A stretch of DNA of 64,000 nucleotides, from positions 186,001 to 250,000 of the forward strand of contig NZ_CP011266.1 in NCBI RefSeq assembly GCF_001477655.1, read 5' to 3'. Shown here piece after piece: positions 1-64,000 of this stretch (position 1 is the stretch's first letter; every line of letters begins with the position of its first letter). Made by a program: the position numbers and the translations under genes. Below the pieces are notes generated by a model, which was given only the letters and a program-made list of their open reading frames with translations, ran no database searches and was not told where the DNA came from. Origin of the DNA: Methanobrevibacter millerae. Lineage in GTDB: Archaea > Methanobacteriota > Methanobacteria > Methanobacteriales > Methanobacteriaceae.

Positions 1-389
1 AAATTTCTGCTGTATTCAGCGATTTCTCTAATGGAATTGTCGGCGACTTTGTAAATCTCTTCAGGCATTTCCTTTGCAAGAAACGGAATCAATCCGGGAT
101 GAACTACAACGACTTTTGCATCAATCTTATTTGCTAAATCGATTGAATCCCTAATCTGTTCCATTGAAGCAGCCCTGCTTTTAGAGCCTAAAGCCGCAAT
201 ATTCACGTCCATAAACGGGGCATGAATAGTGTATTCCAAATTAAAACTGTTCAATAAATCTAAATCAAAGTTTTCCGTAGGATACTGATGTAATAATTCA
301 GCGTATTTAATCCCTAAACCTTCTATAAATTCCAAGCTGCTGTCTAAACTATTATTGAATGTTGCTAATGTTGATGCACCAATTTTCAT
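1..389 (-). CDS. Sugar phosphate isomerase/epimerase-like TIM-barrel protein (partial)
   Basis: The gene runs off the left edge, so only the first 129 or so residues are visible, starting at the ATG at 389 (MKIGASTLATFNN). The segments YTIHAPFMDVN and VVVVHPG resemble the strand ends of the xylose-isomerase-like / AP endonuclease 2 TIM-barrel superfamily, where His and Glu residues bind a divalent metal. The substrate cannot be told from this part. It begins 5 bases after the stop of the upstream PIN-ATPase gene, so it is probably the last visible gene of the hisS-hisI-PIN ATPase transcription unit. A DNA-repair endonuclease IV is possible but less likely. Confidence 0.7.
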   Translation of the reverse strand, partial: MKIGASTLATFNNSLDSSLEFIEGLGIKYAELLHQYPTENFDLDLLNSFNLEYTIHAPFMDVNIAALGSKSRAASMEQIRDSIDLANKIDAKVVVVHPGLIPFLAKEMPEEIYKVADNSIREIAEYSRN

Positions 390-394
390 TTTAA

Positions 395-2233
395 TCACTT
401 TTTAACTGCTGTAATTTCTAATCCCAATTCAATGGCTTCAATTATTAAATCAGATAATTCGATGCCGTTTTTAATTTTTATCTCACCTTTTTTTGATGTC
501 GTTGCGGTAAGCAAATATTCTCCGCCAATTAATATGTCAAAATTTGACCTTCCGTTTTCACGTCCCAAATCTAAAATCAGCTGTTTTTTTGTATGGATAA
601 TGTCAATTTCAAAGGGATTTTTGTTATAGGTTTCTTCTATAACTTCAACTCCAAGTGATATTCCGATTTTTTCTTCAATTTCTGCAATTCTTTTACCGTT
701 TTTACCAATTATTTTTGGGACTAAATCGTCGGGAATGTAAATATTGGCCCTGTCTGGTGAAATAACTTCCACATCAACTTTTGATTTTTTAGGTAAAAAC
801 CGTTTAATCTGTCTTAAAATTTCTTTTTCAGCAATAATGTCTACTGATGATTTTCTATTGTCGTCTTGTGTCGGATTATTAACCAAATCTAAATCCATGA
901 CTATGGTTTGTTCACCGTATGTGTAAATTTCATTTTTAAGCTCGCCGGTTTCAAAATCACGAACTTCAATAACTGGTCTTGCAAGGTCAGCCTCTTTCAT
1001 TCCGCTTGGAACCTTAACAGTCATTTTGGTTTCATATACACTTTTAACTTCACCATTTTCAATATAAATGCTTGTATCAACGATTGATGGAATAACACCA
1101 AGTTCCACTCTTGAAGCGATTCTTTGTATTGCATCGATAGGTCTTGTTGCATGCACAACACCGATCATTCCAACACCTGCCAAACGCATATCCGCAAAAA
1201 TGTTGAAGTCATGATTTTTTCTAAGCTCATCATAAATGGTATAATCCGGTCTGACTAAAAGCAAAACATCAGCGGTATTTTCCATGCTGCCCTCCAGAGG
1301 TGCATATTGTGTTATTTCGTCCGGAAGCTGCAGGTCTCTAGGTGATTCCATGGTTTTAACAATCTTATTCAGTTTTCCCGAGTAATATTTTGCTATGGCT
1401 TGGACGAAAGTGGATTTACCCGCACCAGGCGAACCTGAAATCAAAATGCCCTCAGCATTATTATCAATTCTCTCCATTAATTTTGAACTTAGATGGTATT
1501 CATCCAAATCAATATCTGCAACAGGCCGCACTACCGTAATTTCTATTGCTTCGGAAAATGGAGGTTTTGCTATTGATATCCTATACTCTCTTGACTGAAC
1601 AACAAATGAACCTTCTTTAACGGATTCCAAATAAGTTTTTGAATCGCTTTTGGCTTTAGCAATGATTTCATCAATCAGCTCTTCAAGCATTTTATAATTA
1701 TATTTTTCATCAGAGAGTTTAACAAAATCAATATGTCCCGGTGTTCCCTTTTTAGCCATAGGCGCAACATTTTCTTTTAGGTGAACTGACATTGTATCGT
1801 CATCAAAGAATTTCGCTATTGACAATTCCTTTTCAACATATTTCTGTTCATAATAGTAAACTGGAATTCCTTGTGCCTTGGCAGTTTCTGCTTGAACCTT
1901 GTCGTTGGTTAAAAGTGTTCCAAATTCTGATCTTGCCAAATCCCTAATTATCGCATCAATCTCTCCGCTTTTTGCATATCTTATGTCATAATTAGTTGGT
2001 CTTTTTCCTTTAAATGAAATTGCAAGCTCTCCTTCATATTGTAATTTCTGCAAATGCTGCAATTCATTTAAACCAGCAATACCTTCGCTTCTGTTGGTAT
2101 TTGCCTGATGTTCAAGCTCACAAACGACAGCTTCAGGAACGATAATTTCAGGATAATCCAAATCTTCTTTTTTTAAAATTTTAGATATTGCTCCAATAAT
2201 TACTGCACTTGTATCAGGGATTATTGTTTTCAT
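395..2233 (-). CDS. PIN domain - PilT-type ATPase - KH domain protein
   Basis: A 612-residue protein of three parts. The N-terminal PIN domain (about residues 1-140) begins with IIPDTSAVI and has the acidic positions of PIN ribonucleases, including LLTNDKV. A PilT/VirB11-like ATPase domain follows, with Walker A GSPGAGKST near residue 270. A KH RNA-binding motif with IIGKNGKRI lies near residue 500. This architecture is known in archaea as PIN-domain ATPases; an RNA-handling role is inferred, not shown. I chose the ATG at 2233 (MKTIIPDTS), one base after the hisI stop, over an upstream in-frame start that would overlap hisI. Confidence 0.85.
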   Translation of the reverse strand: MKTIIPDTSAVIIGAISKILKKEDLDYPEIIVPEAVVCELEHQANTNRSEGIAGLNELQHLQKLQYEGELAISFKGKRPTNYDIRYAKSGEIDAIIRDLARSEFGTLLTNDKVQAETAKAQGIPVYYYEQKYVEKELSIAKFFDDDTMSVHLKENVAPMAKKGTPGHIDFVKLSDEKYNYKMLEELIDEIIAKAKSDSKTYLESVKEGSFVVQSREYRISIAKPPFSEAIEITVVRPVADIDLDEYHLSSKLMERIDNNAEGILISGSPGAGKSTFVQAIAKYYSGKLNKIVKTMESPRDLQLPDEITQYAPLEGSMENTADVLLLVRPDYTIYDELRKNHDFNIFADMRLAGVGMIGVVHATRPIDAIQRIASRVELGVIPSIVDTSIYIENGEVKSVYETKMTVKVPSGMKEADLARPVIEVRDFETGELKNEIYTYGEQTIVMDLDLVNNPTQDDNRKSSVDIIAEKEILRQIKRFLPKKSKVDVEVISPDRANIYIPDDLVPKIIGKNGKRIAEIEEKIGISLGVEVIEETYNKNPFEIDIIHTKKQLILDLGRENGRSNFDILIGGEYLLTATTSKKGEIKIKNGIELSDLIIEAIELGLEITAVKK

Positions 2234-2234
2234 T

Positions 2235-2642
2235 TTAATACACATCATCTGGGTTAACAAGTCTTTTTTGATTTGTTTTTAAATCTTCATCCTTTAAATC
2301 ATCAATATCCGGTGAATTTTTAAAATCCAGGTTTCTAAAAAAGCAAGAGTAATATCCTTCATGGCAAGCAGCACCATTCTGTTTAATTTTAAGTACTATG
2401 GCATCCATATCACAATCAACAAGTATTTCTTCGACTTCCTGAATATGGCCTGAACTTTCTCCTTTCAACCATTGTTTGTTTCTGGAAGTACTCCAATAAT
2501 GAGCTTTTCCTGTTTCAATAGTTTTCTGCAATGCTTCTTTATTCATATTGGCAATCATTAAAATTTCACCGCTCACAGCATCCTGAGCTACTGCTGTGAT
2601 TACTTTCATACCATTAATTTCATGTCTAAAATTAATTTCCAT
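2235..2642 (-). CDS. hisI: Phosphoribosyl-AMP cyclohydrolase
   Basis: A 135-residue protein for the third step of histidine biosynthesis, opening the purine ring of phosphoribosyl-AMP. The metal-binding segment VDCDMDA and the cysteine-bearing segments [12 protein letters not shown] match the family's zinc and magnesium ligands, and the length is normal for a single-domain HisI. The HisE pyrophosphohydrolase domain found fused in many bacteria is absent, as is usual in archaea. It lies one base after hisS and one base before the PIN-ATPase gene, so the three are very likely co-transcribed. Confidence 0.95.
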
Positions 2643-2643
2643 A

Positions 2644-3939
2644 TTATTCCTCTTTCAAGTAACTTACAATATTTTCAATTTCAACTAAATCCTGCGCACC
2701 GCTTTCCATGTCCTTAATTGTTACTTTGCCTTCTTCCAAATCGTTTTTACCAATTATGATTATTTTTGGAACTTTAATTTTGTCCGCATAGTTCATTAAC
2801 TTCTTGAATTTCTTGTTGTTCAGGTCAACGTCACATTTCATGCCTGACCTTCTTAAGTTTTGTGTTATTTCATAAGCTTTAAGTCTTACATCGCCGGATA
2901 TTGGTGCAACATATACATCCAAATGTGATTTTGCTTCTTTTTTGTCTGTCAACTCTTCAATTGCATTCATTAATCTATCAAAACCTAATGCAAAACCTGT
3001 TGATTCAACTTCCTGACCGCCAAATACCTTAATTAGACTGTATGTTCCGCCACCGCAAACCTGTTTTTGAGCCCCAAGTCCTTCAACATAAATCTCAAAC
3101 ACTATTCCTGTGTAGTAGTCAAGCCCTCTTGCAACTCCTAGGTTCAGAGTATAGTTGGTCATGTTAAAGCAGTCGAGAAGTTCAACCAACTCTTTTAACT
3201 GATTAAATGCTTCTTGAGGTTCCTCATAATCTTTAATTAACTCTTCAACATCATTAAGAATTGACTTGTCTCCAACCAAATCTATCAATTTTAATAAAAT
3301 CTGATTCAGTTCATCATTTGAAATAATTGGGTTTTCTCCACTCAATGATTCAATCAATAAGTCTTTGTCTCCTTTGTCAATAACAACCATCAATTCCCTT
3401 TGGGTTTTTGTATCAACTTCAAAATGCTTGAACAGTCCACGGATAATACCTAAATGGTTTATATTAACATCAGCACCTGTAATTCCAAGTGCTTCAATTG
3501 AGTCGCTGCACATTGCAATAACTTCAGCTTCTCCCTGAGGGGATTTGGCACCAATCAATTCACATCCGAATTGCCAGAATTGTCTGAATCTTCCTTTTTG
3601 TGGTCTTTCATATCTAAAGCAGCTGCCGTAGTAATAAAGCTTGATAGGTTTAGTAGCAGTTTTTTCAAGTTCATTAAGGTATAATCTTGCAACTGGAGCA
3701 GTTATTTCAGGCCTTAATGTTAATTCTCTATTAGATTTATCTTTAAAATTATATAACTGATCTACAATTTCTTCTCCTGATTTGGTTGTAAAAAGTTTTA
3801 ATTCTTCAAATAAAGGAGTTTTAATTTCTCTATAACCATAATTCTCAAAAATATGTCTTAAGGTACTTTCAGCTTCTTTTCTCTCTTTCATTTCTTCAAA
3901 TAAAAAATCTCTTGTACCTCTTGGTCTTGTAAATTCCAT
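2644..3939 (-). CDS. hisS: Histidyl-tRNA synthetase
   Basis: A 431-residue class II aminoacyl-tRNA synthetase charging tRNA-His. Visible are the N-terminal RGTRDF segment, motif 2 with [18 protein letters not shown], the histidine-specific motif [13 protein letters not shown], motif 3 GFALGFDRL, and a C-terminal anticodon-binding domain from about residue 330. It starts at the ATG at 3939 and is the first gene of a leftward unit (hisS-hisI-PIN ATPase). It is divergent from aroE across 73 bases that must hold both promoters. Length is normal. Confidence 0.97.
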
Positions 3940-3982
3940 GTTTATTCACCTTTTATAATATATTAAATTTTGATAATTAAAG

Positions 3983-4012
3983 TTTAAATAATTTTGTAGC
4001 TAATTTAAATAT
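3983..4012 (+). promoter_or_regulatory. Promoter of aroE, probably leaderless transcript
   Basis: TTTAAATA at 3983-3990 is a good archaeal TATA box. Its centre lies about 26 bases before the aroE ATG at 4013, and no Shine-Dalgarno sequence precedes that ATG. This spacing would place the transcript start at or next to the start codon. Inferred from spacing only. Confidence 0.5.
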
Positions 4013-4855
4013 ATGGAAATAAAAGGAAGTACAAATATTGTAGGTCTAATAGGCCATCCTGTTGAACACAGTTTTTCACCGCCCATGCATAATGCCGCAT
4101 TCGAAAAGCTTAATATGGATTATGCTTATGTTGCATTTAATGTCAAACCGAATGATTTGGAAAGTGCAATAAATGGTGCTGAAGCATTAAATATAAAGGG
4201 ATTGAATGTTACGATTCCTCATAAAATAGAAGTAATGAACTATTTGGATGAAATTGATGAGGTCGCTCAATTAATTGGTGCGGTAAATACTATAGACTTT
4301 AAAAACTTGAAAGGTTATAATACTGATGGAATTGGTGCTGTAAGAGCAATTGAAGAAGTAGCATCTATTAAAAATAAGAATGTTTTAATTGCCGGAGCAG
4401 GAGGTGCTTCAAGAGCAATATCATTTTACATTGCCAAGTATGGTGCGGATAATTTAAAAATATTGAATAGAAATGTCGAAAAGGCTCAAAAATTAGCCAA
4501 TGATGTTTCAAATTCCGGACTGATTGATAATGTTGGTTTTGACTCAATTAATAATATGGATTTAAGTGATGTTGATATCTTGATTAATACAACACCTGTG
4601 GGGATGCATCCAAACGTTGATGATACTCCAATAGCCCAGGCCTGTGATATGCATGAGGATTTAATAGTATTTGATGCGGTATACAATCCTAATGAAACCG
4701 GGTTATTGAGACAAGCTATTGAAGCTGATGTAAAACCTGTTTATGGAATTAAAATGTTATTGTATCAGGGTGCTGAAAGCTTTGAAATTTGGACCGGCAA
4801 AAAAGCGCCAATTGATGTTATGCAGGAAGCATTGACAAAATATTTGGGGTTATAA
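4013..4855 (+). CDS. aroE: Shikimate dehydrogenase
   Basis: A 280-residue NADPH-dependent enzyme reducing 3-dehydroshikimate to shikimate in aromatic amino acid synthesis. The substrate-binding segment HSFSPPMHN, the catalytic lysine region NVTIPHK, the GYNTDGIG segment, the nucleotide-binding AGAGGASRA loop near residue 127 and the C-terminal GIKMLLYQGAESF match AroE. The length is typical. The ATG at 4013 has no ribosome binding site and seems leaderless. One base separates its stop from the next gene, suggesting co-transcription with the uncharacterised protein that follows. Confidence 0.96.
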   Translation: MEIKGSTNIVGLIGHPVEHSFSPPMHNAAFEKLNMDYAYVAFNVKPNDLESAINGAEALNIKGLNVTIPHKIEVMNYLDEIDEVAQLIGAVNTIDFKNLKGYNTDGIGAVRAIEEVASIKNKNVLIAGAGGASRAISFYIAKYGADNLKILNRNVEKAQKLANDVSNSGLIDNVGFDSINNMDLSDVDILINTTPVGMHPNVDDTPIAQACDMHEDLIVFDAVYNPNETGLLRQAIEADVKPVYGIKMLLYQGAESFEIWTGKKAPIDVMQEALTKYLGL

Positions 4856-4856
4856 A

Positions 4857-5531
4857 ATGGATTTTATTTTTGATGTATCTGCATTATCTTCGGATGATGA
4901 GGAATTTTCAATTTCTAAAAAGGATGTATTGAAATATTTAAAGATAATTGGTGTGGATACTAGATATGTGTCTTATACTCCGGAAAAACTTTATATCAAC
5001 AATTTGCGTTTTTCCAAATTTTCAAGAAAACGCCAGGAAACATTCAATAGGCAATATGGCGATATTGAAGTCGTTAGAAACACACTTTTTCAAAAAATTT
5101 GTGCTAAAGCTGCAAAATCATTAGTTGACATTGAACCGAACTCAACAATTCTACTTCCTAATGATAATTTCATGGTTAATGTTCTTTTGGAGCCATATAC
5201 ACGTAAATATGGTGTTAAATTAGTTAATGAAGGTAAATATGATTTGGTTGTAAATCCAATAATTCTAGATGATAAGGTTAATCAAATATTTTCCACTATT
5301 TTTAAAGGTAATGGTATTGAATTTGACAAAAAAGACAATGAAATTTATCCATTAATTAATGTTCCTTTGGATTGGATTAATTCCTTTTTGGAAATGGATG
5401 ACAAATCAAAAATAATAAATGAAAATAATGATGAGTTGGCATCATCATTTATGGAATTTTTAGAGGGTGTTGCACCACAATACAGAGAAAATGTCCTTAA
5501 AGCTTCCGAGTATATTGAAAAGAAATTATGA
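4857..5531 (+). CDS. Conserved protein of unknown function
   Basis: A 224-residue soluble protein that I do not recognise. It has no signal peptide or membrane segment. It begins MDFIFDVSALSS and carries a basic stretch SKFSRKRQETFNRQYGD near residue 60, followed by a mixed alpha/beta region with a TILLPNDNFMVNVLLEPY segment around residue 100 that could be a nucleotide- or substrate-binding fold, though no named motif is present. It follows aroE by one base and should be expressed with it. I assign no function. Confidence 0.75.
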   Translation: MDFIFDVSALSSDDEEFSISKKDVLKYLKIIGVDTRYVSYTPEKLYINNLRFSKFSRKRQETFNRQYGDIEVVRNTLFQKICAKAAKSLVDIEPNSTILLPNDNFMVNVLLEPYTRKYGVKLVNEGKYDLVVNPIILDDKVNQIFSTIFKGNGIEFDKKDNEIYPLINVPLDWINSFLEMDDKSKIINENNDELASSFMEFLEGVAPQYRENVLKASEYIEKKL

Positions 5532-5586
5532 ATATAAAAATATATTTAATAGTAAAAATAATATTATTTTAAGGAGGTATGATATT

Positions 5587-5730
5587 TTGGCAAAACCAAT
5601 TGCTCCTACTCCAACATTATTTGGGGCTGAAACCAAAGAATTTTTAAAAGAAATGAAAAGGCCAGATACACCAAATGAAAAAAAAATTAAAGAAAGAATT
5701 GAAAATAGTCGGCATGTTGACTTTTTCTAA
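5587..5730 (+). CDS. Small protein, possible antitoxin partner of the GNAT gene
   Basis: A 47-residue hydrophilic protein starting at TTG 5587 (MAKPIAPTPTLFGAE), placed 8 bases after a strong AAGGAGGT site at 5571-5578, which decides the start against longer in-frame readings. It has an N-terminal APTPTL segment, then a charged helix with FLKEMKRP, and ends in HVDFF. I have an impression of similar small archaeal proteins beside toxin-like genes but cannot verify it here. It faces the GNAT gene tail to tail, 65 bases apart. A type II antitoxin role is only a hypothesis. Confidence 0.7.
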   Translation: MAKPIAPTPTLFGAETKEFLKEMKRPDTPNEKKIKERIENSRHVDFF

Positions 5731-5795
5731 TTAAATTCTTTTCAAATCTTTATACATTCCTATGGTAGTTTTTTCATTTCTTTTGGCAGTTCTAA

Positions 5796-6266
5796 TTAAT
5801 TTTTTTTATTTCTCACTTTAAAGTGTTTAAATTCATTTTTGTAGTAAAATCCTCGAACATTGCAGTATGCATCAACTGTAATAAAACGTATACCATGTAT
5901 CTCAGATATTTTTTTGATTTGATAACAGATATTGTCTAATAACAAATTACCTAATCCTAAAGAACGATATTTGTTGTTAACTGCAAATCTTCCAATTTTC
6001 ATTGCTGGACAAACTGAATATGGTAAATCATATTCATCTTCAATATCTTTGAGTTCAATTTTATCAGAAAGTAATGAAAAAAATCCAATTATTTCATTAT
6101 TATATTTTACAAGATAAGTTACACTTAATTTTTCATTTTGCTGATTTAATGCATCATGCTTTAAAAATTCATCCATATCATCTAATCCACATGAAAAATC
6201 GTCTAAATTACTTTTTTCATCTAATTTGTCTATTGTATATTCATTTTTAATTTTTTCAATTGGCAT
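5796..6266 (-). CDS. GNAT-family N-acetyltransferase (TacT-like)
   Basis: A 156-residue acetyl-CoA-dependent transferase. The early segment DDFSCGLDDMDEFLKHDA followed by TYLVKYNNEIIGFFSL is typical of the TacT/AtaT subgroup, several of which acetylate charged tRNAs as toxins. The acetyl-CoA loop is IGRFAVNNKYRSLGLGNLLL at about residues 90-110, and a Tyr-rich end (RGFYYKNEF) supplies the usual catalytic tyrosine region. An AGGTGA site lies 7 bases before the ATG. The usual ribbon-helix-helix antitoxin is not next to it; the closest small gene is the convergent 5587-5730 protein. It could equally be a housekeeping acetyltransferase. Confidence 0.8.
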   Translation of the reverse strand: MPIEKIKNEYTIDKLDEKSNLDDFSCGLDDMDEFLKHDALNQQNEKLSVTYLVKYNNEIIGFFSLLSDKIELKDIEDEYDLPYSVCPAMKIGRFAVNNKYRSLGLGNLLLDNICYQIKKISEIHGIRFITVDAYCNVRGFYYKNEFKHFKVRNKKN

Positions 6267-6309
6267 GGTTAATTCACCTTTTAAGGTTAATTATATTAAA
6301 AATAAAAAA

Positions 6310-7836
6310 TTAGAAGTCGAATAAAGATGTTTGTTTATTTTTCTTATCTTTAGGTTTTTCTTCAACTTCTTCTTCAACAATTTCTTCAATCATTAGTTCT
6401 TCAGTTTCTTCTATTTGTGAAACTTCTTCTGCAGTTTCCTCTTCAATTTCTTCAATCTCAGGTTCTGGAGTGATTAATTCGATTTCATCCCTAACTGGTT
6501 CTTCTTCAATGATTTCTTCTTGAGGAATTCCTGCAAACATTTGATTTTGAAGTTCTTCAGCACGCCTGTCACGTTCTTCAATACGCATTTCCTCTTTTCG
6601 TTTTTCCATTTTTTTAATGACTGACTTAGGAATGACTTTTTTTCTAAAACGTTTGATTTCATCTTTTTCTAAATCTAGAAAGTCTGAAATTTCCCAAGCG
6701 AGTTCATCATTTTGAAACATGATTTCCAAATATGGAAACATTGAAATGGCAACAGTATTTGAAATATGCATTTTTTGTGACATCTTGTCTGCTATACCAT
6801 CACGTAAGTTTCTTTTTCCTCGATTACGTCCCATCAATGTAAAAACTGTTGGGGATTTGATTGGAGTGAATTTTTTATAAGTTTCTTTTTTGGATGAACT
6901 GACACCAATGCCCATGAAATCGGTTGCATATTTCCAATAGCCGTAATTTCTTGTTCTTTGGGCTCTTCCGAAGTATAAGTCTGCTTTGGATAGGTTTTCA
7001 TATGCCTTTTTAAGTTCATTCTTATTGGTATACTCACGAGGAACATTTTCAGCAATGTATGCCATTACAAGCGTTGGGTCTTCATCAACCCTTAATGCAT
7101 CTTTGACATGCTTCGGATTTTTGCTTTTCAGGGTTGCCATTACCCCATCAATAATAGTTGATCTGTCATCTTTTGTTGTGACAGTTTCAACATCTTCCAT
7201 TGTTAATTCGTGTGATGTATCGGCAATTGCCTGGAATGTATTGATTGCAGAACGGATATCCCCATTGGCTTTTTTGGATAATAATTTCAAAGCTTCCTTA
7301 TCATATTCGATACCTTCTTCTTTGGCAATATTTTTAAGCATCTTATTGATTGTAGGGCCTCTGATTTTAGCCATTTTAATGACTTGACATTTTGGCTTAA
7401 TTGATTGCAATCTTTTGGAGTAAAAATCATTAGCTATTAATATTAAAGGATGTTTGGATGTTTTAATTATTTCTCCAATGGCCCGGACTCCTCCGCGGTC
7501 ATTGGTTCCGTGAATACCATCCACTTCATCCATAATGATTAGTTTGTATTCGTCACCGAAAAGTGACCTTGAAGATGAGGATTCGCCAATGGTGCTTTTA
7601 ATAACATCCTGTGAACGTTTATCACTGGCATTTAACTCAATGTATTCGGAAAACTCTTTAGCTATTGCCTGCGCAAATGTGGTTTTTCCAATTCCTGGCG
7701 GTCCAACTAAAAGTATGGGCTGCTGCGGATTGCCGTTTTTCCAGTTTTCAACCCAAGATTCAATTATCTTTTTTTCTTTGTTATTACCTAATATCTCTTT
7801 TAGGGTTTTTGGTCGGTATTTATCTGTCCATAACAT
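6310..7836 (-). CDS. rfcL: Replication factor C large subunit
   Basis: A 508-residue AAA+ ATPase of the archaeal clamp loader that opens the PCNA ring onto primed DNA. Walker A is GPPGIGKTT (near residue 45), Walker B is LIIMDEVDG, and sensor regions follow. A long acidic, Glu-rich tail (about residues 430-495) ends in a PCNA-interacting box KQTSLFDF at the very C-terminus. It lies 12 bases after rfcS, so the two clamp-loader genes form an operon. The acidic tail is usual for methanogen RfcL proteins. Confidence 0.96.
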
Positions 7837-7848
7837 TCGAATACCTTA

Positions 7849-8796
7849 CTATAAGAATTTTGTTAAAAGAGCTTCAAGTTGTATTCTAGGGTTTGATCCT
7901 TCTCTTATTCTAAAGTCACAATTAGCTATTGCTTCGATAATATCAATATAAAACTCAGGATCCATTTTGCCGTCAAGAACTCTTCTGGATACTTCCTGGT
8001 ATATTTGGGAAACCATATCCTCTCCGCTTGTACCCTGCAAGACCATTGTTTCATGCAGGAGTTTTCTTGAGCCCATAAAGTCTCCGGTCAATGCTTTTGT
8101 AATCATATCTGAAATGTCTTGAGGTTTTGATTTTGATACAACATCATATACACTTTCTTCTGTAATGTGTTCTCCTTCTGATGCGGTTGCCTGTAGGATG
8201 TTGACTGCTTTACGCATATCTCCTTCTGCATGGTATACGATTGTTTCGAGTCCTTCGTCAGTATAATCAAAGTTTTCCTCATCACATATGTATTTTAACC
8301 TATTGACGATTTGTTCTCCTTTGATTGGTGCAAATCTGAATATTGCACATCTTGATTGAATCGGATCAATAATCTTGGATGAATAATTACATGATAAGAT
8401 AAATGACGCAGTCTTTGTATACATTTCCATTTCACGTCTTAAAGCATGCTGAGCATCTTTTGTCATGTTGTCCACTTCATCCAGAAATATTATTCTGAAT
8501 GGAGCTCCGACAGGTTTCAATCTACAGAAATTTTTTATATCGTTTCTAACTGTGTCAATTCCTCTTGCATCTGAAGCATTCAATTCCAAGAAATTTTGTC
8601 TCCAGTATTCTCCGAGAATTGATTTAACTAATGCCAGTGCAGTTGTTGTTTTTCCAACACCAGCAGGTCCTGTAAACATTAAATTTGGCATACTTTCTTC
8701 GCCAACATACTTTTTAAGTCTATTTATAATATGTTCTTGGCCTACAATGTCATCTAGGCTTTGTGGTCTATATTTTTCTACCCAAGGTCCACTCAT
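7849..8796 (-). CDS. rfcS: Replication factor C small subunit
   Basis: A 315-residue AAA+ clamp-loader subunit. Walker A is GPAGVGKTT (near residue 44), Walker B is IIFLDEVDN, and the arginine-finger SRC motif is in PIQSRCAIF. No intein interrupts it; inteins occur in this gene in some archaea. The start is set by GGTGAT followed by three bases and ATG. It is the first gene of the rfcS-rfcL unit and is divergent from htpX. Confidence 0.97.
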
Positions 8797-8958
8797 TAAA
8801 TCACCATGATTTTGTAATGTTAAAATATATGTCTGTTAGTTAATAATTAGTTTGTGGTAGTGTTTGAAAAGTAATATTTTTTGAGATGTGAAATGTTCCA
8901 TTAACTTTTTAAGTTAAAATATATAATATCATTACATAAAAAAAGTTGAGGTATTAAA

Positions 8959-9918
8959 ATGAAAGGCACATGGAAGCTTAAATTAAGAATGATACTGACT
9001 TCTGTATTTATGTTCTCAATTGTTTATTTTTTAGTTTTGCTTGTAGCAAGATATATGGGAATTAGCAGTTGGAGATTATATATGGGTGTGAGTTTAGTAA
9101 TTGTATTTGCACAATACTGGTTTGGCCCAACATTAGTTAAACATTCAATGAATGTAAGGCCGTTATCTGAAGCGGAAGCCCCTCATATTCATAAAATGGT
9201 GGCCGAACTTGCACAGGAAGCAGGTGTTCCCAAACCGGAAGTAGGATTATCAGAAATTAATATTCCAAATGCGTTTGCATATGGTAGAACCAGCAGAAGT
9301 GGTCATATTGCAATTACTCGTCCAATTCTTGGTTTGTTGGATTATGATGAGTTGAGAGCAGTATTGGGTCATGAAATGGGTCATATTAAACATAATGACA
9401 TGGCTGTAACTGCAGCCGTTAGTGTAATTCCTATGGTTTGTTATTATATTGCTATAGCTTTCATGTTTTCCAGAGATAATGAAAATGGTGCTGGAATCAT
9501 AATTGGGTTATTGGGTTATGTTTTCTATTTAATTGGACAATTATTAGTATTGTTTATCTCAAGAACCCGTGAATATTATGCAGATGAAGCTTCAGTAGAA
9601 TTTGGTAATCGCCCTGCTGCTTTAGTCTCTGCTTTATATAAATTGTCTTATGGTGCTTCTAGATGCAGTCAGGAAACTATTAAAGAATTAAATACTAATA
9701 GAGCATTTTTTGCAACAGATATTAATAATGCACAACATGATATTGATGATTTCAGTCAGGTGGACTTTGATGGTGATGGAAAAATATCTGATGAGGAATT
9801 GAAAAGATTAGCCAATTCCGATATCAAAATTTCGAAAACTAAAGGAATCATGGAATTATTGTCCACTCATCCGGATTCCCTAAAAAGGGTAAAAAGATTA
9901 GCAGAATTAGAAAATTAG
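8959..9918 (+). CDS. htpX: HtpX-type M48 membrane metalloprotease with an EF-hand-like loop
   Basis: A 319-residue membrane zinc protease for quality control of membrane proteins. Hydrophobic segments lie near residues 11-30, 38-58, 150-170 and 180-200. The zinc site HEMGH is at residues 138-142 and the third ligand is in REYYADEAS near residue 210. A perfect EF-hand calcium loop signature (D-x-D-x-D-G-x-I-x-x-x-E) lies at residues 269-280, just before the C-terminal THPDSLKRV segment, and is not part of the classic HtpX domain. A GAGGT site precedes the ATG. trmI follows 9 bases later. Confidence 0.93.
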   Translation: MKGTWKLKLRMILTSVFMFSIVYFLVLLVARYMGISSWRLYMGVSLVIVFAQYWFGPTLVKHSMNVRPLSEAEAPHIHKMVAELAQEAGVPKPEVGLSEINIPNAFAYGRTSRSGHIAITRPILGLLDYDELRAVLGHEMGHIKHNDMAVTAAVSVIPMVCYYIAIAFMFSRDNENGAGIIIGLLGYVFYLIGQLLVLFISRTREYYADEASVEFGNRPAALVSALYKLSYGASRCSQETIKELNTNRAFFATDINNAQHDIDDFSQVDFDGDGKISDEELKRLANSDIKISKTKGIMELLSTHPDSLKRVKRLAELEN

Positions 9919-9927
9919 GTGTAATAT

Positions 9928-10659
9928 ATGAAAATGATTTTGGATGAACGTGGTAAAAAGTATATTTTAAAGGAAGGCCAGGATTTTCAAAGTGATTTGG
10001 GAATTGTCTCTGCAGAAGTATTGTCGGATGCTGAAATAGGCGATGAAGTTAAAAGCCATCTTGACCACTCATTTAAAATTGTCAAACCAAATGTAAATGA
10101 TTTCATTGAAATAATGGATAGACGTTGTTCAATATTAATTAAAAAAGATATTGGAACTGTTTTAGCATACACTGGCTTGGGAGCGGGTTCTAGGGTTGTT
10201 GATGCCGGAACCGGTGCTGGAGCTATTGCATTGAACTTCGGTAATGTTGTCGGCGATACAGGTCATGTTTATACATATGAAATCCGTGAAGATTTTTCAG
10301 AAGTTGCTAAAAAGAACATCGAAACTTTTGGAATCAAAAATATTGAAGTAAAAAATCAGAATATAAAAGATGGAATTAATGAAGATAATATTGATCTAGT
10401 ATTTTTAGACCTTCCAAAGCCTTATGAAATTTTTGAAGAGGTTCATGACTCCTTAAATCTTGGAGGATGGCTTGTTGTATATGCTCCCTACATCGATCAA
10501 GCTGAAGTTTCATACAGAGTTGCAAAAAAACTTAATTTCTATGATATTGAAATTCTAGAGACTTTAGAACGAGGCCTTGAAGTAAGACAGCAAGGAACTA
10601 GACCTAAAACAAGAATGGTTGGGCATAGTGGTTATTTGCTTTTTGCAAGAAAACTCTAA
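9928..10659 (+). CDS. trmI: tRNA (adenine-N1)-methyltransferase TrmI
   Basis: A 243-residue SAM-dependent methyltransferase that in archaea modifies adenines 57/58 of the T loop. It has a short N-terminal beta domain, then the Rossmann SAM site VVDAGTGAGAIALNF near residue 92, VYTYEIREDF, the catalytic-loop segment LVFLDLPKPYE, and a C-terminal GTRPKTRMVGHSGYL segment typical of TrmI. The length fits. The gene lies 9 bases after htpX and is probably co-transcribed with it. T-rich sequence right after the stop may end transcription. Confidence 0.92.
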   Translation: MKMILDERGKKYILKEGQDFQSDLGIVSAEVLSDAEIGDEVKSHLDHSFKIVKPNVNDFIEIMDRRCSILIKKDIGTVLAYTGLGAGSRVVDAGTGAGAIALNFGNVVGDTGHVYTYEIREDFSEVAKKNIETFGIKNIEVKNQNIKDGINEDNIDLVFLDLPKPYEIFEEVHDSLNLGGWLVVYAPYIDQAEVSYRVAKKLNFYDIEILETLERGLEVRQQGTRPKTRMVGHSGYLLFARKL

Positions 10660-11222
10660 ATCACCCATTTTTTTCTATTTGTTTTAATTAATTTCAGCTA
10701 TTGTTATGTTAATACTTAACCAAATTTCATTATTTTAATTATTTAAATTTTCAATATAAATTATTAGAAACAAAAAATTAGTATTTTTAAATAGTGTTAT
10801 ATGTACTGTCTGCTAATTTTTCTTTATATGGGGATTCGTTTTGAAATGTATATATATCAATTGAAATAAAGTATAATATATTAAATTTTCTGAATTTAAT
10901 GATATTTTATTCAACAATATGTTCAATATTATTTGCAATATCATTTTAAATGTCGTAAAGTTGTCTTTAGCTGAAACTGTAATTATATGATATGAATACA
11001 TAATATTACTAAAAATATTTTAGGTTTATTCAAGTTTTTTATCATTCATATTTGATACAAATATATTTGTTTGTGTATTAAATTATTTTTTTTCATTATT
11101 TTAAATGATAAAAATTAAATATCCCAATATAAATAATTAATTGTATAAGAAGGTTAATTTCTTTTTATATTCTTAGTATTTTCACTTTAAATAGTGGATT
11201 TAAAAAATTTTGGAGGAAAAAT
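10660..11222. other. Gene-free AT-rich interval
   Basis: These 563 bases between trmI and the DUF308 gene are extremely AT-rich. The only long reading frame, on the minus strand at 10813-11001, has an Ile/Asn/Leu-rich composition expected by chance and no ribosome binding site. The right end carries a TGGAGG ribosome binding site for the gene at 11223. I see no RNA gene, repeat array or strong hairpin. Confidence 0.6.
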
Positions 11223-11678
11223 ATGGAAACAAATAAGATATTCGGAATAGTCTCTATAATTTTGGGATTAATTTTTATAATTTGCCCTATTTTTAGTTCA
11301 GCTTTCACATCTATTGTAATTGGACTAAGTTTATTATTCTTTGGTTTCGCATCATTATTTAATGGACTTACAACATTAAATGTGATTATTGGTATTATAG
11401 CCATCATATTTGGTTTACTGTTCATGTTTGCAATGAATGCATTGCCGTTCCTTGTAGGATTGCAATTTTACCTTGTCGGTATCATAATGATTTTATTCGG
11501 TATCGCAGGTCTTATTACAGACTCAAAAATATCAAAAATATCCTCGTTATTGATTTTGATTATGGGTATTTTAGCATTTATTCTAGCATTCAATTCCTTA
11601 GTAAATCCAATTTATGCTGCAATTTTATTAGGTGTATGTTTAATAATTCAAGGAATAAGAACATTTATTGCTGAATAA
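11223..11678 (+). CDS. DUF308/HdeD-like membrane protein
   Basis: A 151-residue, almost wholly hydrophobic protein with about six short membrane segments in the repeated pattern of DUF308 (HdeD-like) proteins, with glycine-rich turns such as GLIFIICPIFSS. HdeD is linked to acid resistance in Escherichia coli, but the archaeal role is unknown. A TGGAGG site precedes the ATG. The gene is monocistronic and followed by a perfect hairpin terminator. A longer paralogue is at 20683-21198 on the other strand. Confidence 0.85.
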   Translation: METNKIFGIVSIILGLIFIICPIFSSAFTSIVIGLSLLFFGFASLFNGLTTLNVIIGIIAIIFGLLFMFAMNALPFLVGLQFYLVGIIMILFGIAGLITDSKISKISSLLILIMGILAFILAFNSLVNPIYAAILLGVCLIIQGIRTFIAE

Positions 11679-11687
11679 AAATTTAAT

Positions 11688-11722
11688 ATGCAATCTTTTG
11701 ATTGCATTTACTTATTTTTTTA
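11688..11722 (+). terminator. Hairpin terminator after the DUF308 gene
   Basis: A perfect 8-base stem (11688-11695 with 11700-11707, ATGCAATC/GATTGCAT) around a TTTT loop, followed by a T-rich tract. It starts 9 bases after the stop at 11678. Confidence 0.6.
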
Positions 11723-11745
11723 AAATAGTATCTAAACTTATTTTT

Positions 11746-13347
11746 TTGAACTACCTCGACTTTGTAGAAGTCGAGGATTCCTAGATTTGTTTTTTTGTGC
11801 CACTTGTTTATTTGGCGTTTTCTAGGCTATCCCCGTAGTCCCACCGGTTCAAAATATTAATGGCGGCGTTAATGTCACGGTCTAGTATTTTACCGCAGTT
11901 TGGACATTTCCATTTTCGAGTTTTCACATCTAATTCATGGTTGATGTTTCCGCAAAAATGACATTTTTTACTGGTATATTTTGCATCTACAAATACTACG
12001 CCTTCTGCTTGAGGTTTGTGCCTAGCAAATTTGTCTTGTAGTTTAGTTATGAATTTTGTGAGTGGAAACACCATGTTTTGCTCGCCACCAATCAATATTT
12101 TAATTTTTGAGTAATTTTTCTCAAATACTATGGCATCATATTTTTTGACCATTTCTGTTGAAAGTTTCTCTATATAGTCGTCAAGTTTATTGGATCGTTG
12201 ATGATACCATTTTAATAGTCTGATTTTCTGTTTTTTCCATTTTTTGCTTCCATTTGTGCATTTGGCCATTATCCGGTTGATGAATTTGACCATTTGGTTT
12301 TCATGGTCAATGTCAAAGTATTCCTTTTCCTCATCGCTTGTGACCAGCCAGCCGTTTACATTTGAATTAATATCACAACCTACATTTTTACCTGTTAGTT
12401 CCCATTCTTCTTCAGTGAAATCAATGTTGAATGTTGCAAAGTAGTCTATTCCATCAAAGGAGATTGTTACATTGTTGAATTTTGTATTTTTGTCGTTTAG
12501 TATTTGGAAGTATTCTTGGCTTGTGTGGAATTTTACTTTGCCATATTTTCTCAGAATCATTTTATTTTTTTGGATGATTCTAATGTCTTGTCTTATTGTT
12601 TGTCTGAATGATAGTTTAACTGTTTTCTTTTTATGAAAATGGGGTTTATTGAAGTGTGATGGATTTTTAAAGAAATTATCGAATGATGTGGCCAAGTCTC
12701 TTATTTCCTGTTGGAGACTTGTTGATTCTACATCCTCCAAATAAGGAAATTCCCTCTTGGCTTCATTTAGTAGTTTATTTAAGAACGTAAATGTGGGTCT
12801 TAGGTTGGAATCGTTACTGTGCATTTTATTGTATTTGTCAAGAACGACATTATGGGCCTTGCGACAGCAACCAAAATTCCTATGAAAACAATCCTTCTGC
12901 TCCCGAGTAGGATAAATCTTAACCTTCATTCCCTTTTTAACATCCACCATAACATAAAACACCACACTATTAACCCATCTTCACATAATAGTACAATTTA
13001 TGCTCCATTAATATATAAAGATACCCAGAGAGCATTTGAAAAGTAATATCGCCCACAAAAATCAACTACGTTTAAAAAACAACAAGAAACATTAAATAAA
13101 CACCCGTGAAATACAAATGAAACTACAAATTTTCCATTGTAAAAGTGATACATATCAAAAAAAATACAAAAATAAATGCCCCAAAAAAAACTGAAAGTAC
13201 ACTGAATTATAAATGCCCATACAAAAAAATATTAAAATCAATTATCATGGCAAATGAAACCCAATAAATAACAATTCACAAAGGTATAACCCAACTTGCA
13301 ATTGATCCACGACCTTGAAGATGTCGTGGTATTCTTGCATCATTTAG
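11746..13347 (-). mobile_element. IS200/IS605-type TnpB-only element, copy 1
   Basis: A 1602-base element with one gene, tnpB, and no TnpA transposase. Its right end (11746-11770, read on the minus strand) is a hairpin with stem CCTCGACT/AGTCGAGG and then TTCAA, resembling the TCAA right cleavage site known in IS608. Its left end (13308-13330) is a hairpin with stem CCACGAC/GTCGTGG. The base identity shared with the copy at 45413-47014 continues through TTTAT on the left (13348-13352 complement), a likely target motif. The 382 bases between the tnpB start and the left end hold only noncoding sequence. Being TnpA-less, it would need TnpA in trans to move. Confidence 0.88.
11808..12965 (-). CDS. 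tnpB: TnpB, RNA-guided nuclease of the IS605 family (copy 1)
   Basis: A 385-residue TnpB with an N-terminal helix-turn-helix-like region (KVKIYPTREQKDCFHRNFG). The RuvC-like nuclease residues are in GCDINSNVNG, IVFEKNYSKI and DRDINAAINI, and a four-cysteine zinc finger (CHFCG and CPNCG) lies near residue 340. All catalytic acids are intact, so it may be active. The reading frame starts at GTG 12965 (a possible alternative ATG lies 15 bases further in) and TATATATTAATGG upstream offers a promoter. It differs from copy 2 at six residues: R/Q, D/V, A/P, N/Y, F/L and M/L. Confidence 0.92.
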   Translation of the reverse strand: MVFYVMVDVKKGMKVKIYPTREQKDCFHRNFGCCRKAHNVVLDKYNKMHSNDSNLRPTFTFLNKLLNEAKREFPYLEDVESTSLQQEIRDLATSFDNFFKNPSHFNKPHFHKKKTVKLSFRQTIRQDIRIIQKNKMILRKYGKVKFHTSQEYFQILNDKNTKFNNVTISFDGIDYFATFNIDFTEEEWELTGKNVGCDINSNVNGWLVTSDEEKEYFDIDHENQMVKFINRIMAKCTNGSKKWKKQKIRLLKWYHQRSNKLDDYIEKLSTEMVKKYDAIVFEKNYSKIKILIGGEQNMVFPLTKFITKLQDKFARHKPQAEGVVFVDAKYTSKKCHFCGNINHELDVKTRKWKCPNCGKILDRDINAAINILNRWDYGDSLENAK

Positions 13348-13379
13348 ATAAAAAATTTTAAAAAAGAAAAAATAAATAG

Positions 13380-16226
13380 CTATTCAATTAGAATAGCTGG
13401 TTTATAAGGCATTGCATTTTTAGCCTTGTTTTGAGGGTCATATGAATCATCTGTGTGAACGATGATTTGTGATGAAACTTCATTGGAGATATATTCTATT
13501 GCATCATCAATTATTTGTGCTTCATCGATTTTGCCCACATATTTTGTTTTGGTCATTTCACGGCCAATCTTTTTGGCTACGGCTGCTATTTCTTTTTTAT
13601 TATCATAAATATTAGCTCCAATAGCACGGCCCATGATTTGGCCAATGTCAGGTTTTCCAACTTCATCTGCTATTTTGTATAAGTCCCATTTCCAGTTAGG
13701 AGCAAGATAAATGTGAACTTTTTCAGCTTTATCTCCAACCATCTTTTTAATCTGATTAATGTCTTTAATAAGATTTTGAACTAATTCTTCTGATTTTTCA
13801 ATTTCAAGACTTATTAAGCTTTCATCAGCTTCAGGCCATTCAGCAGTACTTACGAAACCTTTTCCGCCATATGTTGACCATAATTCTTCACATGTGTGTG
13901 GTGTAAATGGCGCAAGCAATCTAATCCATGATTCCAGTACTGTAGATAACACATAAACTACTGCAGGGTCCTGTTTATCAAGCAAATGATTTACTCTGTA
14001 GAGGTAGTGATCAATATCCTTTTTAAGTAAGAACAATGATTCCTGTAATGCTTTTCTTGTTTGGAAAACTTCTAAAGCTTCAGTTGATGCTTTGATATGT
14101 TGGTTGAGTTGGCTTAACATCCATAAATCAATTGTTCTAGTTAATTCAACTTCTTCAATGTTGCTTAGGTCTAATGGGGAACCTTTGATTTCTTCAACTT
14201 TTCCTGCAAATTCCCTAAACCACTCGAGTCTTCTTTTAGTTCCAAGAACTTCTTTTTCTCTCCAGTCAAAGTCCTGCCATGGTTCTGCTGATGCCATTAA
14301 GAATAATCTTACAACATCTGCGGTATAATCTTCAATTGCATCTTTTAAAAGGATAACATTACCTTTTGATGATGACATCTTATTTCCTTCCAAAAGACCC
14401 ATTCCAAACACAACAGTTCCTTTAGGCCATTTGTCTTCAGGGAATATTGCGCTGTGGTGGAACATTAAAAAGCTTAAATGATTTCCTACAAGATCTTTTG
14501 CTGATAATCTCCAATCAAGAGGGTACCAGTAGTTGAATTCGTCCTGAATTTCTTTAACTACTTCTGGTGCAACTTTGATGTCATCAGAATCCTTGTTTAA
14601 ATATATTTTATCAAAGAATGCACGATTCAAGTCTTCAGGATCCATATCTTTCAAGAATCTTGCAACAGAATAATATGACATGTAGATTGTAGAGTCGGTT
14701 AATGGTTCAATCAGCCATTTGTTATCCCATGGAAGTCTTGTTCCAAGTCCAACTTTTCTAGAACATGCCCAATCATCTAACCAGTCAATATAATAGTTGA
14801 AATTATTTTTTACTTCTGGAGGGATAATGGTTTCCCTTTCAAGCACCTTATGGGTTTTTTCTGTCCATTCCGGATTGGAATATTTCATAAACCATTGATC
14901 ATCCATTATTTTTACAACACAGTTGTTTCCACATCTGCAGACGACAGGCCTTTCAGCGAAGTCATACATTACTGTAGCCATATTTTTGGAAATTAACTCA
15001 TCTTTTAATTCTTCACGGGCAAATCTGACTTTTTTACCACCAAAACCAGGTATGCTGTCGAGAATTATTCCCTTACTGTGCTGAATTTTATAAAGTTCAT
15101 TAGTGGCTTCATGTAATTTTTCATCGTTTTGGTCTGTAATTCCTAATCTTTCAATTATGCCTGCTGCAGGAATTTCTCCATAACCTTTAACGCTACAGAC
15201 TGGGATTGGAACTACATTTTCTATTATTCCCTCTAGATTATATTTAGCTATTAATTCATCGTTTTTCTTCAAATCTTGAAGAGCAATATAATCTGCAGGT
15301 GCATCAGCAGGTTCTGAAAATACTACACCGCTTCCGTAGGATGCGCTTACAAAGCTTGCTGGGAAAATTGGTAATTCATCACCAGTAAATGGATTGATTG
15401 CCATTTTTCCAATCAAATCATTTGGATTGATTTCGGATATGATTTCCAAATCTTTGATTTGGTGCTGTAAATTGTAATGGGCTTCTTTGGTTATTACCCA
15501 GTTTTCATTTTCTGCTTTAACTAAAACATATTCAACATCAGGATTTAACCAGATGTTTGTTGCTCCAACAATGGTTTCCGGCCTTAATGTAGCGGTAACC
15601 AAAATTTTATCGTCAATTTTGAATTTGAGTAAAGTTAATTCATTAACTCCAACCCCTTCTCCTTCAAGCAAATCGTGGTCTCCAACAGGATTGTCACAAT
15701 TCGGACAGTATTTTACGGGATGTTCTCCTCTTTGGATTAATCCTTTTTCGTATAATGTTGTAATTTGCCATTCTATGAATTTTTTGTAGGTTGGATCAAT
15801 TGTCCTAAATTCACGTCTCCAGTCAATTGAATATCCCATATCATGCATTACTTCATTATATTCGCTACTGAAGTATCTCACGATATATTCCGGGTCTTCT
15901 AATTTAGGTAATTCGTCTTTTGGGACTCTGTGAACATTTTCGTACAGGTCTAAAGTCCATGGATCTTTTCTTTTAATCCTGTCTGCTATTCCAATAACTG
16001 GAGCACCGGTTACGTGCCATGCCATTGGGAATAAAACGTTATAACCTTCCATTCTTTTAAATCTTGCATAAACATCAGGTACAGTATATGTACGGCCGTG
16101 ACCAATATGCATTGCACCACTAGGGTATGGGAAAGCTACTGTAATGAATAATTTTTCTTTATTATTAGGGTTTGATTCAAATAATTTTTCATCAGCCCAT
16201 TTCTTTTGCCATTTTTTTTCTATCAC
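13380..16226 (-). CDS. leuS: Leucyl-tRNA synthetase
   Basis: A 948-residue class I synthetase of the archaeal/eukaryotic LeuRS type. The HIGH motif is in [15 protein letters not shown] near residue 35, and the KMSKS motif is [12 protein letters not shown] near residue 610. Between them lies the editing insertion with [13 protein letters not shown]. The C-terminal region carries the anticodon-binding helices and the archaeal extension. The start is GTG 16226, three bases after GGTGAT. It shares one base with the nadE stop, so the two are transcribed together. Confidence 0.96.
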
Positions 16227-17029
16227 TAAATCACCATTGTAGTCTTTTTAGGGCTTTCAGGAACTGTACTCTTATGTTTGTTCCTATAAACTCTATTTAT
16301 AATATTATTAACTTCATCAACTTCAATATCTAATTCATCAGCTATTGATTTTGCATCAATATCTTTTTCTAAATTTCTGTATAATATTTTATCAAGCAAT
16401 TCATAAGTCATTCCAATTTCATCTTCATCGGTTTGATTATTCCATAATCCTGCTCTAGGCGGTTTATCGATGATTTCTTGAGGAATTTCTAAATATTTGG
16501 CTAACTGATAAACATCAGTTTTATACAAGTCCCCAATTGGTTCAATGTCACATGCACCATCTCCATGCTTTGTAAAGTAACCAATCAAGATTTCGCTTTT
16601 ATTACCTGTACCGCTAACCAGGTAGTTTTTGGAATTAGCATAAAAATAAATAATTGACATTCTTATTCTTGCTTTAAGATTGCCTATTGATAATTTGTCT
16701 TCTTCTAATTGTGTAACTGATAAGAATTCGTTTAAGATACTGTCAATAGCAATTTCCTTATAATTTATTCCTAATAGTTGTGCTATTGCAGTACCATGAA
16801 GTTTATCTTCTGTTGGTGTTGTTGTTGAAGGCATAACTATTCCAAAAACATTTTTCTTTCCAACAGCTTCACAAGCTAAAAATGCAGCTAATGTGGAGTC
16901 GATTCCACCACTTAATCCTACTACAAGTCCATCTGCATTAGCTTCTGATACTTTATTTTGAACGAATTCAACAATATCGTCTTTTGTTTTTTTCACATCT
17001 AATTTTGGAATTTCGTTCATATCAAACAC
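16226..17029 (-). CDS. nadE: NAD+ synthetase
   Basis: A 267-residue adenine-nucleotide alpha hydrolase that makes NAD+ from nicotinate adenine dinucleotide. The PP-loop is GLSGGIDST near residue 40; [20 protein letters not shown] and the P2 region are also visible. There is no glutaminase domain, so it should use ammonia, as in the short single-domain NadE. It is immediately upstream of leuS. The ATG at 17029 is divergent from the 17086 gene. Confidence 0.95.
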
Positions 17030-17085
17030 TCACTTAATTTTTCATTAGTAATTAATATAGTTGTTTTATTATATAATATATTATT

Positions 17086-17481
17086 ATGTCAGATGTAGAA
17101 ATTTTATCCAAAAGAACTTTTGGCGGTGCTGAGAAGGAAGTTTTAGACAGCTTTGTTGAATATCAGCAGGCATTAATAGATAAAAATGAAGATAAGTTAA
17201 ATGAATTGATGGCTGATGATTATATATTAACTCATATGTCCGGTAAAAAACAGACAAAAGCACAATTCATTGAAGAAGTGATGAACGGCACTCTAAATTA
17301 TTTCAAATCAGAGATTCATGATCCCAACATTTTGTTTGATGATGATGAAAATGCAACATTCATTTCTGATGTCACTTTAACGGCTCGGGTATATGGTGCA
17401 AGCGGTGCATGGACGATAGATACGGTAATGGATTTTAAAAAAATAAATGGTAAATGGATAATTGGAAAATGGGACACCTAA
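17086..17481 (+). CDS. NTF2-like (SnoaL/DUF4440 superfamily) protein
   Basis: A 131-residue protein with the cone-shaped NTF2 fold pattern: a long N-terminal helix (VEYQQALIDKNEDKLNELMADDY), an ILTHMSGKKQTKAQFIEEV segment, and strands ending in INGKWIIGKWDT. Members of this fold are small-molecule enzymes or binding proteins; the ligand here is unknown. No ribosome binding site precedes the ATG at 17086 and a TATA-like sequence lies just upstream, suggesting a leaderless transcript. It stands alone, divergent from nadE. Confidence 0.8.
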   Translation: MSDVEILSKRTFGGAEKEVLDSFVEYQQALIDKNEDKLNELMADDYILTHMSGKKQTKAQFIEEVMNGTLNYFKSEIHDPNILFDDDENATFISDVTLTARVYGASGAWTIDTVMDFKKINGKWIIGKWDT

Positions 17482-17574
17482 ACAAGATATTATGTGCATA
17501 TAATCTGTTCTATTATTTCATATTCGCTGTATTTTATTAATCTATTTTTTTTAAAATTATTCAAATAATAAGAG

Positions 17575-18963
17575 TCATGATTTGAATTTTTTAATGAATA
17601 TTATTCCTATGATGACTGTTGCAATAACTGAAATTATATTCGCGGTCATTGAAGGCAATCTCAATCCTTCAGGGGCTTGCAGGATATATGCAAATGCAAT
17701 CAGGGTACATATGATTGCCGGAAGCAATGCGATAATGTAGGGTTTTTCTTTTTGAATTAAGTATGCACTTGCAGCATATAATACAATCGTGGCCACTATC
17801 AATTGAGCCCAAGCAAAATATCTCCAAATCAAACCGAAATCTATAAATGACAATCCAAAAGCTGCTAAAAATAAAGGCACTGCTATTTTCAGCCTTGGAA
17901 TCAATTTTTCATGATTGAGATTAAGTTCATCAGCAATTGTAATTCTTGAACTTCTAAGTGATGTATCTCCAGTTGTGATTGGACAAACAACAACTCCTAT
18001 TATGGTTAAAACCAAACCAATTGGTCCGACTAATGTCATTGCCATTTCGCTTACTGCTACAGAAGGTGCGGCACCATATATTGCTGCAAGTTGTGGCTGA
18101 CCGTGGAAGAATGCCATTGCGATAGCAGCCCAGCAAAGTGCAACTAAACCTTCTATTACCATTGCACCAAAAAATACTGGCCTAGCGTCCTTTTCATTTT
18201 CAATACATCTTGCAACAATTGGAGATTGTGATGCGTGAAATCCTGAGATGGCTCCACAGGCAATGGTAACAAAGAGATATGGGAAAATGCTTTTGTTAGT
18301 TAAATATACTCCTTGTGTTGTAAACTCAGGAATTGTGTATGCTGGATTTAATATTAATGCTCCGGTCATTAACACAATCATAATCAGTAATAATGCTCCA
18401 AAAATAGGATATATTTTTCCAATGATTTTATCAATAGGAAATACTGTAGCAATTAAAAAATAAATAAATATTATTGTCATCCAGATAATTATAGAAATGT
18501 TCGTTAAGTTGCTAAGTAATTCAGCAGCTCCTTTTGCAAAAGTAGCTGCAACAAGAATTCCTGTCATTATAATAAGAACTGCCATAATCTTTTGAATTTT
18601 AGTTCCCAAATACTTTGAAATGATGCTGGGCATTGTCATTCCGTCATTGCGCAGGGACATGTAGCCTGAAAAGAAATCATGAATGCTTCCGATAAAAATT
18701 GTACCTAATGTAATCCATAAGAATGCTGCAGGTCCAAACAATGCACCTTGAATTGCTCCAAATATAGGCCCTAGCCCTGCAATATTTAAAAAATGAACTA
18801 AAAAGTTCTTGATTTTTGGCATAGGCATATAATCAACACCATCTTGCAGTCTATATGCGGGTGTTTCGCGACTTTCGTCTACACCAGTTATCCTTTCAAT
18901 AAATTTTCCATACACGAAGTAAGATGCAATCAATGCCAAAGAACAAATAACAAAACTATACAT
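17575..18963 (-). CDS. cstA: CstA-family carbon starvation/peptide transporter
   Basis: A 462-residue integral membrane protein with about 12 hydrophobic segments. The N-terminal TPAYRLQDGVDYMPM, HFLNIAGLGPIFGAIQGALFGP and GAISGFHASQSPIVARC segments are hallmarks of CstA. Family members import peptides or pyruvate in bacteria. It is shorter than the roughly 700-residue E. coli protein, like other short archaeal and Firmicutes members. It is a single gene, not tightly linked to its neighbours. Confidence 0.92.
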   Translation of the reverse strand: MYSFVICSLALIASYFVYGKFIERITGVDESRETPAYRLQDGVDYMPMPKIKNFLVHFLNIAGLGPIFGAIQGALFGPAAFLWITLGTIFIGSIHDFFSGYMSLRNDGMTMPSIISKYLGTKIQKIMAVLIIMTGILVAATFAKGAAELLSNLTNISIIIWMTIIFIYFLIATVFPIDKIIGKIYPIFGALLLIMIVLMTGALILNPAYTIPEFTTQGVYLTNKSIFPYLFVTIACGAISGFHASQSPIVARCIENEKDARPVFFGAMVIEGLVALCWAAIAMAFFHGQPQLAAIYGAAPSVAVSEMAMTLVGPIGLVLTIIGVVVCPITTGDTSLRSSRITIADELNLNHEKLIPRLKIAVPLFLAAFGLSFIDFGLIWRYFAWAQLIVATIVLYAASAYLIQKEKPYIIALLPAIICTLIAFAYILQAPEGLRLPSMTANIISVIATVIIGIIFIKKFKS

Positions 18964-19069
18964 TAATTATTATTTTACTATTTGCTCTTTAAAAAAATTA
19001 CTATTTGACAAATAATTCTGAAATTATTTTTAAATTAAAAAAATAAGTATTGAGGAATTGATTTCCCCA

Positions 19070-20674
19070 TTATTTTAAAACAAATTTTCTCATGCCTATA
19101 ACACTTAATATTATAGCTATTATATAACCAATCAAAGAAATTACTGGCATGTCGAATAATCTTGGTCCAAAAGAAACCACTGAAGAACCGATTATGAGTG
19201 CTGAAATCAATGCAATAATTGAAACCTTGTCAGTAATGTCAACTTCAAACCTGAATTGCAATTCTTCATTATCAATCTTATGGATTGTTCTTGTAAGAAG
19301 ACCAGGCAATGCCTGAATCATATGTCCATACAGGATTGCATTACTTTTTTTGCCTTTAAAATATCTTTTAGGATCAAGTTTCTGTTTGGCAATACGTTTA
19401 GCAACAGGTTTTAATTCTGCGAAAACATCTATTTCAGGATCAAGATTGTGTGCAATAGCTTCAATCATAGATAATCCTCTTGCCATAGTGACGACTTCAT
19501 TTGGAAGAATAACTCCATATTCCTGCATAAGGCTAAGAAGTGCTTCTAATACTCCATCAAAACGATTTAACTGTACACCAAAGTATCTTCCGAATAAATC
19601 ATTCAAGTCTCTTCTTAAAGTGGTTGTATCAATGTCATAGTCCAGTATGTCCATATACATCAGCTGATTAATCAACCCGTCGACATCTTGGTCCATAAAC
19701 AGCAGCACCACTTCTGAAAGATCGCGTTTGAATTTCTCATCAAAGGATCCCATCATACCCAAATCAAGATAACATATCACATTATTTTCTAAAATCTTGA
19801 TGTTACCCGGATGTGGATCGCCATGGAAGAATCCGTCAATGAAAAGTTGCTGGAGATAAGAATCTATAACATTTTTCGCCAAGAGTTTTTTGTCAAATTC
19901 ATCACCAGTACTTGCATATACATCATTTAAATCTGTGCCTTCAATGAATTCCATAGTTAAAACTTTTGAGGAACAGTAATTGGCGTAGGTACTCGGAATA
20001 TGGATATTAGGATTGTCTTCAAAATTCATTTCAATGCGTTGCATATTCATGAATTCATTATTGTAATCGATTTCCTTGTGGATGGAACGGTCAAACTCAT
20101 CCATGATTCCAGGCAAGTTTAGTTTTCTAAGATCTGAATTAAATTTATCCGCACGATTAGCAATATATTTTAATATCCTCACATCAAGGTCAATTTTATC
20201 TGTGATTCCTTCTTTTTGGATTTTTACAGCAACATGTTCACCAGTAATCAACTTAGCTTCATGAACCTGACCAATGGAAGCTGTAGCCAAATGCTGATGA
20301 TTAAAATCTTCGAATAAATCCTCAATTTTACCATCAAGTTCTTCTTCAACAATTGATTTAACTTGTTCATATGTTATTGGTGGATTGTCATCCTGTAAGT
20401 TTGCAAGTTCATCTGCAATTTTTTCGCCAACAACATCAGGCCTTGTACTTAACAGTTGCCCTAGCTTGATGAAAGTGGTTCCCAAATCCTGAAACATTAA
20501 TCTTAACTTTACAGGAATTTCATCATCCCATAAAAGTTCATTTGCTTCATCATCACCTTTTGAACGAATTTTGTTTTTTGCAGTTTGACCTAAAATCTTA
20601 TCGAAACCATATTTTTTTATGGCTTCCCTAATTTCATGCAAACGTTCTTTGGTTGCCTTATCCACAAACATCAC
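19070..20674 (-). CDS. ABC1/UbiB-family atypical kinase, membrane-anchored
   Basis: A 534-residue AarF/UbiB-type protein. The family's signature KxGQ motif is in FIKLGQLLSTRPD near residue 70. The ATP-binding lysine is in VAVKIQKEG, the catalytic loop is HGDPHPGN, the metal site is YLDLGMMG, and two membrane helices close the C-terminus (about residues 480-530). In bacteria and mitochondria UbiB supports quinone synthesis. This methanogen lacks ubiquinone, so the role may concern other isoprenoid lipids (inference). It lies 8 bases after the DUF308 gene and both form a leftward operon. Confidence 0.9.
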   Translation of the reverse strand: MMFVDKATKERLHEIREAIKKYGFDKILGQTAKNKIRSKGDDEANELLWDDEIPVKLRLMFQDLGTTFIKLGQLLSTRPDVVGEKIADELANLQDDNPPITYEQVKSIVEEELDGKIEDLFEDFNHQHLATASIGQVHEAKLITGEHVAVKIQKEGITDKIDLDVRILKYIANRADKFNSDLRKLNLPGIMDEFDRSIHKEIDYNNEFMNMQRIEMNFEDNPNIHIPSTYANYCSSKVLTMEFIEGTDLNDVYASTGDEFDKKLLAKNVIDSYLQQLFIDGFFHGDPHPGNIKILENNVICYLDLGMMGSFDEKFKRDLSEVVLLFMDQDVDGLINQLMYMDILDYDIDTTTLRRDLNDLFGRYFGVQLNRFDGVLEALLSLMQEYGVILPNEVVTMARGLSMIEAIAHNLDPEIDVFAELKPVAKRIAKQKLDPKRYFKGKKSNAILYGHMIQALPGLLTRTIHKIDNEELQFRFEVDITDKVSIIALISALIIGSSVVSFGPRLFDMPVISLIGYIIAIILSVIGMRKFVLK

Positions 20675-20682
20675 CCAATTGA

Positions 20683-21198
20683 TTAACCTTCAATAGCTCT
20701 AGCTTCATCAAAAGATGGGACAAACACCAAGATTACACCATCTACAATTAATCCTACTCCAACGAGAACTGCAACAAATAAAGGTTGTGCAGCTGAAAAA
20801 GCAGCCAAGAAAACAGTTAGTATACCTAAAATCAAAATCACTGCTGAACCAAGTTTTGCCATTGCCCCAGGTCTTGAAAATATACCCATTACACCAATGA
20901 ATATCAGTACAAAAGCAATCAAATAAAATTGCAATCCAACAATAAAAGATAATGCATCAATACTATAAATAAATAATATTCCGAGAAGTATTGAAAGTAT
21001 TCCCAATAATACTTCAATTATTGTAATATGAGTCATCATGCTAAATACAGAAAATCCATCAATAATAGCAGCAAATCCAAATGCAATTAAAGAAATTCCT
21101 GCAATAAAGGATACTGCACTTGCACTAAAAAGTGGGAAAATTATAAAAATTAAACCCAATATGATAAATAAAATTCCTAGTATTCTTTTGAAATCCAT
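20683..21198 (-). CDS. DUF308/HdeD-like membrane protein
   Basis: A 171-residue hydrophobic protein with six predicted membrane segments and the DUF308 internal repeat (LGILFIILGLIFIIFPLF). It is a longer relative of the protein at 11223-11678. It ends with a short charged tail, SFDEARAIEG. It precedes the UbiB-type kinase gene by 8 bases, so the two are probably translated from one message. Function unknown. Confidence 0.85.
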   Translation of the reverse strand: MDFKRILGILFIILGLIFIIFPLFSASAVSFIAGISLIAFGFAAIIDGFSVFSMMTHITIIEVLLGILSILLGILFIYSIDALSFIVGLQFYLIAFVLIFIGVMGIFSRPGAMAKLGSAVILILGILTVFLAAFSAAQPLFVAVLVGVGLIVDGVILVFVPSFDEARAIEG

Positions 21199-21498
21199 TT
21201 AAATCACCATTTTTTTTATATTAAAAACTTTTTATCAAAATTATTTTTTTTGAGAAATTAGTTTTATTTTAAATTAATTATTTTTAATTAATTTAATATT
21301 TCCTTTATTTTTTTTATTTATTAATATTTTTATTATTTTTTTTAAAATTTGATTTTTTTCTTAGAAAAATTATCATTAATTTATAGATGACAGCATAATT
21401 TTTATATTTTTTAATGAAAAATATTGATTAAATCAAAAGTTTCATTATTCATTTTATATAAAAAAAGTATTTGTTCATTAATAAATGATGGTGTTATT

Positions 21499-22011
21499 AT
21501 GAATTTGAATGAGAAAAAAGAAAAACTTTCTGTAAAACTTGATGAAAAAAAAGTAAAATTACAAGAGAAAAAAGAACAAGCTAAAATCAATCATGAAGAA
21601 AGAAAATTAAACTTAAAAGAGTCATACACTGATAAAAAAATAAGTAAACACATTGAAATAGCTATTAAAAAAATCTATAAAGCTGAAGATGATGTTGAAA
21701 AGGATATTGCTAAATTATTAGATGCAGTTGATAAAGAAATTTTAGAAAATGAAGAAAAACCTATCGAATTCATTTTGTTCAAAGCAGAAAATAATCTAGA
21801 AGAAATCTTAATTAACGCTCAGTTAAAAATGCAAAAAGCTAAAAACGAGCTAATCAAAAATCTAGAAAAAGACATGGAAAAAGTAGCTGAATTAATATCT
21901 ATTGAAGAAGATCTTTCAGTTGTTAAAGATGAAATGGATGAAGTTTCAACTATCTTAGATGAAAGAATTGAGATTGAAAAAGAAACTTTAAACATTAAAG
22001 CTAAAGAATAA
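21499..22011 (+). CDS. Charged coiled-coil protein
   Basis: A 170-residue protein made almost only of Lys, Glu, Asp, Leu and Ile, strongly predicted as one or two long coiled-coil helices, with no cysteines, signal peptide or membrane segment. Its start is the ATG at 21499 preceded by GGTGTT; the longer frame upstream reads through promoter-like AT-rich sequence. I do not recognise a family. The stop is followed by a hairpin and T-run. The 300 bases before it contain only T/A tracts and a TATA-like TTTTATATAAAA. Confidence 0.75.
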   Translation: MNLNEKKEKLSVKLDEKKVKLQEKKEQAKINHEERKLNLKESYTDKKISKHIEIAIKKIYKAEDDVEKDIAKLLDAVDKEILENEEKPIEFILFKAENNLEEILINAQLKMQKAKNELIKNLEKDMEKVAELISIEEDLSVVKDEMDEVSTILDERIEIEKETLNIKAKE

Positions 22012-22015
22012 TCTT

Positions 22016-22050
22016 ATCATTGAAATTTTTTTTAATGATTTCTTTTTTTA
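22016..22050 (+). terminator. Hairpin and T-run after the coiled-coil gene
   Basis: ATCATT (22016-22021) pairs with AATGAT (22034-22039) around an A/T loop, followed by a T-rich run. It begins just after the stop codon at 22011. Confidence 0.45.
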
Positions 22051-22218
22051 TTTTTCATGGGATTTGTTACTAAAAAAAAACTAAATGGCATACTTTTAAT
22101 TAATACCAATACCAATTATTAAATAAGGATTAATAATTTCATTTATTGAGCTGATTTTTTTTGAATATCAATAGTCAACACCAGATAAAGTATATGTGTT
22201 GGCATAGGAAATGGCAAT

Positions 22219-22992
22219 ATGAGTTTAAAAGAGCAAAACGAGACAATGAAAGAAAAGGTCAGAAAGGCATTTTCATTATCTGAAGATTCGGCATCACATG
22301 AGGAAATTCGTGAACGTCTCTTGGATGGTGGAAAAATAACTGGAACTAATATGTGTGTAATGGTATGTGCAATGATAATTGCATCAGTTGGTCTTAATAT
22401 GAATTCAACTGCAGTAATTATTGGTGCAATGCTGATTTCACCGATAATGGGAAGTATTCTTGCTTCTGCTTATGGAAACGTGTCTGCGGACTATTCATTA
22501 CTTAGAAATCATTTGATTGGTTTAGGTATGCAGGTTGGAATAAGTGTTGCTGCTGCAACGATTTACTTTTTCCTATCTCCGGTTAAAGAACCAACTGTTG
22601 AATTGCTTGCAAGAACATCTCCATCATTTTATGATGTGCTCATCGCATTCTTTGGGGGACTTGCAGGAATCATCGGGCAAACCAGAATTGATAAAACAAA
22701 CACTGTTATTCCGGGTGTAGCTATTGCAACAGCTTTGATGCCCCCATTATGTACCTGTGGATATGCGATTGCAAACGGAAGATTGGACATGCTTCTTGGA
22801 GCAGGATATTTATTTATATTGAATGCGTATTTCATTTTCCTCTCAGCTAGTATGATTTTAACTATTTTAAAAATCCCAAAAACTAAGGAATTAACTGAAA
22901 AAGAATGGAGAAGACATCGTTTCCGTATGGTTCGTAATACAATTCTAATTGCGATACCTAGTATAGTGGCAGTTTATTTCATGGTACATTAA
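22219..22992 (+). CDS. DUF389-family membrane protein (TIGR00341-like)
   Basis: A 257-residue protein with a soluble N-terminal region (about 45 residues), then five or six membrane segments. It contains the family's glycine- and methionine-rich core: NSTAVIIGAMLISPIMGSIL, and later GVAIATALMPPLCTCGYAIA. The transport or signalling role of DUF389 proteins is not established. It stands alone, convergent with the ABC permease gene. Confidence 0.88.
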   Translation: MSLKEQNETMKEKVRKAFSLSEDSASHEEIRERLLDGGKITGTNMCVMVCAMIIASVGLNMNSTAVIIGAMLISPIMGSILASAYGNVSADYSLLRNHLIGLGMQVGISVAAATIYFFLSPVKEPTVELLARTSPSFYDVLIAFFGGLAGIIGQTRIDKTNTVIPGVAIATALMPPLCTCGYAIANGRLDMLLGAGYLFILNAYFIFLSASMILTILKIPKTKELTEKEWRRHRFRMVRNTILIAIPSIVAVYFMVH

Positions 22993-23118
22993 ATGTTAAC
23001 ATAATCAACCATCACCAATTTAACTTTTCAATGTATATCTTAATTTAAAATAATATTTGATTTTCAAATAAGCCGTAGTTAATGCAAATACCTATTCATT
23101 AAATTAAAATAAAAAAGT

Positions 23119-23181
23119 TAACTATTGATTATATTAACTGTTAAGTTAAGGAAATCATAACTAGCAGTAAATCAATAGTTA
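23119..23181. terminator. Long inverted repeat in a convergent intergenic region
   Basis: A 12-base perfect inverted repeat, TAACTATTGATT at 23119-23130 against AATCAATAGTTA at 23170-23181, encloses a second smaller one (TTAAC/GTTAA). It lies between the ends of the DUF389 gene and the ABC permease gene, so a shared terminator is the simplest reading. Confidence 0.45.
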
Positions 23182-23189
23182 TTCAATGG

Positions 23190-25481
23190 TCATTCCCTTT
23201 CTTTTTTAAGGGCTTCGACCATATCAATATTTTTGAGTTTGTTTGCAAGCAACATATTAACGATTGCAGATACAATTATTGTTATTACAAAGCTTATTAT
23301 TATAGTAGTTGGGGAATAATCTACTGGATAATACAGGGTATCTGAATTGGATCTGATGGACTCCAAAACATAATATCCTGTCGGAATTCCAATTAAAAAA
23401 CCGACAAGAGATATGCCTAAATATTGTGTTATGAACAGTTTTCTCAGATCTTTTAATTGGAATCCTAAAACTTTCAATGTTGCCATGTCTCTTTCCACTT
23501 CAGTAAATCCTAAAAGACCTAAACTGTACAGAACAACAACTGCTAATATCACTGCAAATATTACAAGTATCATAATCAGCAGATTTGCCGTTTGTGTAAA
23601 CTTATCCCAACTTTTTATTAGGTCTTCATGATCGTTGACACTTCCAACACCATCAAATTTATCTGCAGTATTTTCTTTTGTAACTATTTCTGTAGGTTTA
23701 AATGTCATATTGAGTTTTTCGGCATAATCTGGTGTGATTGTTATTCCTTGAACTGAAGGATCACCATAAATGGCTTCAACTGTAGAGTTTATCCATGTCT
23801 CATTACCATACAGATGCCATTTTATTTTATCACCAACTTTTAAACCAAATTGGTCTGCAGTCTTTTGTGAAATGGATACTCCGTTTTCTGGTAATGTTAT
23901 TTCATGCCTATTCTTGTCAGTCGGAGTTATTAATTCCGTTTTATCATAAACACTCAGTACTCGTGTTTTTTTAACACCATTAACTTCAATTTGAATAGAT
24001 TTTGTCATTAATGGAGTACCGTTAACTTTATCAATTATTGAATCTATTTGTGTCTGGGAAATGTTATCCTGTAGAACAAGTTGTGTTCCGTAGTGGTTTA
24101 TATCATCATATTTCCAGGTTTTTAAGTCATTGACTCCATCATGCATACCAAATGCTGAAATTAGGAGTACAGTACAACCAATTACTCCAAATAGTGTAAT
24201 GACGGCCCTTAATTTATTCCGGTTTATGTCTCTGATATTCCATCTGAGGTTAAATCCTAATTTGTTCCATATTCTTGTATTTTCAATAAATCCAAGTTTA
24301 TTTATTTTAGGAGGCTTTGCTTTTAGAGTTGCTGACGGAGGTTCCTTGATAATACTTGAAACTGCAAAGTATGAACATAACAGTGAACCTAAAACAATTA
24401 AAACGGCCACATATATGAAACTCATATTGAATCCAGGATCCCAGTTAGGCAATGTGTAAAATGACTTCATTGTGTCAACAAAGATGTATGGTATTGTATT
24501 GTGTCCGACTATTATTCCCAGCACGCTACCAATTAATGTTAAATAAAAACCGTAAGATAAATAATGAATTATTAACGGCCTGTTTTCAAAACCGATCGCT
24601 TTTAAAGTTCCAATTTGTGTTCTTTGACGATTGACAATACGGGTCATTGTTGTTAATAGAATCAGAAGTGCAACAACAACAAAAATGATTGGAAACATCA
24701 CTGCTAAAATGACATGCTGATTGATTTCATCTTGTATTTGCTTGTCGCTGCTACTGTCTTCTCTTGGCATAAAAGATGAACTATTTAGAATGTCATTATA
24801 TCCTTTGTCCTCAAGCATTTTATGTATCTGATTATAATAGTTTGTGTTGTTGGTATTGGTGGTCAGTAACAGCTTGTTGTGTGGCATGTTTGTACCGGGG
24901 TATGCCTTATCTGACAAATATCCGAATCCCTGGTATTTGAAGTCTGAAATTAAACCGTTTTCTGGTTCTTCGTAGACATAATCTGGAGAATATCCGAGTC
25001 CTCGGATAGTTTTGTTTAGTGTTATTCCATTAAAGTCTAATGAGATATTGTCTCCAATGGTTAAATTCTTTACTTCAGCAAATCTTGCATCTAACCAAAT
25101 GCCGTCTTTATCGTTGAAGTCAATATTTCCTCCTTCAACTGGATAATATTTTGATATGTCGTTTTTGGCTAAAAAATGCAGCGTCACTCGCGGTTCATCT
25201 TCCAAATCAGCTATTGACTTTACAACGAACTGACTTTCAATGCCTGTTGTTGAATTCATATCTTGAATGTCTTTAATAACTGTTTCATTGAAATTGCTTC
25301 CGAGTATATATGAATCTGCCATATTTGTTTCTTCATAATAATTGTTGAGGTTGGTCTGTAGACCCTGAACTTCTGATCCTATTCCCGCAAATGCAAGTAA
25401 TGTTATAAATGACATTAAAAAAATGGCTATGAACTGCATTTTATTTTCTTTCATATCACGAAGCATCTTTTTAAATAACAT
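23190..25481 (-). CDS. ABC transporter permease, FtsX/MacB type
   Basis: A 763-residue permease with an N-terminal membrane helix, a large extracytoplasmic domain (about residues 45-240), three helices (about 255-400), a second extracytoplasmic domain (about 430-620) and three C-terminal helices, the duplicated FtsX fold (LKAIGFENRPL and LKVLGFQLKDL). Such complexes export lipids or peptides, or act as mechanotransmitters. The ATG at 25481 is preceded by GGTGAT. It directly follows its ATPase gene. Confidence 0.9.
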   Translation of the reverse strand: MLFKKMLRDMKENKMQFIAIFLMSFITLLAFAGIGSEVQGLQTNLNNYYEETNMADSYILGSNFNETVIKDIQDMNSTTGIESQFVVKSIADLEDEPRVTLHFLAKNDISKYYPVEGGNIDFNDKDGIWLDARFAEVKNLTIGDNISLDFNGITLNKTIRGLGYSPDYVYEEPENGLISDFKYQGFGYLSDKAYPGTNMPHNKLLLTTNTNNTNYYNQIHKMLEDKGYNDILNSSSFMPREDSSSDKQIQDEINQHVILAVMFPIIFVVVALLILLTTMTRIVNRQRTQIGTLKAIGFENRPLIIHYLSYGFYLTLIGSVLGIIVGHNTIPYIFVDTMKSFYTLPNWDPGFNMSFIYVAVLIVLGSLLCSYFAVSSIIKEPPSATLKAKPPKINKLGFIENTRIWNKLGFNLRWNIRDINRNKLRAVITLFGVIGCTVLLISAFGMHDGVNDLKTWKYDDINHYGTQLVLQDNISQTQIDSIIDKVNGTPLMTKSIQIEVNGVKKTRVLSVYDKTELITPTDKNRHEITLPENGVSISQKTADQFGLKVGDKIKWHLYGNETWINSTVEAIYGDPSVQGITITPDYAEKLNMTFKPTEIVTKENTADKFDGVGSVNDHEDLIKSWDKFTQTANLLIMILVIFAVILAVVVLYSLGLLGFTEVERDMATLKVLGFQLKDLRKLFITQYLGISLVGFLIGIPTGYYVLESIRSNSDTLYYPVDYSPTTIIISFVITIIVSAIVNMLLANKLKNIDMVEALKKERE

Positions 25482-25485
25482 CAAA

Positions 25486-26190
25486 TCACCAATTTATAGC
25501 ATCTACTGACTGAGGATTTTCATTTGTTTCAATGTATTCAACTTCACCATTTTTGATGTGAATAACTCTGTTTGCAACCTTTCCGAATTCACTATTGTGT
25601 GTTACTATAATAACTGTTGTATTTTCACTTTCACATAGATTAATCAGTAATTCAATAATAATTTTTCCGGTATGGGAATCCAGTGCACCAGTAGGTTCAT
25701 CACACAAAAGCATTTTTGGTTTTTTAGCTATTGCTCTTGCAATTGATACTCTTTGTTGTTCACCCCCTGATAGTTCAGATGGAAATTTATTAAAATGTTG
25801 TGACAATCCTACTTGGGTTAAAATCTCTTTTCCATCTATATTTTTATCAACCACATCATTCATAATCTCAATATTTTCACATGCCGTTAAATTTGGGATT
25901 AAGTTATAGAATTGAAAAATGAAACCTATTTCTTTTGCACGATAACGTGTAAGTTCTTTATCTGAAAAATTGGTTATGTTTTCGTTATCAATTATTATTT
26001 CCCCACTTGTGGGCTTGTCAAGACCTCCTAAAAGATTAAGGAGTGTTGATTTACCACTTCCTGATGGTCCAAGAATCACTATTAGTTCGCCTTGATCAAT
26101 TGTAAAATTAAGATTGTTTGCAGCTTTAACAATTTGATTTCCAGTTTTATATTCTTTTGAAACATTACTTAGTTTTATTAAACTGTTCAT
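25486..26190 (-). CDS. ABC transporter ATP-binding protein, MacB/LolD type
   Basis: A 234-residue ATPase. Walker A is GPSGSGKST near residue 43, the Q-loop is GFIFQFYNLIPNLTA, the signature is LSGGEQQRVSIARA, Walker B is MLLCDEPTGALD and the switch histidine is in VIIVTHNSE. The composition is that of the MacB/LolD/FtsE subgroup, which works with FtsX-type permeases such as the one encoded 5 bases downstream. The cargo is unknown. Confidence 0.94.
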   Translation of the reverse strand: MNSLIKLSNVSKEYKTGNQIVKAANNLNFTIDQGELIVILGPSGSGKSTLLNLLGGLDKPTSGEIIIDNENITNFSDKELTRYRAKEIGFIFQFYNLIPNLTACENIEIMNDVVDKNIDGKEILTQVGLSQHFNKFPSELSGGEQQRVSIARAIAKKPKMLLCDEPTGALDSHTGKIIIELLINLCESENTTVIIVTHNSEFGKVANRVIHIKNGEVEYIETNENPQSVDAINW

Positions 26191-26310
26191 TTTAATACCT
26201 TTTTTTGTTATTGAAATAATATATTTTTATTAAGTATATAATCTATTTTGTCAATTCATATAATATATTTTTTTAGAATTTAATCAAATGCTTCTTGTAA
26301 AATAAAATAA

Positions 26311-27420
<1,110 letters not shown>

Positions 27421-27430
27421 AAAATTAAAT

Positions 27431-27456
27431 AAGTTAAAATTTTTCAATTTTAACTT
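27431..27456. terminator. Perfect 11-base hairpin, bidirectional terminator
   Basis: AAGTTAAAATT (27431-27441) pairs perfectly with AATTTTAACTT (27446-27456) around TTTC, flanked by A- and T-rich runs on both sides. It lies between the convergent ends of the ArsA-type gene and the small membrane protein gene, so it could serve both. Confidence 0.6.
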
Positions 27457-27464
27457 TAAAAATT

Positions 27465-27659
27465 TCATTCTTCTTTTTTATTAGTAAACCAATAATAAAA
27501 TTCCGCAATTATTAATAGAAGCAGGCATATGCTGAAGAATATACTAAATGCATGACCTGTAATTAAATCATAGATAAATGCAATGATTAGCAGGATAAAT
27601 AGGATTCTAATAATTATTGGCAGTTTGGACCAATTTTCTTTTACTTTGTCTAATTTCAT
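27465..27659 (-). CDS. Small two-helix membrane protein
   Basis: A 64-residue protein with a charged start (MKLDKVKENWSKLP), two membrane helices (about residues 15-33 and 38-58) and a charged end (TNKKEE). It begins 3 bases after the stop of the large secreted repeat protein and is surely co-transcribed with it. No family is recognised. A protective (immunity-like) or anchoring role for its partner is a hypothesis based only on position and size. Confidence 0.7.
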   Translation of the reverse strand: MKLDKVKENWSKLPIIIRILFILLIIAFIYDLITGHAFSIFFSICLLLLIIAEFYYWFTNKKEE

Positions 27660-27662
27660 GTT

Positions 27663-30600
27663 TTATCTCCAGTATTTTTGTGGAACATTGAATGGATCCC
27701 ATGTTTCCTCATTGAAATAGTTGTAAGTTTCTTGTTTAGATAATGTTTTAACATTTCCATTACTTATATATTTCACGTTATCCCTATCTAAAGAATTATC
27801 CTTTTTTATCGGAATTTCAAGGTAATCGACACTTCCATCCTCTTTTGGGATATTGTATATTTTTGTATTCTGCAAATATCCTGGGCGTGTGAAAGTAACG
27901 TGGTCATAGGCTGCATGTTTATCTTTTTCATCTAAATAATTATCTACAATATAGACTCCAATTGATTGTAAACTGGTTGCTGTTCCAATAAGACTCAATC
28001 CCACTGTTAAACTTCCTCCAATCAAAGCTCCAACAATACCTTTTGCTAATAATGTTCCTTTGAATGCTATACTTGTCAATGGTTGAATATTGTCCCCAAT
28101 ATAATTTAAAATATTGTTTAATTCTCCAATTCCATTATTAATTTTATGCATCATTGAATTCATCATGCTGTTAATGCTGCATAATCCACAGTCTCTCGTC
28201 ACACTAATGCCCTTATATGCAAAATCATCTTTTATGAATAATGGTGTTACTAAACCGGTGTTTAAATCAATTACAAAACTTGAATTTCCACCTTCATCAC
28301 TTATTATTGCAGTATTGTTGTAAAAAACAATACTTGCTTTAAATGATTTAAGTGAATTAAAAATATCATCAAATACGGATGTGATGTTGTCTTCAGCATC
28401 CTGTGCTATTGGAAGAAGGGAGTTTTGTTCAATTTTTGATAATAAAATTGAGTTAACAAAGCGGAAGTTAATAATGTCACTTTCATCGTCCCCCTGTATT
28501 GATCTTCCCATATCCGGGGTCAAAATATGCATGAATGTTTCTTTCCAGTTCATTGATCCAAGAATGACTGTATTATTTGTTCTGGACCATTTCATGTTTG
28601 TGTTCATTGTCATATTGTCTGATAGTTTATCGCTTAGGTATGCTGTGTTTAATGATGTTAAAAACATTGTATATATGCTTTGCATTCCAACATTGGATTT
28701 ATATTCAACTTCCTTATTGATCCATTCATCAATATCATTATCGCTTATCTTTTTGTTAATTATTGTAAAAGATTGTAAAACATCAAAGTCTCCTTTGTAT
28801 TTATCACTTAATCCGTAAGTAATCAGTTCTGATTTTTCAAATTCAATACAATTTTCGGAATTGAATTTTGTCATGATATCTTCTTCTTTTAAAATGCCGA
28901 CAATTTTTTTGCCAAAGTAATCGAATATTACTGATTCATTAGTTTTTGCAAATTTGATTTTATCTATTTCTCCATTAGTTATTGAACTATAACTTTTATA
29001 TTCAAAATCATATATCATTTTTCCATAATATTTGGATAAAGTGTATTTTAAACCAATTTCATCGAAGCCCATTGTCTGGAATTTGATTTTAGCAATATTT
29101 TCTCCATTTTGTATATAATTAATGATTTCACTATTATCAATGAATTTATCAATATACGCACCAAATTGTTCAATATTGCTGCTGCAATTATTTCTATAAA
29201 TAAAATGGGTAAAATTCGTGCTTCTATATAATATGATTCCATTTCCGGTTAAATTTTCCAATTTATAGTTGTGTTGGGCCGGACTGTTGTCAAATGGTAA
29301 TAACCAGTACTTTGACCCTAAATATTTGGCAGAATATTCTGGCATAAATGATGTTGAAAATATATGTGTTTTATTTCCAATTTCTATTTCAAATAATTGG
29401 TTTTTTTCTATTCTAATAATTCCATTAATACCGCTTTTTATGGAATAAAAACTATTTTCAAAAACATATGGAAATGTGATATTCACATAATTTGGTAGTT
29501 TTATTTCATATGTGAAATTAGTATTCTTTATAATTTCCTGTGTTTTTTGTGCGGAAATCTTTATATTATTTGATACTTTTAAATCATTATTTTCAGAAGT
29601 TATTATGTAATCTCCTTCTTGGAGATTTATGCTTAATTTAGCAATTCCACTTTCATTTGTTGTTCTTTTGTATAAAATTCCATTAATATTAAAAGTTACT
29701 ACATCATATGCTTTTGGCTGTCCTGACCCATCAATTAAATAAGCATTAAATGTTGTCCCATCTTTATATGACATTATCAGGTCATTTGTTATTAATGTAG
29801 GTAAAATTTTAATGTTATTTGAAACTTTGCATTCTTCATATTCTGCAGTTATGATATATTCTCCAGGATTTAAATTTAAATTAAGACTTGCAATGCCTGA
29901 ATCGTTGGTTTGGCGTTTGTAGAATATGCCGTTTATATTGAACACCACTTCTTTTCCTGCTTTGCTTGTTTCTCCATTTTTTTCAAGAAGGGTGACGGAA
30001 TATTTTGTGTCATTCCTATAATATTTCACAATGTCCCTGTTATTTATTATATTGGGCAGTATCGTGACGATATTACTAGCCATTTCATTATTTTTCGGGT
30101 TTATTGCAGTTAATATGTATTCACCCTGTCCCAAATTTAAATTTAATTTGGCTATGCCACTTTCATTTGTTGTTCTTTTATAAAATACACCGTTTATATT
30201 AAAATTAACCTCAGTATTTTTCAATGTTTCACCATTGATATCTAAAAATTTAGCATAATACTGCGTTGAGTTTCTATAAATCTTAAATACATCACTTCCG
30301 TAAACTGTACTTTTAATATTGATTGAATTGTTCACTGAAATCTCGTTTACTTTTGTAGTCACATTATATTTTCCACTATTTAAGTTGATAGCAATAGATG
30401 CTTGTCCATTTTCATTACTTTTCCTTGAATATGTCATATTGTTTAAATTAAATGACACTTCAGTATTGTTTAGGGGAGCCATGTTTTCATCATGAATTTC
30501 GGCCGCAAATCGAGTCCCATCTTTATAATACATTTCAATATCATTTGTTTCAATATGAATGTATTCGGATTGTGTGATTTCTGTTGTTAAGGTTTTATTT

Positions 30601-30680
30601 TCCAGTTCTGTAGCTGAAACAGTGCTTATTAAAAAAATAGTTAGGAAAATTAAAACTATCATGTTAATTTTTTTAATCAT
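27663..30680 (-). CDS. Large secreted protein with four Ig-like repeats and a unique C-terminal region
   Basis: A 1005-residue protein. A signal peptide (MIKKINMIVLIFLTIFLIS, cleavage after about residue 24) is followed by four repeats of about 80 residues (roughly 45-372), with the recurring core FNINGxxYKRTTNESGIA. They resemble the Ig-like repeats of methanogen adhesin-like proteins. A large unrepeated region follows (about 390-850), then a hydrophobic glycine-rich stretch GALIGGSLTVGLSLIG near residue 905 and a polar C-terminus ending VPQKYWR. It has no cell-wall anchor that I recognise. I chose the ATG at 30680 over TTG 30692. A small membrane protein gene follows 3 bases later. Confidence 0.8.
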   Translation of the reverse strand: MIKKINMIVLIFLTIFLISTVSATELENKTLTTEITQSEYIHIETNDIEMYYKDGTRFAAEIHDENMAPLNNTEVSFNLNNMTYSRKSNENGQASIAINLNSGKYNVTTKVNEISVNNSINIKSTVYGSDVFKIYRNSTQYYAKFLDINGETLKNTEVNFNINGVFYKRTTNESGIAKLNLNLGQGEYILTAINPKNNEMASNIVTILPNIINNRDIVKYYRNDTKYSVTLLEKNGETSKAGKEVVFNINGIFYKRQTNDSGIASLNLNLNPGEYIITAEYEECKVSNNIKILPTLITNDLIMSYKDGTTFNAYLIDGSGQPKAYDVVTFNINGILYKRTTNESGIAKLSINLQEGDYIITSENNDLKVSNNIKISAQKTQEIIKNTNFTYEIKLPNYVNITFPYVFENSFYSIKSGINGIIRIEKNQLFEIEIGNKTHIFSTSFMPEYSAKYLGSKYWLLPFDNSPAQHNYKLENLTGNGIILYRSTNFTHFIYRNNCSSNIEQFGAYIDKFIDNSEIINYIQNGENIAKIKFQTMGFDEIGLKYTLSKYYGKMIYDFEYKSYSSITNGEIDKIKFAKTNESVIFDYFGKKIVGILKEEDIMTKFNSENCIEFEKSELITYGLSDKYKGDFDVLQSFTIINKKISDNDIDEWINKEVEYKSNVGMQSIYTMFLTSLNTAYLSDKLSDNMTMNTNMKWSRTNNTVILGSMNWKETFMHILTPDMGRSIQGDDESDIINFRFVNSILLSKIEQNSLLPIAQDAEDNITSVFDDIFNSLKSFKASIVFYNNTAIISDEGGNSSFVIDLNTGLVTPLFIKDDFAYKGISVTRDCGLCSINSMMNSMMHKINNGIGELNNILNYIGDNIQPLTSIAFKGTLLAKGIVGALIGGSLTVGLSLIGTATSLQSIGVYIVDNYLDEKDKHAAYDHVTFTRPGYLQNTKIYNIPKEDGSVDYLEIPIKKDNSLDRDNVKYISNGNVKTLSKQETYNYFNEETWDPFNVPQKYWR

Positions 30681-30800
30681 AGTATCAACCAAGCCTGTTA
30701 ATTTTTTTCATAAATTAACACTCAAACTATGATTAAATTAATATTAATGTTTTAATTTAAAATTTAAAAAGTAAATGTTTATTAAAATGAATTTTTGACA

Positions 30801-31448
30801 TTAATCTTTACTACTTATGACCATAATGCACATATAAGTAAATTCGCTTGTTGCAATATTTTTTAATGATGTTGAGACAATTTTTTCATCAGGGTATGAA
30901 AGTCTCTCACAGACAGTAACCTGTCGGTTTTCGCTTACACCGTTGTCAAGTAAAAACTGTGCCATGTCTTTCACTTTTCTTGAAGGAAGTGCAATAGTTA
31001 TTTTTCCATTATCAATAACTTCTAAAATATCTTCAATATTTTCTCGTCCGTGAAATGTCATTACGTTAGCGTTATCCCATTGAATGTGATTTCTGGCAGC
31101 TGCAAGCTGAAGGGAACTAATTCCAGGTATCACTTCAATTTTGTCTTTTGAAAAATTTTTTTCTTTAGAAATTCTTAGAACTGTATTTAAAACGCCAGAA
31201 AATCCAGGATCTCCAGTTGATAGAATAGCAACACTATTGCCTGAAACTGCTAATTCAACACCTTCCTCAAGTTTATCAACTAAATCTTTCACATTGAATG
31301 CAATTGTATTTTTAACGTCACGGAACAAATCAATTGCACGGGCACTTCCTACTGTATAATCGCAATTTTTAACACAGTTTACAGCTTTTAAAGTTAAATA
31401 TTCTTCTGCACCAGGCCCAATTCCTATAATAAATATTTTTCCAGACAT
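30801..31448 (-). CDS. cbiE: Cobalt-precorrin-7 (C5)-methyltransferase
   Basis: A 215-residue SAM-dependent tetrapyrrole methylase for cobamide synthesis, which methanogens need for methyltransferases. The family motifs are GIGPGAEEYLTLKA at the N-terminus, VAILSTGDPGFSGV near residue 75 and EVIPGISSLQLAAAR near residue 110. The length matches CbiE without the CbiT domain fused in some bacteria. The ATG at 31448 lies one base after the HxlR gene stop; in-frame starts further upstream would overlap that gene. No other cobalamin gene is in the window. Confidence 0.88.
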   Translation of the reverse strand: MSGKIFIIGIGPGAEEYLTLKAVNCVKNCDYTVGSARAIDLFRDVKNTIAFNVKDLVDKLEEGVELAVSGNSVAILSTGDPGFSGVLNTVLRISKEKNFSKDKIEVIPGISSLQLAAARNHIQWDNANVMTFHGRENIEDILEVIDNGKITIALPSRKVKDMAQFLLDNGVSENRQVTVCERLSYPDEKIVSTSLKNIATSEFTYMCIMVISSKD

Positions 31449-31449
31449 A

Positions 31450-31827
31450 TTAATCATCAATTTCTAAAGTTTGTTTAAAATTTTCCTTTAATTGTTCTTT
31501 TGTTTTTTCGCTGTAGACTTTGTCCTTTTCATCAGCTAATGTGAACATTGCTAATTCATAGATAATTCTATTCATGGATTTTCCATAGTCTGTCAATGAG
31601 TATTCTGTACTTATGGGCTTAGTATCTAAAACTTTTTTTTCAATCAATCCGTTTTTTTCCAAATCTGCTAAGCAACTTGATAAAACTTTATTGCTAATGT
31701 CTTTTCCTTCTTTAAATTCTTTAAAATGTTTTTTTCCAAAAAATAAATCTCTTATTATTTGAATACTCCATTTTTTATTAATTAAACTTAAAGTTCTATC
31801 TACTGGACAAACTATTTCATCAGGCAT
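31450..31827 (-). CDS. HxlR-family winged-helix transcriptional regulator
   Basis: A 125-residue MarR-like regulator of the HxlR (DUF24) family. It has a winged helix with LSLINKKWSIQIIRDLFFG and SNKVLSSCLADLEKNGLI, then YSLTDYGKSM. The conserved N-terminal cysteine (Cys7 in DEIVCPVD), which senses electrophiles or oxidants in several members, is kept, and a second cysteine is near residue 59. It is divergent from the macrodomain/SirTM pair and co-directional with cbiE. The 129-base region between contains an inverted repeat that could be its operator. Confidence 0.9.
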   Translation of the reverse strand: MPDEIVCPVDRTLSLINKKWSIQIIRDLFFGKKHFKEFKEGKDISNKVLSSCLADLEKNGLIEKKVLDTKPISTEYSLTDYGKSMNRIIYELAMFTLADEKDKVYSEKTKEQLKENFKQTLEIDD

Positions 31828-31890
31828 GAAAAATCACCTACTTATCATAATTTTAATTTTTCTAAATATTAAATATGTTGTTTATAATCT

Positions 31891-31925
31891 GTTACTTTAA
31901 GGTAACTTAGTTCCTTTTCAGTTAC
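31891..31925. promoter_or_regulatory. Candidate operator between the HxlR gene and the macrodomain/SirTM pair
   Basis: GTTAC (31891-31895) and GTAAC (31902-31906) form a perfect inverted repeat with a 6-base spacer. A third half-site, GTTAC, is at 31921-31925. A TATA-like TTTAAATAT follows at 31935-31943. Half-sites in a divergent promoter next to a winged-helix regulator suggest autoregulation and control of the pair; this is inference. Confidence 0.4.
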
Positions 31926-31977
31926 AAAAATCATTTAAATATGTTTAATAATATAATTGAGTAAAGGAGGAATTAAA

Positions 31978-32760
31978 ATAGATACAAATCAGCAATTGGA
32001 ATATCTTTTAAATTATTTGATTGATGAAAGACAGGAAAATATTGAAATCCCAGAAGATATTATTCAAAAAAAGAATTTGCTCCGTTCACTAATGAATGTA
32101 AGGCCACCAATTCCTATTAGTGAAGAATTTTTAGATGTTCAGGATGAATATTTGACAAATGAAATATTGTCGAAAGATTTGGTTGGTGTTGAAGACATTG
32201 GTGAATTTAAAGGAAAGTTAATGCTTTGGAAAGGAGATATCACAGATTTAAAAGTGGATGCTATAGTAAATGCAGCTAATTCCAAGCTATTGGGATGTTT
32301 TATTCCGATGCATAATTGTATTGATAATGTAATTCATTCAGCCAGCGGCATTCAATTGAGGCTGGAATGCGACAAGATTATGAAATTGCAGAATAAGGAT
32401 GAGGATATTGGTAAAGCTAAAATAACAAATGCTTACAATTTGGCTTCTAATTATGTAATTCATACTGTTGGCCCGGCAATTCCTCAAAATTCCAAACCAA
32501 GTGAATTGGATTTTAAAAGACTTGAAAACTGTTATATTTCTTGTTTGGATATTGCAAGCCAGTATAATTTAAAATCTATTGCTTTTTGCTGTATTTCAAC
32601 AGGAGTTTTTAATTTTCCAAAAGAAGAAGCTGCAAATATTGCGGTTAATGCCATGAAAGATTATTTAAAGAATAATGAAACTTCTCTGGAACACATAATT
32701 TTTAATGTTTTTAGTGATGATGACTATTTGATTTATAGAAATATTTTATTTGGTGATTAA
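31978..32760 (+). CDS. Zinc-dependent macrodomain ADP-ribosyl hydrolase (SirTM-linked type)
   Basis: About 260 residues. An N-terminal helical part ends in [16 protein letters not shown]; the macrodomain follows from about residue 78, with GDIT, ADP-ribose loop [11 protein letters not shown], the zinc-site pattern [12 protein letters not shown] (C107, H112, C114), and the second loop [10 protein letters not shown]. This is the zinc macrodomain class that removes ADP-ribose added by SirTM sirtuins. The start is uncertain. AAAGGAGG (31963-31970) is ideally spaced for an ATA codon at 31978, while the nearest canonical in-frame start, TTG 31957, lies before that site. It sits one base before the sirtuin gene. 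Confidence 0.88.
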
Positions 32761-32761
32761 T

Positions 32762-33613
32762 ATGAATCGTTTTGTATTTAGGTTAGATAAAGCTAAAAAA
32801 GCTATTGATGAAGCGGATTATATTGTGATTGGTGCAGGGGCGGGTTTATCTGCAGCTGCAGGTATCGAGTATGGGGGGAAACGTTTTACTGATAATTTTA
32901 AGGATTTCATCGCCAAATATTCGATGACTGATATGTATTCCTCAGGTTTTTATCCATTCAAAACATCTGAAGAAAAATGGGCTTATTGGGCTCGTCATAT
33001 TAATGTTAACAGGTTTCAGGTAGGAGAAACTGAATTATACAAAAAATTATTAAAATTGGTGGAAAATAAGGATTATTTTGTAATCACTACTAATGTCGAA
33101 CATCAATTTTGGATTAATGGTTTTGAAGATGAAAGAATTTTTGCAACACAGGGGGATTATGGACTTTTGCAGTGTGGTGATGCTTGTCATGATAAATTAT
33201 ATTATAATGAGGAAATAATTAAAGAAATGGTTGAAAAAACCGAAGATTGCAGAATTCCTACGAATTTAGTTCCTAAATGTCCTGTTTGTGGTGAAGAGAT
33301 GGAAACGAATCTTAGAAAGGATAATCTATTTGTCCAGGATAAAAATTGGTATGATGCAAATAAAAGATACAGTGACTTTTTAGGTAAGATAAAGGAAAAT
33401 AATATCGTATTTTTAGAGTTGGGCGTAGGTTTCAACACTCCTTCAATTATCAAATATCCTTTTGAACAATGGACTTATGATAATGAAAATGCAACATTAA
33501 TTAGGATAAACAGAGATTATCCTGAAGCAATTAAGGAAAATGCATCCAAAACTATAAGTTTTGATGAAGATATGGATGAAATATTTGATTATTGGCTTTC
33601 AAGAATTCTTTAA
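32762..33613 (+). CDS. SirTM-class sirtuin, probable protein ADP-ribosyltransferase
   Basis: A 283-residue Sir2-fold protein. The NAD loop is GAGAGLSAAAGI (residues 24-35), followed by TTNVEHQFW (N111) and ATQGDYG, where Q130 replaces the histidine of deacetylase sirtuins. The zinc ribbon cysteines are C138, C142, C173 and C176. The glutamine is the mark of class M sirtuins, which ADP-ribosylate proteins rather than deacetylate them. GGTGAT precedes the ATG by four bases, and the start is one base after the macrodomain stop. The bacterial partners GcvH-L and LplA2 are not nearby. The 3' end overlaps the convergent phosphodiesterase gene by 15 bases. Confidence 0.88.
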   Translation: MNRFVFRLDKAKKAIDEADYIVIGAGAGLSAAAGIEYGGKRFTDNFKDFIAKYSMTDMYSSGFYPFKTSEEKWAYWARHINVNRFQVGETELYKKLLKLVENKDYFVITTNVEHQFWINGFEDERIFATQGDYGLLQCGDACHDKLYYNEEIIKEMVEKTEDCRIPTNLVPKCPVCGEEMETNLRKDNLFVQDKNWYDANKRYSDFLGKIKENNIVFLELGVGFNTPSIIKYPFEQWTYDNENATLIRINRDYPEAIKENASKTISFDEDMDEIFDYWLSRIL

Positions 33614-35692
33614 TTCATCAATTTCTTTTTTTAAGAAATCATAAATTGATTTTGCTCCAATTAATTCTTCTGGATCTTCCCAGTTTGATGGATATAAAAT
33701 AAATGGTCTTGTCTGACTTCCTCCAAGTCCACCATGGCTTCCAATTAATTCTTCAAATGCACATATTTCTTCAGTTTTAGGGTCATAAAAACTATTTACT
33801 AAAATATCTGGCATATTTTTGAATTTATTGTGTCTTTTTAAATGCATTGCAGCATTTTTACCAAAGTTTTCCAATGGATTTTTTCCTTCTATTCTATCAG
33901 TATTCAAATAATAAATACCTTCTGCTCCAATAGCCATCGGACCATTGGTGAACGAATCAACCAATATGAATCCAATGCCTTTATGTTTTACAAGGCCAGG
34001 AATCAGATTTGGGAATAGCATTACTATTTCCTCATAATTTAACCTCTTTGTCCACTGTGTCAGATAAATCAATCCCAGATTTCCAGAACCTAACACTATC
34101 AATTCGGAATTTTTTGCTTTTTTGGTTGTTTGCTCTTTACTCTTATGAGTTTTAATATAGTCTAGGTCGTTTTGATATTTGGATTTGAGCTCTTCTATCT
34201 TTATGAAATCAGGTGTCTTTTCCTTTATGTTTTCCAATTTATCTGAAAAGAAATCTCTTTCCTTAATATCATCAACCTTGTTGATTATTGTTCCAATTTG
34301 TTTATTTTCTGGAATAAATGCGTCTCTAAAGTGGTCTGTAATAAACTGATTTTTATCGTAGGTTTTCATATCATCTGGAAGTAATCTTCTTACATAATTT
34401 GCTAATGTTATTCCATATCTTTGTTTAAATGTTGCACCATTTCCCTGGCCGTGATCGGATAACACTACAAATTCATAATTTCTTTCACAGCTTTTTTCAG
34501 CCTTTTCAAGTCTTTTAAATTGAAGATCAATTTGTTTTAATACATTCCAAATGTCATTATCATTAATTCCTGAATGGTGTGCCACTTCATCATAGCCCAC
34601 ATAACTTGCATAGGCACTGTTAACTTCACCCTTCAACATATCTGCAATCAATGTTTCAGTTGCAACTTCACGTAAAAGTACATTTGCTCCTGCTCGAATT
34701 GTAGCATAAATTATGTTTCTTCTTAATCTTGGTTGTATATTCTTTATTTTATGGATTATTTGGGATTTTATCTCAACTAATATTTCCCATAGGAATAAAA
34801 TAATGATTCTTTGAAATGAGTATGATTCCAAAAAGACCACATTCAATGATTTATTATAACTGAAAGTCAATAATTTAAATCTTGATGAGGTTAATATAGG
34901 ATTATCACTGTCTCCAGTAAACATATTTGTTATGCTCGTTCCTTTATCGCATAATAATCCATTTCCATCACTTATTCTCTCTTCAATTATTGGAGCGTGA
35001 GCCAATTTTCCAGAAACCATAATTTGGTTATCATTTTCCTTTTCAACCCATCTGTATGCAACAATATTTTCATTGTTTCCGTGCAATATTCCTGCCTGGC
35101 TTGCTCCAGTTTGAGAAGATAAGTCCGTTTCCCATTCTTTCAATGTATGTGAATTATCTATCCATTTTTTAACCGTAGGCATCATATCTTTATCGATGGC
35201 TTCTTTCAGAATCTCAATTGAAAGCCCATCTATTTCAAGCATTATTAAACCGGGAAATTTCTGTTCGTATGATTTTTTTTCTTTGGATACGTAGTTTGAT
35301 ACTCTGGAAGTATATGAATCATAATAATCAATGTCTGCTATATTGGAGATAAGCGTGTTTACTATGGCCATTAACAATGGAATTAAAAAAGCATCTGTAG
35401 CTTCAAGTGAAACTCCAGGAATTAGACAACAAACTCCATAAAATATTAATGAATTCACTATTAATGCGCCAATTCCAAAAGTCAAAACAATGAATTTCAT
35501 TAATAGTCTTCTTAAAATTGGCCATAATATTGTATTGGCTATTATAACTCCAATTGTTATAATAAAAGAATTATACCAATTTCCTAATTTAAACGTATCA
35601 AATATTAAAGAAAATGCGATAATTGTCGCCATGCTCGCAATTATCATTAAAATAATTATTATGGTGGATTTGATTAAATTATGTATATTCAT
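33599..35692 (-). CDS. Membrane-anchored alkaline phosphatase/phosphodiesterase-fold protein
   Basis: A 697-residue protein. Four N-terminal membrane helices (about residues 10-105, similar to the phage holin family 4 superfamily) precede an alkaline-phosphatase-superfamily domain. It contains LIMLEIDGLSIEIL near residue 150, SQTGASQAGILHG as the likely nucleophile region, and metal-site segments VGYDEVAHHSG and VVLSDHGQGNG. A membrane-bound phosphoesterase acting on lipids or polymers is likely, but the substrate is unknown. It begins directly after the metallophosphoesterase stop, so the two are one operon. Confidence 0.85.
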   Translation of the reverse strand: MNIHNLIKSTIIIILMIIASMATIIAFSLIFDTFKLGNWYNSFIITIGVIIANTILWPILRRLLMKFIVLTFGIGALIVNSLIFYGVCCLIPGVSLEATDAFLIPLLMAIVNTLISNIADIDYYDSYTSRVSNYVSKEKKSYEQKFPGLIMLEIDGLSIEILKEAIDKDMMPTVKKWIDNSHTLKEWETDLSSQTGASQAGILHGNNENIVAYRWVEKENDNQIMVSGKLAHAPIIEERISDGNGLLCDKGTSITNMFTGDSDNPILTSSRFKLLTFSYNKSLNVVFLESYSFQRIIILFLWEILVEIKSQIIHKIKNIQPRLRRNIIYATIRAGANVLLREVATETLIADMLKGEVNSAYASYVGYDEVAHHSGINDNDIWNVLKQIDLQFKRLEKAEKSCERNYEFVVLSDHGQGNGATFKQRYGITLANYVRRLLPDDMKTYDKNQFITDHFRDAFIPENKQIGTIINKVDDIKERDFFSDKLENIKEKTPDFIKIEELKSKYQNDLDYIKTHKSKEQTTKKAKNSELIVLGSGNLGLIYLTQWTKRLNYEEIVMLFPNLIPGLVKHKGIGFILVDSFTNGPMAIGAEGIYYLNTDRIEGKNPLENFGKNAAMHLKRHNKFKNMPDILVNSFYDPKTEEICAFEELIGSHGGLGGSQTRPFILYPSNWEDPEELIGAKSIYDFLKKEIDELKNS

Positions 35693-36568
35693 TTATTCTC
35701 CATTAATTTCAATATTTTTTCTTTTTGTTGTTTTGAGATAGAACTGTGTAATTTCGGGTTTACAGTTTATTCTAAGCCAAAAAGAGTTTGTTCCAAGTCC
35801 TTTACTTGTATATTGAATCATGTTTTTAACTTTATATGCTCCCACAGGATATTTGATGGAATATGAGCATCTGAATGGAGTTGTTTTAACTCCAGGAATT
35901 ACAAGTTGGCCTCCGTGTGAATGGCCGGACATCTGCAAATCAAATCTATTGGTTTTTGATGAAATTTCAGCGAAATCAGGTTCATGAACAAGCAATATGC
36001 TTGCACCATCATTTGGAAGTTTTTCAAGAACCTTGTCAAAATCATCCGCTCCAACAGTGAGGCTGTCAACACCTGAAATGTTTAGTTTTTCTCCTTTTTT
36101 TTCAAGAGTATAAACATCATTGCTTAAATCAACAATGTCTGATTGTTTAAGTATTTCTCTAATTTCATCTGCACCTGCCCAATGGTCATGATTTCCTAAA
36201 ACGGCAAATTTTCCGTCTTTTGCTTTTAATTTTTTAAAGGAATCTAATAAATCGTCTTCATAACCTTCTAAAATATAGGAAACGTAATCTCCCGTTAGTG
36301 TAATCATGTCTGGGTTTAAGCTATTAACGTAATCTGTCACCCCATTCAAATATTCTGGGCTGATCCACTGGCCTAAATGAATATCTGTCAGGTTAATTAT
36401 CCTATAATTATGGAATGTAAATGGCAAATCATTAATTTTAACATTTACATTAACTAAATCAAAGAGTTCTGGTTTAAATTTTGTAGATCCTCTTGTTTGT
36501 GTCATAAATGTTTGAAATCCTTGTCTAATCATCATTGCTGGAGGTCTTTCATTTACCAATATTTTCAC
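35693..36568 (-). CDS. Metallophosphoesterase (YkuE/YaeI-like)
   Basis: A 291-residue calcineurin-like phosphoesterase. All metal motifs are present: NLTDIHLGQ, TLTGDYV, GNHDHW, VHEPDF and SGHSHGGQ, and the C-terminal PVGAYKV and GLGTNSFWLRINCKPEI segments are typical of the YkuE group. An N-terminal 50-residue region precedes the catalytic domain; no clear signal peptide is seen. The substrate is unknown (UDP-sugar lipids in some relatives). It abuts the membrane phosphodiesterase gene and is divergent from ychF. Confidence 0.92.
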   Translation of the reverse strand: MKILVNERPPAMMIRQGFQTFMTQTRGSTKFKPELFDLVNVNVKINDLPFTFHNYRIINLTDIHLGQWISPEYLNGVTDYVNSLNPDMITLTGDYVSYILEGYEDDLLDSFKKLKAKDGKFAVLGNHDHWAGADEIREILKQSDIVDLSNDVYTLEKKGEKLNISGVDSLTVGADDFDKVLEKLPNDGASILLVHEPDFAEISSKTNRFDLQMSGHSHGGQLVIPGVKTTPFRCSYSIKYPVGAYKVKNMIQYTSKGLGTNSFWLRINCKPEITQFYLKTTKRKNIEINGE

Positions 36569-36634
36569 CTTATTTTTTAGATAAGTTCGTGAAACTATTT
36601 ATATTTTAAAAATTATATTATAAATGTGATTATT

Positions 36635-37825
36635 ATGCTTCAAATTGCAGTTACAGGAAAACCAAATGTAGGAAAATCATCTTTTTTTAATTCAGCAACT
36701 TCATCTGCTGTTGAAATGGCTAATTATCCTTTTACAACAATTGATGCTAATAAAGCAGTTGCACATGTTATTAAAGACTGTCCATGTAAAGAATTGGGTG
36801 TTACGTGCAATCCTAGAAATTCAATATGTATTGATGGAAAAAGATTACTTCCTATTGAATTAATTGATGTTGCAGGATTAGTTCCTGGAGCACATGAGGG
36901 AAAAGGATTAGGTAATAAGTTTTTAGACGATTTAATGCAGGCTAAAGTATTTATTCATGTTATAGATGCATCAGGATCAACTGATATTGAAGGCCAACCT
37001 GTGGAGATGGGAAGCCATGACCCATTGGAGGACATTGAATTTTTGGAAGAAGAAATTGTAATGTGGATGTATGGAATATTGTCTAGAAATTGGGTTAGAT
37101 TAGTGCGTAAGGTTGGTGCTGAACATTTAGATATTGCAAAAGTATTGTTTGACCAATTATCAGGTACTGGAATAGCTATTGAAGACATTATTGAAGCTAA
37201 AAGAAATATTAATCCTGATTTCAATAAATGGGAAGAAAAAGATTTAATTGAATTAACAAGAAACATCTTAAAAATAGCAAAGCCTATGATGATTGTGGCT
37301 AATAAGGCTGATTTGCCGACTTCTGAAGAAAATATTAAAAGAATCAAAGAAAAATATCCTAATGTAATTCCGGCATCTGCCGAATCAGAAATTGCATTGG
37401 TAAGGGCTAACGAAGCTGGGTTGATAAGTTATCTTCCTGGTGATGACCACTTTGAAATATTAAAACCTGAAGAATTGTCAGATAATCAGTTAAAAGCTTT
37501 GGAATATATTAAAACTAATATATTGGATAAATATGGCAGCACTGGTATTCAGGACGCTTTGAATTATGGTATTTTTACCTTGCTTGAAAATATTGTTGTT
37601 TATCCTGTCCAAGATGAGCACAAATACACTGACCAAAAAGGCAATGTATTGCCTGATGGAATTTTACTTAAACAGGGTTCAAATCCACGTCAATTGGCTT
37701 ATTTGGTTCATTCTGACATTGGGGATAAATTTATGCATGCTGTTGATGCAAGGTCAAACATGCGTGTAGCCAGTGATTATGAACTTAAAGATGGGGATAT
37801 TATAAGTATTATTACACGCCAATAA
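36635..37825 (+). CDS. ychF: YchF/Obg-family P-loop NTPase with TGS domain
   Basis: A 396-residue translation-associated NTPase. G1 is [30 protein letters not shown] is the switch region; VANKADLP is G4; and a TGS domain closes the protein (GDIISIIT). Insertion of the [17 protein letters not shown] segment near residue 50 is typical of the archaeal version. The ATG at 36635 is preceded by GTGAT. SAP-domain protein gene 37847-38416 follows after 21 bases. Confidence 0.93.
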
Positions 37826-37846
37826 TACTTCATTTCTTTTTTTATC

Positions 37847-38416
37847 ATGTCCAATAAAGATTTATTAACTAAAGAATTAACTCCTGAAGAATTTACACAA
37901 TACTATTTTTTGAAAGAGGAGTTGAAAGACTTTTGCCGTAGGGAAGGATTAAAACGAAGTGGAAATAAGCAGGATTTAGAAAAAAGAATCATTCATTATT
38001 TATCTACAGGTAAACAATTGGAAGAATCAATTATCAAAGAAAAAATCACTAACAATATATCTGATATTAACTTGGATTCTAAATTGGGCGAAAATTTTAA
38101 ATGCAGTGAAGACAAAAGAGTGTTTTTTGAAAAATATATTGGAAAAGGTTTTAAATTTAAAGTTAAATTCCAAAAATGGCTAAGGGCAAATCCTGAAAAA
38201 ACATATCGTGATGCAATCAGTGCTTACGATATGATAATTAATTCAAAAGAAAAAACAAAGATTGATAAGCAATTTCAATATAATCAATATATAAGAGATT
38301 TTTTTGCAGATAATAATGATAAATCGTTGAGTGAAGCAATTAAATGTTGGAATTATAAAAAATCCATTAAAGGCCATAATAAATATGAAAGAACTGATTT
38401 GGAGGCATTGTTGTGA
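37847..38416 (+). CDS. SAP-domain/DUF6434-like protein
   Basis: A 189-residue charged protein. Its N-terminal part (about residues 12-55) has the SAP pattern LKEELKDFCRREGLKRSGNKQDLEKRI, a helix-extension-helix nucleic-acid-binding motif. The C-terminal half (FKFKVKFQKWLRANPEKTYRDAI) resembles the DUF6434 segment found after SAP domains. DNA or RNA binding is likely; no enzymatic motif is visible. It overlaps the next start by 4 bases (ATGA-like coupling). Confidence 0.75.
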   Translation: MSNKDLLTKELTPEEFTQYYFLKEELKDFCRREGLKRSGNKQDLEKRIIHYLSTGKQLEESIIKEKITNNISDINLDSKLGENFKCSEDKRVFFEKYIGKGFKFKVKFQKWLRANPEKTYRDAISAYDMIINSKEKTKIDKQFQYNQYIRDFFADNNDKSLSEAIKCWNYKKSIKGHNKYERTDLEALL

Positions 38417-38727
38417 AAAAGGTTAAAATTACCGTTATGAGAAAAGTCAGGCATGATGATTTGATTGATAAATATGAAAATCCTCTGGAGCATGAATGTG
38501 ATGTTGAAGAGGGGGATGTTTTCATAGCTAATGGCTGGCAAAGGCCAGATAACTTCTGTGATAGTGCATGGGAAAGTCTTTCTCCTTTTGTGATGGCTTT
38601 GGCAAATGGTGCCAGTGATTTTTATGAGGGGTGGATGAAAAATAAAAAATCTGCAATGATTTCCTGTAATGATGGATTCAGACCTGTCAGTTTCCTTTTA
38701 GAAACGATGGAAGAAGATGCAGACTAA
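38413..38727 (+). CDS. TIGR04076-like small protein
   Basis: A 104-residue protein with MKKVKITVMRKV, then ECDVEEGDVFIANGWQRPDNFCDSAW and MISCNDGFRPVSFLLE, matching the pattern of the TIGR04076 family, whose function is unknown. Conserved cysteines at about residues 26, 46 and 77 could bind a metal or be redox-active. It overlaps both the SAP-domain gene upstream and the permease gene downstream, so the three should be translationally coupled. Confidence 0.8.
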   Translation: MKKVKITVMRKVRHDDLIDKYENPLEHECDVEEGDVFIANGWQRPDNFCDSAWESLSPFVMALANGASDFYEGWMKNKKSAMISCNDGFRPVSFLLETMEEDAD

Positions 38728-39757
38728 TCTTTTTGATACGATGACGGGTTTTGTAGATAAAGCTATTAATTTTTTTAAAGATGAAACTGTTTTTTCAATA
38801 TCTTTAATTTTAGCAATTATTTCCTGTTTTTTTGTAAAGCCAAATGCTAATTATTTCAATTATATTAATTGGGATACAATCATATTGCTTTTAATTATAA
38901 TGATTATTGTTGAAGTTTTAAAGAACTTAGCTATTTTTGAGATATTGGTTCGTAAATTACTGAACATGACTAAAAACACTCGAGGTTTGGTTTTTGTTTT
39001 GGTTTTCACATGTTTTTTTAGTTCCATATTTATCACTAATGATGTAAGCTTAATAATATTCGTTCCATTTTCTATTCTGGCTTTAAAAAGAATCGATAGG
39101 TGGGATTTGATGGTATTTTCTGTTAGTTTACAGACTATTGCCGCTAACGTTGGATGTATGATTCTTCCTATTGGTGCTCCCCATAATATTGTGATGTATA
39201 CATTATCAAATATTTCCTTTACATCATTTTTTTCAGTATTGTTGCCGTATATTATTTTATCAGTAATTTTTCTATTAATATTGATGTTTTTTGTTCCAAA
39301 AGATAATATAAAGTTACCTGATTTTGTTAATGTTTCTTTTAATCGAAATAATTTTTTCAAACGTGTTTTTCTTGGTGTTGATTATTATTTGCTGTTGACA
39401 TTCATTGCTTTGTTTGTATTAATAGGTAATTTGGAAAACATTTCATTTTTAAATTCATTATTCAGACATTGGATTGTCGGAAATGAGGTTATCTGTGGAG
39501 TTGTCTCATCACAAATCATTTCTAATGTTCCCTCAGCAATGCTTTTAAGTGGCTTCAGTGCTAATTATGAAGCAATCGTTGTGGGAATTAATATTGGTGG
39601 TTTTGGAACTTTGATTGCATCAATGGCTAATCTCATTTCCTTTAAAATACTTGTTCGTGAATATGGAGAATTTAAAATAAGATATTTTATTATTTTCACT
39701 GTTTTAAATCTTGTTTTGTTGATTATTTTGTTGGGATATTATTTTTTAACAATTTAA
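38717..39757 (+). CDS. SLC13/ArsB-type permease
   Basis: A 346-residue membrane protein with 9-10 helices of the ion-transporter superfamily that includes ArsB, NhaD and CitM-type carriers. Conserved features are the FITNDVSLIIFVPFSILAL and ILPIGAPHNIVMYT re-entrant segments and the second-half IISNVPSAMLLSGFS. It is shorter than the usual 400-450 residues. The substrate (anion such as dicarboxylate or oxyanion) cannot be told. It overlaps the TIGR04076-like gene by 11 bases. Confidence 0.82.
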   Translation: MQTNLFDTMTGFVDKAINFFKDETVFSISLILAIISCFFVKPNANYFNYINWDTIILLLIIMIIVEVLKNLAIFEILVRKLLNMTKNTRGLVFVLVFTCFFSSIFITNDVSLIIFVPFSILALKRIDRWDLMVFSVSLQTIAANVGCMILPIGAPHNIVMYTLSNISFTSFFSVLLPYIILSVIFLLILMFFVPKDNIKLPDFVNVSFNRNNFFKRVFLGVDYYLLLTFIALFVLIGNLENISFLNSLFRHWIVGNEVICGVVSSQIISNVPSAMLLSGFSANYEAIVVGINIGGFGTLIASMANLISFKILVREYGEFKIRYFIIFTVLNLVLLIILLGYYFLTI

Positions 39758-39828
39758 ATTCAAAAGTCTATTCATTATATATAATAAAAATCAAAATATT
39801 ATTAATTTTGTATAATTTGAGGGTTATC

Positions 39829-41190
39829 ATGGCTAATGAAAATGTTGAATTGATGAGGGGTGAGCCGGAAATTGCTATTAGGAAGTTAGCTATTCCTATA
39901 ATGATTTCTATGCTTTTAACCGCATCATATAATATTGTTGACGGAATTTGGGTTGCAGGATTGGGCCAGGCAGCTATTGCGGGGATAGGTTTTGTAACTC
40001 CAATATTCATGATTTTGAACGGATTCAGTGTTGGTCTTGGAAATGGTGCAACAAGCAGCATCAGTCGTGCTGTCGGTGCAAGAAATCATGAAGGTGCCAG
40101 CAAATCTGCAACACACTCTCTTTTAATATTTTTGGTGGCATCTATTTTGCTGACTTTAATTTTCCTTATAATTCAGGAGCCTTTACTTATAGCTTATGGG
40201 GCATCAGGCCAATCTTTGGCTGAAGGAATTAAATATGGTACACCATTATTTATGGGGCTATTCGCTTTCATGTTTGCCAATGGTGGAAGCGGAATCCTGC
40301 GTGGTGAAGGGGACATGAAAAGAGCAATGTATGCAATCATTGTATCTGTTATATTGAATTTCATTTTAGACCCGATTTTCATTTATGTTTTAAATTTAGG
40401 ATCAGCCGGTGCTTCTCTTGCAACAATAATGAGCTCAATAGGATCAGCAATCGTTATAATGTATTGGATTTTAATAAAAAAGGACACTTATGTTGATGTC
40501 ACATTCAAAGGATTTAAATTTGAATCTCATATTGCCCGTGATATTTTGAAAGTCGGAATTCCATCCTCTCTGGATATGCTGATGATGTCAATTGCAATGA
40601 GTTTTTATTTGATATTTATTTCATCAGTTGGTGGTGAATATGGTATAGCAGCATTCACTTCGGGTCAAAGATTATATTTATTTGGTATAATGCCATTAAC
40701 TGCTGTTGGAAGTGCTGTTGCTGCTGTCAGCGGAAGTTCTTATGGTGCCAATAACTGGGAATACCTGTCAAGAACCCACACTTACGGTACAAAATTTGCA
40801 ATGATTATTGCAATTGCAATCCTGCTTATTTTAGTAATATTTGCTCCTCAATTATCAATGATTTTTGCATATACTCCTGAAACTGCTCCGCTTATTCCTG
40901 AAATCACAAACTTTTTAAGAATTGCATCATTCGGTTTGCTTTTGGTTGGTATAGGTATGCCTTCAAGCTTTATGTATCAGGGTATTGGTCGTGGTACAAC
41001 CAGTTTGATTTGGACTATTATTCGTGAGCTGATTTTCACTGTAAGTTTTACTTATATATTTGGAATTATATTAAATTGGGGTTTAACTGGAATATGGGTA
41101 GGTCTTGCTATTGGTAGGATATTAGCATCTATTTTAAACTTTATTTATGCTAAATATACTCTTAAAAAGTTAAAAACAATAATGAATTAA
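39829..41190 (+). CDS. MATE-family multidrug efflux protein
   Basis: A 453-residue transporter with 12 membrane helices in two related halves, from VELMRGEPEIAIRKLAIP through GLGQAAIAGIGFVTPI to GASLATIMSS. MATE carriers export cationic compounds using Na+ or H+ gradients. The start is the ATG at 39829 with GAGGGT upstream; the longer in-frame reading from 39808 includes the ribosome binding site. It is monocistronic, facing the Cys-rich protein gene 41204-41602. Confidence 0.93.
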   Translation: MANENVELMRGEPEIAIRKLAIPIMISMLLTASYNIVDGIWVAGLGQAAIAGIGFVTPIFMILNGFSVGLGNGATSSISRAVGARNHEGASKSATHSLLIFLVASILLTLIFLIIQEPLLIAYGASGQSLAEGIKYGTPLFMGLFAFMFANGGSGILRGEGDMKRAMYAIIVSVILNFILDPIFIYVLNLGSAGASLATIMSSIGSAIVIMYWILIKKDTYVDVTFKGFKFESHIARDILKVGIPSSLDMLMMSIAMSFYLIFISSVGGEYGIAAFTSGQRLYLFGIMPLTAVGSAVAAVSGSSYGANNWEYLSRTHTYGTKFAMIIAIAILLILVIFAPQLSMIFAYTPETAPLIPEITNFLRIASFGLLLVGIGMPSSFMYQGIGRGTTSLIWTIIRELIFTVSFTYIFGIILNWGLTGIWVGLAIGRILASILNFIYAKYTLKKLKTIMN

Positions 41191-41203
41191 TTTTCAATCC
41201 GTT

Positions 41204-41602
41204 TCATTCGTCAAGTAAATCTGCCACTTTGTTTGCGATAAACACACAGCAGTCAACACAAGGTGATTTATCTTCACCATTTTTACTTATTTTATCGCAT
41301 CTGACAGTACCATATTCTTCCTTAAATGTATTAAAAATCTCTTTAGCATTGGATTTAATATTTGAAGGATCATCGTTTAATATTCCATTTGCAATTAATG
41401 CACCTGTAACTGCACCGCAAGTTCCTTCATCAAAAGTTCCACCCATTCCACCTGCAAATCCACATGCTAATTTTACCATTTTCTTTTGGCTGATGTCTGC
41501 TCCTGCAATTTCACAAAGCCCCATTAAAGTTGATTCAGAGCAACTTTTAAATGCCCTATATTCTCTAATTTTTTCCTCTAAAATTTTTTTGTCAAGTTTC
41601 AT
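41204..41602 (-). CDS. C_GCAxxG_C_C-family Cys-rich protein
   Basis: A 132-residue protein with spaced cysteines: KSCSEST, KLACGFAGGMGGTFDEGTCGAVTGA and SPCVDCCVFIA. This is the layout of the C_GCAxxG_C_C family, often annotated as a redox or cofactor-binding protein of unknown function. The first Cys-Gly-Cys-Ala element is altered (CSEST). It is a single gene, convergent with the MATE gene and divergent from cfbD. Confidence 0.8.
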   Translation of the reverse strand: MKLDKKILEEKIREYRAFKSCSESTLMGLCEIAGADISQKKMVKLACGFAGGMGGTFDEGTCGAVTGALIANGILNDDPSNIKSNAKEIFNTFKEEYGTVRCDKISKNGEDKSPCVDCCVFIANKVADLLDE

Positions 41603-41666
41603 AATGCAATCTCCTTAATTAATTATATTAACTAATAATTTTAAATAATTATTCATAAAAAATTAG

Positions 41667-42749
41667 GTGATAAAAATTATACATCCAAGACCGAGTCCAA
41701 TTGCTGCTACTCTTTATACATTGAGAGATATGAATGTTGATGTTATTGTTATGCACGGACCTACAGGGTGTTGCTTTAGAACGGCAAGACTTTTGGAAAG
41801 TGATGGTGTGCGTGTTGTAACTACTGGAATGTCAGAAAATGATTTTATATTGGGTGCTGGTGAAAAGCTAGTCGAAACATTAACTGAAGCCTATAATGCA
41901 TTCGAGCCGAAGTTAATGGGGATTGCAGGTACCTGTGCCAGCATGATAATCGGTGAGGATTTAAAAGAGGCAATTGCAACTGCCGATTTGCCATGCACTG
42001 TGATTCCGGTCGAATCTCATGGAGGTTCCGGTGAAGGCGACAATACTGTTGGAGCCATAATGGTTTTAGATGCTGCGGTTGAGTGTGGTGTGATTCCTCA
42101 GGAGGAAGCAGATAGGCAAATTGAAATGCTTGAAAAGGCAACTGAAGTTGAAAAAACTCGTGGAATGGCTCAGGGGAAATATATCAAACCTAACTTTGGA
42201 GACTCAAAAGAAATAGTAGCAAAAACTGTTGTCAATGCTTTAAAAGATGGAAAAAATGTTGCTTTTGTTTTAAATGTTAAAAAGGAAACATCTTATTTGT
42301 TTGCAGATATTGTTAATTTTGATTATAAACAAATCAATCCTGACAATAAACCTATTTTTGTTGCTAATTTAAATGAAAATATTGGTTTGCCTAGAATCAG
42401 GCAGCATGCTGTCAATATTAAAAATCAATTGGATATTGTGCCTGATTTCATCACAGGAGGACTTGATGAATACCCAGTAACTGCCAATGTGGCAGCAGAT
42501 TATTTGAAGGATAAAGATTTGGATTTAATTGTTGTATTTGGTGTTCCTCATGCATTTCCAATTGAAGAATTTGATGTTGAATCCGTTGCAGTAACGGATG
42601 GTCCACGTTTAGTGGAGCCATTGAAAGAATTGGGTTATACTCATGTAGTTGCAGAGCTTGATGCACATTCAAAAACATTAGGAACTGATGAAATTGTATT
42701 TTCAGACTTTGGTGGAATGATTAGATCAGCTATTGGGTGGATGGAATAA
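41667..42749 (+). CDS. cfbD: Ni-sirohydrochlorin a,c-diamide reductive cyclase, catalytic subunit
   Basis: A NifD-like protein of up to 360 residues that, with the CfbC iron protein, makes the key reductive cyclisation in coenzyme F430 synthesis for methyl-coenzyme M reductase. [37 protein letters not shown] and [15 protein letters not shown] give the cluster-binding cysteines. The start is unclear: GTG 41667 may be leaderless, but GGTGAT (41666-41671) overlaps it and is spaced for ATT 41676, which would give M-IHPRPSP. hisH follows one base after the stop. CfbC is not in the window. Confidence 0.9.
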
Positions 42750-42750
42750 T

Positions 42751-43347
42751 ATGATAACGATTATTGATTATAAAAGTGGTAATTTAAAAAGCATTTCAAA
42801 TGGATTTAAAAAAATTGGTGAAGAATTTCAAATAACTGATGATATAGATTTAATTTCTAATGCAAAACATTTGGTATTGCCTGGTGTTGGTGCTTTTGGC
42901 TCAGCTATGGAGAATTTAGAACCATTCAGGAAAGTCATCGAAGAGCATGTCCGTGATGATAAGCCATTTTTAGGAGTATGTTTGGGCCAACAGGTACTTA
43001 TGGGTGAAAGCGAAGAAAGTTCTAATGTGCATGGTCTGGATTTATTCAAAGGTCATTGCGAATACTTGCCTGAAGGAGTAAAAATTCCACATATGGGCTG
43101 GAATAGATTAGATGTAGTTAAAAAATCTCCTATTTTGGAGGGAGTAGATAAAGAATATTTTTATTTTGTCCATTCATATCATGTAATTCCCGACGATGAT
43201 GATATTATTGCAGGCACATGCGATTATGGAATAGATGTGGTAGCATCATTAAGTCAAAACAACTTATTTTCAACACAATTCCACCCAGAAAAAAGTGGAA
43301 AAGCTGGACTAAAAATATTAAAAAACTTTGTTAATATTAAGGAGTAG
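42751..43347 (+). CDS. hisH: Imidazole glycerol phosphate synthase, glutaminase subunit
   Basis: A 198-residue class I glutamine amidotransferase that supplies ammonia to HisF in histidine synthesis. The oxyanion strand is LPGVGAFGSAM, the nucleophile elbow is GVCLGQQVL, the catalytic triad is completed by FHPEKS, and HMGWN and FVHSYHV are HisH marks. The start ATG 42751 is one base after cfbD. It is thus coupled to an F430 gene rather than to other his genes. The length is normal. Confidence 0.95.
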   Translation: MITIIDYKSGNLKSISNGFKKIGEEFQITDDIDLISNAKHLVLPGVGAFGSAMENLEPFRKVIEEHVRDDKPFLGVCLGQQVLMGESEESSNVHGLDLFKGHCEYLPEGVKIPHMGWNRLDVVKKSPILEGVDKEYFYFVHSYHVIPDDDDIIAGTCDYGIDVVASLSQNNLFSTQFHPEKSGKAGLKILKNFVNIKE

Positions 43348-43352
43348 TTAGT

Positions 43353-44717
43353 ATGGATATTGAAGGTTTTGTCCGTGCAAGAATTGATGATTATTCATAT
43401 GAAGATTTATCAGTTCTTTTGGCTGAAAGAATAAGAGAATATAAGGAAATTTCTGATGAAAATTCAATAAAGATGGCAGAAGCGGTCATTGATGAGGTTT
43501 CAACTACCTTAAAATTAAAAGAAAGTGATGATGAATTTTTAAAGGAAATCACTGAAATCACCAAATCCGGTGTTGGAATGGGTGAAATGGGTGTTGGTTC
43601 CCGTGGAGCAGGAGATTTCTTTGTTCACAGGAGAATTGCAGATATTGTTGCTTCAACAAACACTGCATCACTTGTCAATCCAACTGAACAGGATGATGGT
43701 GGAGTAGTGCGTTCAAAGGCAAAAAATGATGAGGTTTATATTACAACTGCTGTGGATGGAATTCATTCAAGATTAAGCGAATATCCATTTTTAGGCGGTT
43801 TTCATGTTACTCGAGCAACTTTAAGAGATGTTTGTGTAATGGGAGCAGATCCAGTAGCTATTTTAAGTGATGTTCACTTGGCCGATGACGGTGATGTTGG
43901 TAAAATCTTCGACTTTACTGCTGGTGTGGCTGCTGTATCTGAACTTGTTAATGTCCCAATTGTTGCTGGAAGTACATTGAGGGTTGGTGGAGACATGGTT
44001 TTAGGTGATAGGTTTGTTTCTGCTGTAGGAAGTGTCGGAGTTTCAGATTATCCTCCAACAGCACGTAAGGGTGCAACAAAAGGGGATGTGATTCTTTTAA
44101 CTGAAGGTTCAGGCGGAGGAACAATCACCACAACAGCAATTTATAATGGATTTTTTGATGTTGTATGGGATACAATGAATGTTAATTTTGTTCAAGCTTC
44201 ACAATCTCTGTTTGAAGCGGATTTGGTTAAGGATATTCATGCAATGACTGATGTTACTAATGGAGGACTTAGAGGGGATGCTCATGAAATTTCAAATACT
44301 ACTGGTGTTGGTTTGGAATTCTATGAAAAGGATATAAGAAATATGGTAGCTCCAAATGTGTTGAACATGCTTGAAACATTAAATATTGATCCATTGGGAG
44401 TATCTACAGATTCATTGATGCTTGTTGTTCCTGAAGATATTGCAGAAGATGTCATAAAAACCGTTTCATCAGCAGGTGTTGACATTGCAGAAATCGGTCA
44501 GGTCACTGATAGCGGCGAACCGATATTGATTAAGGAAGACTTTTCAACTGAAAAACTTGTTCCTCTATTTAGAGAAGCTGCATACACAAAAATTAAAAAG
44601 CTAGTCGGTGATACAACACCTGAAGACTTTGAAATAATGCAGGAAAAAGTTCAAAAAGCTTGCGAAGATGCAATTGCTAAAAAGGACAAGGTTATAAACT
44701 ATATAAATAAAAATTAA
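43353..44717 (+). CDS. PurM/HypE-like (AIR synthase-related) ATP-binding protein
   Basis: A 454-residue protein of the AIR synthase/HypE/SelD fold. It has an N-terminal helical extension (about 95 residues), then GSRGAGDFFVHRRIAD, TTAVDGIHSR, the phosphate-binding HVTRATLRDVCVMGADPVAIL, VPIVAGSTLRVGGD, MTDVTNGGLRGDAHEI and LGVSTDSLMLV. The layout matches methanogen proteins annotated as AIR-synthase-related. The substrate is unknown. It follows hisH by 5 bases in the cfbD-hisH unit. Confidence 0.85.
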   Translation: MDIEGFVRARIDDYSYEDLSVLLAERIREYKEISDENSIKMAEAVIDEVSTTLKLKESDDEFLKEITEITKSGVGMGEMGVGSRGAGDFFVHRRIADIVASTNTASLVNPTEQDDGGVVRSKAKNDEVYITTAVDGIHSRLSEYPFLGGFHVTRATLRDVCVMGADPVAILSDVHLADDGDVGKIFDFTAGVAAVSELVNVPIVAGSTLRVGGDMVLGDRFVSAVGSVGVSDYPPTARKGATKGDVILLTEGSGGGTITTTAIYNGFFDVVWDTMNVNFVQASQSLFEADLVKDIHAMTDVTNGGLRGDAHEISNTTGVGLEFYEKDIRNMVAPNVLNMLETLNIDPLGVSTDSLMLVVPEDIAEDVIKTVSSAGVDIAEIGQVTDSGEPILIKEDFSTEKLVPLFREAAYTKIKKLVGDTTPEDFEIMQEKVQKACEDAIAKKDKVINYINKN

Positions 44718-44726
44718 TTTTTTCGC

Positions 44727-44768
44727 ACTTCCATATTTTTTAAGTAATATGGGAGTTAACTATTTTTT
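44727..44768 (+). terminator. Hairpin with T-run after the PurM-like gene
   Basis: ACTTCCATATT (44727-44737) pairs with AATATGGGAGT (44746-44756), 11 pairs with one G-T, followed by a T-run. It ends directly at the start of the pilin-like gene, so it may end the cfbD-hisH unit or control read-through. Confidence 0.55.
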
Positions 44769-45206
44769 ATGAATGATGAAAGAGGTAGTTTGTATATTGC
44801 AGATGCTATAATCGCATTAAGTATTCTGTTTGTTGCAATGTTAATGTTAAATACATTAATTTCAATTCCTAATCCAACTTATTCTGATAATGCTCATGAC
44901 TCTAAAAATGCTCAGGATATAATGGAAATTTTGAGTGGAAAAGTTGATTTTAATGATAAGACCTTTTTATCAGAAATCACCGCTATTTTAAAGGACAATA
45001 AAAATTCAAAAAAATCCGTATTGGAAGTGTCTGAAATTTGTGGCAATAAATTTGATGAATTGAAAATTAAGAATTATCGTTTTATAGAAACTAATCATCT
45101 GAAATCTAAAGTTTTAGCAAGTTCGGGTGATTTTTCAAAAGCAGAAAATCTTTCAGTTGCTACAAGAAACTATGGTGATTATTCATATACTCTTTATGTA
45201 TGGTAA
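44769..45206 (+). CDS. Pilin-like secreted or membrane protein
   Basis: A 145-residue protein with a short charged start (MNDERGSLYI) followed at once by a 25-residue hydrophobic helix (ADAIIALSILFVAMLML), then a polar domain rich in Asn, Lys and Asp and ending YSYTLYVW. This is the outline of type IV pilins or archaellins, where a prepilin peptidase cuts near the glycine; the usual Gln of class III signal peptides is not present. No ribosome binding site lies near the ATG. No pilus genes are adjacent. Confidence 0.65.
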   Translation: MNDERGSLYIADAIIALSILFVAMLMLNTLISIPNPTYSDNAHDSKNAQDIMEILSGKVDFNDKTFLSEITAILKDNKNSKKSVLEVSEICGNKFDELKIKNYRFIETNHLKSKVLASSGDFSKAENLSVATRNYGDYSYTLYVW

Positions 45207-45216
45207 TCGTTTAATT

Positions 45217-45343
45217 GTATGTAATAGACCAGTATTATACGTGTTTGTGGTGAATATACTAGCCTTTACATACCAAATATGCATCACCCTAGCAGAGAAT
45301 TGGGTTTGTGGTGGTGATTCTCCACCAGTAATAATGCATATTT
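45217..45343. other. Two tandem stem-loop structures, possible structured RNA
   Basis: The first module has GTATGTAA (45217-45224) pairing with TTACATAC (45266-45273), with an inner AGTAT/ATACT pair. The second has AAATATGCAT (45275-45284) pairing perfectly with ATGCATATTT (45334-45343), enclosing ACCC/GGGT (45286-45289 with 45302-45305) and a 6-base hairpin TGGTGG/CCACCA (45309-45314 with 45322-45327). The modules are one base apart and both contain GTTTGTGGTG. It lies between the pilin-like gene and TnpB element copy 2. No known RNA class is recognised. Confidence 0.5.
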
Positions 45344-45412
45344 AAAATTATAATTATTCATTATTTAATAAGTTTTCTATTATTTATCCAATATAAAGTT
45401 AAATTTTTTTAT

Positions 45413-47014
45413 CTAAATGATGCAAGAATACCACGACATCTTCAAGGTCGTGGATGAATTGCAAGTTGGGTTATACCTTTGTGAATTGTTATTTATTGGG
45501 TTTCATTTGCCATGATAATTGATTTTAATATTTTTTTGTATGGGTATTTATAATTCAGTGTACTTTCAGTTTTTTTTGGGGCATTTATTTTTGTATTTTT
45601 TTTGATATGTATCACTTTTACAATGGAAAATTTGTAGTTTCATTTGTATTTCACGGGTGTTTATTTAATGTTTCTTGTTGTTTTTTAAACGTAGTTGATT
45701 TTTGTGGGCGATATTACTTTTCAAATGCTCTCTGGGTATCTTTATATATTAATGGAGCATAAATTGTACTATTATGTGAAGATGGGTTAATAGTGTGGTG
45801 TTTTATGTTATGGTGGATGTTAAAAAGGGAATGAAGGTTAAGATTTATCCTACTCAGGAGCAGAAGGATTGTTTTCATAGGAATTTTGGTTGCTGTCGCA
45901 AGGCTCATAATGTCGTTCTTGACAAATACAATAAAATGCACAGTAACGTTTCCAACCTAAGACCCACATTTACGTTCTTAAATAAACTACTAAATGAAGC
46001 CAAGAGGGAATTTCCTTATTTGGAGGATGTAGAATCAACAAGTCTCCAACAGGAAATAAGAGACTTGCCCACATCATTCGATAATTTCTTTAAAAATCCA
46101 TCACACTTCAATAAACCCCATTTTCACAAAAAGAAAACAGTTAAACTATCATTCAGACAAACAATAAGACAAGACATTAGAATCATCCAAAAAAATAAAA
46201 TGATTCTGAGAAAATATGGCAAAGTAAAATTCCACACAAGCCAAGAATACTTCCAAATACTAAACGACAAAAATACAAAATTTAACAATGTAACAATCTC
46301 CTTTGATGGAATAGACTACTTTGCAACATTCAACATTGATTTCACTGAAGAAGAATGGGAACTAACAGGTAAAAATGTAGGTTGTGATATTAATTCATAT
46401 GTAAACGGCTGGCTGGTCACAAGCGATGAGGAAAAGGAATACTTTGACATTGACCATGAAAACCAAATGGTCAAATTAATCAACCGGATAATGGCCAAAT
46501 GCACAAATGGAAGCAAAAAATGGAAAAAACAGAAAATCAGACTATTAAAATGGTATCATCAACGATCCAATAAACTTGACGACTATATAGAGAAACTTTC
46601 AACAGAAATGGTCAAAAAATATGATGCCATAGTATTTGAGAAAAATTACTCAAAAATTAAAATATTGATTGGTGGCGAGCAAAACTTGGTGTTTCCACTC
46701 ACAAAATTCATAACTAAACTACAAGACAAATTTGCTAGGCACAAACCTCAAGCAGAAGGCGTAGTATTTGTAGATGCAAAATATACCAGTAAAAAATGTC
46801 ATTTTTGCGGAAACATCAACCATGAATTAGATGTGAAAACTCGAAAATGGAAATGTCCAAACTGCGGTAAAATACTAGACCGTGACATTAACGCCGCCAT
46901 TAATATTTTGAACCGGTGGGACTACGGGGATAGCCTAGAAAACGCCAAATAAACAAGTGGCACAAAAAAACAAATCTAGGAATCCTCGACTTCTACAAAG
47001 TCGAGGTAGTTCAA
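45413..47014 (+). mobile_element. IS200/IS605-type TnpB-only element, copy 2
   Basis: A 1602-base element, nearly identical to and inverted relative to copy 1 (11746-13347). The left end has the CCACGAC/GTCGTGG hairpin (45431-45453) and is preceded by TTTAT (45408-45412). The right end has CCTCGACT/AGTCGAGG (46984-47006) and ends in TTCAA at 47014, after which the two copies diverge abruptly. The 382 bases before tnpB are noncoding. The region 46953-47014 after tnpB is conserved and can fold, as expected for the RNA that guides TnpB. No tnpA is present. Confidence 0.88.
45795..46952 (+). CDS. tnpB: TnpB, RNA-guided nuclease of the IS605 family (copy 2)
   Basis: A 385-residue protein differing from copy 1 at six residues. 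The RuvC-like acids (GCDINSYVNG, IVFEKNYSKI, DRDINAAINI) and the zinc-finger cysteines (CHFCG, CPNCG) are intact. One difference, Asn to Tyr, lies four residues after the first catalytic aspartate. The reading frame begins at GTG 45795; ATG 45810 is an alternative. A TATATATTAATGG promoter-like segment lies about 50 bases upstream, inside the element. Confidence 0.92.
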   Translation: MVFYVMVDVKKGMKVKIYPTQEQKDCFHRNFGCCRKAHNVVLDKYNKMHSNVSNLRPTFTFLNKLLNEAKREFPYLEDVESTSLQQEIRDLPTSFDNFFKNPSHFNKPHFHKKKTVKLSFRQTIRQDIRIIQKNKMILRKYGKVKFHTSQEYFQILNDKNTKFNNVTISFDGIDYFATFNIDFTEEEWELTGKNVGCDINSYVNGWLVTSDEEKEYFDIDHENQMVKLINRIMAKCTNGSKKWKKQKIRLLKWYHQRSNKLDDYIEKLSTEMVKKYDAIVFEKNYSKIKILIGGEQNLVFPLTKFITKLQDKFARHKPQAEGVVFVDAKYTSKKCHFCGNINHELDVKTRKWKCPNCGKILDRDINAAINILNRWDYGDSLENAK

Positions 47015-47330
47015 TTTGTTAGAAAGTAAACATAATTCTAATTTGGATGTTTTGAGAAAGCATGGATTTGGATAGTTAATCATGAATTAAATCCTTTCCA
47101 GGATTGGCTGGTTTGCATCCTAAACGGTTTTGAAATTTATTTTGATAATTATTTGAAATAATTTTCTAATAGTGTAATAATGTCCGGCTTATTGGGTCGG
47201 GTATGTTTTTCACAAAAGGATTACTTATCAAAATTTAAATAAAATAATTATTTTAATAATAATTGCATCATTTTAAAAAAATATTATATACTATGAAAAA
47301 CTTATATTATAATGATACTTATTTTGTCCT
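47015..47330. other. Gene-poor interval with a possible coding remnant
   Basis: Between TnpB element copy 2 and tRNA-Arg. A frame open from about 47049 to the stop near 47162 on the plus strand reads ...WIVNHELNPFQDWLVC... with a composition unlike chance AT-rich sequence and no start codon or ribosome binding site. It may be the 3' remnant of a lost gene. The last 40 bases hold a TATA box (TTATATTATAA, 47302-47312) suited to the tRNA gene. Confidence 0.35.
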
Positions 47331-47404
47331 GCCCCGGTGGTGTAGTTTGGATAACACATGGGACTGCGGATCCCATTCCCCGGGTTCAAATCCCGGCCGG
47401 GGCA
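47331..47404 (+). tRNA. tRNA-Arg (anticodon GCG)
   Basis: A full 74-base cloverleaf. The acceptor stem is GCCCCGG/CCGGGGC with discriminator A. The D stem is GTGT/ACAC, the anticodon stem is TGGGA/TCCCA with loop CTGCGGA giving anticodon GCG, and the T arm is CCGGG-TTCAAAT-CCCGG. It has no intron and no encoded CCA. It decodes CGC and CGU arginine codons. Base 13 is U, the target of TruD, encoded 19 bases downstream. Confidence 0.97.
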
Positions 47405-47423
47405 TTTATTTTTCTGTGATACT

Positions 47424-48680
47424 ATGTTAAATGCTAATACTTATGTTACGAGTCAAGAAGGTATTGGTGGATCTATTAGAAACCAATATGAAGATTTTTA
47501 TGTTGAAGAAATTCCTGAGTTAATTCCAACAGGTGAAGGCCCAAACGTATGGGTTTGGATTGAAAAAATTGGAAGAACAACTCTTGATGTTGTTTTAGAT
47601 ATCGCTCGTGATTTACATATTGACAGAAAAAGAATGGGTTTTGCAGGAATGAAGGATAAAAAGGCCCTTACTCGTCAATGGATTTGTATTGCAAACATGG
47701 ATTCAGAAGAACAGTTCAGACAAGTTGAAAACCTGGATATTTACAAAACTGATTTTTTAAAGATTACTCGTGGACGTAAAAAACTTAGAATGGGTCAGCT
47801 TAAAGGAAATAAATTCAGAATTCTCATTCGTGATTTGGATGACATTGAAAAAAGTGCAGATATTGCAAATGATGTTTTAAAGGAATTGGAAGTTACTGGT
47901 GTTCCTAATTATTTCGGTTGGCAGCGTTTCGGCAGGCCAAGGACCAACACTCATCTTGTAGGTGAGGCATTAATTCATAATGATTTGGCTGAAGCGGTTA
48001 GAATATATGTTGGAAATCCTTCAGAAGATGAAAGCCTGGAAAATCAGAAGGCAAGACAGGCTTATGATGACGGTGATTTGGAAAAATCTTTGGAATTGAT
48101 GGGTAAAGGAATGCGTTATGAAAAAATGATCGTCCGTCAGTTGATTAAAGATTCCAAAAAAGGAGAATTGGATGATAAGGCATATATGAATGCTATTCAT
48201 GCACTTCCAAAACCATTACAAAGAATGTTTGTCCATGCTTATCAATCTTACTTGTTTAATGATGTTGTAAGCCGTCGTGTTGAAATGGGAATCAATAAAT
48301 ACATTGAAGGAGACATCATTATTGATAATGATGAAAATATTGTTCGTGATAAGACTTCTGATGAATATCAGGAAATGATTGATAATTTTGAAGTTAATCC
48401 GACAGTTCCATTGTTTGGTACAAAAGTTCCTTTTGCCGGTGGTGAAGTTGGTGAAATGGAAAAATCAGTTCTTGAAAGTTATGGTCTTGAAAAAAGTGAT
48501 TTTGAAGTTCCGAAAATGCCTAGATTAGGAAGCCATGGTCTTAGACGTGCTCTTCGTTTTCAAGTTTGGGATGCATCTGCCAAGGCAACTGACGAAGGTG
48601 TCCTGGCTGAATTTTCAATCAATAAAGGTTCATATGCAACAGCAGTTTTACGTGAAGTAATGAAAAAGGATGTTGTTTAA
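47424..48680 (+). CDS. truD: tRNA pseudouridine(13) synthase TruD
   Basis: A 418-residue pseudouridine synthase. The N-terminal IRNQYEDFYVEEIPEL, the catalytic-aspartate segment GFAGMKDKKALTRQW, the NYFGWQRFGRPRTNTH motif and the C-terminal SHGLRRALRF are TruD marks, with the TRUD insertion in between. The ATG at 47424 is 19 bases after the tRNA-Arg gene; a longer in-frame reading would start inside the tRNA and was rejected. Co-transcription with the tRNA is likely. Confidence 0.95.
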   Translation: MLNANTYVTSQEGIGGSIRNQYEDFYVEEIPELIPTGEGPNVWVWIEKIGRTTLDVVLDIARDLHIDRKRMGFAGMKDKKALTRQWICIANMDSEEQFRQVENLDIYKTDFLKITRGRKKLRMGQLKGNKFRILIRDLDDIEKSADIANDVLKELEVTGVPNYFGWQRFGRPRTNTHLVGEALIHNDLAEAVRIYVGNPSEDESLENQKARQAYDDGDLEKSLELMGKGMRYEKMIVRQLIKDSKKGELDDKAYMNAIHALPKPLQRMFVHAYQSYLFNDVVSRRVEMGINKYIEGDIIIDNDENIVRDKTSDEYQEMIDNFEVNPTVPLFGTKVPFAGGEVGEMEKSVLESYGLEKSDFEVPKMPRLGSHGLRRALRFQVWDASAKATDEGVLAEFSINKGSYATAVLREVMKKDVV

Positions 48681-48731
48681 TTTTATTTTTTACTTATTTT
48701 TTAAATACTACTTTTAACATATTATTTCATA

Positions 48732-49121
48732 ATGATAGAATGTAGAAATATTGCAAAAGGAAAAGGAAAAGGAGAATTGATTGTCAGTTCTGAACCAATT
48801 AGTTTTCTTGGTGGGGTAAACCCTGAAAATGGTGAAGTCATAGACCCTAATCATGAATTAAAAGGTCAAATAATTAAGGATAAGGTTTTATTCATTCCTG
48901 GAGGAAAAGGTTCTACAGTGGGTTCTTATGTAATCTTTCAAATGATGAAAAATAATACTGCTCCAAAGGCAATAATCTGTCTTAATGCAGAACCTATTAT
49001 TGCTACTGGTGCAATAATGTCTGATATTCCAATGGTTGATTCACCTGCTGATACTAAAGAATTGGTTAATGGTACTTTCGTTGAAGTAGACGGGGATAAT
49101 GGAACCATTGAGATTTTATAG
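48732..49121 (+). CDS. Aconitase X swivel domain, phosphomevalonate dehydratase small subunit
   Basis: A 129-residue protein of the DUF126/aconitase X small-subunit family. It begins [15 protein letters not shown] and contains [22 protein letters not shown] and [14 protein letters not shown], with SPAD near the end. In archaea this subunit pairs with a larger iron-sulfur subunit to dehydrate mevalonate 5-phosphate in the archaeal isoprenoid pathway. The large subunit is not adjacent here. The ATG has no clear ribosome binding site. The amidohydrolase gene follows after 8 bases. Confidence 0.88.
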
Positions 49122-49129
49122 TGATTTAA

Positions 49130-50362
49130 ATGCAAACCCTAATTGAAAATGTAAATATTATTAATCCTGATGATGAGTTTAAAGACAATCAGAATATTTT
49201 AATTGAGGGAAAATATATCAAGGAAATTTCTTCATCTAAAATTAATACTCGAGAAAATGTTAAAATCATTGATGGTGAAAGTAAGTATGTTTTACCGGGA
49301 TTCATTGATTGTCACACACATATTTTAGCTAAAGGCTTTCACAAAGAAGAAAATATGGCAAATCCTTTAGCGATTCATTTTTATAATGCTGTTCCTCATG
49401 GAAAACAGACAATTAACGCTGGAGTTACTACAATTAGGGATTGTGGATCTGCTGATTTTGGAGTAAAGCTTGCTCAACAAAGGGGATTATTCACTGCACC
49501 CAAACTGGAAATCTGTGTTACTCCTCTGGTCATGACTGGAGGCCATTTTGACTTGATGCTTCCTTCAGGATTTGATATGGAAATAATATATCCGGGATTT
49601 CCTAAGGGAAGATGTGATGGTCCAGCAGAAGTTTTAAAGAAAACTCGTGAGGTTAAAAGGGCAGGTGCAGACTTTATAAAAGTGATGTGCAGTGGTGGTG
49701 TTTTAACCACAAACACTTCACCTGAATTTTCACAATTTAATTTGGAAGAGTTAAAAACTATTGTTGGGGAAGCAAAAAATACTAATTCCAAAGTTTCTGC
49801 TCATTGCCATAGTTTGGAAGGAATCAATAAATGTATTGATGCAGGATTTTCTTCAATCGAGCATGGAACTTTCATTGATGCTTCAACATCTAAAAAAATG
49901 GCTGAAAATAATGTTACATTAGTTCCAACATTGTTAGTTCATCAATACCTGTATGAAAATGGTTTTCCTAAATGGGATAATTATGCTGATGAGAAATTGG
50001 CTAAATTAAAGGAAATAATTAAAGTTCACAAGGAAAACATTAAATTTGCTTATGATGAAGGAGTTAATATCGTAATGGGAACTGATAGTGGAGTTATTCC
50101 TCATGGCCATAATCTAAAAGAGTTAATTAATTTGGTTGATTTGGGAATGAAACCAAAAGAGGCTATTGCTTCAGCCACTACAAAGGCTGCAGAATTTTTA
50201 GGAAGAGATGACATTGGATCTATTTATGAAGGCAAATGTGCAGATATGATTTTTGTTGAAAGAAATCCGATAATTGATATTGAATTATTAACTGATCCAA
50301 ATAATATCACGGGAGTTATTCAAGATGGTAAAGAAGTTAAAAATAGATGTGGAGTTATGTAG
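49130..50362 (+). CDS. Metal-dependent amidohydrolase (prolidase/imidazolonepropionase-like)
   Basis: A 410-residue TIM-barrel hydrolase. The metal ligands are in DCHTHIL, IKVMCSGG (lysine, near residue 180), SAHCHSLEG, IEHGTF and MGTDSGVIPHGHN. A beta-sandwich domain is formed by both ends, LIENVNIINPDD and ADMIFVERNPIID. Similar proteins cleave cyclic imides or Xaa-Pro dipeptides; the substrate here is unknown. The 3' end overlaps the ferredoxin-nitroreductase gene by 38 bases, so they are co-expressed. Confidence 0.88.
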   Translation: MQTLIENVNIINPDDEFKDNQNILIEGKYIKEISSSKINTRENVKIIDGESKYVLPGFIDCHTHILAKGFHKEENMANPLAIHFYNAVPHGKQTINAGVTTIRDCGSADFGVKLAQQRGLFTAPKLEICVTPLVMTGGHFDLMLPSGFDMEIIYPGFPKGRCDGPAEVLKKTREVKRAGADFIKVMCSGGVLTTNTSPEFSQFNLEELKTIVGEAKNTNSKVSAHCHSLEGINKCIDAGFSSIEHGTFIDASTSKKMAENNVTLVPTLLVHQYLYENGFPKWDNYADEKLAKLKEIIKVHKENIKFAYDEGVNIVMGTDSGVIPHGHNLKELINLVDLGMKPKEAIASATTKAAEFLGRDDIGSIYEGKCADMIFVERNPIIDIELLTDPNNITGVIQDGKEVKNRCGVM

Positions 50363-51122
50363 TGGATGCAAGCTATGTAAGTCTGTATGTATAAGAGATA
50401 ATATTGAAATTGATGAAACAGCTTATGAATTGGAAAGCAACTGTTTTGACTGTGGGCATTGTATGGCAGTTTGTCCTGAAGGTGCTATTACTCTGGTCAA
50501 ATATGAAAATCAAATGGATATGGTCGAAGAATATAACGCACGCCAAATTCCTGTTAGTTATGATGATTTACTTCAATTTTTAAAGCAAAGAAGATCTATT
50601 CGCTGGTTTAAAAATAAAAAAGTGGATAAAGATACTTTTGATAAATTATTTAAGGGAGCTTATTATTCTCCTTCAGCTCAAAACCAGCAGGATGTCGAAT
50701 TTGTTGTTTTGGATGAAAAACTGGACGAGTTTATGGACTTGGTATATGATATAATCAAAGTTCAGGAAGATGAATTTTTCAGAATTAAGGAATTCGGTGA
50801 TTATTTAAAGGATAAATCATCTAAAGAATTTCATCCATTACTTTGGGAAGGTACTCAGCTTATTTTAACATTTTCAACAGATAAAACTAGTGCAGTAATC
50901 GCAAATACTCGTTTGGAATTGTTGGCATACTCTTTGGGATTAGGTGGCTTTTATTCACTGTTTATTTTAAAAGCTGATGAAATCGACCATGATAAACTAA
51001 TGGAATTTTTCCCAGATATAAATAAGGATAAGCATATGTACTCCTCTTTTATAATCGGATATCCTAAAAAAAGATTTAGGCGTACTGTGCCTCATGATGA
51101 AATTAACATAACTTTCATGTAA
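50325..51122 (+). CDS. Ferredoxin-nitroreductase fusion protein
   Basis: A 265-residue protein. Two [4Fe-4S] motifs occupy the N-terminus (CSGCKLCKSVC at about residues 12-22, CFDCGHCMAVCPEG near residue 40). A nitroreductase-fold FMN domain follows from about residue 85, with RRSIRWFKNKKV and the flavin segments YSPSAQNQQ and LLAYSLGLGGFY. Electrons probably pass from the clusters to FMN. The ATG at 50325 lies inside the amidohydrolase gene, with GGGAG upstream; a later start would lose the first cluster. Confidence 0.9.
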   Translation: MVKKLKIDVELCSGCKLCKSVCIRDNIEIDETAYELESNCFDCGHCMAVCPEGAITLVKYENQMDMVEEYNARQIPVSYDDLLQFLKQRRSIRWFKNKKVDKDTFDKLFKGAYYSPSAQNQQDVEFVVLDEKLDEFMDLVYDIIKVQEDEFFRIKEFGDYLKDKSSKEFHPLLWEGTQLILTFSTDKTSAVIANTRLELLAYSLGLGGFYSLFILKADEIDHDKLMEFFPDINKDKHMYSSFIIGYPKKRFRRTVPHDEINITFM

Positions 51123-51191
51123 ATTTTGTCATACCTAAACTTTATTAATTATTTTTTTATATATTATAATCAATATTGTGGTTGTGATATT

Positions 51192-53675
51192 ATGGCAAAG
51201 CTAAAAGACATGGATGTTCCAATTGAAGGTATGCATTGTGCTTCCTGTGTTTTAAGTGTTAATAAAACATTTGAATGTGAAGAAGGTGTGGAAGCAGTTG
51301 ATGCAGATTTGGCTTCAAATAAACTCCATATTACAGTCAATCCTAAAAAGATGACATATGATGAAATGGATTCAATAGTTAAAAATTTAGGCTTTGAATT
51401 GCATTGTGATGAAGTTACATTGAGAATCGATGGAATGCATTGTGCCTCTTGTACAATGAATGTAGAAAATTTTTTAATTCGTTTGGATGGTATCTTTGAC
51501 GTTAAAGCTGATTTGACTTCTGGAACCGCTCGCATAAGATATGACAAGTCAAAAGTCACAATTGATGATATGGAAGCCGTCATCAATAATTTGGGTTTTG
51601 AACTTTTAGGAATTGACGGTCAAACAGAAATCGATGAGGAAGAGTTATATCAGCAGGATTTAAAAAGTAAAAGAAACCGTATTATTGTCGGTTTGTTCTT
51701 TTCAGCTATTCTGATGATTTTAATGTATAGTATGTGGGATCCATTAATGGGATTAACTCACCAGATACATGAGTCTACAGGAATAGATATCTCTTCAATG
51801 GGGCTCCTTTCATTGCTCATAAGTATTTTCCCATTTTTATATGTTTCACTTCCAATTTTAAAAGCAGGAATCAACGGATTAATGCATAAGAACTTGAATA
51901 TGGATGTAATGTATTCTATGGGTATTATTGTCGCTTATGGATCAAGTATTTTAGGAACTTTTGGTATTGTTTTAGACCATACTTTCATGTTTTATGAATC
52001 TGCAGTAATGCTTCCTTCATTTTTAATGATTGGAAGATATTTGGAAGCAAAAGCTAAAAAGAAAACATCTGATTCAATTCGTGAATTGATTGGACTTCAG
52101 CCAACAGTTGCCACATTGGTTGAGCTTGATGAAAATAATGAAATATTATCACAAAAAGAAGTGCAGATTGCTGAAATCAATTTGGAAGATAAGCTTTTAG
52201 TAAAACCTGGTGATAAGATACCTGTTGATGGTAAGGTCATCGGAGGAGAGTCTTATGTTGATGAATCCATGATTAATGGTGAACCTATTCCAAAAGTTAA
52301 AAAAGACGGGGAAGAAGTTTTTGCAGGTACCATTAACCAGGATGGAGTTTTAATTATCAGTGCTTTAAAAATCGGTTCAGAAACTGTTCTCTCTAATATT
52401 ATCCGTTTAGTTGAAAAGGCACAATCTTCAAGACCACCAGTCCAGAAATTCGCAAATACTATTGTCTCTTACTTCATACCAGTTATTTTAACAATTGCAA
52501 TTATTGTGTTCTGCATATGGTACTTTGTTTTAGGAGCAACATTGCTCTTTTCATTGACTTGTCTGATATCCATTTTGGTTGTCGCTTGTCCTTGTGCTTT
52601 AGGTTTGGCTACTCCAACTGCAGTTACTGTGGGCGTTGGAAGGGCAGCTGAGTTTGGTATTCTGATTAAAAATGGAGATACTTTGGAAAATGCAGGCCAA
52701 ATCGATGTTGCTGCATTTGATAAGACTGGTACAATCACTGAAGGTAAACCTGAGGTGGATGATGTAATCGCTTATGGCATTTCTGAAGAGGAACTGATAA
52801 CTCTTGCAGCATCCGTTGAACAAAATTCCAACCATCCTATTGCAAAAGCTATTGTAAGAAAAGCTGAAGGTTTGGAATTGTTGAATACAGTTGATTTTGA
52901 AAATGTGACTGGTAAGGGTATTAAAGCAGTCATTGACGGCAGGACGGTTTTGGCCGGAAACAAATCTTTGATGGAAAGCAATGATGTTGAAATATCTGAT
53001 GATATATTGGACACTTTCAATAATCTGGAAAATCAAAGCAAAACAATAATTCTTTTAGCAGTCGATGAGCATGTCCGTGGAATTTTAAGTCTTTCTGATA
53101 AAGTCAAACAAAATTCTAAAAGAACCATTGAAGAATTGCATAAGATGGGTGTCGAAACATACATGTTAACAGGTGACAATGAAAGTACAGCACTATCAGT
53201 TGCAGAGGAAGTTGGAATTGATAATGTAAAAGCAGGAATACTTCCTGAAAACAAGTTGGATATCGTTAAGGATATTCAATCAAATGGTTCTAAAAAGGTA
53301 TTGTTCACGGGTGATGGTATCAATGATGCTCCTGCATTAACACAGGCCGATATTGGTGTTGCAATGGGTAACGGAACAGACATTGCAATGGAAAGTGGTG
53401 ATGTTGTAGTGATGGAGGGCGATTTGGAAAATGTTGTTGCTGCAGTGCAATTCTCCAAAAAGGTCATGAGAAGAATAAAGGAAAATATATTCTGGGCATT
53501 CGCATACAATTCAATATTAATTCCTGTCGCTGCCGGAGTATTATATCCTAACTTTGGAATCATGTTCAAACCTGAACTGGCTGGTTTGGCAATGGCTTTA
53601 AGTTCTGTGACAGTTATTTCTCTTTCACTATTGCTTAAACGTTACGTGCCACCTATAAAAAAAGCAAAAAATTAA
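51192..53675 (+). CDS. copA: Copper-translocating P-type ATPase
   Basis: An 827-residue P1B ATPase with two N-terminal metal-binding domains, each with GMHCASC (about residues 11-17 and 81-87). Eight membrane helices surround the CPC ion site in VVACPCALGLATP. The phosphorylated aspartate is in DKTGTITEG, with the TGDN and GDGINDAPAL hinge motifs. Copper(I) export is the likely role. The ATG at 51192 follows GTGAT. The end shares a hairpin terminator with the convergent flavin oxidoreductase gene. Confidence 0.95.
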   Translation: MAKLKDMDVPIEGMHCASCVLSVNKTFECEEGVEAVDADLASNKLHITVNPKKMTYDEMDSIVKNLGFELHCDEVTLRIDGMHCASCTMNVENFLIRLDGIFDVKADLTSGTARIRYDKSKVTIDDMEAVINNLGFELLGIDGQTEIDEEELYQQDLKSKRNRIIVGLFFSAILMILMYSMWDPLMGLTHQIHESTGIDISSMGLLSLLISIFPFLYVSLPILKAGINGLMHKNLNMDVMYSMGIIVAYGSSILGTFGIVLDHTFMFYESAVMLPSFLMIGRYLEAKAKKKTSDSIRELIGLQPTVATLVELDENNEILSQKEVQIAEINLEDKLLVKPGDKIPVDGKVIGGESYVDESMINGEPIPKVKKDGEEVFAGTINQDGVLIISALKIGSETVLSNIIRLVEKAQSSRPPVQKFANTIVSYFIPVILTIAIIVFCIWYFVLGATLLFSLTCLISILVVACPCALGLATPTAVTVGVGRAAEFGILIKNGDTLENAGQIDVAAFDKTGTITEGKPEVDDVIAYGISEEELITLAASVEQNSNHPIAKAIVRKAEGLELLNTVDFENVTGKGIKAVIDGRTVLAGNKSLMESNDVEISDDILDTFNNLENQSKTIILLAVDEHVRGILSLSDKVKQNSKRTIEELHKMGVETYMLTGDNESTALSVAEEVGIDNVKAGILPENKLDIVKDIQSNGSKKVLFTGDGINDAPALTQADIGVAMGNGTDIAMESGDVVVMEGDLENVVAAVQFSKKVMRRIKENIFWAFAYNSILIPVAAGVLYPNFGIMFKPELAGLAMALSSVTVISLSLLLKRYVPPIKKAKN

Positions 53676-53703
53676 TTGATTTAATTATCAATTAATCTTT
53701 TTT
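53671..53703. terminator. Perfect 10-base hairpin, bidirectional terminator
   Basis: ATTAATTGAT (53671-53680) pairs with ATCAATTAAT (53687-53696) around TTAATT, followed by a T-run and preceded by an A-run. It spans the copA stop codon and ends at the stop of the convergent flavin oxidoreductase gene. Confidence 0.6.
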
Positions 53704-54707
53704 TAATCTTCGTATTGGAAACATCTGCTTTCCTTTTTAGAGTAACAGTTGTTGCAACCTTTACATCGGGATGTTCCTTCACCATTTTCTTTCCATTCGG
53801 CTAAAAAATCAGCCTCTGCAACAAAAGGTTTGGAAAGTGACATAAACTCAACATTTGAAGAGTTTAATATGTTGTTCATTGTTTTCATGTCTCTTAAATT
53901 GCCTGCAAGAATAACGGGTATGTCAATTTCTTCAGCCAATTTATTTGCATAGTCTAAAAATACATGCTTTTCGGCAGCATCATATTTCATTGAAATGGTT
54001 CTTCCTGTAATTTGGATGCTGTCCGCACCATTTTCCGCCAATAATTTGGCCATTTTCATACTTTCTTCTTGTGTTAAACCCCCGTTTCTCACATCTTCAA
54101 TGTTTATTCTGCAGCTGACATGAAATCCAATGCTTTTTTTAATTAATTGGATTATTTCAAGAACAATTCTTAATCTGTTTAAAGTATTTCCACCGTATTT
54201 GTCTTCTCTTTGGTTGAAATATGGGTTGGTGAACCTTGATAAATAAAAATTGTTTCCCATATTTATTTGAATGCCGTCAAATCCAGCAAATGAAAACTTT
54301 TTGGCAACCATGATAACTTCCGCCTGAAGTTTTCTTATTCCTTCAATAGTAAGGTCATTAGGTTCCGCCTTTTGATTATCTCCATCATCAAAGTAAAAGA
54401 ATGCTAATTGACCTAAAATAGGTACATCGTGGTTATGGCAGATATCGGTTATTTGTTTATAATCTTTAATAAATCCTCTGTAGTTGATATTTGTTGAATA
54501 TTCATAGAAACGGTCTTTTGGATCAAATGCAAACATTTCAGATAAGATTAAACCAACACCGCTTTTTGCCATTTTTTCATATCTGTCAAAGACTTCTTCG
54601 GATAAAAATCCTCCATCTTCAGTTTGTCTTTCCCAGGCTCCTGTTCTAATAATTCTGCTGTTAAGATTAAATTCTCCAAATTTGCATTTATCAAAAATAT
54701 CCTTCAT
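53703..54707 (-). CDS. NADH:flavin oxidoreductase (Old Yellow Enzyme family)
   Basis: A 334-residue FMN TIM-barrel protein. It begins FDKCKFGEFNLNSRIIRTG and has GLILSEMFAF, the FDGIQINMGNNFYLSRFTNP active-site region, GGNTLNRLRIVLEII and VILAGNLRDMKTM with the phosphate site. It ends in a small cysteine cluster, CKGCNNCYSKKESRC, which resembles the 4Fe-4S motif of longer relatives although the C-terminal FAD domain is missing. The hydride acceptor is unknown. Confidence 0.88.
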   Translation of the reverse strand: MKDIFDKCKFGEFNLNSRIIRTGAWERQTEDGGFLSEEVFDRYEKMAKSGVGLILSEMFAFDPKDRFYEYSTNINYRGFIKDYKQITDICHNHDVPILGQLAFFYFDDGDNQKAEPNDLTIEGIRKLQAEVIMVAKKFSFAGFDGIQINMGNNFYLSRFTNPYFNQREDKYGGNTLNRLRIVLEIIQLIKKSIGFHVSCRINIEDVRNGGLTQEESMKMAKLLAENGADSIQITGRTISMKYDAAEKHVFLDYANKLAEEIDIPVILAGNLRDMKTMNNILNSSNVEFMSLSKPFVAEADFLAEWKENGEGTSRCKGCNNCYSKKESRCFQYED

Positions 54708-54777
54708 ATAACTCTCTCCTAATATAAGTTTGAAATTAAAAAAATAAAAAGTATTAAGTTAGTTTAAACTACCTTAA

Positions 54778-55635
54778 TTATTCTAATTCAACTTTTAATT
54801 TTCCAAGTTTTGGTGCAAGGAAATTATAAGATAAAGCAATTAACATTGCTGCTATAAAAGCACAAACAAATCCAATTAACACATCAACTAATGCATTAAA
54901 TATTGGAACACTGCTAATCACCAATATTGCTGCTATGATAATGTTTAAAATAAGACTAATTGCACCTATAGCTATTGCAAAGTTTAATGGAGTAATTGAA
55001 TCAAGTTGTGTTAAATTATTTTTTTCACTGAGTTTTACAAGTATTTCCCGATTGCTACTTGCTAAAATGTTGTAGATGTAGACTCCAAGTAATGTAAATA
55101 CTGATACTATGATTACAGATCCTAAAATTCCTACTGCAATTGTCATTGGATTGGAAATTAGCATCATTGTCTGATACATTACTGTTGCAATTCCTGTTTG
55201 TGCGGAATACATAAGCAGTGTCATGAATGAACTTAAAATTAATGGGAGTATTAAGGAAGTTGCCAAGTACATGACAAGTATCATTATTAAAGTTATAAAT
55301 CCAACAAGCAATCCTGTTTCCTTAGCTGAAATGCTTTTAATTGAATCTTCTTCAATATCAAATTTAATGAATCCCAATCTTTTTGATAGTACATTATAAA
55401 GATATCCAGTTGAAAAGTTTACGAAAATGTTGCTTATCATGGTTCCAAAGACTATTGTTGGAAAGATATAAATCATTACTCCAAAACTGTTTGGAACAGA
55501 AACAGCAAATAATCCTACAATTATTATAGCTATTACTATGGATATTAATGTTGCAACGCCCGTTGATATTATTGTATAAGAAGACAAATCAATGGATTTT
55601 AATTCTTTTATTGCCATTTTATCACTTAAAACCAA
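54778..55635 (-). CDS. Multi-pass membrane protein of unknown function
   Basis: A 285-residue protein with six or seven membrane helices and a short cytoplasmic start (MVLSDKMAIKELKSIDL). The two halves have similar spacing, suggesting an internal duplication, and GFVCAFIAAMLIALSYNFLA closes the last helix. I recognise no family with confidence. Its start overlaps the purB stop by 10 bases, so it is translated from the purB message; an internal ATG at residue 7 would avoid most of the overlap. Confidence 0.7.
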   Translation of the reverse strand: MVLSDKMAIKELKSIDLSSYTIISTGVATLISIVIAIIIVGLFAVSVPNSFGVMIYIFPTIVFGTMISNIFVNFSTGYLYNVLSKRLGFIKFDIEEDSIKSISAKETGLLVGFITLIMILVMYLATSLILPLILSSFMTLLMYSAQTGIATVMYQTMMLISNPMTIAVGILGSVIIVSVFTLLGVYIYNILASSNREILVKLSEKNNLTQLDSITPLNFAIAIGAISLILNIIIAAILVISSVPIFNALVDVLIGFVCAFIAAMLIALSYNFLAPKLGKLKVELE

Positions 55636-56975
55636 TTTTTAGAGTCTTCCAATAATTCATCAATGATTATTTCAATTGATCCTGTATATGTGTGCGGATC
55701 CATTATTTTTTCAACATCTGCTTCAGTCAGGTATTTTTGAACTTCTTCGTCTTCTAAAATGAGTTCTCCAAGTAATAATTTTTCTTTGTTAGCTTTAATG
55801 GCATTTTTTCTTACAATTCCGTATGCGGTTTGTTTACCCATTCCTGCTCTTGTAAGTTCGGCCATTAATCTTTCAGCCATGATTAATCCGTTAGTGAAGT
55901 TCAAGTTTCTTTCAATATTCTCGTCATAGAATACTAAATTGTTCATTAATTTGATTGTTAAGTTTAAGATGTAATCAGTTAAGATACAGCTTTCCGGAAA
56001 CATTATTCTTTCACAGGATGAGTTGGTTAAGTCTCTTTCATGCCATAACGGGTTGTTGTCGAGAGCTGCATTGACAAATGATTTTACTATTCTTGCAACA
56101 CCACATATTCTTTCAGCGGTAATCGGATTCATTTTATGTGGCATAGTACTGCTTCCGACCTGTTTTTCAGGATCAAAATATTCTCCAACTTCCATTATTT
56201 CAGTTCTTTGCAGGCTTCTGATTTCTAAAGCAATTTTATCTAAAGTTGAAGCGATGTTAGCTAATGTTGATATGAATTCAACATGATTGTCTCTTTGAAC
56301 AACTTGGTTTGTAATTTTAGCAGCTGGCAAGTCCAAGATACGTGCAACAGTTTTATGGATTTTCCAACCGTCAGTTCCTAATGCTGCTGTTGTTCCTACT
56401 GCTCCATCCATCATTGCAACACATACATTAGCTCTTGCATGTTCCAATCTTTCATATTGTCTGTGAAGTTCATCGGCCCAGAGTGCGAATTTCATTCCGT
56501 ATGTTGTTGGAAGTGCATGTTGACCATGAGTACGTCCGATACAGACTTTCATTTTATTTTCTTCAGCTAAATCAAGCATTATTTTAGTTAATTTTTCTAC
56601 TTTTTCTTCTAAAACATCTATTGAGTCACGGATAAGCAATGAATTTGAGCTGTCTACGATATCATTTGAAGTTGCTCCAAAGTGAACATATTCTCCTGCT
56701 CCATTTTCACAAACTTCAGTAATTCCTTTGGATAATGCTGCAATGTCGTGATTAGTTTCAGCTTCAATTGCTTTAACTCTGTCTAATTTAACATATTTGG
56801 TGTTGGCTTTACTTGCAATTTCATCAGCAACTTCTTTTGGAATTATTCCTAATTCTCCTTCTGCCTGTGCAAGTGCGGATTCAATGTCCAACATTCTTTG
56901 TAACTTGTTTTCTTCTTCCCAGATTTTTTTCATTTCGGGAGTACCATACCTAAATTCAATTGGGTGTATAGCCAT
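55626..56975 (-). CDS. purB: Adenylosuccinate lyase
   Basis: A 449-residue fumarase-superfamily enzyme acting twice in purine synthesis. The early IEFRYGTPEMKKIWEEEN, TSNDIVDSS, GRTHGQHALPTTYG with its catalytic His, and the superfamily signature GSSTMPHKMNPITAE near residue 270 are all present. The ATG at 56975 is preceded by a short AT-rich promoter region. The length is normal. A membrane protein gene overlaps its 3' end. Confidence 0.96.
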   Translation of the reverse strand: MAIHPIEFRYGTPEMKKIWEEENKLQRMLDIESALAQAEGELGIIPKEVADEIASKANTKYVKLDRVKAIEAETNHDIAALSKGITEVCENGAGEYVHFGATSNDIVDSSNSLLIRDSIDVLEEKVEKLTKIMLDLAEENKMKVCIGRTHGQHALPTTYGMKFALWADELHRQYERLEHARANVCVAMMDGAVGTTAALGTDGWKIHKTVARILDLPAAKITNQVVQRDNHVEFISTLANIASTLDKIALEIRSLQRTEIMEVGEYFDPEKQVGSSTMPHKMNPITAERICGVARIVKSFVNAALDNNPLWHERDLTNSSCERIMFPESCILTDYILNLTIKLMNNLVFYDENIERNLNFTNGLIMAERLMAELTRAGMGKQTAYGIVRKNAIKANKEKLLLGELILEDEEVQKYLTEADVEKIMDPHTYTGSIEIIIDELLEDSKNWF

Positions 56976-57170
56976 TTTTTATCATCTCATTTAATTTATA
57001 AATATTATATATATTTTTCATTGTATATTATTAAAGTTTGACATTGAATTTTTTTTAATCAACAATCTTTTTTAGTATTATCATCATTGTTATGGGTAAT
57101 AACATTTATATATAAAATTAAAAATATATTTGAATAATAATAATTTTTTAATATATGTATGGGTGATTAT

Positions 57171-57374
57171 TTGGAAACGAAAATAAGGGAATTTCGCCAA
57201 AAGAAAGGTTTAACTCAGCAAGAATTGGCTGATGCCGTGGGAGTCACTCGTCAAACTATAAATGCTTTAGAAAATGCTAGATACAACCCTTCTTTGTTAT
57301 TGGCTTATAATATTACAAAAGTCTTGGACCAGGAAAGTATTGAGGATGTTTTTATCATTGATGGAGGTAATTAA
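57171..57374 (+). CDS. HTH XRE-family transcriptional regulator
   Basis: A 67-residue single-domain Cro/C1-type regulator: [28 protein letters not shown] with the recognition helix [11 protein letters not shown]. Related small regulators often control adjacent membrane proteins. I place the start at TTG 57171 because GGTGAT ends three bases before it, the local rule; the ATG at 57159 would put the binding site inside the gene. The DUF4013 gene begins at the next base after the stop, so both are one unit. Confidence 0.88.
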
Positions 57375-58076
57375 ATGATATTGGATATTTATAAAGATTC
57401 TTTCGAATTTTCTTCAAGAAAAGTCATGAATCTTATAATATTGGGAGTATTATCTTTATTTAATATTTTAATTATTCCATTGGTATTTTTCTATGGATAT
57501 AACTATAGGGTTGTTAAGTTATCTACTCAAGGCATGATTAACGGTGATGATGTACCTCCAGATTTTGACGATTTTAAGAGGATGTTTATAGAGGGTTTAA
57601 AGTATATCGTTGTTGAATTTGTATATCTTATTATTCCTTTGATAATTTTGGTTGCTTCTGTGTTCTATAGAAGTGCTATTTTATTATTCATCGCATTGCT
57701 ATTGATGGTAATTTTGCAGTTATTTGCTCTTTTAGCAATACCTCATATGGCGGCTAATGATGATTCATTGAAGTCTGCTTTCGCATTATCAGAAATAAAT
57801 GGTATTATGGCATCTATAGGTTATGGAAGATATATCTTAACATATATTGGTATTGTATTGATTTATATTGTTATTTTAATGATTGTAACTATCGTACTTT
57901 CAATTATTTTTGGCTTATTGGGTATTGCAACCAGTTTCATTTCTTTGAATGGTGTCGGGGCTGTTAACTTAATTGGAACAATCATATTTAATTTTGTGCT
58001 CTTCTTTTTAGTCACACCCTATTTGACGATGTTTCGAAATCGTTGCATTGGATTGATATATAACTTGGGAAGTTAA
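57375..58076 (+). CDS. DUF4013-like membrane protein
   Basis: A 233-residue protein with an N-terminal YKDSFEFSSRKVMNL segment, about five membrane helices, and the GYNYRVVKLSTQGMINGDDVPPDFDDF motif near residue 45 typical of DUF4013. Function unknown. It starts directly after the XRE regulator stop, which suggests that the regulator controls it or senses the membrane through it (inference). Confidence 0.85.
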   Translation: MILDIYKDSFEFSSRKVMNLIILGVLSLFNILIIPLVFFYGYNYRVVKLSTQGMINGDDVPPDFDDFKRMFIEGLKYIVVEFVYLIIPLIILVASVFYRSAILLFIALLLMVILQLFALLAIPHMAANDDSLKSAFALSEINGIMASIGYGRYILTYIGIVLIYIVILMIVTIVLSIIFGLLGIATSFISLNGVGAVNLIGTIIFNFVLFFLVTPYLTMFRNRCIGLIYNLGS

Positions 58077-58130
58077 TTTTTTTAACTTCATCTTATTATT
58101 TTTTATATTAATATATTCATATCAGATATT

Positions 58131-58907
58131 ATGTCTTCTTTAAGTGATGGTATTGGAAAAATATCTATTTTGGAAATATTGATTATATTGCTTGCATTAA
58201 TTGGTGTAACAATTCTTTTTGATATTTTTGAATTTTCCATTGGTGAAGACTGGGTGTATGTTGTAATTATACTGTATTTTATCTATAGGTTGCGAATTTT
58301 CGGCAGCGGTTTTAAGAATGATTTGAGAAATATATTTTCTAAAATTTCTCCTAAGTCTCTTTTAATAATAGTTATTGTTAATGTTTTCTTTTCTTATGGA
58401 ATGTTATACTTATCAAATTTTGCTTTAGCTTATATTCCGGGATTTAGAGATTTATTGTTCACTCCATTATTTTCAATCATGGCGTTTGGTTCTTTTGGAT
58501 TTATTGGGGGTTTGATTTCAACAATTTTCATTTCTCCGATTTGTGAGGAATTGTTGTTTAGAGGAGTATTTTTAAATAGACTTAAGATTATTGTTCCAAC
58601 ATCATTTGCAATTATAATAACATCTATCCTTTTTGGTGCACTCCATAGTTATGGAAGCATTATTTCCGCATTTATATTTGGGATTTGCATGTGTATAATC
58701 TATTTAAAGACAAGAAATATATTAACATGCATTTTGGCACATTTTCTAAATAACCTATTGGCTGAATTTTTAGTTCATATTGATACGGGAAATTTAATCT
58801 TTACTAATGATATTTTTATAGTTGTATTTTCAGTTTTAGCTGTTTTATCGCTATATTTAATTATTGTTTCAATACGTCAGGAATGGAAGTATATTACTAA
58901 AGTTTAG
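58131..58907 (+). CDS. CPBP-family intramembrane metalloprotease
   Basis: A 258-residue membrane protein with seven or eight helices. The Rce1/CPBP motifs are present: ICEELLFRG with the paired glutamates near residue 143, FGALHSYGS near residue 180 and AHFLNNLLAE near residue 203. Bacterial relatives protect against bacteriocins or process peptides; eukaryotic Rce1 cuts prenylated proteins. No ribosome binding site is evident, so the transcript may be leaderless. Confidence 0.92.
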   Translation: MSSLSDGIGKISILEILIILLALIGVTILFDIFEFSIGEDWVYVVIILYFIYRLRIFGSGFKNDLRNIFSKISPKSLLIIVIVNVFFSYGMLYLSNFALAYIPGFRDLLFTPLFSIMAFGSFGFIGGLISTIFISPICEELLFRGVFLNRLKIIVPTSFAIIITSILFGALHSYGSIISAFIFGICMCIIYLKTRNILTCILAHFLNNLLAEFLVHIDTGNLIFTNDIFIVVFSVLAVLSLYLIIVSIRQEWKYITKV

Positions 58908-58916
58908 GGGATTTTT

Positions 58917-59318
58917 ATGAATATAAAAAGAATAGGAATAGTTTTAATTTTCATTGGTATTTTTTTATCAGTATATTTTGTTAATGATAGAACATATTTG
59001 GTTCCGGCACTAACAATTACAATTTTAGGGTTTTTCATTACGTTGGTAGGATTTTTAGATGATGTGAAAAAAAGAAAAGAAATTAACGATCAGTTGGATA
59101 ATGATGTAGTTTCTATAATTCAGCCGTTGGTCACAAAATATTCTAATTTAAATAAGGAATATAAATCATCTTTGAGTGAAGAGGAATATGCTCAAAAGAG
59201 ATTAGAAGTTAATAAAAATTTAGAAAAGGAACTTCGAGAAAAAATTCCTTATTTGGATTCACGTGAAATTAAAAAAATCGTAATTGAATTCAGTCGTGAA
59301 CAGGATAAAATGAATTGA
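58917..59318 (+). CDS. Small membrane protein with a coiled C-terminus
   Basis: A 133-residue protein with two N-terminal helices (IGIVLIFIGIFLSVYFV and ALTITILGFFITLVGFL) and then a charged region (about residues 47-133) of Lys/Glu-rich helices. No family is recognised. AGGGGA lies 5 bases before the ATG, 9 bases after the CPBP protease stop, so the two are co-transcribed; it may be a partner or substrate of the protease (inference from position). Confidence 0.75.
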   Translation: MNIKRIGIVLIFIGIFLSVYFVNDRTYLVPALTITILGFFITLVGFLDDVKKRKEINDQLDNDVVSIIQPLVTKYSNLNKEYKSSLSEEEYAQKRLEVNKNLEKELREKIPYLDSREIKKIVIEFSREQDKMN

Positions 59319-59560
59319 TTTCATCGTTTTTTGGAAGTTTTTATAAATTGATTTTTGGATAGGTTAATAATTAACTTATTCTATTATAAATTATTCTTTT
59401 TTTCCTTTTGGAGCATTTGTCACATTTTTTAATTTATATAAGTTTAATTTCACTGTTTGTGTTAGATTATTGAAAATTATTTTTAGATAGCGTCTGTTGT
59501 TAATAGTTTGGATTTGTGTATTCATCATTTGTTGTTTTAATCTAAATTTTTATTTGTTTA

Positions 59561-59737
59561 TTATTTTTTTATTTTTTCTAAGTCTGTTTTTAGTCTTTTT
59601 GATATTTCTTCGGGTGTCATTCCTGATTCGTAAAGTTTGTGTATTATTTCTTCTTTTTCTTCTTTTTTCCCTTCTTTTCTGCCTTTTTCTATTCCTTTTT
59701 GTTCTTTTCTTTTTCCATATTCGTAAATCGCACTCAT
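59561..59737 (-). CDS. Stand-alone copy of the Rpn C-terminal region, antitoxin-like (RpnS-like)
   Basis: A 58-residue open frame from ATG 59737 to TAA 59561 (MSAIYEYGKRKEQ... to TDLEKIKK). It is identical to the C-terminal 74 residues of the gene at 59884-60774 except for one Glu-to-Lys change and the lack of 16 residues (four G-x-K-E units). AGAGGTGA lies four bases before its ATG. It ends with a helix-turn-helix-like YESGMTPEEISKRLKTD. The duplication also covers about 45 bases after the stop. It may be a pseudogene remnant, but the frame and ribosome binding site are intact, which favours a real small gene. Confidence 0.65.
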   Translation of the reverse strand: MSAIYEYGKRKEQKGIEKGRKEGKKEEKEEIIHKLYESGMTPEEISKRLKTDLEKIKK

Positions 59738-59883
59738 TTTTTCACCTCTTGTATTGATGATGGTGTTTGTTGTTTGGATTTTTTTGTGATTGGGTAATTA
59801 TTGTTTGGTTGTGGTGATGGAAATTTTGTTTGGTATCGTGTTTGTATTTATCATTTGTGTTAATCTAATTTTTTATTTGTTTA

Positions 59884-60774
59884 TTATTTTTTTATTTTTT
59901 CTAAGTCTGTTTTTAGTCTTTTTGATATTTCTTCGGGTGTCATTCCTGATTCGTAAAGTTTGTGTATTATTTCTTCTTTTTCTTCTTTTTTCCCTTCTTT
60001 TATTCCTTCTTTTATTCCTTCTTTCATTCCTTCTTTTATTCCTTCTTTTCTGCCTTTTTCTATTCCTTTTTGTTCTTTTCTTTCACCATATTCGTAAATC
60101 GCACTCATTTTTTCACCTAAAACATCAATTAGTAAATTTCTTAATTCAGAATCTTTTACAAACTTATCGACTAATAACCATGTAATTCCAAAAGATAGTT
60201 TATTGCCTGGGGGATTGGTTTTATTTAATTCTATTAGTAAATCTACTACTCGTTTTATTTTTTCTGATATATTATTATTTTTCTTTTTGTCCATTAATGG
60301 TGCAAGAGATAAGTAAATATTATCTTTTGAAGTTATTTTCATGTTATTTTCTAATTTTTCTTCAACATATTTAATTATTTTCTCACCATCGTATTTTTCA
60401 AAACCCATAACATTATATCTGAATGTATTCAGTCTATTTACTCTATAACTGATTTGTTTGGAATTTTCTGCAGTACTAATTACTTCTATGTTTACTTCTT
60501 TGTCATTTTCCTTTTTTTGGTCTGTTATTGCTACATAAGTATGTGCTCTTCTTGAAAACTTATCGTTTACTTCTGTACTTTGAAATTCAATAATTAGATT
60601 TTCGTCATCTAATTCAATAATCAAATCTGGTTTGTATGTTGTTGGGTCTAATAATCTTAATTCTTTTGTCCAAATATTAGCACTTTCAGATTCTTTTTCA
60701 AGTATTTCTAGAAGTATTTGAATGTCTTCTTCGCTCACATTTTTGAATAACATATCTTCTTGAAATTCTGTCAT
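59884..60774 (-). CDS. Rpn-like PD-(D/E)XK nuclease with internal translation start
   Basis: A 296-residue protein of the Rpn/PD-(D/E)XK transposase-like family. The nuclease core is at about residues 40-80, with TYKPDLIIEL and LIIEFQSTE (the E-x-Q variant active site), then RRAHTYVAI. A helical middle follows, then a G-x-K-E repeat tract (about residues 245-263), and a C-terminal helix pair with MTPEEISKRLKTD. An internal ATG at 60108 has AGGTGA four bases before it (60113-60118), giving a 74-residue C-terminal product. Bacterial Rpn proteins are DNA nucleases, some inhibited by such internal products. Confidence 0.85.
   Translation of the reverse strand: MTEFQEDMLFKNVSEEDIQILLEILEKESESANIWTKELRLLDPTTYKPDLIIELDDENLIIEFQSTEVNDKFSRRAHTYVAITDQKKENDKEVNIEVISTAENSKQISYRVNRLNTFRYNVMGFEKYDGEKIIKYVEEKLENNMKITSKDNIYLSLAPLMDKKKNNNISEKIKRVVDLLIELNKTNPPGNKLSFGITWLLVDKFVKDSELRNLLIDVLGEKMSAIYEYGERKEQKGIEKGRKEGIKEGMKEGIKEGIKEGKKEEKEEIIHKLYESGMTPEEISKRLKTDLEKIKK
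60109..60118 (-). promoter_or_regulatory. Internal ribosome binding site inside the Rpn-like gene
   Basis: AGGTGA (complement of 60113-60118) followed by AAAA and the in-frame ATG at 60108. The spacing is the same as at normal gene starts in this window. The duplicated stand-alone copy keeps and strengthens this element (AGAGGTGA, complement of 59742-59749). Confidence 0.6.
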
Positions 60775-60943
60775 TGTTATTCTCCAAGAATTTTATTACT
60801 TCTTATTTTATTTTAAGTATTTAAATTCTTTATTTTTTAAATTAATTCGTATTATTTTAAATAAAATGGTTTTTTGATGTCAATTTTTATATTTTGGGCT
60901 AATTTTTATTTGTCAGAACAATTTTTATCCCTTAGAACAATAT

Positions 60944-61017
60944 TGTACAAAAAGATACTACAAGGTTTTAAATAGTACATTATTATAATAATTATATACA
61001 AAAAGAATTTTGGTGAT
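60944..61017 (+). promoter_or_regulatory. trp operon promoter with TrpY-type boxes
   Basis: TGTACA at 60944-60949 equals the TRP box bound by the TrpY repressor in Methanothermobacter. A near match, AGTACA, is at 60974-60979. TTTTAAATA (60966-60974) is a TATA box between them. GGTGAT at 61012-61017 sits four bases before the trpE ATG. Control by tryptophan through a TrpY homologue is inferred. Confidence 0.5.
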
Positions 61018-61021
61018 AATA

Positions 61022-62518
61022 ATGTTTTCCCCAAGTTTTGATGAAGTAAAAAAAATTGCTAAAAATGAAGAATATAAAAGAATTCCTATAGTTTATGAGT
61101 TATTTTCTGATGTCGCTACACCGATTGAGGTGTTGAGAATCTTAAAAAACATAAGCAAACATTGTTATATGTTGGAAAGTATTGAGGATTCTGAAAATTG
61201 GGGAAGATACAGTTTTTTGGGTTTTGATCCTTTATTGGAATTTACATGTCAAAATGGTGTTGTCCAAATCAAAGGGGATTCAAAATTCAAGGGATTAAAT
61301 GATGATTTGGTTGAAATCAAAACGAATAATCCTAGTGATGTCATAAGGAACCTGATTAATCAGAATAAATCTCCTAAAATAAAAAATTTGCCTCCATTCA
61401 CGGGGGGTTTTGTGGGATATTTTGCTTATGACTATATTAAATATGCAGAGCCGTCTCTAAAGTTGGATGCAGAAAATCAGGATCAGTTTAAAGATATTGA
61501 CATCATGCTTTTTGATAAGGTCATTGCATTTGATAATTTTCGTCAAAAAATCATCATCATAGTTAATATGAAGACGGATGATTTAAAAAGCAATTACGAA
61601 AAGGCATGTGATGAGTTAAAAGAAATTGCTGAATTAATTAAAAATGGTAAAAAAGCAGAAATTGAACCTCTCAAGTTAAAATCTGATTTTAAAAATGTAT
61701 TTTCTCGCGAAAAATTTTGTGAAATGATTATAAAAGCAAAACATTATATTAAGGAAGGAGATATCTTTCAGGTTGTATTATCCAATAGGATTGAAGCGGA
61801 TATTGAGGGTAGCCTATTTGATACATATAGGGTTTTAAGAACTACAAACCCGTCCCCATACATGTTTTATTTTTCAAGTGATGATATTGAAATAGCTGGT
61901 GCATCCCCCGAAACTCTTGTAAAGGTCAATGATGATAAATTATATACTTTTCCTCTTGCAGGAACCAGACCTCGTGGCATGACGCCTCAAAAAGACTTGC
62001 AATTAGAAGAGGAACTTTTAAGTGATGAAAAGGAATTGGCTGAACATAATATGCTTGTTGATTTGGGGCGTAATGACATTGGAAGAATTGCAAAAATCGG
62101 TTCTGTATCTGTTGATAAGTATATGTCGGTAGAAAGGTTTTCTCATGTAATGCATATTGGTTCAACTGTAACTGGAACTTTAAAGGATGATTTGGATTGT
62201 CTGGTTGCTCTTGATTCAATTCTGCCCGCAGGAACATTATCTGGTGCTCCGAAAATCAGAGCTTGTGAAATTATCAATGAACTTGAAAATAACAAAAGAG
62301 GAATATATGGTGGAGCTATTGGATATGTTGATTTGAGTGGAAATTTGGACACATGTATTTCCATTAGAATAGCTTTTAAACGAAACAATAAGGTATTTAT
62401 TCGTTCTGGCGCAGGTATTGTTGCTGATAGTGTCCCTGACAATGAATTTGATGAATGCATGAATAAGGCAGCGGCAGTAATAAATGCTTTAAAAATGGCT
62501 GATGGGGGATTAGAATGA
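61022..62518 (+). CDS. trpE: Anthranilate synthase component I
   Basis: A 498-residue enzyme converting chorismate and ammonia to anthranilate. The N-terminal tryptophan-binding LESIEDSENWGRYSFLG is present, as are the chorismate-binding segments GDIFQVVLSNR, TNPSPYMFYF, PLAGTRPRG, HNMLVDLGRNDIGRI and PAGTLSGAPKIRA. The ATG at 61022 follows GGTGAT by four bases; an earlier in-frame TTG at 61010 would overlap that site. It overlaps trpG by 4 bases. It is the first gene of the trp operon. Confidence 0.96.
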   Translation: MFSPSFDEVKKIAKNEEYKRIPIVYELFSDVATPIEVLRILKNISKHCYMLESIEDSENWGRYSFLGFDPLLEFTCQNGVVQIKGDSKFKGLNDDLVEIKTNNPSDVIRNLINQNKSPKIKNLPPFTGGFVGYFAYDYIKYAEPSLKLDAENQDQFKDIDIMLFDKVIAFDNFRQKIIIIVNMKTDDLKSNYEKACDELKEIAELIKNGKKAEIEPLKLKSDFKNVFSREKFCEMIIKAKHYIKEGDIFQVVLSNRIEADIEGSLFDTYRVLRTTNPSPYMFYFSSDDIEIAGASPETLVKVNDDKLYTFPLAGTRPRGMTPQKDLQLEEELLSDEKELAEHNMLVDLGRNDIGRIAKIGSVSVDKYMSVERFSHVMHIGSTVTGTLKDDLDCLVALDSILPAGTLSGAPKIRACEIINELENNKRGIYGGAIGYVDLSGNLDTCISIRIAFKRNNKVFIRSGAGIVADSVPDNEFDECMNKAAAVINALKMADGGLE

Positions 62519-63084
62519 TTCTTTTGATAGATAATTATGACAGTTTTGCATACAATTTGTATCAATTAATAGGCGAGATAAATCCGGACATTGAAGTTTC
62601 AAGAAATGATAAGATTTCTTTAAAGGAGATTAAAAATCTCAATCCTGAAGCTATTGTTTTATCTCCGGGTCCGGGCAAACCTGAAAATGCAGGAATCTGC
62701 ATTGATTTAGTTCGTGAATTTAAGGGAAAAATTCCAATTTTGGGAGTTTGTTTAGGTCATCAGTCAATTTGTGCTGCATTCGGAGGTGAAATTTCTTATG
62801 CCAGCAGGCTGATGCATGGAAAATCTTCTAAAATATCATTAAATGATGATTTGATTTTTAATGGTTTGGACAATGAAATTTATGTTGGCCGTTATCACTC
62901 TTTAAGTCTGGTCGAATCAAGTTTGCCCGATGAATTGGAAGTACTGTCAAAAGCCTGTGATGATGGTGAGATAATGGCTGTAAAGCATAAGAATTATAAT
63001 ATTTATGGACTTCAGTTCCATCCGGAATCCATTTTGACTCCGGACGGTTTAGCTATGATTAAAAATTTTTTGGAGGCGATTTAA
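62515..63084 (+). CDS. trpG: Anthranilate synthase component II (glutaminase)
   Basis: A 189-residue class I amidotransferase providing ammonia to TrpE. Visible are [26 protein letters not shown], the nucleophile elbow [10 protein letters not shown], and the triad histidine in [11 protein letters not shown]. It is unfused to TrpD or TrpC. It overlaps trpE by 4 bases (ATGA) and its stop shares one base with the trpD start. Confidence 0.96.
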
Positions 63085-64000
63085 TGATTAGGGAAGCAAT
63101 TTTAAAAGTATCACGAAAAGAAGACTTAACTTATGATGAAGCTTATACCACAATGGATGAAATTATGGGTGGTGAAGCAAGTGAAATTCAAATGAGCTCA
63201 TATTTAACCGCAATGTCGATGAAAGGTGAAACAATTGATGAGATTACGGCATCTGCTGAAGCAATGAGGAATCATTGTGTAAGGCTATTGAATGATGTTG
63301 AAGCATTGGAAATTGTTGGCACTGGTGGTGACGGATCAAACACTTTCAATATTTCAACCACATCTTCAATTGTAATATCTGCTGCAGGTGTACCTGTATC
63401 AAAGCATGGAAACCGTTCTGCATCAAGCAAATGTGGTGCTGCAGATGTTTTGGAGGAATTGGGTGTTAACATTAACATTCCTCCTGAAAAAAGTGTGGAA
63501 TGTTTAAAAAAGCATAATATCTGCTTTTTGTTTGCTCAAAATTATCATATTGCAATGAAATACGTCGCAGGTGTTAGAAAGGAGCTTGGAATAAGAACAA
63601 TTTTTAATATTTTGGGGCCATTGACTAATCCTGCCGGTGCAACTATGCAGGTTTTAGGGGTTTATGATAAAGAATTAGTAGAACCTTTGGCAAAAGTATT
63701 AAATAACCTCGGTGTAAAATCAGCATTATCTGTTTATGGTGTCGACGGCATGGATGAAATATCAGCTAGTGATAAAACATGTGTCTGTGAAATTAAAGAT
63801 GGTGAAACCAAATCATATGAAATCGATCCTATGGATTTTGGATTTGAAAAATGCAGGAAAGAGGATTTGGTTGGCGGTGACCCTAAGGAAAATGCTCAAA
63901 TTACATTAGATATTCTTAAAGGTCAAAAAGGACCTAAAAGAAATGCTGTTGTTTTGAATTCTGCTGCAGGATTATATGTTGCAGGTGTTGTTGAATCAAT
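63084..64000 (+). CDS. trpD: Anthranilate phosphoribosyltransferase (partial)
   Basis: The first 305 or so residues; the gene runs off the right edge. It transfers phosphoribose to anthranilate, the second step of tryptophan synthesis. The phosphoribosyl-pyrophosphate loop is [15 protein letters not shown] (near residue 75), followed by [21 protein letters not shown] and the [11 protein letters not shown] segment. GGAGG lies 6 bases before the ATG at 63084 (TAATG overlap with trpG). In Methanothermobacter trpD comes last in the operon; here it follows trpG directly. Confidence 0.95.

Follow-up and report, generated by a model that had tools for sequence, protein, structure and literature searches.

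The closest described system to the locus analysed here is the minimal operon of Methanobrevibacter oralis, an orthologous gene pair published in 2024, whose macrodomain, MorMacro, was crystallised (PDB 8RSI, 8RSJ and 8RSK; PMC11490716). MorMacro strips ADP-ribose from Glu and Asp of PARP1 but is inactive on ADP-ribosylated GcvH-L, and its authors leave open what the SirTM/Zn-Macro systems that are not part of the extended operon modify and what role they play (PMC11490716). The SirTM class was defined in a separate study, in which its members lacked deacylase activity and Asn118, Gln137 and Arg192 of the Streptococcus pyogenes enzyme (SpySirTM) were each shown by mutation to be required for activity (PMC4518038). 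An earlier note on the DNA of Methanobrevibacter millerae proposed that a two-gene locus forms a minimal archaeal writer/eraser. The assignment to the SirTM/Zn-Macro kind, in a methanogen host, stands, but the novelty does not, since the M. oralis pair had already been published (PMC11490716); likewise, the suggestion that the target protein may be new repeats a question already open in that paper. The pair therefore adds one more member to a published kind. What is new, and was not picked up in the earlier note, is the evidence for a thiol-stress regulator and its operator, the link to an ACGX peptide system and the non-AUG starts of the eraser gene.

The macrodomain and SirTM genes

The window, by which we mean the whole 64,000-nucleotide stretch of M. 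millerae DNA that was analysed, contains both open reading frames in its ORF list. The zinc macrodomain gene (the eraser, an ADP-ribosyl hydrolase; 31978..32760, + strand) comes first, and the class M sirtuin gene (SirTM, the writer, an ADP-ribosyltransferase; 32762..33613, + strand) starts one base past its stop codon. This linkage to a zinc macrodomain, which belongs to the definition of class M, is kept in relatives, and the macrodomain is the only one encoded in the genome. A large Ig-like-domain, adhesin-like protein (27663-30692) is syntenic with the pair in about two dozen relatives.

The macrodomain scored 350.6 bits in a profile search against the NCBIfam protein-ADP-ribose hydrolase model PRK04143 (cut-off 272) and matched MorMacro (PDB 8RSI) at E=2.5e-114 in a sequence search. 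With residues counted from the ATA at 31978, the catalytic loop holds the Cys-x4-His-x-Cys zinc ligands Cys107, His112 and Cys114 (32296..32319, + strand), kept in 39-40 of 40 archaeal relatives, and the catalytic Asn101 and Asp116 of MorMacro recur as identical residues at identical numbers. By analogy with MorMacro (PMC11490716), zinc-dependent removal of ADP-ribose from Asp and Glu is predicted.

When the sirtuin is aligned with SpySirTM, N111, Q130 and R185 stand where the latter has Asn118, Gln137 and Arg192. The catalytic Asn111 and Gln130 (33092..33151, + strand), with QG replacing HG, are kept in archaeal copies; Arg185 lies at 33314..33316 (+ strand), and the class motif GVGx[NT]TP reads GVGFNTP. 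A PDB sequence search matched only 5A3A (SirTM, 1.2e-59) and 8RSN (the fungal fusion Mfs1, 8.8e-29) and no deacetylase, and the score against Pfam SIR2, 18.8 bits, falls under the cut-off of 24. The tree that the earlier note had suggested sets the protein apart from the deacetylase: it groups with archaeal and bacterial SirTMs, nested inside a supported archaeal clade, and the canonical Sir2 encoded elsewhere in the same genome, the one deacylase in the tree, sits on a branch more than 8 long. Archaeal acquisition of SirTM appears as five label changes in this tree, which is also compatible with one. ADP-ribosyl transfer without deacylase activity is predicted for the window enzyme by analogy with its class.

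Thus every residue tested is present, and the claims of the earlier note about the zinc pattern, the Gln that replaces the catalytic His beside a retained Asn111, and the one-base spacing of the genes are all borne out. The pair can be identified from its sequence as a genuine two-gene ADP-ribose tagging switch, an attaching enzyme adjoined by its remover, with an agreement in families and residues that is far beyond chance. Judging from close published relatives, the two proteins very probably do transfer and remove ADP-ribose.

Of the 152 genomes of the archaeal phylum, 75 encode SirTM; they fall into 4 of 20 genera, all of one family. SirTM was also found in at least 582 stretches of a species-representative genome collection, and the 80 matches kept come mostly from bacteria of gut and rumen. 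Two loci, L035 (7621-8457) and L036, carry a tandem second SirTM; the L035 copy has Asn in place of Gln and a broken GVGxNTP motif, and is probably a pseudoenzyme. A divergent SirTM (39% identical) at L041 (6673-7482) has no macrodomain and lies close to HxlR genes, a PNPOx-like gene and a TMEM175-like channel gene.

The HxlR regulator, its putative operator and the eraser start codon

Divergent from the pair lies a gene for an HxlR/DUF24-type regulator (31450..31827, - strand; Pfam HxlR E=2.6e-19) with an N-terminal Cys, C7, in the motif CPVD. The protein thus combines the two features of the MarR/DUF24 family, an HxlR domain and a conserved N-terminal Cys, and the single Cys is kept in 30 of 31 neighbouring HxlR proteins. 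The Bacillus subtilis members YodB, CatR, HypR and HxlR share the fold, the conserved Cys and divergent stress genes, and in Bacillus the N-terminal Cys of DUF24 regulators senses oxidants and electrophiles (PMC6943732, PMC7835342). B. subtilis HxlR itself differs in being a formaldehyde sensor that acts by Cys11-Lys13, whereas the CPVD motif has no Lys two residues on. By analogy, the window regulator is predicted to change its DNA binding in a Cys-dependent manner.

The association of this regulator with the pair is not confined to one arrangement. In archaeal loci HxlR adjoins the pair in either orientation, divergent or co-directional, and in several distinct surroundings. In bacteria it lies inside the SirTM locus, a stretch of roughly 10 kb, in 13 of 27 searched genomes, as set by manual coordinate comparison, against 0.15 expected, and in several of these it is the sole HxlR gene of the whole genome. 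In five Methanosphaera-group loci (L037, L042, L043, L045 and L052) the genes downstream of SirTM include those for glutathione peroxidase and flavodoxin. Given the regulator family and neighbours such as these, a thiol or electrophile stress is somewhat favoured as the signal. We found no literature that treats HxlR together with a macrodomain or sirtuin.

Between the divergent genes lies an operator-like palindrome, GTTACTTTAAGGTAAC (31891..31906); the 2.54 Mb genome has three exact GTTAC-N6-GTAAC sites, of which this is one. The palindrome is followed by a second half-site pair, GTTCC-N6-GTTAC (31910..31925), which is aligned and conserved in most loci of the genus, and by the TATA box of the macrodomain-SirTM promoter, TTTAAATAT (31934..31942, + strand), within a conserved ATCATTTAAATA block; in relatives the TATA box usually lies 43-51 nt ahead of the start codon. 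The same order of palindrome, further half-sites and TATA box recurs across the genus, where 33 of 46 loci have GTTAC-N6-GT[A/T]AC no more than 150 bp ahead of the macrodomain start, at -83 to -96 in nearly every case. Among 67 genus genomes there are 69 exact palindromes, 20 of them by SirTM (0.13 expected), 9 by rSAM_ACGX (0.04 expected) and 40 elsewhere; it should be emphasized that loci and palindromes are related by descent, so that these counts are of non-independent events. Rarity of the palindrome was dropped as evidence, the reversed control pattern being commoner overall, and position alone counts. Three loci without an adjacent HxlR (L063, L064 and L070) retain the palindrome, and some other loci have neither HxlR nor an exact palindrome. 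With operator and regulator paired by position, we infer that HxlR binds here, and it probably controls the operon through the palindrome.

The start of the macrodomain gene is itself variable. A Shine-Dalgarno sequence, GGAGG (31966..31970, + strand), precedes the candidate non-AUG start codon ATA (31978..31980, + strand), a choice that follows from comparison of homologous codons in the genus, and the spacing to the start is 4-7 nt in almost all relatives. The homologous codon is ATG in 20 genus loci, ATA in 14, ATT in 12 and ATC in one, and hence differs from ATG in 27 of 47. The commonest SirTM start column among all sampled relatives reads ATG in 67, GTG in 4 and ATA in 1 of 77, and three neighbour genes start with ATG almost without exception. 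The ATT comes straight after a stop codon in L065 and L069, and L069 has no usual start codon until 39 nt further on, where a Shine-Dalgarno sequence is lacking. The TTG at 31957 chosen by the mechanical ORF caller is an unlikely start, since it lies only some 23 nt past the TATA box, close to where the transcript should begin, and has no Shine-Dalgarno sequence of its own. We infer near-cognate initiation at AUA or AUU, which could keep the eraser low relative to the writer. Repeated switching between ATG, ATA and ATT in one gene offers an uncommon set of natural variants with which non-AUG initiation could be tested in archaea.

The linked ACGX system and the target of the writer

The other two exact palindromes of the genome lie 29 bp apart at a single place (L119), outside the window, before another HxlR gene. 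This gene is divergent from those for a 75-aa peptide (6805-7041 of L119), which begins MFKLNSWNEN and carries six ACGSD repeats, and for a radical SAM/SPASM protein that scores 574 bits for rSAM_ACGX (TIGR04340, cut-off 400); a zinc-type quinone/alcohol dehydrogenase-like protein and a flavin/4Fe-4S protein come next. The locus thus matches the NCBIfam ACGX system, a TIGR04340 maturase with an ACGX-repeat peptide. HxlR genes flank the ACGX cluster on both sides. The same kind of operator at both loci places the macrodomain-SirTM pair and the ACGX cluster in one putative stress response.

A wider association is consistent with this. Ten bacterial SirTM loci contain genes of the rSAM_ACGX family (cluster c4), which often lie a short way ahead of the macrodomain and SirTM genes and are accompanied by ACG-repeat peptides. 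Among the 152 genomes of the archaeal phylum, SirTM is present in 29 of the 32 with rSAM_ACGX as against 46 of the 120 others (Fisher p=5e-8, relatedness uncorrected), and within the genus in 17 of 17 as against 29 of 50 (p=5e-4, again uncorrected for relatedness). The literature search returned no paper on the ACGX system and no link between it and SirTM. Besides HxlR, the commonest neighbour in bacterial macrodomain-SirTM clusters is DUF1848, which lies in or beside the cluster in 15 loci (among them L122, L141, L150, L158, L162, L175, L179, L180 and L187) and for which no literature was found; nitroreductase, cupin, flavodoxin, Rrf2 and NAD-binding genes also occur.

The reading that we favour, to which we give a probability of about 0.72 with operator, ACGX regulon and AUA tuning included, is that the locus encodes a known kind of writer and eraser under thiol- or electrophile-stress control, with a target other than GcvH. 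SirTM would move ADP-ribose from NAD+ onto an acidic side chain in at least one protein other than GcvH and GcvH-L, and the zinc macrodomain would take it off again. The HxlR/DUF24 regulator, sensing thiol/electrophile or oxidative stress via its N-terminal Cys, would govern the operon from the GTTAC-N6-GTAAC operator ahead of the TATA box; the like operator before the second HxlR gene would govern the cluster of ACGX-repeat peptide, radical SAM and oxidoreductase genes, and the near-cognate AUA start would further tune eraser output. Protein identity, residues, gene order, operator position and start-codon variation are read from the sequence and the enzyme activities from published close relatives; DNA binding by HxlR, its signal and the start-codon effect are steps of interpretation.

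It could be argued that the connection goes further, and that the ACGX-repeat peptide, or another member of its cluster, is the SirTM substrate, ADP-ribose being borne by the acidic residue after ACGS or by the Cys. The operator shared by the two loci, the presence of rSAM_ACGX or the peptide within a few kb of the pair in about ten bacterial loci and the co-occurrence across genomes would all fit, as would the repeats themselves, which read ACGSD or ACGSE, given that known SirTM acts on Asp (PMC11490716). Shared stress regulation alone would, however, yield the same linkage, and 46 of the 75 archaeal SirTM genomes, including complete ones such as G047, are without rSAM_ACGX, so that the peptide cannot be a general target. 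It is quite unlikely that the minimal SirTM/Zn-Macro operon, HxlR and the ACGX system form one thiol-stress module of archaeal and bacterial gut anaerobes in which the peptide is ADP-ribosylated where present, but were this true the peptide would be the first target of a minimal-operon SirTM.

The pair might also be read as resembling a toxin-antitoxin system such as DarTG, in which case a harmful SirTM would be neutralised by the macrodomain. The eraser gene does come first and adjoin the writer, and the distribution in the phylum is patchy (75 of 152 genomes), but the SirTM of L041 has no adjacent macrodomain, synteny is stable in about two dozen loci of the genus, gene order is reversed in bacterial loci and published members of the class modify a metabolic carrier protein (PMC4518038). 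A PADLOC search for defence systems, which gave no match except a weak one to the HxlR helix-turn-helix, also counts against this explanation, which we regard as quite improbable.

A target other than GcvH, as the favoured reading holds, is supported by the content of the genome. The enzyme families and catalytic residues are those of the lipoate-linked system of Staphylococcus and Streptococcus, which might operate here with GcvH-L supplied in trans. The whole-genome search for GcvH-L and LplA2 homologues proposed in the earlier note, however, found no match to GcvH/GcvH-L (PF01597) in this single-contig, 99.99% complete genome, although 13 of 14 control genomes matched, and no lipoate-protein ligase above the cut-off, the one match being below it at E=2.9e-4. 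The single biotin/lipoyl domain of the genome sits in a 569-aa ORF. Other genomes of the phylum give weak GcvH matches, nearly all of them in ORFs of about 570-610 aa; these were rejected as true GcvH, biotinyl domains of large ORFs being the likely source; true GcvH (E <1e-30) occurs in about ten of 36 genomes of bacterial relatives. The absence of GcvH from the genome rules out the usual target, GcvH-L, so the target must differ, and almost certainly is not GcvH. The inactivity of MorMacro on ADP-ribosylated GcvH-L (PMC11490716) points the same way, and a lipoate system in trans is largely refuted. An ordinary deacylase paired with an O-acetyl-ADP-ribose deacetylase, as the names of some automatic family models imply for sirtuin and macrodomain, can be dismissed in view of the His-to-Gln replacement, the SirTM-only PDB matches, the SIR2 score, the tree, the separate canonical sirtuin and the lack of deacylase activity in SirTMs (PMC4518038).

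Comparison with described SirTM systems

The extended SirTM operon of Staphylococcus aureus and S. pyogenes (PMC4518038) shares with the window pair its writer and eraser families and their catalytic residues, but includes GcvH-L and LplA2, both of which the window pair lacks, having an HxlR regulator instead; the published archaeal eraser, MorMacro, does not act on GcvH-L. The M. oralis minimal operon is closer: it comes from the same genus-level lineage and has the same two genes, with zinc and catalytic residues at equal numbers. The SirTM of locus L059, where the macrodomain matches the first residues of the MorMacro chain, is 73% identical to that of the window, although the L059 eraser gene begins with ATG and the window copy with ATA. 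The text of PMC11490716 makes no mention of an HxlR regulator, radical-SAM linkage or start codon. With a regulator, an operator and a few co-regulated genes to work from, the question of target and role that was left open for such systems becomes a testable one: which stress induces the operon, and does the ACGX cluster act as its partner?
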